Shown in pieces: positions 1 to 37,216 of a stretch of DNA of 37,216 nt. The stretch is from a bacterium (GTDB lineage: Bacteria; Patescibacteriota; Patescibacteriia; UBA1558; S5-K13), in assembly GCA_029555085.1 (NCBI GenBank), contig JAKPTO010000026.1:1-37216 (forward strand), written 5' to 3'. The notes under the pieces are model-generated. The model saw only the letters and a list, made by a program, of their open reading frames with translations, did no database searches and was not told the DNA's origin. The position numbers and the translations under genes are program-made. How positions within the stretch are numbered: position 1 is the stretch's first letter; each line of letters opens with the position of its first letter.

Positions 1-2262
1 GATAAACTAAAAGGAAATCATGAAAATTGGACAGATGAACAAAACATAATAACACCATTTGAATCTGGTTCTGAGATATTTGGCCATTCTAAGATGTTTA
101 AATATATTTTTAGAGAAGACATTACTAAACATGATGCTTTATATGACTTTTTAAGAATAATAGATTTGTATAATGCATCTGGATTATCTTCAAATGAATT
201 TTTTAATAACATACTACAACAAGTTAAAGATGATACCTCTAATTATGAATCTGGTGCTTCATATCATTTATTAAATAATATTGCTAGAAATGTAAATATT
301 AATTTTGAAGAAACATTACAGAAAGCAAAACAATATGAATTACCAACACTAAATCAACTATTAGAAAGCATATCTAGTTCACAAGACATCTTTTCATCTT
401 GGAAAATGTTAAAAAAATACAATGAATTATGTAGTATCTTAAACAAAAGTGAAGTATTAGAACAGTTAAAAGGATTAAAAGAAACTGGGGGAAGTATAGA
501 TCTGCATAACTACATAGAAACTTTAGCATTTCATCCAAACATTGCTATGGCTAAAGTTATACAATTCTGGAAAAATCCAGAAGAATTTTTAGAAATTAAT
601 GACACTCTCACACCAGATGATGTTCATAACAGAAAAAAACCATCCAACTATGTTGATATTCCAAACCTTGATTTATCAGCTAAAGAGCTAAGAGATGCGC
701 TTGTTGAGGGTTATTATGATCACTTACAAGTATTTGAACCGCTTGAAATTAATTACAAAATACTTACTGAAGGTAAATACAAAGATAAGGAATTAAATGA
801 ATTAATATCAATAGCAGTAGGAAAAAGAAGTGAAAGAATAAAAGGAGAAGCAAAGAATCCAGATAAACTATTTTCTGAATTTCAAAAACTATTTAAAAAA
901 AATGGAATAAATTTAACTGAATATCTTCGAGATACAGCAGTTGATAAAAAACAACAAGAAGATGTAGTAAATAGCATAAAAAAACAAATAATGGATTTGG
1001 TGTATGATAAAAATATTGGCCTTAAAGATGATAGAAAGTTTGAAGAATATCGTGCAGTAATAAATTTAAAATCAGATCCAAATGGTGTTGTTGCTGGTAA
1101 TGATACTGCTTGCTGTATGCCATTTGGAAGTGGAAAAAACAATATATATACATTTAATCCAATTTGTTCACTATTTACAGTTCGAAGACTTGTATCAGTA
1201 GATGAAAATGGAAAAAAACAATGGAAAACTGTTGCTCAAAGTGTTTTGACAGAAAACATAGACATAGAAAAAAATATATCAGGAGTAATAGACAAATTAA
1301 ATCAATCTGATGTACATATGCACGATATTGTAGATGATCAAGCTTTGTTAGATAAACCAGGCGTGATTACTTGCGACAACATAGAGGTTGAGCATAACTT
1401 TGAATCAAAAGCAGGTAGTTTTAACATATTAAAACATATATATTTAGATTATTTCAAAGAATATATTAAACGATTTGCAAAAACACATAACCTAGATGAA
1501 AACAGGGTAATAGTAGGATTAGGAAGCACAGATGCAAATATTTCATATGATAGAATAGAAAATACATATGCTCCAAAAGCACCTGTTGGTTACAGTGATA
1601 ATTTACATAATAAAGCTATGTTACTTGACTTAAGTAAATATCAAGGTAGTAATATGTTTGCATCAAGAGATGTAAGAATTCAAGAAAAGAAAGCAAAAAT
1701 AAAAGAACAAGAACAAATTGATTTACCTAAAGGTGTTACTGAACTTACATTTAAAGATTCAATTCCTGTTGCATACATAGAAGGAAAAGCATACAAAGAT
1801 AATCAAAAATTGATTGAATATTTACATAACATGGAAAATGCTTTAATTGCCAAAGATGTTTACAATACTTACAAAGGTAAACCTAATATGAGCTTTAAAT
1901 ACACTGGAAGTGATAGAAAAATGCATGGATATATTCTTGCATATGAAGGTAAGATGGATAAAGAAGATAAGGACTCAAAAGATATTGTTTATGTATCAGA
2001 TCTTGCTTCAGATGGTAATTTAAGAGCCGGAGGATCATTAATACTAGCTTTTGCAGAAGCATACAAAAAACACCATATTGATAAAAATAATATAATTCCA
2101 ATTCTTGCCCAATTTAGAGAAAAAACATCATATCAGATTATAGCTAAACAACTAGAAAAATTGACTAAAGATACTGGTATTGAATTTGAAACAGAAGAAT
2201 TAGATTCTTACAAAGTTGGAGATGATACAATGCATGAAGTGATTATACGGAAGAAGAAATAG
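1..2262 (+). CDS. Large uncharacterised protein, 5'-truncated by the window edge; C-terminus faintly GNAT-like
   Basis: Frame is open from base 1 (DKLKGNHENWTDEQNIITPFESGSEIFGHSKMFKYIF...), so the ORF-track start at 94 is probably internal. Contains GNDTACCMPFGSGKNNIYTFNP and a C-terminal VYVSDLASDGNLRAGGSLILAFAEAY segment resembling a GNAT acetyl-CoA-binding motif. Confidence 0.85.
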   Translation, partial: DKLKGNHENWTDEQNIITPFESGSEIFGHSKMFKYIFREDITKHDALYDFLRIIDLYNASGLSSNEFFNNILQQVKDDTSNYESGASYHLLNNIARNVNINFEETLQKAKQYELPTLNQLLESISSSQDIFSSWKMLKKYNELCSILNKSEVLEQLKGLKETGGSIDLHNYIETLAFHPNIAMAKVIQFWKNPEEFLEINDTLTPDDVHNRKKPSNYVDIPNLDLSAKELRDALVEGYYDHLQVFEPLEINYKILTEGKYKDKELNELISIAVGKRSERIKGEAKNPDKLFSEFQKLFKKNGINLTEYLRDTAVDKKQQEDVVNSIKKQIMDLVYDKNIGLKDDRKFEEYRAVINLKSDPNGVVAGNDTACCMPFGSGKNNIYTFNPICSLFTVRRLVSVDENGKKQWKTVAQSVLTENIDIEKNISGVIDKLNQSDVHMHDIVDDQALLDKPGVITCDNIEVEHNFESKAGSFNILKHIYLDYFKEYIKRFAKTHNLDENRVIVGLGSTDANISYDRIENTYAPKAPVGYSDNLHNKAMLLDLSKYQGSNMFASRDVRIQEKKAKIKEQEQIDLPKGVTELTFKDSIPVAYIEGKAYKDNQKLIEYLHNMENALIAKDVYNTYKGKPNMSFKYTGSDRKMHGYILAYEGKMDKEDKDSKDIVYVSDLASDGNLRAGGSLILAFAEAYKKHHIDKNNIIPILAQFREKTSYQIIAKQLEKLTKDTGIEFETEELDSYKVGDDTMHEVIIRKKK

Positions 2263-2304
2263 ATAGTTTTAGGTGTTGGTTGTAAAATTTATTTACGACA
2301 TTCA

Positions 2305-2332
2305 AAAATACACAACTAATCTGTGTATTTTT
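2305..2332 (+). terminator. Intrinsic terminator after the first CDS
   Basis: AAAATACACA-actaatc-TGTGTATTTTT hairpin followed by a T-rich run. Confidence 0.75.
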
Positions 2333-2354
2333 ATTTTATATTTATTCATAAATC

Positions 2355-2363
2355 TGTTATAAT
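2355..2363 (+). promoter_or_regulatory. Extended -10 promoter upstream of TspO-like gene
   Basis: TGtTATAAT, about 27 nt before the ATG at 2391. Confidence 0.5.
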
Positions 2364-2390
2364 TACATTATAAAATTAACTACAACAAAT

Positions 2391-2882
2391 ATGTTATTTT
2401 TTCGTAAAAAAAAGAAATTATCCGATGCAATAATACTTACAATAGCGCTAGTAATCCCTCAAATAGCTGGACTAGTTGGTTCGCTTTATACAATACCAAA
2501 TATAAAATCATGGCACTCTTCTTTAAACAAACCATGGTTTAGTCCACCAAATTGGATCTTTGCTCCTGTATGGATAATACTTTTTTTATTAATGGGAATT
2601 GCATCATTTTTGGTTTATAAAAGCAATAGCAAGTTAAAAAATAAAGCACTACAATTATATTTCGCGCAACTTACATTAAATATAATGTGGTCTGTTGTTT
2701 TTTTTGGCGCACACAATCCATTAGGTGGTTTTCTCGTAATAGCTGCATTGTGGATTGAAATAGCATATACAATGGATGTCTTTTACAAGGTTAATAAAAC
2801 TGCTGGTTATTTATTTATCCCATATTTTTTATGGGTAACATTTGCATCAATATTAAATTTTTCAATTTATATTCTAAATTAA
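2391..2882 (+). CDS. tspO: TspO/MBR family tryptophan-rich sensory protein
   Basis: Five-TM pattern with SLYTIPNIKSWHSSLNKPWFSPPNWIFAPVW and LYFAQLTLNIMWSVVFFGAHNP, typical TspO motifs. Confidence 0.9.
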   Translation: MLFFRKKKKLSDAIILTIALVIPQIAGLVGSLYTIPNIKSWHSSLNKPWFSPPNWIFAPVWIILFLLMGIASFLVYKSNSKLKNKALQLYFAQLTLNIMWSVVFFGAHNPLGGFLVIAALWIEIAYTMDVFYKVNKTAGYLFIPYFLWVTFASILNFSIYILN

Positions 2883-2899
2883 TCATTATATATAAATAA

Positions 2900-3160
2900 A
2901 TGAAATCTAAAAAACAAAACAACTGTAAAGCATTTTGTGCAAAAGGAAAAGAAATAATAAATAGTATCAAAAAAATCACAAAAGCAAAAAATGCAAGAAG
3001 AATAATAATAAAAAATTCAAAAGATAAAAAAATTATTGCAATTCCGCTTGCAGTAGGAATAATTATAGTGATATTAATACCTTTATTAATTGCGCTTGGA
3101 ATCCTCGTAGCTCTTATTACAAAATGTACAATTATATTTGAAAAGAACCAAGAAAAATAA
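2900..3160 (+). CDS. Small membrane protein, DUF4342-like
   Basis: Basic N-terminus, RRIIIKNSKDKKIIAIPLAVGIIIVILIPLLIALGILVALITKCTIIFE resembles DUF4342. Overlaps the next start by 1 nt. Confidence 0.65.
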   Translation: MKSKKQNNCKAFCAKGKEIINSIKKITKAKNARRIIIKNSKDKKIIAIPLAVGIIIVILIPLLIALGILVALITKCTIIFEKNQEK

Positions 3161-4158
3161 TGACAAAAAAATTTAATATTCCCTTTGTGAATTGTCATAC
3201 TCATGCTTCAATGATTGCTTTCCGTGGTTTAGCAGAGGATATGACGCTAGACAAATGGTTAAATGATTGTATTTGGCCAAAAGAAGCAGAAAATGTAAAT
3301 CAAAAATTTGTATACAAAAATTCACTACTTGCTATAAAGGAAATGAAAAAAAATAACATATCAATTTTTGCTGATATGTATTTTTTTGAGATGGAAACCG
3401 CTCGTGCTTGTGAGAAATTAAAAATGCATGCAGTTTTAGGCGAAGGAATACTAGATTTCAAAACTCCCAGCGCAGAAAACTCCGAAAAAGCACTTAAAAT
3501 AACACGAAAATTACTTGAAAAATATAAAAATAATCAATATATAAAAATTTCCGTCTGTCCTCATTCAATTTATACAGTTTCAAAAAAAACCTTAATAAAA
3601 GCTAAAGAATTGGCAAAAAAATATAATTCGATTTATCATATTCATTTATCTGAAACAAAAAAAGAATTTGATGATTGTGTTAAAAAAAATAAATGCACTC
3701 CAGTTGAGTATTTGAATAATTTAAATATTTTGGACAACATGACGCTTTTAGCTCATTGTGTTTATTTAACTGATAATGATATAAAAATTTTAGCAGAAAA
3801 AAAAGTAAATGTTTGTCACTGCCCACTTAGTAACTTGAAATTAGGTTCTGGAATTGCGCCAATTTCAAAAATGATTGATGCTGGAATAAATGTATGTTTA
3901 GGAACAGATGGACCAGCTTCTTCAAATAGATTAGATATATTAGAAGCTGGAAAGTTTGCGGGATTATTACAGAAAGGAATTACAAATGACGCATCGGTTC
4001 TTCCCGGAAAATTAATTCTAGAAATGATGAGTGTAAACGGATTAAAAGCGCTTCACATAAATGAAATAAATGGAAAAACCATAAAACACATTCAAAGACA
4101 GATTGATGAAATGAAAGATTATAGTTTTATTTATAATTTAAATATAAACGAATTATAA
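3160..4158 (+). CDS. Amidohydrolase, MTA/SAH deaminase-like (mtaD/chlorohydrolase family), lacking flanking composite domain
   Basis: NCHTHASM, FRGLAEDMTLDKWL, HIHLSETKKE, LLAHCVYLTDNDI, LGTDGPASSN metal/catalytic motifs. Confidence 0.85.
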   Translation: MTKKFNIPFVNCHTHASMIAFRGLAEDMTLDKWLNDCIWPKEAENVNQKFVYKNSLLAIKEMKKNNISIFADMYFFEMETARACEKLKMHAVLGEGILDFKTPSAENSEKALKITRKLLEKYKNNQYIKISVCPHSIYTVSKKTLIKAKELAKKYNSIYHIHLSETKKEFDDCVKKNKCTPVEYLNNLNILDNMTLLAHCVYLTDNDIKILAEKKVNVCHCPLSNLKLGSGIAPISKMIDAGINVCLGTDGPASSNRLDILEAGKFAGLLQKGITNDASVLPGKLILEMMSVNGLKALHINEINGKTIKHIQRQIDEMKDYSFIYNLNINEL

Positions 4159-4209
4159 ATTTTAATAAATCTGGACTAATTTGATCTATTTTTTATTTAT
4201 CTTATATTT

Positions 4210-4218
4210 TGCTATAAT
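4210..4218 (+). promoter_or_regulatory. Extended -10 of rarA placing the TSS at or near the ATG
   Basis: TGcTATAAT with 6 nt (tcctat) before ATG at 4225. Confidence 0.6.
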
Positions 4219-4224
4219 TCCTAT

Positions 4225-5433
4225 ATGGAAACACATAAAGCACCACTTGCTGATCGCATGAGGCCTCAAAAATTTGAGGATTTTTTGGGTCAAGATGAAA
4301 TATTAGGAGAAGGAAAATTACTGCGTCGCGCAATTGAGCAGGATGTAATTCCGTCAATGATTTTCTGGGGACCGCCAGGAAGTGGGAAAACAACGCTTGC
4401 GTCAATTATTGCAAAAATTACAAAATCAGAATTCAAGGAATTAAGCGCAACTCAATCTGGCGTAAAAGAATTAAAAACTATAATTGACAAAGCAATCGAA
4501 GGAAAAAGATTAGGACTAAAAACAATTTTATTTATTGATGAAATTCATCGCTGGAACAAAAAACAACAAGATGCATTACTCCCACATGTAGAAAGGGGGA
4601 ATATAATTTTAATCGGGGCAACAACAGAAAATCCAAGTTTTGAAGTTATAAGCGCCCTACTTTCACGATGCCGAGTTTTTGTTTTGAAGCAACTAGAAGT
4701 AGAGCATTTGGAACAAATTATAAAAAACGCATTAAAAGATAAGGATAGGGGATTAGGCAATCTTAATTTAAAAATTGATAAACCAACAATAAAACTACTA
4801 GCTCAAATGTCAAATGGCGATGCAAGAACAGCGCTCAATGTAATTGAATATGCGTCTACATTTTCAAAAGACAATAAAATCACAAAAAATGAATTAAAAG
4901 AAGCATTTCAAAAATCATATTTAATGTACGATAAAAACGGCGAAGAGCATTATAATGTTATTTCAGCGCTTCATAAATCAATGCGTGGTGGAGATGCAAA
5001 TGCATCCATTTATTGGCTTGCGAGAATGATTGAGGCGGGCGAAGATCCACTTTACATTGCAAGACGAATTATAAGATTCGCATCAGAGGATATTGGACTC
5101 GCAAATTCTCGCGCACTAGAGCAAGCTGTCGCGTGTTATCAAGCATGTCATTTTATAGGATATCCGGAATGTAATGTAATTTTAGCTCAGGCAGTAGTAT
5201 ATATGGCAAAATGTAAAAAATCAAATGAACTATATACTGGATACAACAAAGTAAAAGATGATGTAATTAAATTTGGTAATTTACCCGTCCCACTTCATAT
5301 CAGAAACGCTCCCACAAAATTAATGAAAGAATTAGGATATGCAAAAAATTATAAGTATAGCCCTGATTATAATTACAAAGAAGAGCAAACTTATTTACCA
5401 GAAAAATTAAAAAATAAAAAATATATCAAGTGA
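4225..5433 (+). CDS. rarA: Replication-associated recombination protein A (AAA+ ATPase, MgsA/RarA)
   Basis: PLADRMRPQKFEDFLGQDEILGEGKLLRRAIE, Walker A GPPGSGKTT, FIDEIHRWNKKQQDALLPHVE, ATTENPSFEV. Confidence 0.95.
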   Translation: METHKAPLADRMRPQKFEDFLGQDEILGEGKLLRRAIEQDVIPSMIFWGPPGSGKTTLASIIAKITKSEFKELSATQSGVKELKTIIDKAIEGKRLGLKTILFIDEIHRWNKKQQDALLPHVERGNIILIGATTENPSFEVISALLSRCRVFVLKQLEVEHLEQIIKNALKDKDRGLGNLNLKIDKPTIKLLAQMSNGDARTALNVIEYASTFSKDNKITKNELKEAFQKSYLMYDKNGEEHYNVISALHKSMRGGDANASIYWLARMIEAGEDPLYIARRIIRFASEDIGLANSRALEQAVACYQACHFIGYPECNVILAQAVVYMAKCKKSNELYTGYNKVKDDVIKFGNLPVPLHIRNAPTKLMKELGYAKNYKYSPDYNYKEEQTYLPEKLKNKKYIK

Positions 5434-5499
5434 GGTTGAAATAATAATTTTTTCAAATTTCATATTTCGAAATTATTTTAAACTTAATAATCTAAAATT

Positions 5500-6165
5500 A
5501 TGTTGACACTAAAACAAGTCAAAGAAAACAAATTTGTTCAAGAATTCATAACTCAATCAGAAAAATATTTAGACGCAATTGGTTATACAGATCATGGTAG
5601 ACGTCATGTTAATATTGTTTCAGATCGCGCTAGATCGCTCGCAAAAGCGATTGGATTATCCGAACAAGAACAGGAAATGTGCGCAATTGTCGGCTATTGT
5701 CATGATATGGGAAACTTCATGGGCAGAACAAAGCATCATTATTGGTCTTCCATGCTATTTATGCAAACATTTCTAAGAGAAACTGATGATCCGCAAGAAC
5801 TAGCAACAATTATGCAAGCAATTGCGTCTCATGATAAAGATGAATTAAAAATTGTAAGCGCAGTTTCTGCAATTTTAATTCTTGCTGATAAATCAGATGT
5901 ACACCGCACCAGAGTAAAAACTAAAAAAACAATTGATAGAAATAGTGACATTCATGATAGGGTAAATTACGCTGCAATAAAAAATGATTTTTCTGTTAAT
6001 AAATTAAAAAAAGATATAAAATTAAAAATCCAAATTGACACAAAACTTACGAACGCAATGGATTATTTTGAAATATTTATAGCGCGTATGACATTTTGTA
6101 AATTAGCAGCTGACTATTTAGGTTATAATTTCACTCTTATAATAAATAATTTTAAATTATCTTAA
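5500..6165 (+). CDS. HD-domain phosphohydrolase
   Basis: DHGRRHVNIV ... VGYCHDMGN ... KHHYWSS ... ASHDKDE HD-type metal-binding pattern. Confidence 0.75.
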   Translation: MLTLKQVKENKFVQEFITQSEKYLDAIGYTDHGRRHVNIVSDRARSLAKAIGLSEQEQEMCAIVGYCHDMGNFMGRTKHHYWSSMLFMQTFLRETDDPQELATIMQAIASHDKDELKIVSAVSAILILADKSDVHRTRVKTKKTIDRNSDIHDRVNYAAIKNDFSVNKLKKDIKLKIQIDTKLTNAMDYFEIFIARMTFCKLAADYLGYNFTLIINNFKLS

Positions 6166-6168
6166 AAA

Positions 6169-6804
6169 ATGAAAAATAAAACTCAAATACTTTTAATTCA
6201 CGGTGGATCAACTTTTAAAAATTATAAAGATTATTTAAAATTTTTAAAAACAAGAAAAATATCAATAAAAGAAAAAATTGACTGGCGAAATGAGTATCTT
6301 AGCAATGCGCTAGGTAAAAATTTTGAAATTATAAAACCAAAAATGCCATCAAAAGATAATGCAAAATACAATGAGTGGAAAATCCATTTTGAAAAATATT
6401 TTCAATTTATAAAAGATAATATAATCTTAATAGGAATTTCATTGGGGGGAATATTTCTAGCTAAATATTTATCTGAAAATAAATTTCCTAAAAAAATATT
6501 ATCTGTTTATTTGATTTGCCCTCCATTTGACAATACATTATCAAAAGAGAATTTAGTTGGAGGATTTAAATTAAAACCAGATTTATCAAAAATAGAAAAG
6601 AATTGTGATAATATAAAATTATTATTTTCAAAAAATGACGATATTGTACCGATATCGCACGCTTATAAATATAAAAAATTGCTAAAAAATGCAAAAATAA
6701 TAATATACAAAAATAAAAATGGGCATTTCAAAATATCAAAATTTCCCGAACTTATAAAGATGATAAAAAATGATCTAAAACATAAAATAAAAAATACTAA
6801 ATAA
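6169..6804 (+). CDS. Alpha/beta hydrolase (RBBP9/YdeN-like)
   Basis: LLIHGGSTFKN, nucleophile elbow GISLGG, late DDIVPISHA and NGHF. Confidence 0.7.
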   Translation: MKNKTQILLIHGGSTFKNYKDYLKFLKTRKISIKEKIDWRNEYLSNALGKNFEIIKPKMPSKDNAKYNEWKIHFEKYFQFIKDNIILIGISLGGIFLAKYLSENKFPKKILSVYLICPPFDNTLSKENLVGGFKLKPDLSKIEKNCDNIKLLFSKNDDIVPISHAYKYKKLLKNAKIIIYKNKNGHFKISKFPELIKMIKNDLKHKIKNTK

Positions 6805-6861
6805 CAAATTAATCGAAAATTAAAAATAGTAAATTAAAAATATTTTCACATTTGACAAAAT

Positions 6862-6890
6862 AAAAATATTCGTTCTCAGCGAATTTTTTT
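6862..6890 (+). terminator. Intrinsic terminator
   Basis: ATTCG-ttctcag-CGAAT followed by TTTTTT. Confidence 0.65.
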
Positions 6891-6949
6891 AAATTTCTAA
6901 AATACTAGACATTGTGGTAAAATATATATATTAAACACTAAATAAACAA

Positions 6950-7579
6950 ATGTACCTTTTCTTTGATACAGAAACAACCGGATTACCAATTAACTGGAAT
7001 GCTCCTATTTCAGATTTTTCTAACTGGCCAAGAATAGTTCAAATCGCATGGGCTCACTATGATGAAAATGGCAAAGAAATAAAATCTAAATCTTATATTA
7101 TAAAACCTGAAAATTTTTTTATTCCAATAGAGTCGGCTAGAGTGCATGGAATCACTACTGAAATAGCAAACGAAAAAGGCGTTGCTATAAAAGCTGTCCT
7201 AAACGAGCTAACTAGAGCATTAAAAGAAGCAGAATATTTAATAGCTCATAATATAAGTTTTGACGAAAAAATTGTTGGCGCAGAATACTTGAGAAAAAAT
7301 ATGCCCAATGCAGTTCAATTTAAAAACAAAATATGCACAATGGAATCATCGGTTGATTTTTGTAAAATTCCAGGGAATGATAAGTATAAATTTCCGAAAC
7401 TTGAAGAACTATATTATATATTATTCAAAAATCATTTTTCAAATGCTCATGATGCGCTTGTAGATGTAAAAGCTTGCGCAAAATGTTTTTTTGAACTTAA
7501 AAAATTAGGTGTTATAAAAATTCATGAGAAAAAACAAGAAATAAAATCTCTATTACAACAAAGTATTTTTAACTTTTAA
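6950..7579 (+). CDS. 3'-5' exonuclease, DnaQ/Pol III epsilon-like
   Basis: FFDTETTGLP, HNISFDEKIVGAE, NAHDALVDVKACAKCFFEL Exo I-III motifs. Confidence 0.85.
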   Translation: MYLFFDTETTGLPINWNAPISDFSNWPRIVQIAWAHYDENGKEIKSKSYIIKPENFFIPIESARVHGITTEIANEKGVAIKAVLNELTRALKEAEYLIAHNISFDEKIVGAEYLRKNMPNAVQFKNKICTMESSVDFCKIPGNDKYKFPKLEELYYILFKNHFSNAHDALVDVKACAKCFFELKKLGVIKIHEKKQEIKSLLQQSIFNF

Positions 7580-7581
7580 TT

Positions 7582-8577
7582 ATGAATTTAGAAAAATTGG
7601 AACAATTATTAAAAGACGAAAAAAAATATCGTCTTTTTCAGATTAAAAAAGCAATTTTTGTTGATTTAATAGAAGACCCACATTTGATTTCATCTTTACC
7701 AAAAGAACTCCGTGAAAAATTAAACAAAGAGCTAGATTTAAAAATAAATGCTAAACTTTTTGAGTCGCAAAAAACAAACACAAAAAAAATTTTAATAACA
7801 TTAAATGACTCATCACAAATTGAATCAGTTTTAATGCAATATGAAAGCGGTAGAAATACGGTTTGTGTTTCTTGCCAAGTTGGTTGTCCGATGAATTGTT
7901 CATTTTGTCTTACGGGACAAATGGGATTTAAAAGAAATTTAACTGTATCTGAAATAATAGAACAAGTTTTGTACTTCCAAAGATTGTTAAAAAAACACAA
8001 TGATAGTGTTAAAAATATCGTATTTATGGGAATGGGAGAACCAATGTTAAATTACGAAAATGTAATTAGCGCTATAAAAATATTAAACGATAAAGATGCT
8101 TTTAATATTGGTGCAAGAAAAATTTCAATTTCAACCTGTGGAATAGTTAATGGTATTAATAAATTAGGAGATGAAAATATTCAATCAAATTTAGCAATTT
8201 CACTTCACGCGCCAAATGATAAAATAAGATCAAAAATCATGCCAATAAACAACAAAGACAATATTGAAAGCATACTAAAAGCTGTGAAAAATTATATTAA
8301 AACAACAAACAGAAAAGTAATGTTTGAATATGCTTTAATAGATGGAATCAATGATAGTGAAAAAAACGCTCTAGAATTAGCAAAATTAATGAAAAATAAA
8401 CTATTTATGGTAAATCTCATAAAGTACAACAAAACCGGCGTTTACAAATCGCCAAAAACTGAAGTTATAAAAAAATTTAAAGATATTTTAATAAAAAATG
8501 GCGTAAATGTAACTGAAAGATACAGATTTGGAGAGGAAATTAACGCTGCATGTGGACAATTAGCTGGAAAATCCTAA
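7582..8577 (+). CDS. rlmN: 23S rRNA (adenine2503-C2)-methyltransferase, radical SAM
   Basis: CVSCQVGCPMNCSFCLTGQMGFKRNLT, GMGEPMLNYENV, ISTCGIV, ISLHAPND, AACGQLA. Confidence 0.95.
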   Translation: MNLEKLEQLLKDEKKYRLFQIKKAIFVDLIEDPHLISSLPKELREKLNKELDLKINAKLFESQKTNTKKILITLNDSSQIESVLMQYESGRNTVCVSCQVGCPMNCSFCLTGQMGFKRNLTVSEIIEQVLYFQRLLKKHNDSVKNIVFMGMGEPMLNYENVISAIKILNDKDAFNIGARKISISTCGIVNGINKLGDENIQSNLAISLHAPNDKIRSKIMPINNKDNIESILKAVKNYIKTTNRKVMFEYALIDGINDSEKNALELAKLMKNKLFMVNLIKYNKTGVYKSPKTEVIKKFKDILIKNGVNVTERYRFGEEINAACGQLAGKS

Positions 8578-8600
8578 AACTTTAATTTTAGACCTATTTA

Positions 8601-8609
8601 TGATAAAAT
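8601..8609 (+). promoter_or_regulatory. Extended -10 promoter upstream of thioredoxin reductase operon
   Basis: TGaTAAAAT; followed by hairpin TACTGA-cataa-TCAGTA in the leader. Confidence 0.45.
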
Positions 8610-8635
8610 ACTGACATAATCAGTAATTTTTTATT

Positions 8636-9559
8636 ATGGAAAATACATATGATTTAGTAATTATTGGTACTGGGCCAGCTGGTTACACTGCTTCTATTTA
8701 TGCATCAAGATATAAGTTGAAAAATGTAATAATTGGGGAGATTTTTGGTGGCTATGTAACACAAGCTCATATCGTTGCTAATTTTCCTTCTGAGGAAGAA
8801 ATTGAAGGCACAAAACTCGCGGAAAAAATGCATAACCATGCAAAAAACCTTGGAGCAAAAATAATTCAACAAAAAGTAATTAATATCAAAAAAAACGATA
8901 ATAATTTTGAAATTACAACTGATGATAATAAAACCTTTACTGGGAAAGCAGTTATTATAGCAATCGGCACAAAACAAAGAAAATTAGGATTAAAAAACGA
9001 ATCAGAATTTGTTGGTCGTGGAGTTTCATATTGTACTACTTGTGACGCAATGTTTTTTAAAAATAAAACAGTCGCGGTTTTGGGCGGTTCAGACAGTGCA
9101 AACAAAGCATCTCTTTATTTAACAGATATTGCAAAAAATGTTTATCAAATTTATAGAGGCAAAGAACTCAGGGGCGACAAAAAGCAAATTGAAAGTATTC
9201 TTGAAAATAAAAAAATTCAAGTCATTTATGAAACAAATATAATTGAATTGCAAGGCGATAAAAAATTACAAAAAATAAAATTAGACAAAGAATTTAATGG
9301 AAATCTAGAATTGGAAATTGACGGATTATTTATAGAAATAGGATCTGAGCCAGAATACGGACTTATAGAAAAACTTAATTTAAAAACAGATGATTTGGGA
9401 TTTATAATTGTAGAAAAAGATCAAAAAACAAATGTTGAAGGAGTTTTTGCAGCAGGTGATATTACAAATGCTAGTGGTAATTTTCGACAAATTATAACAG
9501 CATGCGCTCAAGGAGCAATATCTGCAAACTCAGCTTATAATTATATAAAATCCAAATAA
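8636..9559 (+). CDS. trxB: Thioredoxin reductase-like FAD/NAD(P) oxidoreductase
   Basis: GTGPAGYTASIYASRY, redox motif CTTCDAMFF, AVLGGSDSANKAS, GVFAAGDITN. Confidence 0.9.
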   Translation: MENTYDLVIIGTGPAGYTASIYASRYKLKNVIIGEIFGGYVTQAHIVANFPSEEEIEGTKLAEKMHNHAKNLGAKIIQQKVINIKKNDNNFEITTDDNKTFTGKAVIIAIGTKQRKLGLKNESEFVGRGVSYCTTCDAMFFKNKTVAVLGGSDSANKASLYLTDIAKNVYQIYRGKELRGDKKQIESILENKKIQVIYETNIIELQGDKKLQKIKLDKEFNGNLELEIDGLFIEIGSEPEYGLIEKLNLKTDDLGFIIVEKDQKTNVEGVFAAGDITNASGNFRQIITACAQGAISANSAYNYIKSK

Positions 9560-10086
9560 TGAGATTATTTTTAGCAATTAAACCAGATTTAGAAGCACAA
9601 GAAAAATTGTATAAACAAATACAAACTCTCCCACAAAATTCAAATTTAAAACCAGTAAAATTACAAGATTTACACATAACATTACAATTTTTCGGAGAAG
9701 TAGAGGATAGTAGAATTAATGAGTTAATATGCCTTATAAATGACAATTTAGACACAAAAGATTTCAAAATAAAAACACAGAACTCAATATTTTTCCCAAA
9801 ATATGGAGACACAAAAATAATAGGAATCAAATGTTTTATTCCAGATAAAGAATTTCAAAGTATTTTAAAATTGAACAAAAAATGTGTTCAATTTAATTTC
9901 TCAAAAGAGGAGAGGAGATTCATACCACACATAACAATTTTTAGAGTAAATGGAGTTATAAACAAAGATAATTATAATATATCAACAAACATAGATTTTT
10001 GTGTAAAAAAACTTGACTTAATAAAAAGCGATTTAACGCCATCTGGACCAATTTATACAACAATAAAAGAATTTAAATTAAAATGA
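9559..10086 (+). CDS. thpR: RNA 2',3'-cyclic phosphodiesterase (2'-5' RNA ligase family)
   Basis: MRLFLAIKP, two H-x-T/S motifs DLHITLQFFGE and PHITIFRV. Confidence 0.9.
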   Translation: MRLFLAIKPDLEAQEKLYKQIQTLPQNSNLKPVKLQDLHITLQFFGEVEDSRINELICLINDNLDTKDFKIKTQNSIFFPKYGDTKIIGIKCFIPDKEFQSILKLNKKCVQFNFSKEERRFIPHITIFRVNGVINKDNYNISTNIDFCVKKLDLIKSDLTPSGPIYTTIKEFKLK

Positions 10087-11288
10087 AAACTAATATTTTA
10101 ACAGTAAATATAGATAATATAAATTACGAAAAAACTCTTGAAAAAATACAAGAATTTATTAATGATGATAAACAACATTATATCGTAACTCCAAATCCTG
10201 AAATAATTTTAAAAGCAGCGAAGGATCTAAAATACAGAATGATTTTAAATAATGCTGATTTATCATTACCAGATGGATTTGGTATAATACTTGCTTCAAT
10301 ATTTTTAGGAAATCCAATATACACGAGAGTTACTGGATCTGATTTAAGTAATAGATTATTTAAGTTAGCAAACGATAAACAATATAAAATATTTTTACTT
10401 GGTGGTATGGGAGACTCAGCTCAGACTGCAAAAACTAAATTAGAGTTAAAATATAAAGATATAAAAGTTGTGGGCGCCACCAGTGGGTTTGAAAATATAA
10501 AAGACATAAAAGCAGAAGAAAATGAAAGTATTATAAACTCTATAAACAATAGTGGCGCCCAAATACTTTTCGTAGGATATGGCGCGCCATTTCAAGAACA
10601 ATGGATATTTGATAATTTATCAAAAATGCAAAATGTTAAAGTAGCTCTTGGAATTGGCGGGGTGATAGATTTTGCATCTGGATACGCCACAAGAGCGCCA
10701 AAAATATTTCGATGTATTGGTATGGAATGGTTCTGGAGATTAATAACAGAACCATATAGAATAGATAGAATTTTTAATGCGGTTGTAATTTTTTCATGGA
10801 ATGTTTTAAAATGGAAAATACATCTATTAAAACCTTTTAGAAAAAATATAGTCGCTGTAATTATAAATGATAATAATGAAATTCTCGCAATAAAAGAAAA
10901 ATTTGATAAATTTGGTTACAGATTTCCTCAAGGCGGTGTAGAAAAAAATGAAGATCAAAAACAAGCTTTATTAAGAGAAGTATATGAAGAAACTGGATTT
11001 TCAAAATTAAAAATTTTGGGAACAGCCAATAAAGTAATTTCATATTATTGGCCAATGGAATGGAAAGATATACCGAAAGACAAAAAAACATACAATAAAC
11101 AATTTTGTGGTCAAAAGCAAACTGTATATTTTTTAAAAATGACTGAAAATGAAAAATTCAATCCACAAGAAGAAGAAATTGAAGATCACAAATGGCTCAA
11201 AAAAGAAGAATTAGAAAATATAATAATGCCAATTAAAAAACAACTTATAGAAGTAATTTTAGATGAAATTGATAAATATTTAAAATAA
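10083..11288 (+). CDS. Fusion protein: WecG/TagA/CpsF glycosyltransferase + C-terminal NUDIX hydrolase
   Basis: TagA motifs YIVTPNPEIILKA, NADLSLPDGFGI, RVTGSDL, VALGIGGVIDFASG; then an intact Nudix box GGVEKNEDQKQALLREVYEETGF. ATGA overlap with thpR. Confidence 0.9.
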   Translation: MKTNILTVNIDNINYEKTLEKIQEFINDDKQHYIVTPNPEIILKAAKDLKYRMILNNADLSLPDGFGIILASIFLGNPIYTRVTGSDLSNRLFKLANDKQYKIFLLGGMGDSAQTAKTKLELKYKDIKVVGATSGFENIKDIKAEENESIINSINNSGAQILFVGYGAPFQEQWIFDNLSKMQNVKVALGIGGVIDFASGYATRAPKIFRCIGMEWFWRLITEPYRIDRIFNAVVIFSWNVLKWKIHLLKPFRKNIVAVIINDNNEILAIKEKFDKFGYRFPQGGVEKNEDQKQALLREVYEETGFSKLKILGTANKVISYYWPMEWKDIPKDKKTYNKQFCGQKQTVYFLKMTENEKFNPQEEEIEDHKWLKKEELENIIMPIKKQLIEVILDEIDKYLK

Positions 11289-11293
11289 ATAAC

Positions 11294-12727
11294 ATGAATA
11301 TAATAACTCGTTTTGCGCCATCTCCAACAGGATATTTACATATAGGCGGACTTCGTACAGCGCTTTATAATTATTTATTTACCAAAAGTAATAAAGGTAA
11401 ATTTATTTTAAGAATTGAAGATACTGACAGAACTCGTTATGTAAAAGACGCTGACAAACAATTAGTTAACACTATAAAAGCTTTTGGATTAAATTTCGAC
11501 GAAGGTCCAATTTACCAATCACAGAGATTAAAAATATATCAAAAATACGCAAAACAATTAATCAAAGAAAAAAAGGCATATTATTGTTTTTGCACAAAAG
11601 AAAGATTAGATAACTTAAGAAAAAATCAGGAAAAAAATAAACAAGTACCGAAATACGATAGACATTGCCTAAGTTTAACTGATTCAGAAATTCAAAAAAA
11701 ATTAAAAAACAAAGAGCCATATGTAATAAGAATGAAACTCCCAGACAATGAAATTATAAATTTCAATGATTTAGTTTATGGAGAAGTAAAAATAAACACA
11801 AATGATTTAGATGATCAGGTTTTAATAAAATCAGATAGCTTTCCAACATATCATTTAGCTGTTGTTGTTGACGATCATGAAATGAATATAACTCACATAA
11901 TTCGTGGCGAAGAATGGCTCCCATCAACACCAAAACATATTATTCTTTACAAAATGTTTAATTGGGAAATTCCAAATTTCGCGCACTTACCATTACTATT
12001 AAATCCTGATAGATCAAAACTTTCAAAAAGACAAGGAGATGTTTCTGCGGAAGATTTTATAAAAAAAGGATACTTGCCACAAGCGCTAATAAATTATGTT
12101 GCTTTCTTGGGTTGGAATCCAAAAACAGAAAAGGAAATTTATTCAATACAAGAATTAATAAATGATTTTGCAATTGAAAAAGTTAATAAAGCCGGCGCTG
12201 TTTTTGATATAAATAAATTAAATTGGATAAACGCAACTTATATTAGAAATATTGTAGAAAATAAAACAAAACTTGAAAAAGATTACAAATATATTTTAAA
12301 TTTTATAAAAAATATTTTACCAAACACAAATAGGGCAGAGGACATATTAAAAGTATTTTCGCCGAGATTAAATAATATTCAGGAAATAAAAGAATTATCT
12401 AGCTTTATATTTGAACTCCCAAATTATGACAAGAATTTATTAATATTTAAAAAAAGTAATAAAGATTTAACATTAAAAGGATTAGAGGTTGGGCTTCAAA
12501 TTTTAAGCTCAGTAGAGGAGAGTCGCTGGGATCAGGAAAATCTCAATAATGTCCTAAATAATGCCTTAAAACCATCAAATTTGGCCCCAGGAGACTTATT
12601 TTGGCCTATTAGAACCGCTCTTTCAGGACTTGATAAAAGTCCGAGTCCAGCTGAAATACTTTGGGTATTAGGAAAAACTGAAAGTTTAAATAGAATAAAA
12701 ATTGCCATAGAAAAATTAAATACTTAA
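11294..12727 (+). CDS. gltX: Glutamyl-tRNA synthetase
   Basis: TRFAPSPTGYLHIGGLRTALYNYLF (HIGH-like), RSKLSKRQGDVS (KLSKR), FLGWNP. Confidence 0.96.
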   Translation: MNIITRFAPSPTGYLHIGGLRTALYNYLFTKSNKGKFILRIEDTDRTRYVKDADKQLVNTIKAFGLNFDEGPIYQSQRLKIYQKYAKQLIKEKKAYYCFCTKERLDNLRKNQEKNKQVPKYDRHCLSLTDSEIQKKLKNKEPYVIRMKLPDNEIINFNDLVYGEVKINTNDLDDQVLIKSDSFPTYHLAVVVDDHEMNITHIIRGEEWLPSTPKHIILYKMFNWEIPNFAHLPLLLNPDRSKLSKRQGDVSAEDFIKKGYLPQALINYVAFLGWNPKTEKEIYSIQELINDFAIEKVNKAGAVFDINKLNWINATYIRNIVENKTKLEKDYKYILNFIKNILPNTNRAEDILKVFSPRLNNIQEIKELSSFIFELPNYDKNLLIFKKSNKDLTLKGLEVGLQILSSVEESRWDQENLNNVLNNALKPSNLAPGDLFWPIRTALSGLDKSPSPAEILWVLGKTESLNRIKIAIEKLNT

Positions 12728-12735
12728 ATTGTTTC

Positions 12736-12764
12736 TCGACTAGAATCAATAAAAATATTATAAT
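12736..12764 (+). promoter_or_regulatory. Promoter of M23 peptidase gene with TSS at or near the ATG
   Basis: TCGACT-N17-TATAAT, then 6 nt, then ATG at 12771. Confidence 0.6.
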
Positions 12765-12770
12765 TATATT

Positions 12771-13979
12771 ATGAATATAAAAATAAAACAGAATAAAAAA
12801 ATTCTAGTAATTTTATTAATTGCTTTTGTTTTTTTTCCTGTTATAAAAATAAAATCAGAAACTATTGATGAATTAAATCAAAAAATTACTGAACAAAAAA
12901 GAGCAATAGAAGAATTAAACAGTCAACAACAAACATACAAAGTAAAGATTAGACAAAAACAACAAGAAGCAAAAAGTTTAAATAATGAAATTTCAATACT
13001 TGATAATCAGATAGCTGCTAGAACCCTAGGAGTTCAGACAACAAAGCTCCAAATAGACAACATGGATATGGAAATGAAAGCAATTCAACTTGAAATAGAA
13101 AAAAAAGAAAAAGAAATTGAAGTAAATAAAGAAAGTTTAAAAAATTCAATTCAAGAATTATACAAAAAAGAAGCGAAAAATGACGCATTAAAAATCTTAT
13201 TACTAAACGACAATATAAGTGATTTTTTTGATGAAATAAATCAGTTAAAATCTCTTCAATCAAATCTACAACAAAAAGTAAATGAATTAAATAATTCAAA
13301 AACTTGGCTTGAAGAAAAAAACAAAACTTTAGAAAATTCAAAAGCAGAGTTAGTAAGATTGGAGCAACAATTAGAAGGAGAGCAATTGCGATTAAAAGGC
13401 GATCAAGATGTAAAATTTATGTATTTATCTCGTGCGCAAAACGACGAGAAGAAATTCCAAAATCTACTTGTTGAACTTAGAAAAGAACAACAGCAAGCCA
13501 ATGCCATGATTTCTCAATATGAGACAAAGGCAAGGACATTATTAGCATCAAAAAAAGGACAAATTCAAGATACTGGCGATTTCATTTGGCCAGTTCCATC
13601 AAAACATGTAACCGCGTATTTTCATGATCCAGATTATCCATTTAGAACAGTATTTGAACATCCTGCTATAGATATAAGAGCATCTCAAGGTACTCCTGTT
13701 AAGGCCTCGGCTTCTGGCTATGTAGCAATAGCAAAAGACAATGGAATGGGATATAATTATATATTATTAGTTCATAATAATGGTATTTCTACGGTTTATG
13801 GTCATATTTCAAAAATATATGTAAAAACTGGGGACTTTGTAATGCAAGGTGATACAATAGGACTATCTGGCGGTATGCCAGGAACTCCTGGTGCAGGACG
13901 ACTTACAACAGGACCACATTTACACTTTGAGGTAAGAGTTAATGGTGTTGCTGTAAATCCTTTAAATTATTTAAAATAA
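12771..13979 (+). CDS. Murein hydrolase activator-like protein: signal/TM, coiled coil, M23 peptidase domain
   Basis: Long E/K/Q coiled coil then HPAIDIRASQGTPVKASASGYV ... VHNNGISTVYGHIS ... GPHLHFEVRVNGVAVNPLNYL. Confidence 0.92.
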   Translation: MNIKIKQNKKILVILLIAFVFFPVIKIKSETIDELNQKITEQKRAIEELNSQQQTYKVKIRQKQQEAKSLNNEISILDNQIAARTLGVQTTKLQIDNMDMEMKAIQLEIEKKEKEIEVNKESLKNSIQELYKKEAKNDALKILLLNDNISDFFDEINQLKSLQSNLQQKVNELNNSKTWLEEKNKTLENSKAELVRLEQQLEGEQLRLKGDQDVKFMYLSRAQNDEKKFQNLLVELRKEQQQANAMISQYETKARTLLASKKGQIQDTGDFIWPVPSKHVTAYFHDPDYPFRTVFEHPAIDIRASQGTPVKASASGYVAIAKDNGMGYNYILLVHNNGISTVYGHISKIYVKTGDFVMQGDTIGLSGGMPGTPGAGRLTTGPHLHFEVRVNGVAVNPLNYLK

Positions 13980-13994
13980 AAAATAAATAAAATG

Positions 13995-14023
13995 AAAAAT
14001 AGATCGCGTATGATCTATTTTTT
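13995..14023. terminator. Bidirectional intrinsic terminator between convergent M23 and xer genes
   Basis: AAAAATAGATC-gcgtat-GATCTATTTTT, perfect 11-bp stem with A and T tracts. Confidence 0.85.
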
Positions 14024-14034
14024 ATTATAAAAAA

Positions 14035-15009
14035 TTATTGTAGTGGGTGAAATTTATGATGGACACTTTCTGCAAACTTGTCAGATGCATGAACATATCT
14101 AGTTGTTGTATCTAGCGATTCGTGACCTAAAAGTATTTGTATGGCCGCAGGACTCGCTCCGTTTTCCGCTAAATAAGTCGCAAATCCATGTCGAAGCGAA
14201 TGTGCTGATATTGGAATGTTTATATCTAACATTTCTCTGTATTGTTTTATTTTAGCTTGCAAATAATTAGTTGAAATACATGCGTCTCTTTTAGATGAAT
14301 TTCTCCCACGCAATGGCGCAAACAATCTTTTTTGATTATCTTTGCGCATTGATAAATAAGTATTTAAATATTTTTTTGATCTTTCTGTTAAATAAACAAA
14401 TCTTTCTTTCTTTCCCTTTCCTAAAACAAAAACCCTGCCTTGTTTATCAATTGCATCAATATTTAAAGAAACAAGTTCTGAAATTCTCATTCCAGTTGAA
14501 AACAAAACTTCAAGCATTGCGCGATTACGAGCAGCTACGATTTTATTCGTTTCTATTTGCGATGGAAATTCAATCAATTTTATAAGCGCTTCAAGTTCTG
14601 GAACTTTTGGATGCTTTTTTATATTTTTAACGAGTTTAATATATTCAGGAAGAATTGAAGTTTTTTGATCATGTTCGATTAAGTATCTTAGATAAGCGCG
14701 AAGAGATGATAACATTCTATTTACAGAATACGATGATAATTTAGATTGTGCCTTTTTCTGATTACTTGTTGATCTGTCAATAGAGTAGAGGTATGCTTTA
14801 TATCTATCAATGTGTAATTTATCCAATTTATTAAAGTCCAAATTCTCTGAATCTAAAAAATTTATAAAACAATTTACATCTCGTTCATAATTATAAATTG
14901 TTTCAGGGGAATAATTATTAACTTTTAAAGAAAGCAAAAAATCATCAAAAAGAGGGAGTACAGGTCTTTTTTTTGATGTTTTGTTTGATTGTGACTTATT
15001 TTGGCTCAT
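14035..15009 (-). CDS. Tyrosine recombinase, XerC/XerD-like
   Basis: N-terminal SAM-like domain (FLLSLKVNNYSPETIYNYERDVNCF); catalytic STGMRISELVSL, HSLRHGFATYLAENG, LLGHESLDTTTRYVH. Confidence 0.95.
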   Translation of the reverse strand: MSQNKSQSNKTSKKRPVLPLFDDFLLSLKVNNYSPETIYNYERDVNCFINFLDSENLDFNKLDKLHIDRYKAYLYSIDRSTSNQKKAQSKLSSYSVNRMLSSLRAYLRYLIEHDQKTSILPEYIKLVKNIKKHPKVPELEALIKLIEFPSQIETNKIVAARNRAMLEVLFSTGMRISELVSLNIDAIDKQGRVFVLGKGKKERFVYLTERSKKYLNTYLSMRKDNQKRLFAPLRGRNSSKRDACISTNYLQAKIKQYREMLDINIPISAHSLRHGFATYLAENGASPAAIQILLGHESLDTTTRYVHASDKFAESVHHKFHPLQ

Positions 15010-15015
15010 ATATTT

Positions 15016-15045
15016 AACTGAGTATAATATCCCTTACACTCAGTT
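15016..15045. repeat. 30-bp inverted repeat (11-8-11) upstream of the recombinase gene; possible Xer/dif-like site or operator
   Basis: AACTGAGTATA-ATATCCCT-TACACTCAGTT; arms match at 10 of 11 positions. Confidence 0.6.
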
Positions 15046-15394
15046 ATATTATAGCATATGCTCAATTTTTATCAAATCAATAAAGAAGTATGTATCTTCT
15101 TTTATCTTCTTTATAATTATATAAGTGATAAATATTTTTTGTGATTTTTTATAGTTTTTTACTTATAAAAATTACTTTTTTAATATGTTTTATGAACAGA
15201 TTTTATTTTGACTAGGACTTGTATCACAAATTTTTTAAATTTATCAACTTTTATATAAATTTTTTAAAATACCCTATATTACTCTATTTATAAAAAAATT
15301 TTAATTACGAAGAATAATTTACTAAACCTAGACATTGTTTAAATAAATACTTCTCTACCCCGGAATCTTTCTATTCTCTACACTACTCTTTTAT

Positions 15395-15423
15395 TTGACA
15401 ATATTATATAAAAATGTTATAAT
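15395..15423 (+). promoter_or_regulatory. Consensus sigma70-type promoter pointing antisense into ftsQ
   Basis: TTGACA-N17-TATAAT exact, with TG extension (TGtTATAAT). Confidence 0.6.
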
Positions 15424-15424
15424 A

Positions 15425-16465
15425 TTATTTAATAATTATTTGATCTTTGTATCTCAAATCAATGTATTCAATATTTTGAATATCATAATTTTTTTCTTCT
15501 ACTACATACTTATATAAATTTGTAATTTGAGTATCTATATCTGAATTAAATTCAAAAAATATTTTAAAATTATTTTGAGTTATTGCAATCATTGTATTTG
15601 GTTTTAACTTTTCGTATTCATAATTTACAATTTGCATCTGTGAAAATTTTTTCTCATAACTATCATTTAGATAAATCAATTTACCTAAAAAATCTTTGTC
15701 TAAAAATTCTTTTCCTATTTCTGGAATGCTTTCAAATTTTTCTTCATAAAGTTCCTGAACTCTCGAAACTTCTTTTATAATTTTTTCCCCATCTACATCT
15801 TCCAATATATAAACACTTGAAGAGCTTTGTTTATATTGGGGATCGTTTACTAATAATTCATTTTGTTCATCAATTTCTTTTTGATTAACTAAAACTTTTT
15901 GAGGAATTTCATTTATTTTTATCACTTCGCTTGTAATCAATTTTCCACTTGCATCAGACAGGGCGACTCCATCTCTGTCAATTAAAAATTCACTATCTTT
16001 TTGTTTATACAAAACAACTCCGGTCTTTTCTTTCAAAACAATCGAAAGTCCATGAATTCCTCGTCTTTTTATCTTTAAATAATCTAAAAAATATTTTGAC
16101 GAAAGTTGTTTTTCTAATTTTTTTGTAGAAAAAAAGAAATAATTATCATTGGCAAATATTAACAAATTATTTTTACTTAAATAATTCATGGTTTCATTCT
16201 CTATTTCTTGAGTTGGTATTTCATTATTGCCTTCAATTATAATAGATTTAATTTGAAAATAAGGGGAAAAAAAGAAAAAATAAATGCAGTACATCCCAAC
16301 AAAAATAAAAAAAAGCTGCAATACTCTTTTTTGCCAAGATACAGAGCTTGAAAAATATTCATTCACTCTATGTTTAACGCATTTTCTTTTTGGTTTTCTA
16401 AAAAAACCTCTTTTGTTATTGAAGTTATTTACTCTCCTTGGTTTTAATGCGTAATTATTATACAT
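15425..16465 (-). CDS. ftsQ: FtsQ/DivIB-like cell division protein (POTRA)
   Basis: Basic N-terminus, single TM (VLQLFFIFVGMYCIYFFFFSPYF), POTRA start FQIKSIIIEGNNEIPTQEIENETMNYLSKNNLL, later LIDRDGVAL. Confidence 0.75.
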   Translation of the reverse strand: MYNNYALKPRRVNNFNNKRGFFRKPKRKCVKHRVNEYFSSSVSWQKRVLQLFFIFVGMYCIYFFFFSPYFQIKSIIIEGNNEIPTQEIENETMNYLSKNNLLIFANDNYFFFSTKKLEKQLSSKYFLDYLKIKRRGIHGLSIVLKEKTGVVLYKQKDSEFLIDRDGVALSDASGKLITSEVIKINEIPQKVLVNQKEIDEQNELLVNDPQYKQSSSSVYILEDVDGEKIIKEVSRVQELYEEKFESIPEIGKEFLDKDFLGKLIYLNDSYEKKFSQMQIVNYEYEKLKPNTMIAITQNNFKIFFEFNSDIDTQITNLYKYVVEEKNYDIQNIEYIDLRYKDQIIIK

Positions 16466-16508
16466 ATCAAAAAAAATTTCAAAAACACAAATTAAAATAC
16501 AAATTTAA

Positions 16509-17753
16509 TTATTTTTCTAAGCTAATTTTTTTAAATGGTAAATATGCTTGTAAAACTTTTGGAATTTTTATTGAACCGTCTTTTTGCTGAAATTGTTCTA
16601 CTATCGCTGGAAACAAACGGCTAGTTGCAAGCCCTGATGCATTAAGTGTGTGCACAAATTCATTTTTATCTGTCTTTTTATCTTTAAACCTGATATTTCC
16701 TCTTCTCGCCTGATAATCAAGCGCATTTGAGATACTGCTTACTTCTTTATAGTTATTCATACTTGGAATCCAAACCTCTATATCTACTGTCTTGCTCATT
16801 GCCGCACTAGCATCTTCAGCTGCAAGCTGAACTGTTCTAAAATGCAATTCCAATCCTTCCATTAATTTTTCTGCATTGTCTTTTAATTCTTCAAATGATT
16901 TCCATGAATCTTTTGGCTTTGTAAATTGAAACATTTCTATTTTATTGAATTGATGGCCTCTTATCATACCTCTCTCCTCTGTTCTGTATGATCCAGCTTC
17001 GCGCCTAAAACACGGAGAATATGCAAAATATTTAATTGGTAATTTTTTTTCATCGAGTACTTCATCTCTATGATAATTATCAAGCATCATTTCGCTTGTC
17101 GCATTTAAACATAGCCCATCCTCTACCCAAAATAAATCTTCTCTGAATTTTGGTAAATGTCCAGAAGCATAAGCAGATGCTTCGTTTAACATAAATGGCG
17201 GAATTATAAATGTATATTTATTAGCTTTATGAAAATCAATAAAATAATTAAGCAATGCCCACTCTAAAAGCGCTCCATTTCCAGTATAAGCCCAAAAACC
17301 GCTTCCTGATATTTTTACAGCTCTTTCATAATCAATAAGTCCGCATAATTTACAAAGCTCAACATGGTCTTTTATCGGAAAATCAAATTTAGGCTTATCT
17401 TTGTATGTATTTATAACTTTATTATTTTCTTTTCCACCTGGCAGAACATCATCAGCTGGAATATTTGGAAGTTCTGATAATTTCTCCTTAAATTCTTTTT
17501 CTACATTTTCTAAATCTTCATCGAATTTTTTAATTTTTTCACCAAGCTCTCTCATTTTCTTAATGATTTCTTCAGATGGTTTTGTTTTTGAATATTTATT
17601 TCTTTCTGATTTTAACTCATCAGTTTCTTGAATTAATTTTTTTCTTTTGTCGTCTAAACTTATAATAATATCCAAATCAACACTTTCCATTCTTTTTAAA
17701 AGCGCTTTTTTTACTTCCTCTTTTTGTTCTCGTATTTTATTTATATCAAGCAT
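16509..17753 (-). CDS. serS: Seryl-tRNA synthetase
   Basis: MLDINKIREQKEEVKKALLKR, coiled-coil arm, FRREAGSYRTEERGMIRGHQFNKIEMFQF, SSISNALDYQARRGNIRF. Confidence 0.96.
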   Translation of the reverse strand: MLDINKIREQKEEVKKALLKRMESVDLDIIISLDDKRKKLIQETDELKSERNKYSKTKPSEEIIKKMRELGEKIKKFDEDLENVEKEFKEKLSELPNIPADDVLPGGKENNKVINTYKDKPKFDFPIKDHVELCKLCGLIDYERAVKISGSGFWAYTGNGALLEWALLNYFIDFHKANKYTFIIPPFMLNEASAYASGHLPKFREDLFWVEDGLCLNATSEMMLDNYHRDEVLDEKKLPIKYFAYSPCFRREAGSYRTEERGMIRGHQFNKIEMFQFTKPKDSWKSFEELKDNAEKLMEGLELHFRTVQLAAEDASAAMSKTVDIEVWIPSMNNYKEVSSISNALDYQARRGNIRFKDKKTDKNEFVHTLNASGLATSRLFPAIVEQFQQKDGSIKIPKVLQAYLPFKKISLEK

Positions 17754-17766
17754 ATAATTTTAATTA

Positions 17767-18453
17767 TTATTTTTCAATTATAATATCTTTTATTTCATCA
17801 CCTTGCTTAATAGAGTTTACAATATTTTGTCCTGATACAACTCGACCAAAAATTGTATGTTTTCCATTTAGCCATGGCGTTTCTAAATGTGTTATAAAAA
17901 TTTGAGATCCGTTTGTATTTGCGCCTGAATTTGCCATAGCAAGAACTCCAGGTTTATCAAATTTTAAATCACCATTAAATTCATCTTCAAATTTATATCC
18001 AGGACCACCGGTTCCTGCAATTGGTAAATTATTTGGATTTTTTTGTGGATCATAAACAAAATCTTTATCTACTGTTCCTTTTGTGTTTGGATCTCCGGTC
18101 TGAATCATAAAATCCTCTATAACTCTATGAAATTTTATTCCTTTATAGAATCCTCTATTTATAAGATAAACAAAATTCCCTACTGTAATAGGGGCTTTGC
18201 TTCCATAAACATCTAGTTTTATGTCGCCTCTATTTGTCTTTATTGTAACATTTATATCTTTATCAAATTTTTCAAATGGATATTGCATTTTATTTTCTAC
18301 CTCGCTCTGTCGAGATGAATTATTTGTTAAATTATTCTTTGCGATATTTTGATTTTGAGTGTTGTCTGTATTATTAATTTCCTGATTGGTATTTTTTATA
18401 GAACACGCAGTCAAGATTAATAAAAGAAAAACAACGACAAATATTTTTTTCAT
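17767..18453 (-). CDS. Lipoprotein cyclophilin-type peptidyl-prolyl cis-trans isomerase
   Basis: Lipobox LLILTAC; GFYKGIKFHRVIEDFMIQTGDP, SGANTNGSQIFITHLETPWLNGKHTIFGRVVSG. Confidence 0.93.
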   Translation of the reverse strand: MKKIFVVVFLLLILTACSIKNTNQEINNTDNTQNQNIAKNNLTNNSSRQSEVENKMQYPFEKFDKDINVTIKTNRGDIKLDVYGSKAPITVGNFVYLINRGFYKGIKFHRVIEDFMIQTGDPNTKGTVDKDFVYDPQKNPNNLPIAGTGGPGYKFEDEFNGDLKFDKPGVLAMANSGANTNGSQIFITHLETPWLNGKHTIFGRVVSGQNIVNSIKQGDEIKDIIIEK

Positions 18454-18493
18454 AAATTTATTGAGAAAACTTTTACTTGTTTCTACTCCTCTT

Positions 18494-18572
18494 TGTAATC
18501 CTGAATTTATTTCAGAATCTCAAAAATCACCTTTCTATTTTGAGATCCCGGATCAAGTCCGGAATGACAAAT
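18494..18572. repeat. RPE/REP-like palindromic repeat element
   Basis: TGTAATCCTGAATTTATTTCAGAATCTCAAAA ... TTTTGAGATCCCGGATCAAGTCCGGAATGACA: imperfect outer inverted repeat with internal palindromes in each arm. Confidence 0.8.
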
Positions 18573-18602
18573 GGGTAAAAATTTTCTTTTTAATGTATTA
18601 AA

Positions 18603-20087
18603 CTAATCCCTAGGTTTCATAAGTGGGAATATCTGACACTCTCTTGCTGATTTATTCATTAAAAATGAAAAAACTCTTTCACTTAATCCAAATCCACAAG
18701 TTGGTGGCATTCCATGTTCAAGCGCTTCTACGAATTCATGATCGTACATTTGCGCTTCATCATCTCCTTCTTTTCTTAACTGTTCTTGTCTCTGAAATCT
18801 TTGCGCTTGATCAATCGGATCATTTAATTCGCTATAACCATTTCCAAGCTCAGACCCAGCTATAATTGGTTGAAATCTCTGAGTTAATCTTCCATCTGTT
18901 TCCAATTTTTTAGCGAGCGGTGAGACAATTTCAGGAACATTTATTAAAAATCCCGGTCCAGACATTTGCTTTCTGCAATATTTTAATAAATTATCAATTG
19001 CCCTTGTAATGTTAAATCCTTTCGTATCATATTCAATTTTCAATTCTTGTAATTTTGATATTATTTGTTTTTCATCAGTTTTTAAAATATCAACCCCTGT
19101 GTATTTCATGATTGTTTCTCTATAATCATATCTTTCCCATTTTTTCCCTAAATCAATATCAAAATTTTTAATCTTAAATTTTAAAGTTCCAAATGTTTCA
19201 TTCGCAACATATTTATACATTTCTTCAACTAATTCCATTCCCATTTCATAATCAGCATAAGCCCAATAAAATTCCATTTGTGTATAATCCTGTAAATGTT
19301 CCGCATCCATTCCTTCGTTTCTAAATTGCCTTCCTATTTCAAAAGTTTTATCATATCCTGCAACCATAAGCTTTTTTTGCCATAATTCTCCGGTAGAAAT
19401 TCTCAAATACACATCAACATCAAGTGCGTTGTGGTGAGTTATAAATGGTCTTGCATCAGCACCTCCGGTTGTTATTTCAAGTGCTGGTGTTTCTACTTCT
19501 AAAAATCCACGATCTAATAAAAATTTTCTTAATGCATTCCAAAACTTTGATCTTTTTATAAACATGTCTTTTATTTCTGGATTGCACAATATATCTAAAT
19601 ATCTTTTTCTTAATCTTTCTTCCTCATCTTTAAATCCGTGCCATTTTTCCGGAAGCGGTCTTAAAGTTTTTGTAAGAAGCTTCCAGTCAGAAACCATTAC
19701 GCTTTTTTCACCTTTGTGAGTTACAAAACAATTTCCATTAATTTCTAAAAAATCTCCGATATCAATCAAATCTACAAATTGTTTATATTTTTCATCTCCA
19801 ATTTCTTTTTTTGAGAACGCTATTTGAATCGCGCTTGTCCCATCTTGAATTTGAGCAAATGTTAAATTTCCATGACTTCTTATACTTCTAATACGCCCCA
19901 CAATAAAAAATTTCTTATTACTTTTTTCTAATTCTTCAAAGTCGGATAAAACAGACGAAATTTCAAAATCTCTCCTTGCTTTTGCTGGATATGGATCAAT
20001 TCCCAATTCTCTTATTTTATTAAGCCTTTGTACTCTAATATCATATTCATCGCTTGGATTTATTTCTTTTTTGATGTCTTGTTTCAT
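18603..20087 (-). CDS. lysS: Lysyl-tRNA synthetase, class II
   Basis: DPYPAKARRDFEI, FEIGRQFRNEGMDAEHLQDYTQMEFYWAY, GSELGNGYSELNDPIDQAQRF, FGLSERVFSFLMN. Confidence 0.95.
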   Translation of the reverse strand: MKQDIKKEINPSDEYDIRVQRLNKIRELGIDPYPAKARRDFEISSVLSDFEELEKSNKKFFIVGRIRSIRSHGNLTFAQIQDGTSAIQIAFSKKEIGDEKYKQFVDLIDIGDFLEINGNCFVTHKGEKSVMVSDWKLLTKTLRPLPEKWHGFKDEEERLRKRYLDILCNPEIKDMFIKRSKFWNALRKFLLDRGFLEVETPALEITTGGADARPFITHHNALDVDVYLRISTGELWQKKLMVAGYDKTFEIGRQFRNEGMDAEHLQDYTQMEFYWAYADYEMGMELVEEMYKYVANETFGTLKFKIKNFDIDLGKKWERYDYRETIMKYTGVDILKTDEKQIISKLQELKIEYDTKGFNITRAIDNLLKYCRKQMSGPGFLINVPEIVSPLAKKLETDGRLTQRFQPIIAGSELGNGYSELNDPIDQAQRFQRQEQLRKEGDDEAQMYDHEFVEALEHGMPPTCGFGLSERVFSFLMNKSARECQIFPLMKPRD

Positions 20088-20170
20088 AAATAATATTTAA
20101 TAATGTTAATAAAACTAAAAATTGCTGTTTATAACAGATTTTAATATAATTATACCCACTAAAATGATTA

Positions 20171-20193
20171 AAATCAACCTCGAAGGTTGTTTT
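20171..20193. terminator. Bidirectional hairpin/terminator between lysS and priA-like gene
   Basis: AAATCAACCT-cga-AGGTTGTTTT. Confidence 0.6.
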
Positions 20194-20199
20194 CTATAC

Positions 20200-20228
20200 T
20201 TCACACTTCTTCCTTTATAATCTATACT
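20200..20228 (+). promoter_or_regulatory. Promoter of priA-like gene with TSS at or near the ATG
   Basis: TTCACA-N17-TATACT, then 6 nt, then ATG at 20235. Confidence 0.6.
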
Positions 20229-20234
20229 TAAATT

Positions 20235-22082
20235 ATGAAGTATGCACTCGTAAAACCCCTTATAAAACTCAAAAAAGGTCTAAATTTACTTGATTATAGT
20301 ATTCCTGGGGCATTATCCGAAAACTTAAAAATAGGCCAATTAGTTGAAATTCCGTTTAGAAATTCGTCTAAATTTGGAATTATTTTTGATATAAAAAACG
20401 AAACACAAGAAAACATAAAAATAAAAGATATTTTAAAAATTTCAAACCAAAATCCCATCATATCAGAAAACCAGATAAAATTTTATAAATGGTTTTGTGA
20501 TTATAATTTTTCTTCTTTAAACTTTTTAAACAACATCATTCCTCTACCGATGAAGAATAAAATAAAAGAGAAAGACGAAAAATTTTTTATTTATAAAACC
20601 CCCTTTAAATTAAAAAACATAAACTCTTCTATTTTAGAAAATAAACAGTTTATTTTTAAACATAATTTTTTCGATGAAAAACTAACGCTTATAAAAAATA
20701 CTATTGATAAAAATTTTAAAAATAAAAAGATAACTTTAATAATTTGTCCTACAAAAATTCACATTGAAAAAATCCTCTCCTCTCTTTTAAATTTTTACAC
20801 GGAAAAAGATTATAGAATTATCACAGGATTAACACATTTATCAAAATTAAAACACAACGAGATTTGGAATTCTATAAAAAATAATAAATTAAGATTTATA
20901 ATTGGAACAAAAATATCGATTTTTTATCCGATGGAAAACACTAAAACAATAATAATTGACGAATCAGAAAATGAAAATTTAAATCAAATTGATATAAATC
21001 CAAGATTTGAATTTTTACCAAATGTTTTAGAGCTTTCAAAAATAAATAATTCACAAATAATTTTTACCACATACTCACCAAACGCTTATTTATACAATTT
21101 AGCAAAAGAAAAACAATTGAAATTATTAGAAACAAAAGAAAAAGTTAATACTGAAATTTCTGTGCTCGATATGAGTACAAAATACTTTGAAAATTATTTA
21201 CATTTTTTTACAGAGGAAGAGGTTAAAAATAATCAAAAAATATTATTTTTATTAAATAAAAAAGGTTATAGTAAAAATTTAAAATGTCGTGATTGTAATT
21301 TTGTTTTTAGATGTGAAAAATGTAATTCTGTATTATCTATAAAAAATGAAAAACTACATTGTTACAATTGTGAAAAATCATTTGATGCGCCAATTACTTG
21401 CCCAAATTGTAATGGCGCAAAATTTAATAATTATGGAGTTGGAACAGAACAATTTACAAAAATTATAAAAAACAATTTTCAAAACAAAAAAGTAATAACA
21501 ATAGATAAAGATAATTATAAAAATTTAAAATTAACCAATCAGAGCGATATTGTCGTTGCGACAAGAATAATTATTGATTATATAAAAGAAAATGAATATG
21601 ATCTTATTGTAATTCCGTTTTCACATCAATTTTTAAATAATAACTTTGATTCAAATGAAGATTTTTTTGAACTCATCGCAAAATTAATCTCCCTAAAGCC
21701 AAAAAAAATTATCGTACAATGTATTGGTGAGCAAAAAATTCATGAATACATTAGAAATAATAATTATAAATCCATGATTGAGGATGAACTGAATATGAGA
21801 AAACTTTTAAAATATCCTCCATTCGAAAATATATTAAAAATTACAATAAAAGATAAAGATAAATCAATGCTTGATAAAAAAACAAATGAATTGTATGATA
21901 AAATTAAATTAAATATTGGAAATAATGTAGATTTATTAGAGATTGTTGATAAAAACACAAAAGTCCGCTCTTTTTACATGAAATACATATTATTAAAATA
22001 TAAAGATGAAAGCGATATTTCAAGTATAAAAAAATTATTAAATGAATTTGATATAATAGAAAAAAATTATTTTAAACTATGA
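20235..22082 (+). CDS. priA: PriA-like primosomal protein N', helicase motifs degenerate
   Basis: Zinc-binding CRDCNFVFRCEKCNSVL...CYNCEKSFDAPITCPNC, then GVGTEQ and ELNMRKLLKYPPF. Walker A, DEEH and AGRAGR motifs not found. Confidence 0.85.
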   Translation: MKYALVKPLIKLKKGLNLLDYSIPGALSENLKIGQLVEIPFRNSSKFGIIFDIKNETQENIKIKDILKISNQNPIISENQIKFYKWFCDYNFSSLNFLNNIIPLPMKNKIKEKDEKFFIYKTPFKLKNINSSILENKQFIFKHNFFDEKLTLIKNTIDKNFKNKKITLIICPTKIHIEKILSSLLNFYTEKDYRIITGLTHLSKLKHNEIWNSIKNNKLRFIIGTKISIFYPMENTKTIIIDESENENLNQIDINPRFEFLPNVLELSKINNSQIIFTTYSPNAYLYNLAKEKQLKLLETKEKVNTEISVLDMSTKYFENYLHFFTEEEVKNNQKILFLLNKKGYSKNLKCRDCNFVFRCEKCNSVLSIKNEKLHCYNCEKSFDAPITCPNCNGAKFNNYGVGTEQFTKIIKNNFQNKKVITIDKDNYKNLKLTNQSDIVVATRIIIDYIKENEYDLIVIPFSHQFLNNNFDSNEDFFELIAKLISLKPKKIIVQCIGEQKIHEYIRNNNYKSMIEDELNMRKLLKYPPFENILKITIKDKDKSMLDKKTNELYDKIKLNIGNNVDLLEIVDKNTKVRSFYMKYILLKYKDESDISSIKKLLNEFDIIEKNYFKL

Positions 22083-22573
22083 TAGTAAAATATCCAAATA
22101 AAATTCTCAGGACAAAACTCAATGAAGTTTCTGATTTTTCATCTCCAAACTTAAGATCAATAATTAGAAAAATGAAAAATAATATGATTAAATATGATGG
22201 AATCGGAATCGCCGCGAATCAAATTGGAATAAACATGAAAATTATTGTAATTAACTCTAAAGAAGGTCCTAAAGAATTTATAAATCCAAAAATTATAAAA
22301 AGATCTTTTGTAAAATCAAAATCTATTGAGGGTTGTTTATCATTCCCCGGAATAAGTGGCAAAGCAAAAAGACACAAAACAATAACAGTAGAATATCAAA
22401 CTCTAAACGGTGAGAAAAAAAATATTTGCGTATCTGGACTTTACTCGTTTGTATTTCAACATGAAATAGATCACATAAATGGAATAATTTTTACAGATAG
22501 ATTGTATAAATTTACAGAAGGTAAAAAATTATTTAAAGAATTACAAAAGCAAGCAAAATTAGATGAAAAATAA
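22079..22573 (+). CDS. def: Peptide deformylase
   Basis: GIGIAANQIG, EGCLSFPG, QHEIDHINGIIF. Confidence 0.95.
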   Translation: MIVKYPNKILRTKLNEVSDFSSPNLRSIIRKMKNNMIKYDGIGIAANQIGINMKIIVINSKEGPKEFINPKIIKRSFVKSKSIEGCLSFPGISGKAKRHKTITVEYQTLNGEKKNICVSGLYSFVFQHEIDHINGIIFTDRLYKFTEGKKLFKELQKQAKLDEK

Positions 22574-23483
22574 TATAATATTTTTTGGTTCAGATATAAA
22601 TGCAAAAAATTTATTAGAAAAATTAGTAAATTCTAATTTTAATATTTGTCTTACAATTACAAAATCAGAGAAAAAAACAGGGCGTGAAAAAAAACAAAAT
22701 CCCGTTAAATTATTTTGCGTAGAAAAAAATATAAACTTTCTGGAAATTGATAAAATTGAAAAAAATCATATTAAAATAATAAAATCGCATAATCCTGATG
22801 TTGGAATTTTACTTGCTTATGGAGTTCTTATTCCACAAAATGTTATAGATTTATTTACTTATGGCATTATAAATATCCATCCATCAATGCTTCCAAAGTA
22901 TCGCGGATCTTCTCCCATACAAAGCGCGCTTTTAAATGGAGATTCGGAAACCGGTGTAAGTGTAATGCTTTTATCAAAAAAAATGGATGCTGGTCCAATA
23001 ATAGCTCAACAAAAATTAAAAATAGAAAAATCTGATAACTATTCTGATCTATCAAAAAAATTATTTAATTTGGGAATTGAATTATTACTACAAAATCTAG
23101 AAAAATATTTAAAACAAGAAATAATCCCAACTCCACAAAATGAAGAACAAAAAACAATTACAAAAATGATTGAGAAATCCGATGGACTTATAAACTGGGA
23201 AACAAATGCTAAAGATATATTTAACAAAATTCGCGCTTTTGAATTGTGGCCAGGAGCATACACAAAATTTAATGGAAAGATATTAAAGATAATTGAAGCT
23301 GATTTTGAGGAAAAAATTACTGAAAATAAAATCGGAAAAGTATTTATTGAAAGTGATAAAGTTTTCATACAGTGCAAAAACTCAGTTCTTGAATTAAAAA
23401 AAGTACAACTTGAAGGTAAATCAAGTTGTGATATAAAATCTTTTATAAATGGTTATAGAAATTTTGTTGGAAGTATATTATAA
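22563..23483 (+). CDS. fmt: Methionyl-tRNA formyltransferase
   Basis: NPDVGILLAYGVLIPQNVIDLFTYGIINIHPSMLPKYRGSSPIQSALLNGD; MDAGPIIAQQ. Confidence 0.95.
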   Translation: MKNNIIFFGSDINAKNLLEKLVNSNFNICLTITKSEKKTGREKKQNPVKLFCVEKNINFLEIDKIEKNHIKIIKSHNPDVGILLAYGVLIPQNVIDLFTYGIINIHPSMLPKYRGSSPIQSALLNGDSETGVSVMLLSKKMDAGPIIAQQKLKIEKSDNYSDLSKKLFNLGIELLLQNLEKYLKQEIIPTPQNEEQKTITKMIEKSDGLINWETNAKDIFNKIRAFELWPGAYTKFNGKILKIIEADFEEKITENKIGKVFIESDKVFIQCKNSVLELKKVQLEGKSSCDIKSFINGYRNFVGSIL

Positions 23484-23501
23484 AAATATATTTAAAATTA
23501 T

Positions 23502-23520
23502 AAGACATTATTTATGTCTT
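23502..23520. terminator. Hairpin between convergent fmt and GT2 genes
   Basis: AAGACAT-tattt-ATGTCTT followed by Ts; overlaps the 3' end of the minus-strand gene. Confidence 0.6.
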
Positions 23521-25032
23521 TTTTGTTACCTGAAATCCTAATCTATATTTTCCACCAAGCATAAGCCTTGTCTGTGCCTCAAGTGCTGGAATAGAGCCAA
23601 AAAATATCATTGTAAATGGAAATAAAATCCATTGTATGGCCATAATAGGATAAACAAGCCAAGAAACATTTTTTGGCTTTTTAGGTAAAAAGAAAAAATT
23701 TAAAGAAGCGATTGCAAAAATTCCAGTCATTCCAAATTGCATTATATATTTTAATAAAATAGGAGCATTGTGAATTATCACATCATAATGAATTTTCATA
23801 TCTGCAACAAAAATTGGCAATTTTCCCATTGTAAGAATTAATATTGGTAATGTTGCCCAACTGTAAGTTCCCTCTGCTTGATTAAATAAATATTTAAATT
23901 TTTGCGCAAAAGGAATTTTTTTATTTGGTATAAGTTTAGTCATCATCCACGGAAAATGCTCGACTCCCCAACCCCATCGTCTAATTTGAATGTATTGATT
24001 TTTCAATGATTCAAAAAAATTTCCAAGATCAACTGTTTGCATTGAAACAGGTGTGTACATAGGACAAACTCTATAATTACCATTAAAATGATTTAGCGCG
24101 TGCAAAAATATACGAGTATCCTCTGTTACAATATCTCTTGGATGAAATCCAACCTCAACAAGCGCCTTAAAACTCATACTATGAGAAGAAAAAGTAAATA
24201 ATCTTTCAGGTCTTGATAAATCAGTTAACAGCCAATATGTTGTTGAATGCGCTACAACTCTAATAATTGGATTTGACTTCCAAACATTGTTGTTAAATAA
24301 TACTAATGGTTGATAGCTGAATCTCTCTGGATTATCCATTGTTAAATATTTATAAGTCAAACAATTAAAATATTGTTTATCTGGCCAGGTCTCTATATCA
24401 AACATTGAAATTATAACTTTTGAAATATCAATATTTTTTTCTAAAAAATACTTATACATTTCTGTTCCTATGTGATACATATTCGAACCTTTTCCTGGAA
24501 TTTCTCCAGGGATGCCTCTTGGATGAACTGTTACTACTATATCTTTAAATTTCCCGTCAAATTCAGATTTAATTTTTTCAGCAATTTTTAGAAAATTGTC
24601 CTTATCGCCTTCTTCACCGCCTAATGTTATAATCATCTTATCTTTATCATAATCAGACTCTATTAATTTATCAAAAGTGTCTTTCACTACACTATATGGC
24701 TCCTTGTATGTAGGAAGCGCTACCAAATGAATATAATTTTCCCAATTTTTACAAGCCAATCTTTTTGCTCTCCAGTCAATTCTCTTAGCTTTCATATACT
24801 TAAACCAAGAACTTAAAAGAAAAATAAACATATAATAAATCCTTACAACCCAATAAACATCAAGTACTATTATAAAATAAATTCCCCAAATTGGTTTCGC
24901 TATAGCAATTACAATGCAAAAAATTAAAGTAAACCAAGCTGCAAAACCGGGCATAATTTCGTATATTCTAAGTTGCACATAATCGCGTTTATCCTCCTTA
25001 ACTCTCAATATTTTTAGTAGCATTTTTATCAT
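23512..25032 (-). CDS. Membrane glycosyltransferase family 2-like protein
   Basis: LVALPTYKEPYSVVKDTFDKL, PGKGSNMYHIG, FDIETWPDKQYF, GFHPRDIVTEDTRIFLHA, QYIQIRRWGWGVEHFPW, C-terminal TM helices. The track start at 25149 overlaps the divergent gene; the Met at 25032 fits better. Confidence 0.8.
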   Translation of the reverse strand: MIKMLLKILRVKEDKRDYVQLRIYEIMPGFAAWFTLIFCIVIAIAKPIWGIYFIIVLDVYWVVRIYYMFIFLLSSWFKYMKAKRIDWRAKRLACKNWENYIHLVALPTYKEPYSVVKDTFDKLIESDYDKDKMIITLGGEEGDKDNFLKIAEKIKSEFDGKFKDIVVTVHPRGIPGEIPGKGSNMYHIGTEMYKYFLEKNIDISKVIISMFDIETWPDKQYFNCLTYKYLTMDNPERFSYQPLVLFNNNVWKSNPIIRVVAHSTTYWLLTDLSRPERLFTFSSHSMSFKALVEVGFHPRDIVTEDTRIFLHALNHFNGNYRVCPMYTPVSMQTVDLGNFFESLKNQYIQIRRWGWGVEHFPWMMTKLIPNKKIPFAQKFKYLFNQAEGTYSWATLPILILTMGKLPIFVADMKIHYDVIIHNAPILLKYIMQFGMTGIFAIASLNFFFLPKKPKNVSWLVYPIMAIQWILFPFTMIFFGSIPALEAQTRLMLGGKYRLGFQVTKKT

Positions 25033-25105
25033 AAAAAGTGTAATATTAATAATATTAATCAATATATCAATACTATCTATTTTACAACAAAAAATCAACC
25101 CTAGT

Positions 25106-26665
25106 ATGAAAAAATTTATTCCAATAATAATACTTTCAATATTTCTCATTATATTAAGGATTCCTTTTGTGAGTCACTATTTATTTGATTGGGATGCTGT
25201 TCAACTTGCCATGGGAATGGATCATTTCGATATATCTCTTCACCAACCACATCCACCGGGATATTTTCTTTATATATATTTTGCAAAATTCATAAATATA
25301 TTTTTGAATAATCCTAACTTGGCAATGATAGTTGAAAATATCATATTATCAATTATTGGATTAATAATTTTCTATAAAATTTCAAAAAAAATATTTAAAG
25401 ATGAATTTTTAAGTATTTTATCCTCGCTGATATTTATTACAAATCCATTTATATGGTTTCACAGCGAATTTCCAAATGTTTACATGATAGACTTTTGCTT
25501 TTCTTTAATTTATTTCTATTTATCATATTTAATAATAATTGAAAATAAAAATTTGCTATGGTTATTTTCAACGCTACTTGCTCTTGGGATTGGTTTTAGA
25601 CAAAGTTTAATAATATTCTTTTTGCCAATTTATATTTACACTTGCTTTTTTAATTTTAATTTTTCCAAGAAGAAAATTTTAAAATTATTATTCAATATTT
25701 TAATTTTTGCTTTTGTGCTTTTATTGTGGCTTATTCCAAATTGTCTTGTAATGGGTGGTCTTGATAAATTTATAAATATTTCTAAAAATCAATTTCTATC
25801 AGCTTCAAAACCAACATCAATATTTTCTTTTGCAAAAATAGAAGCACTGTTAAAACAATTTTTCAACACAACAAAAATATTATTATATTCCGCTAGTCTA
25901 TTATCAATATTTTCATTAATTGCAATTTTTTCTAAAAAAATAAAAATATCCAAAAAAAATTCAATTATTTTTTTACTATGCCTACTTCCATCTTTTTTAT
26001 TTTACTCATTTGTTCATTTAGGAAAAATTGGATACATAATGACAATAAGTGGAATTTTTATGACTCTTGGAATTTTTGCTATAAATAAATTATTTAAAGA
26101 AAGATCTCAGATTACAATAATGTTTTTTATATTCGTTCTACAAATTCCTCTTTTTATATATGGAATAGATGGTTTTATTAAAAATAAAATTTTTCTTATA
26201 AATGTATCCCCCTACGATGTGTCTTATTTAAATTTAAGAAATAGTGACTCGAGAATTAAAAGAACCTTATATGAAATTAAAAAATATAACCCAGACGATA
26301 CAATTTTAATAACTGAAGCAGATAGCCCATATATAATCCCAAAATCAAATTTCATAAAAAATATGAGACTTGGCGGATATTATTTACCGGAATATAATTT
26401 ATATAATATTTTTAATGATGGGGTAAAGAAAAAATATTATTATATAAACAACAAAAACACACGATTAATACATGATTTTCAAATACAAATTCCTCAAAAC
26501 ACTAAAAATGTTCTTCTTGTTACAGATAATTTTAATTACGATATCTATGATTTTAAAAAATATCCGAAATTTGAAGAAGTGTTTTATATGAACATTGAAA
26601 ATCAAAATGAGTTTGAATATATTGGTTATAAGTTTATAAAAAATCAAAACAATAACCACTATTGA
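25106..26665 (+). CDS. Polytopic membrane protein, probable GT-C fold (GT39/ArnT-like) glycosyltransferase
   Basis: VSHYLFDWDAVQLAMGMDHFDISLHQPHPPGYFLYIYFAKF followed by many TM helices. Confidence 0.65.
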   Translation: MKKFIPIIILSIFLIILRIPFVSHYLFDWDAVQLAMGMDHFDISLHQPHPPGYFLYIYFAKFINIFLNNPNLAMIVENIILSIIGLIIFYKISKKIFKDEFLSILSSLIFITNPFIWFHSEFPNVYMIDFCFSLIYFYLSYLIIIENKNLLWLFSTLLALGIGFRQSLIIFFLPIYIYTCFFNFNFSKKKILKLLFNILIFAFVLLLWLIPNCLVMGGLDKFINISKNQFLSASKPTSIFSFAKIEALLKQFFNTTKILLYSASLLSIFSLIAIFSKKIKISKKNSIIFLLCLLPSFLFYSFVHLGKIGYIMTISGIFMTLGIFAINKLFKERSQITIMFFIFVLQIPLFIYGIDGFIKNKIFLINVSPYDVSYLNLRNSDSRIKRTLYEIKKYNPDDTILITEADSPYIIPKSNFIKNMRLGGYYLPEYNLYNIFNDGVKKKYYYINNKNTRLIHDFQIQIPQNTKNVLLVTDNFNYDIYDFKKYPKFEEVFYMNIENQNEFEYIGYKFIKNQNNNHY

Positions 26666-26690
26666 CAAATTTATAATAATAACCTATACT
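26662..26690 (+). promoter_or_regulatory. Near-consensus sigma70-type promoter for the 26.7-kb transcript
   Basis: TTGACA-N17-TATACT; -35 overlaps the stop codon of the upstream CDS. Confidence 0.8.
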
Positions 26691-26696
26691 AACCTC

Positions 26697-26886
26697 ACTA
26701 TTCAACAGGAGGATTATGGTAAATTTTTTAGCAGGGGCGCGAAACCCCAATTTCAAATTCTCATTGGAGCAAATGAAGATTGATATTTATAGGGCACACA
26801 GAGAGACCTCCCATAATACTACCTCCTCCGAAAAAATGGTCCTGCTCAGACCAACCTGATGGGAGTGCCCACCATCAGGTTTTTAA
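26697..26886 (+). ncRNA. Candidate structured small RNA of unknown family (or sORF mRNA)
   Basis: GC-rich island. P1: AGGAGG+ATTATGG (26707-26719) with CCATAAT (26811-26817) + CCTCCT (26822-26827). Hairpins GGGGcgcgaaaCCCC, TCATT/AATGA, TGGTC/GACCA, then an intrinsic terminator. Confidence 0.7.
26854..26884 (+). terminator. Intrinsic terminator of the small RNA
   Basis: ACCTGATGG-gagtgccca-CCATCAGGT-TTTT. Confidence 0.85.
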
Positions 26887-26920
26887 AAAAGAAAAAGGAC
26901 AATAATGTCCTTAAATAAAT

Positions 26921-26953
26921 TAACCCCACACATTCTTGTGTTGGGGATTTTTA
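26921..26953. terminator. Terminator hairpin at the 3' end of mltG
   Basis: ACCCCACACA-ttct-TGTGTTGGGGATTTTT. Confidence 0.65.
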
Positions 26954-26969
26954 TTATAATAAATATAAA

Positions 26970-27971
26970 TCAATCCAAATATTTGGCTTTATTTATTTTG
27001 TGCTCATCAAAGGTTCTACTAAATATGGTATTTCCTGTTTTTGGATCGGTTAAAAAATAATTATAATCCGACGCTAAAGGATATATTGAGGATGTTATTG
27101 AATTAAGCCCTGGATTATTTATTGGCGATGGTGGAAGATCTTTATTTATATAAGTATTATATGGGGATTGAATTTTAGTATCCTCATAAGAATACTGGGG
27201 TTTATTTTCGCCTAATATATATGCTAATGTAGCGCATGATTCTAAAGCTTGCCCATATTTAATTCTATTCCAAAATATACCAGAAACTATTTTCATATCA
27301 TCCTGACTTCTAACTTCTTTTTCTATAATTGAAGCCATTGTAATAATTTCATCTATTGATTTTCCTTGATTTTTAATATCTCTTCTCATTTGTTCTGTTA
27401 ATTTATCATCAAAATTGCTTAATAATTTATTTATTACATCATAACAAGTTGAATTTTTATAAACTCTATAAGTATCTGGAAATAAATAACCCTCTAAATC
27501 TGTATTTTTTGGTTTTTGTTTTATAAAATCATAATCATAATCATTTGATTTACTTAAACTGCTCCACTCTTCTTCACTGCAAAATCCCTCTGCGTTTAAA
27601 TAATCACCTATTTGTTGAAGGTTCCAACCCTCGATGATTTTGATTTGCTTTTCATTAAAACTCACGCCTCTTGATTTTTTTATTATTAAATTCGAGATCT
27701 CAATTGAATTCATTGAATCAGATATTTGAAAAGTTCCGGGCATTATATTTCTATATTTTCCCGAGAGTTTCATATATAAATCAAAGAAAAAAGCATTTTT
27801 TATTAAACTGTGCAACTCTAAATTTTGAGCTACTTGATATGATGACTCTCCTTCTTTTATTGTAAATTCTGTTTTTATATTATTATTTATTGGAAAAAAC
27901 AAAGCATTAAAAAATAAATAGCCACCAATTGCTATAATTAAAAATATAATCAAGTAAATAATCTTTCTCAT
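26970..27971 (-). CDS. mltG: Endolytic murein transglycosylase MltG (YceG-like)
   Basis: EGWNLQQIGDYL, LEGYLFPDTYRV, TMASIIEKEVRSQDDMKIVSGIFWNRI, INKDLPPSPINNPGLNSITSSIYP. Confidence 0.93.
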   Translation of the reverse strand: MRKIIYLIIFLIIAIGGYLFFNALFFPINNNIKTEFTIKEGESSYQVAQNLELHSLIKNAFFFDLYMKLSGKYRNIMPGTFQISDSMNSIEISNLIIKKSRGVSFNEKQIKIIEGWNLQQIGDYLNAEGFCSEEEWSSLSKSNDYDYDFIKQKPKNTDLEGYLFPDTYRVYKNSTCYDVINKLLSNFDDKLTEQMRRDIKNQGKSIDEIITMASIIEKEVRSQDDMKIVSGIFWNRIKYGQALESCATLAYILGENKPQYSYEDTKIQSPYNTYINKDLPPSPINNPGLNSITSSIYPLASDYNYFLTDPKTGNTIFSRTFDEHKINKAKYLD

Positions 27972-29038
27972 AAATATTTTTTATATTTATTGTTTTTTTT
28001 CAAAATAGATATAATACTTTTTACCTCTTGTGATCTATTTTTTGGGCAAACGAATAGAGCATCTTTCGTATCAACTATTACCATATCATCCACCCCAACA
28101 AGAGAGATGATTTTTGACTTATCTTTATTTACAATCAAATTATTTCTTGAATCAACAGATACTACATTTGCATCAACAAGATTTTCTCCCTGTTTTCCAA
28201 AACAATCAGCTATAGCGCCCCATGTTCCTATATCGCGCCATACAATACGAGATGGCAAAATTAACATATTTTTTATTTTTTCTATAATACCATAGTCAAT
28301 AGAAATATTATCTACTTTTCTGAATTCTTTAATTATTGTATTTGAACAAAAATTGTGTTCAATATTGTCTAGTGATTTAAAATGATTTGGTAGATGTTTT
28401 TTAAAAAGTGAAATCATTGTATCTGCTCTAAAAACAAACCACGCTGGATTCCACAAAAATCTGCCACTCTTTAAATATTTGCGAGCGGTATTTAAATCTG
28501 GCTTTTCTTTAAATTTAATAACCTTGAAAAATTTATTTGAATTATAGTTTTTAAAAAATTTCCCAATCTCTATATAACCATATCCGGTTTCCGGATATGT
28601 AGGACTAATTCCTATCAAAGAAACACCTTGTGGATTATCTTCAATTGAGGCAAGACACGATTTGATTTCTTTTTTATAAGTTTGTAAATCATCAATATAA
28701 TGATCTGAATTTACCATTACAATTTTTGCATTTTTGTCACGACGCAAAATACTAATACAAGCAAAACCAATCGCCATTGCAGTTCCCCTTGCTTCTGGTT
28801 CTATTATAAAATTTTCTTTTTTTATACCCTTTAATTGTTTCTTAAAAATTGGATATTGAGAAACGCCACATGATATAAAAATATTTTGTTTTGGAAAAAT
28901 TGAACAAGTTCTTTCGTATGTAATTTGCAAAAGCGTTTTATTATTAAAAAAACGCTCTGTCTGTTTTGGACTATTTTTCCTAGAAATCGGCCACAGTCTA
29001 GTGCCATGACCTCCGGCTAATATGACTGCGTAATTCAT
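27968..29038 (-). CDS. manC: Mannose-1-phosphate guanylyltransferase
   Basis: AVILAGGHGTRLWPISRKNSPKQ, NSDHYIDD, YPETGYGYIEIG, FKEKPDLNTA, WNPAWFVFR, DIGTWGA. Confidence 0.9.
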   Translation of the reverse strand: MNYAVILAGGHGTRLWPISRKNSPKQTERFFNNKTLLQITYERTCSIFPKQNIFISCGVSQYPIFKKQLKGIKKENFIIEPEARGTAMAIGFACISILRRDKNAKIVMVNSDHYIDDLQTYKKEIKSCLASIEDNPQGVSLIGISPTYPETGYGYIEIGKFFKNYNSNKFFKVIKFKEKPDLNTARKYLKSGRFLWNPAWFVFRADTMISLFKKHLPNHFKSLDNIEHNFCSNTIIKEFRKVDNISIDYGIIEKIKNMLILPSRIVWRDIGTWGAIADCFGKQGENLVDANVVSVDSRNNLIVNKDKSKIISLVGVDDMVIVDTKDALFVCPKNRSQEVKSIISILKKNNKYKKYL

Positions 29039-29117
29039 AATTATAAAAATTTAAATTCCTTATATGTTTTATTATAACATGATTATTAATTTTTCTAAAA
29101 CTTAAAAATTTTTCAAC

Positions 29118-29146
29118 TTGACACAAAGAAAAATATATGATATACT
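29118..29146 (+). promoter_or_regulatory. Near-consensus sigma70-type promoter upstream of CAP gene leader
   Basis: TTGACA-N17-TATACT, same -35, spacing and -10 as the 26.7-kb promoter. Confidence 0.8.
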
Positions 29147-29152
29147 TATATT

Positions 29153-29285
29153 ATATGGAGTAAAATCCACTAAAATCAAAATCAAAAGGATTAGCCTTAT
29201 TAAAAATGATAGAGCTAAACCAAAAACCAAAAACAGAATATTTGCATTATTAGGGTACCTTGATTTTGATTAGGGTATTTTTTAT
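29153..29285 (+). promoter_or_regulatory. Candidate attenuator/riboregulator leader or terminated small RNA
   Basis: Terminator TACCTT(29256-61)/AGGGTA(29272-77)+T6, competing with the 12-bp pairing AATCAAAATCAA(29174-85)/TTGATTTTGATT(29260-71). Confidence 0.6.
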
Positions 29286-29293
29286 TTAAATAC

Positions 29294-29881
29294 ATGACAA
29301 CAGTTTCACAAAAAAACACCATTAAATTCACTGCTCTATTTCTTATCGTAAATATGATGTTTTTGTTTCTTCACACTGATGTTGCTATGGCTTATAGCAA
29401 TATACACCCTGAAAAAATTATAGAACTTGTAAATAAAGAAAGAATAAATAACAACTCCCAATCACTACGTATAAACAAACAATTAATGGAAGCTGCAAAT
29501 AATAAAGCAAAGTATTTAATAGATAATAATATTTTTGAACATAATTCTAATAATAAAAAATTCTCTGATTGGGTAAAAGAAGTTGATTATGATTATTCTT
29601 TTATTGGAGAAAATCTAGCTGAGAATTTTAAAAATAGCGAGACAGCTGTAAATGCCTGGTTAAACTCTCCGTCGCATAAAGAAAATATGCTAAACAATAA
29701 TTTTACTGAAACTGGAGTTGCTGTCATTCAAAAAAATAACAGAATTATTGTGGTACAAATTTTCGGTAGACCTATTTCTAAACAATTACCAATAGAAAAA
29801 ACAATAAAAAATCACATATCTGAAAATATTTTAAAAATAGACGCTAAATACAAAATTCAAATAGTTTCAAATCTTTCCTAG
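29294..29881 (+). CDS. Secreted CAP/SCP-domain protein (YkwD-like)
   Basis: N-terminal signal/TM; IIELVNKERINNNSQSLRINKQLMEAANNKA, FEHNS, IGENLAENF, AVNAWLNSPSHKENMLNNNFTETGVAV. Confidence 0.9.
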   Translation: MTTVSQKNTIKFTALFLIVNMMFLFLHTDVAMAYSNIHPEKIIELVNKERINNNSQSLRINKQLMEAANNKAKYLIDNNIFEHNSNNKKFSDWVKEVDYDYSFIGENLAENFKNSETAVNAWLNSPSHKENMLNNNFTETGVAVIQKNNRIIVVQIFGRPISKQLPIEKTIKNHISENILKIDAKYKIQIVSNLS

Positions 29882-30649
29882 TTTTAAAAGAATAAAAATT
29901 ATAATAGCAAGTAAAATTCTATAATAAGCAAAGATATGTAGTTTAAATCTTTTTAAGAGGTTCATAAAAATATAAATAGATACGAGACTTAAAACAAAAG
30001 AACAAAAAATTCCAAAAACAACTAAATTAATATTTCCAACTGACCCGATGTCAGTTATTTTTTTTATGAAGGCGCCAAATATAAGTGGAATTGCCATGAA
30101 AAAAGAAAATTTTGCAGCATTGGTTCTGTTTAAACCACTTATCATACCAGCTGAAACAGTTACTCCACTTCTTGAAAATCCTGGAATAAGAGATAAGCAT
30201 TGCATAATTCCTATAAATATAGAATTTTTAAAATTTATATTAGTTAAATCTTTTTTGTTCTTCGCAATTTTTTCCGCAAAGATAAACAGTATTGCTCCCA
30301 ATACTAATGTTACTAAAACAATATAAATAGATCTTAGATTTTCTATAAATGAATCTAAAAAGTACCCACAAATCCCCGCTGGTATTATTCCCACAAGCAC
30401 ATATAACAATAAATTATTTTTCCTATCTTTTGAAAAAAAATCTAATATTAATTTTTTTATATCTCGCCAAAAATAAATAATTACAGCAAAAACACTTCCT
30501 AAATGAAGTGAAACATCAAATGAAATATTATTGATAATAGAAGAATCTTTTAATATATTATGTAATAATATTAAGTGTCCGGAACTTGAAACAGGTAAAA
30601 ATTCCGTTAAAGATTGAACTATTGATAAAAGAAATGCTTGTAAATACAT
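29867..30649 (-). CDS. uppP: Undecaprenyl-diphosphatase
   Basis: QSLTEFLPVSSSGHLILL, PGFSRSGVTVSAGMISGLNRTNAAKFSFFMAIP. Overlaps the convergent CAP CDS by 15 bp. Confidence 0.95.
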   Translation of the reverse strand: MYLQAFLLSIVQSLTEFLPVSSSGHLILLHNILKDSSIINNISFDVSLHLGSVFAVIIYFWRDIKKLILDFFSKDRKNNLLLYVLVGIIPAGICGYFLDSFIENLRSIYIVLVTLVLGAILFIFAEKIAKNKKDLTNINFKNSIFIGIMQCLSLIPGFSRSGVTVSAGMISGLNRTNAAKFSFFMAIPLIFGAFIKKITDIGSVGNINLVVFGIFCSFVLSLVSIYIFMNLLKRFKLHIFAYYRILLAIIIFILLKLGKI

Positions 30650-30659
30650 ATTTTTGTTG

Positions 30660-30688
30660 TTGAATATTTTTTATAATACTATTATAAT
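30660..30688 (+). promoter_or_regulatory. Promoter of divergent-PAP2 gene with TSS at or near the ATG
   Basis: TTGAAT-N17-TATAAT, then 6 nt, then ATG at 30695. Confidence 0.6.
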
Positions 30689-30694
30689 TATAGT

Positions 30695-31123
30695 ATGAAA
30701 TTCGCATTTATAACAATCCCAGCAATTACTGTTATTTTATCTCAGTTTGTATTAAAACCACTTATGTCTACAATAAGAGGCCGTTTTTCTATAAAAAATA
30801 TCTTTGCCTATGGTGGAATGCCATCTTCTCATAGCGCGCTTGTGTCCTCTCTTGCAACAACTGTTGGCATTTTAAAAGGTTTTAATTCTTCGGAATTTGC
30901 AATAAGTTTATTTTTTGCTCTAATAGTGATAAGTGATGCGGTTGGACTTCGTGGATTTATGACAAAACAGGGAATAGCTATAAATAAATTAATAAAAGAC
31001 CTACCAGATGAATTAGAATACAAATATGAAATAATGAACGAGAGTATTGCGCACACAATATCACAGGTAATAATTGGAACATTGATTGGAGTACTAATTC
31101 CTAGTCTAATTCTATTATTATAA
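30695..31123 (+). CDS. Divergent PAP2 family protein (DUF212/YuiD-like)
   Basis: GGMPSSHSALVSSLATTVG, SDAVGLRGFMTKQGIAINKL, ESIAHTISQVIIGTLIG. Confidence 0.9.
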   Translation: MKFAFITIPAITVILSQFVLKPLMSTIRGRFSIKNIFAYGGMPSSHSALVSSLATTVGILKGFNSSEFAISLFFALIVISDAVGLRGFMTKQGIAINKLIKDLPDELEYKYEIMNESIAHTISQVIIGTLIGVLIPSLILLL

Positions 31124-31145
31124 TTATAAATACACAATATAAATA

Positions 31146-31175
31146 AAAAATGAACACAAAATTTGTTCATTTTTA
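31146..31175. terminator. Bidirectional intrinsic terminator
   Basis: AAAAATGAACA-caaaatt-TGTTCATTTTT. Confidence 0.75.
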
Positions 31176-31186
31176 TTTTTTAAATT

Positions 31187-31978
31187 TTATATTAAAGAAT
31201 TGCCTCTCATCTCATTTGGTTTTGATATGCCCATAACTTTCAATATTGTTGGAGCCATATCATAAGTATTACCGGCTAATATTTGCTGATTTAATTGTTT
31301 TGAATGATTGTGATTTACAAAACTTTTATCTTTCCAAATTTTCGAAATCATAAAAAGGGGAACAAAATTATTGTCCTTGTTTGTGGAAGTATTTGATGTT
31401 ATAAAAATAGCCCCATTAAAAGTTAAAATCGTATCAACTATAGTCTTAACTTTTGAAGAAAGTATTTGAGACACCCTGTCAATATTATTATTCATAAAAT
31501 TTGGATATGCAATAACGGCAAAGTCATATATTTTTTTCTCTATTTCCTTTAAAAACTTTAAAGTTATATTACTTGCCATCATATCTGTATCGTTTATATA
31601 ATTATCAGATTTTGTTTCACTTATAAGTATTTTATTTACTTTTTGATCGCTTATTTTTTTATTATTGTTAAAAAAATAAGAAATGTTTGGGTATAATTCA
31701 GATTCAGCAACATAAAGCTGTTTTAATCCTGCATCACTTATAACATCCTGCAATGATACGCGCACTAATTCATCTTTTATATAAGAACCAGTCCCGAGTT
31801 CTATATAAGAATTCCACGGATAATCAATATTTGTATCAGTGGATCTTAGCATAAAAAATGGAAAAATATTTGCTAAGGTTTTAAAATATAAAAAATTATT
31901 TGTATCACTTGACAAATAATTTATATCAAAAGAATCTATAATTATAAGACATATTGGTTTTAATCTAGATTTATCCAT
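31187..31978 (-). CDS. Degenerate GpmI/alkaline phosphatase-superfamily paralog (probable pseudoenzyme)
   Basis: Collinear with the adjacent GpmI: LIIIDSFD vs LIILDGWG; LKQLYVAESELYPNISYFFNNN vs LRQLYISESEKFSHVTYFFNGG; DMAPTILKVMGISKPNEMRGNSLI vs DIAPTILDVMDIKKPSQMTRNSLI. Confidence 0.8.
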   Translation of the reverse strand: MDKSRLKPICLIIIDSFDINYLSSDTNNFLYFKTLANIFPFFMLRSTDTNIDYPWNSYIELGTGSYIKDELVRVSLQDVISDAGLKQLYVAESELYPNISYFFNNNKKISDQKVNKILISETKSDNYINDTDMMASNITLKFLKEIEKKIYDFAVIAYPNFMNNNIDRVSQILSSKVKTIVDTILTFNGAIFITSNTSTNKDNNFVPLFMISKIWKDKSFVNHNHSKQLNQQILAGNTYDMAPTILKVMGISKPNEMRGNSLI

Positions 31979-31983
31979 AATAA

Positions 31984-33540
31984 CTATTTTATAATTAAAC
32001 TATTTCTCGTCATTTGAGATGGCTTTTTAATATCCATTACATCTAATATTGTTGGCGCTATGTCTCCTAAAATTCCATTTCCTCTTAATTTTTTGTTTTT
32101 ATATTTTTTATTCACCAATATAAAAGGAACCGGATTTGTTGAATGCGATGTGTTTACTTCCCCAGTGTCTAAATCTATCATTTCTTCAATATTCCCATGA
32201 TCAGCTGTTATAAACATTGTGACATCCATTCCCTTAAAAGACTCTTTCATATTGTTTAAACATTTATCCACGGCCTCAACAGCCCTAATTCCTGACTTTA
32301 AAACACCGGTATGCGCAACCATATCAGGATTCGCAAAATTTACTGTAATAAAATCATATTTATCTGCCTTTGTATAATCTATCACCTTTTTTACTAATTG
32401 AAAACAACTCATTTCTGGTTTTTGCGCATAAGAATCAACACTTGGAGATGGAATCATTTCTCTATGCTCGTTAGCTACGGGATCTTTATATCCTCCATTA
32501 AAAAAATAAGTAACATGTGAAAATTTTTCACTTTCAGATATATACAATTGTCGTAAATTAGAAAGTTGCATTGGTAATGTTTGCTTCACATCTCTCGATG
32601 GAAATGCAGTTAATATACTATCTAAATCTGGCCCAAAGTCTGTCATCGAAACAAATTTAATATTTTTCAAGTGCTCGCTTCTTTTAATTGAACATTTATT
32701 TTTTTCACAAACATCGACCTGTACAAATAATTTTGTAAGTTGTCTTGCTCTATCAGATCTAAGATTAAAAAATATTATTGAATCATTGTCTTTTATTTGA
32801 CCAACTGGCTTTCCATTTTTACAAATCACACTTGGCTTGATAAATTCATCTGTCTCTCCTCTATTATATGCCTGACTTATCGCTTCTTCCGCTGAATTAA
32901 CTTTTATACCAACTCCATTTACAATGGCATCATAAGCCATTTCTGTTCTTTGCCATACTTTATTTCTATCCATTGCATAAAACCTACCCACAATTGTTGC
33001 AATAACCTCTCCATTTCTAAAACCAGATCTTAAATCTTTTAAAAATCTAATACTACTATATTGTGAGGAGTCGCGACCATCTGTAAATAAATGTAAAAAA
33101 ACCTTTTTTAGACCTCTTGATTCAACAAGTTTTAAAATTGCTTTTACATGCTCTGGATTAACATGTGGACTCTGATCTCCACTTAAAACACCCATTAAGT
33201 GAACATTAGATTTATTTTGCCTTGCGTGATTTAATGCTTCTAAAAAAGCTGGATTTCTAAAAAATGTCCCATTTTCAATAGCTTTTGTAATGAAAATATC
33301 ATCCTGCAAAACAATTCTTCCCGCGCCAATATTCATATGACCTGCCTCAGAGTTTCCGTCTTGATGCTTCGGCAAACCAACACTAACTCCATGAGCAGAT
33401 AATTGTGTATTTGGATAATTTTTAATAAAAAAATCATATGTAGGGGTTTTAGCAAGCGTCACAGCATTTCCAATTGATGGTTTTGCAATACCCCAACCAT
33501 CTAAAATTATTAAAATATATTTTTCCTTGCGAGTTTTCAT
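31984..33540 (-). CDS. gpmI: 2,3-bisphosphoglycerate-independent phosphoglycerate mutase
   Basis: LIILDGWG, QDGNSEAGHMNIGAGR, LFTDGRDS, RFYAMDRNKVWQRTEMAYDAIV, ITADHGNIEEM, NTSHSTNPVPF. Confidence 0.96.
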   Translation of the reverse strand: MKTRKEKYILIILDGWGIAKPSIGNAVTLAKTPTYDFFIKNYPNTQLSAHGVSVGLPKHQDGNSEAGHMNIGAGRIVLQDDIFITKAIENGTFFRNPAFLEALNHARQNKSNVHLMGVLSGDQSPHVNPEHVKAILKLVESRGLKKVFLHLFTDGRDSSQYSSIRFLKDLRSGFRNGEVIATIVGRFYAMDRNKVWQRTEMAYDAIVNGVGIKVNSAEEAISQAYNRGETDEFIKPSVICKNGKPVGQIKDNDSIIFFNLRSDRARQLTKLFVQVDVCEKNKCSIKRSEHLKNIKFVSMTDFGPDLDSILTAFPSRDVKQTLPMQLSNLRQLYISESEKFSHVTYFFNGGYKDPVANEHREMIPSPSVDSYAQKPEMSCFQLVKKVIDYTKADKYDFITVNFANPDMVAHTGVLKSGIRAVEAVDKCLNNMKESFKGMDVTMFITADHGNIEEMIDLDTGEVNTSHSTNPVPFILVNKKYKNKKLRGNGILGDIAPTILDVMDIKKPSQMTRNSLIIK

Positions 33541-33559
33541 TTTATTAAAATTTTTTAAA

Positions 33560-34816
33560 CTATATTAGTTCTTCTATTTCAAGTAATCTGTTATATTTAC
33601 AAATTCTCTCACCTCTTGAAATAGCTCCTGCTTTTATATATTCAGCGCCAACTCCAACTGATAAATCAGCTATAAAATCATCACATGTTTCACAACTTCT
33701 ATTTGCTATAATTATTTTATATGAATTTTCTTGAGCCATTTTGATACAATTTATCGTTTCGGAAACACTTCCTATTTGACTTGGTTTGATAGTAATAGAA
33801 TTCGCGCAATCTTTTTCTATTCCAATCTTTAATCTTTTTGTATTTGTGACAAATAAATTATCACCTATTAATTTTGCATCTTTATTTATTTTATTTAAAA
33901 TATTCTTAAATTGGGTCCAGCTTTCTAAATCATCAGAATCAAATGGGTCCTCAAAATAATCAATTTTATATTTATTAATCCAATCAGAATAATAATTTAT
34001 TAATTCAGTTTTAGATAATTCTAATTTATCTAATTTTATAGAATACTTATTTTTATGTTGATTAAAAAAATTTGAAGCATTAGAATCAATACCGAGTTTT
34101 ATCTTATCCTTATATCCAGATCTTTTTATAGCTTCTAATATGAATAACCACACCTCTTCTGTTTTTGAAAAACTTGGAGCATAAGCACCAACGCTACACA
34201 TTTTTGAATCTTTTCCATTTTCAGACAAAACATTTCCGAGTATATGAAATATTTCAGAACCAGCTCTTAATCTATCATTAAAATTATTAAAATCTTCTGG
34301 AATTACCCAAAATTCCTGAAAATCTAAAACAGAATCACAATGTCTTGCTCCGTTTATAACACTAATAATCGGAGTTGGCATACTAACTTTATTTGAAAAA
34401 TTATAATAACTATTTATAAAATTATACAATTGTTTATTTTCCGAAATAGCGCATAATTTATGTAAAGCTGTTGATACTGACAAAATTGTATTTGCTCCCA
34501 AATTTTCCTTATTTTCTGTTCCGTCAAACTCTATCATTTTCTTATCAAGTTCTATTGGATCGTCAATATTAAAATTTCTTAAAAGACTATTTATTTTCGT
34601 GTTGACATTATCAACCGCTTTTAAAACTCCCATTCCCTTGTATCTATTATTGTCTCTATCTCGAAGTTCGTGTGCTTCATTTTTCCCCACTACAACGCCA
34701 AAAGGCACTGAAGCAAAAGCATATTTATCATTATCTAAAAATACAGTAGTGCTAATTGTAGGCACGCCATAACTATCTAAAATTTCCCTAGCAAATATTT
34801 TTTCTATTTTTGGCAT
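33560..34816 (-). CDS. eno: Enolase homolog with altered active site
   Basis: AREILDSYGVPT, EAHELRDRDNNRYKGMGVLKAV, LIGDNLFVTNTKRLKIGIEKDCANSITIKPSQIGS, RICKYNRLLEIEE. Confidence 0.9.
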   Translation of the reverse strand: MPKIEKIFAREILDSYGVPTISTTVFLDNDKYAFASVPFGVVVGKNEAHELRDRDNNRYKGMGVLKAVDNVNTKINSLLRNFNIDDPIELDKKMIEFDGTENKENLGANTILSVSTALHKLCAISENKQLYNFINSYYNFSNKVSMPTPIISVINGARHCDSVLDFQEFWVIPEDFNNFNDRLRAGSEIFHILGNVLSENGKDSKMCSVGAYAPSFSKTEEVWLFILEAIKRSGYKDKIKLGIDSNASNFFNQHKNKYSIKLDKLELSKTELINYYSDWINKYKIDYFEDPFDSDDLESWTQFKNILNKINKDAKLIGDNLFVTNTKRLKIGIEKDCANSITIKPSQIGSVSETINCIKMAQENSYKIIIANRSCETCDDFIADLSVGVGAEYIKAGAISRGERICKYNRLLEIEELI

Positions 34817-34821
34817 ATTTG

Positions 34822-36003
34822 TTATTTTAATTTATTTTTTTCTAAATATGTAATTGCTGGCAATTTTTTACCTGATAAAAACTCTAGCATTGCTCCTCCA
34901 CCTGTAGATATAAAATCAAATGTATTTTTCATTTTTAACTCATTTAAAAGTCCAACTGTTTCTCCCCCACCTGAATATCTCAATGATTTAGATTTTTTAA
35001 TTTCCTTTATCATTGTTTCTGTAGCATGTCTATATTTTTTAATTTCAAAATATCCCATTGGTCCGTTCCATAAAATAAACTTAGCTCTCTTAATATAATC
35101 TGAATAAATTTTCATTGTTTTTGGACCTATATCTAAAATTATATCATCGTTCTGTAATTTTTGCATATCTTTAATTTCTGATCTCGATTTTTCATTAATA
35201 TTTTTTGAAACAACAACATCAATGGGAGCAATAATTTTTTTTGAGTCCATTTTTCTTGTCGCATCTATCAATTTCACTTCAAATATAGATTTTCCTATAT
35301 TTACACCCCTTGAATATAAAAAATTATTAGCGATTACTCCACCCAGCAAAACTCTATCAAATTTATTAATCAGTTTAGAAATAACTGGGAGTTTTGTATC
35401 TGCTTTTGCTCCCCCCATTATGAGTATAGCATTTTTAAATTTACTATTTAAAACTTTATTTAATTCTTTTATTTCATAGTCAAACCTAAATCCCATATAA
35501 CTTGGTAAATATTTTGTTATTGCGCACGCTGACATGTGTTCTCTATGCGCATTTGAAAAAGCATCATTTACATACAAATCAAATAACTTTGCTAAATCGC
35601 TCGCCATTTTATTATCATTTGTCATTTCTTCCTTATAAAATCTTATATTTTCCAATAGAATAACCTCTCCTTCTTTCATTTTTTCTATATCTTTTGAAAT
35701 ATCCTTTGGCATAGCACTGTCTAATTTTTTTACTTTTTTATTTAAATATTTTGACAAAACATTTGCCACTTTATCCATTTTGTATTTAGCATCATATTTT
35801 CCATCGGGTCGTCCTATATAGGAAATTATTACGGTTTTAGATTTTTTAGAAATTAAATATTTTATTGTTTTCAACGATGATTCTATTCTAAATGTATTTT
35901 CAGGATCAACTTGACCATTTTTTAAAAACGATAAATTTAAATCAAGCTTTAAAAGAACTTTTTTTGATTTTAAATTCACGATACTTTCTAATTTTTTATA
36001 CAT
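34822..36003 (-). CDS. pgk: Phosphoglycerate kinase (somewhat divergent)
   Basis: LDLNLSFLKNGQVDPENTFRI, GEVILLENIRFYKEE, LYVNDAFSNAHREHMS, MGGAKADTKLPVI, LWNGPMGYFE, GGGETVGLL. Confidence 0.93.
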   Translation of the reverse strand: MYKKLESIVNLKSKKVLLKLDLNLSFLKNGQVDPENTFRIESSLKTIKYLISKKSKTVIISYIGRPDGKYDAKYKMDKVANVLSKYLNKKVKKLDSAMPKDISKDIEKMKEGEVILLENIRFYKEEMTNDNKMASDLAKLFDLYVNDAFSNAHREHMSACAITKYLPSYMGFRFDYEIKELNKVLNSKFKNAILIMGGAKADTKLPVISKLINKFDRVLLGGVIANNFLYSRGVNIGKSIFEVKLIDATRKMDSKKIIAPIDVVVSKNINEKSRSEIKDMQKLQNDDIILDIGPKTMKIYSDYIKRAKFILWNGPMGYFEIKKYRHATETMIKEIKKSKSLRYSGGGETVGLLNELKMKNTFDFISTGGGAMLEFLSGKKLPAITYLEKNKLK

Positions 36004-36430
36004 ACTTTTCTTTTTTAATTATATTTAAAATATTTTCTGCTTCATCAGAGCTAACGAAAAAAGTAACACCATCTTTTAATTTAATTGAAAGACCGTCCCC
36101 TCTCTTCGCAATAAAAGCAAATTTTTTAACTCTTGAAATAATTCCTAATCCAAAAAAATTCCCCACTGAATTATCTATATAAACCGAATCAATATATTCT
36201 TTTTTTATAAGCCTTTTAAAAATACCAAAACCAAACTCCAGTCCCACGCTAGTAACTTTAAAAGTTAAATAAAAAAAATTAATTACAACAAAAATATCTA
36301 AAACCAATATAGCGAGCCACAAATAATTAAAATTGTTTTTTAAAAAAAACAAAGACACAATAAATACTAAAAAATATATAGATAAAAAAGCAATACTCAT
36401 TCTTTGTTTACTTTTATAAATTATATACAT
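35996..36430 (-). CDS. Small membrane protein with PH-like cytoplasmic domain
   Basis: Two TM helices followed by a ~75-aa beta-rich segment (VTSVGLEFGFGIFKRLIKKEYIDSVYID...), resembling bacterial PH/DUF304-type proteins. Confidence 0.5.
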   Translation of the reverse strand: MYIIYKSKQRMSIAFLSIYFLVFIVSLFFLKNNFNYLWLAILVLDIFVVINFFYLTFKVTSVGLEFGFGIFKRLIKKEYIDSVYIDNSVGNFFGLGIISRVKKFAFIAKRGDGLSIKLKDGVTFFVSSDEAENILNIIKKEKYV

Positions 36431-36431
36431 A

Positions 36432-37216
36432 TTATTTTAAATTGTTTGGAATTGTAAATTGGAAAACTGAACCCTTCCCAAGACCCTCACTTTCAACCCA
36501 AATTTTACCTCCATGAATTTCTACCATTTTTCTAGCTATATAAAGACCGAGTCCAGAGCCATCAGTATTAATCTTTGCGCTGTCATTTCCTCTGGAAAAT
36601 TTAGAAAACAATCTATCTATTTCTTCTTCGCTAAGACCTACTCCGGTATCTTTAATTTTCACAATTATATTTTTATCATCACAATTTAATTCAATATTCA
36701 CAGCACCTTTTGGAGTGTATTTAATAGAATTATCTATTAAATTTAAAAATACGTCTTTTATTTTATCTACATCTAATTTAATTTTTGTTTGATCTTGTTT
36801 CTTCCTTAAATCTTTAAATAACAATGTAATACCTTTTGATTCTGCATTTGGTTTCAAATTTTCAACAGATTCTTTTATAATTTCGGAAATTTCTACTTCT
36901 TGTAAGTCTAATTTCAATCTCCCGGATTCAATTCTTGAAACATTTAAAAACACATTAACAAGTTTTGACATTCTATCGCTCGCAAGAAATATATCTTTTA
37001 AAACTGAATTTTGCTTTGAAGAGAATTTTCCAAAGTCCCCCTCTAACATCATTGACAAATAACCTTTTATTCCAGTAAGCGGTGTTCTAAGTTGGTGAGA
37101 CGCAATTGACAAAAATTCTGATTTTGCTCGATCCAGTTGTTTTAAGTGTTCATTTGCGTCTTCAAGTTCTTCATTTTTTCCCCTTAATTCTTTATATAAA
37201 TTAATATTTTTTATAA
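36432..37216 (-). CDS. Sensor histidine kinase, C-terminal part, truncated by the window edge
   Basis: H-box SEFLSIASHQLRTPLTGIKGYLSMML; N-box NLIDNSIKYTPKG; DTGVGLSEEEIDRLFSKFSRG; GSGLGLYIARKMVEIHGGKIW. The frame continues to the edge (...LYKELRGKNEELEDANEHLKQLDRAKSEFL...). Confidence 0.95.
   Translation of the reverse strand, partial: IKNINLYKELRGKNEELEDANEHLKQLDRAKSEFLSIASHQLRTPLTGIKGYLSMMLEGDFGKFSSKQNSVLKDIFLASDRMSKLVNVFLNVSRIESGRLKLDLQEVEISEIIKESVENLKPNAESKGITLLFKDLRKKQDQTKIKLDVDKIKDVFLNLIDNSIKYTPKGAVNIELNCDDKNIIVKIKDTGVGLSEEEIDRLFSKFSRGNDSAKINTDGSGLGLYIARKMVEIHGGKIWVESEGLGKGSVFQFTIPNNLK

Follow-up and report, generated by a model that had tools for sequence, protein, structure and literature searches.

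A promoter-led, GC-rich unit (about 190 nt) from a Patescibacteria genome: a candidate genus-specific small RNA

A small transcription unit with its own promoter and terminator lies between two convergent genes in the window (the whole stretch of DNA that was analysed, 37,216 nt, contig C5:1-37216 of the 1.02 Mb host genome G000). We favour its reading as a genus-specific, autonomously transcribed noncoding base-pairing sRNA of about 190 nt over that as an orphan small mRNA, and rate the chance that this is correct as about even. The promoter, the terminator and the position of the unit are kept in a sister species (G001), whereas its interior has changed far more quickly than the genes on either side; what is kept inside is the CU-rich block CCTCCCATAATA and a hairpin, GGGG/CCCC. 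Constant transcription signals and a single short conserved block in an otherwise variable sequence are typical of rapidly evolving base-pairing sRNAs. The unit is a lineage-specific small transcript and not a new class of conserved structured RNA, because it has diverged even within the genus, unlike the 6S-like RNAs of these genomes, which are conserved across genera. To our knowledge, very little is known about the small RNAs of Patescibacteria.

Locus, composition and predicted folding

The features of the locus are as follows.
25106-26665, + strand: 519-codon membrane-protein gene, upstream flank of the unit
26662-26690, + strand: sigma70-type promoter TTGACA-N17-TATACT, 11 of 12 consensus matches, kept in G001
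26697-26886, + strand: predicted transcript, about 185-190 nt, start placed 7 nt past the -10 box
26707-26719, + strand: 5' strand of helix P1, AGGAGGATTATGG, which is also a perfect Shine-Dalgarno (SD) sequence and start (AGGAGG-ATT-ATG); absent in G001
26716-26859, + strand: 47-codon ORF MVNFLAGARNPNFKFSLEQMKIDIYRAHRETSHNTTSSEKMVLLRPT, its TGA within the terminator stem; no homologs, no codon signature
26735-26749, + strand: hairpin GGGG-CGCGAAA-CCCC; G001 counterpart GGGG-TGGTTGCA-CCCC
26808-26819, + strand: CU-rich block CCTCCCATAATA, complementary to GGAGG-type SD sequences; the sole long exact block in common with the G001 RNA
26811-26827, + strand: 3' strand of P1, CCATAAT-(acta)-CCTCCT, anti-SD-like by sequence
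26837-26853, + strand: hairpin TGGTC-CTGCTCA-GACCA; at the same place in G001, TGGG...GCTC...CCCA
26853-26886, + strand: intrinsic terminator, stem AACCTGATGG/CCATCAGGTT, loop GAGTGCCCA; AACCTG/CAGGTT stem kept in G001
26970-27971, - strand: convergent gene, downstream flank, a putative mltG as judged from its sequence

An earlier, sequence-only reading of this DNA had proposed an independently promoted structured RNA at this place. The promoter and the terminator at the 3' end of the unit (stem strands 26853-26862 and 26872-26881) are both present as it described them, and the occurrence of the same signals at the same place in G001 bears out an independently promoted unit. The -35 box shares bases with the upstream stop codon. 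No further gene follows on the + strand; the downstream neighbour is read from the other strand and so leaves the unit no target in cis.

The GC content is 41.8% from just past the -10 box to beyond the terminator, compared with 27.3% for the window and 28.2% for the genome, in agreement with the GC-rich island of about 190 nt that had been described. That such an island is a signature of structured noncoding RNA did not hold up as a specific argument, because the short SD-led ORFs of G000 are equally GC-rich. Islands of equal strength occur at 173 places (1.7% of the genome), mostly inside or adjoining long ORFs. In AT-rich Patescibacteria genomes, GC islands with strong promoters mark conserved RNAs as well as fast-evolving SD-led short genes, and the island alone cannot separate the two.

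All three of the shorter hairpins proposed earlier (GGGG/CCCC, TCATT/AATGA and TGGTC/GACCA) are present. P1 is formed by AGGAGG (26707-26712) with CCTCCT (26822-26827) and by ATTATGG (26713-26719) with CCATAAT (26811-26817), leaving a bulge at 26818-26821; the CCATAAT is part of CCTCCCATAATA. A 13 bp helix with one small bulge of this kind was found in only two of 300 dinucleotide shuffles, so the proposed helix exists and is rare by chance; it is nevertheless missing in the sole homologous locus, that of G001. The pseudoknot suggested between GGGCAC (26792-26797) and GTGCCC in the terminator loop (26865-26870) fared less well: the complementarity is exact, but a 6 nt complement to the loop arises in 11% of shuffles and the pairing is missing in G001. 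The absence of both pairings from a homologous locus had been named in advance as evidence against the proposal, and coming from a single diverged homolog it is weak evidence. The description of the RNA as structured was not upheld by stability, since the interior without the terminator gave z = -0.38, with 97 of 300 shuffles as stable or more so. A kissing loop between GAGCA (26766-26770) and the GCUC of the 26837-26853 hairpin can be drawn in both species and was rejected, as it is found in 38-50% of shuffles, 38% being the value for the window RNA.

Database searches and the counterpart in a sister species

The unit matched no family in Rfam 15 at gathering or permissive thresholds (6S, SRP, RNase P, tmRNA, raiA, LOOT etc.); the best hit was a low-complexity match to the PyrG leader (E = 0.39), under the gathering score. 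This agrees with the earlier failure to recognize a tmRNA, RNase P RNA, SRP RNA or 6S RNA and extends it to every other Rfam family. The Rfam 6S and small SRP models match nothing in the whole G000 genome and therefore the missing match does not mark this RNA as either. Like 6S RNA (RF00013), the unit is an independent gene of about 190 nt with a single promoter; unlike 6S RNA it lacks an Rfam 6S match and a rod with a central bubble, and other rod-like, 6S-like RNAs are present in G000. Searches with BLASTN and tBLASTn in 189 relatives returned the unit itself only, and a DNA search with the query labelled B gave short chance matches only. The pattern CTCCCATAATA...GCTC was scanned in 31 relatives; its three extra matches lack a comparable promoter-led intergenic setting and were set aside as chance. 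Nothing usable was found in the literature on CPR small RNAs and 6S.

The one homolog was located by synteny, between the same two genes in G001, a Patescibacteria MAG of the same genus, which places the window organism in that group too; the counterpart lies on a low-coverage contig (coverage 2.55); a contig scan with alignment of the flanking membrane protein likewise gave this contig only. Both units have TTGACA-N17-TATACT, the GGGG/CCCC hairpin, the block CCTCCCATAATA and the AACCTG/CAGGTT terminator stem, and in both the GC content is 42-43%. Of the predicted pairings, only this hairpin and the terminator stem are common to the two. P1 and the region of the SD and ATG are missing in G001 or replaced by A-rich sequence. 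The two RNAs are identical in 52% of alignment columns, compared with 78-79% for the flanking genes. The similarity of the interiors is modest and above chance (6 of 1000 shuffles reach the global score and 14 of 1000 the local one). Without its terminator the G001 RNA is more stable than its shuffles (z = -3.25, 0 of 300). With no SD or ATG start and one long open frame that extends past the terminator, it is probably noncoding in its present form; a resemblance between the two species' frames (SHN..K.V.L.P) was too weak for use. In G003, of the same family and a different genus, the two flanking genes abut with no unit between them, and the stretch examined beyond mltG in G002 shows no such unit.

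Coding and noncoding readings of the unit

The earlier reading had overlooked the 47-codon ORF, which starts three bases after AGGAGG. The order of promoter, SD, start, short ORF and terminator is that of a small-protein gene, and an SD followed by an open frame of at least 40 codons in this arrangement was obtained in 0.4% of shuffles. We regard a standalone small mRNA, with a strong promoter, an 18 nt leader, an SD, a 47-codon orphan protein and a terminator overlapping the stop, as a serious though somewhat doubtful alternative. A scan of G000 (consensus hexamers only, 99% of its length) yielded 16 promoter-SD-short-ORF units including that of the window, against one, eight and three with three control hexamer pairs. 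Their ORFs, of 20-110 codons and with a GC content of 0.24-0.45, exceed the genome in GC, and most have no G003 homolog; in about half of the units a terminator is found near the stop. Examples in G000 are C5:120620 (+), C41:36454 (-), C30:25940 (+) and C47:24753 (+), each with a near-consensus promoter, AGGAGG or GGAGG and a GC-rich orphan ORF, often with a terminator. Three members were queried in G001-G003; one has a 36% identical match in G001 and two have none at E <= 1, so that orphan status is normal for the set. The window unit resembles the others in its strong promoter, AGGAGG/GGAGG 3-7 nt before the start and short GC-rich ORF, and differs from them in having the shortest spacer (3 nt), the highest third-position GC (0.51), no codon signature and an SD that is not kept in G001.

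The codon usage of the ORF is like that of shuffled open frames (z = -0.07), whereas among the 15 other members of the set 13 score above 0.2 (0.28-3.4, the remaining two 0.28 and -0.08); at 47 codons the test is weak, because two of the 15 likewise score near zero. The frame and start, too, speak against a small mRNA, as they are not kept in G001, although the set member with a G001 homolog keeps both GGAGG and the start codon there (matching strand, read by eye). No protein homolog was found in the 189 relatives, phages or plasmids. The predicted full-length fold hides the SD and start almost completely, although the same is predicted for several other members of the set. If the transcript is an mRNA, P1 would be either a chance helix or a translational lock, concealing the start site as soon as the full transcript has been made. 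A dual-function transcript, acting as RNA and mRNA, is possible.

Two further explanations carry much less weight. A non-functional or insulating transcript, in which the promoter and terminator are remnants lying between convergent genes and enclose an unselected interior, would account for the fast divergence of that interior and for the absence of the unit in G003 and from the mltG end in G002; we consider it improbable, as in both species the GC content stays far above the 28% of the genome, the promoter remains close to consensus, and the folding of the G001 RNA is significant. Slightly less probable still is a conserved, structured RNA of housekeeping type or with a cis-regulatory role, in which the terminator-loop pseudoknot is functional. 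The exact GGGCAC/GTGCCC complementarity and P1 speak for it, and it is largely refuted by the lack of an Rfam match, the ordinary stability of the interior, the frequency of the loop pairing in shuffles and the absence of P1 and the pseudoknot from G001. Moreover, the real small RNAs of this lineage are 70-79% identical at family distance, against the far lower identity of the window RNA at genus distance.

The noncoding base-pairing sRNA is favoured by the G001 locus with the same promoter, terminator stem and 12-mer, by the noncoding-looking, structured G001 RNA and by the rarity of P1. Against it stand the average stability of the window RNA, the absence of P1 from G001, the fact that only two sequences are known, the low coverage of the G001 contig and the low chance frequency of the ORF arrangement. 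Of the features of such an sRNA, namely its own signals and a conserved seed, the promoter, the terminator and one 12 nt block are common to two species only. As a base-pairing sRNA it would act in trans. An unpaired CU-rich segment (CCUCCC; CCUCCUCC in the window species) may pair with the AGGAGG SD of a few SD-bearing mRNAs, and in the window species P1 (AGGAGG...CCUCCU) would provide an intramolecular cover for this segment. AGGAGG precedes just 1.8% of long ORFs in G000, and an anti-SD RNA would therefore have a limited target set. An sRNA that selectively silences the few short, fast-evolving genes led by an SD and is covered by its own P1 AGGAGG is conceivable from this complementarity, and we think it unlikely; the step from sRNA to anti-SD regulator is one that we infer. 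The staphylococcal RsaA and RNAIII are C-rich (UCCC-type) anti-SD sRNAs. Like them, the unit has a promoter and a terminator of its own as well as a CU-rich segment that complements the SD; unlike them, it has putative targets only, its CU-rich segment is partly paired in P1, and there is no sequence relation. A true anti-SD regulator would give a first indication that the SD-led minority of genes in Patescibacteria is under sRNA control.

Other small RNAs of these genomes

Several promoter-led RNAs were noted in passing, and two 6S-like RNAs conserved between genera look more interesting than the window transcript. One is a rod-like RNA, 79% identical between genera (L156, G000:C20 487-650 +; L135, G003:C14, minus strand from 27276), with a strong promoter, a central bubble and ATATTTCTGCATCC/GGGTGCAGTAATAT as its closing stem; a search of G000 with the Rfam model for 6S at E <= 10 did not detect L156. 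The other (L208, G000:C41 about 31515-31700 +; L103, G003:C1:124001 +) is also rod-like and 71% identical; its closing stem, TATATTTCTG.../...AGTAATAT, resembles that of the first. The two are possibly a 6S paralog pair.

In the L150-L217 region, L179 (G000:C43:9254 +) and L092 (G003:C15:726 +) are a promoter-led conserved RNA (70% identity across 91 nt) in which TATCTTCTCTC and GGGAGAAGAT form a long stem. The promoter-led RNAs L191 (G000:C5:58695 +) and G003:C8:46026 (-) start with GGGGATGT...TTTGATGCAT and GGGGATGTC...TTGATGCAT, respectively, and these starts are tmRNA-like by eye; ARAGORN reported no tmRNA in G000. G003 also holds a promoter-led RNA at C3:82371 (-), for which no G000 counterpart was found, and a LOOT RNA (RF03000) at C3:83400-83528.
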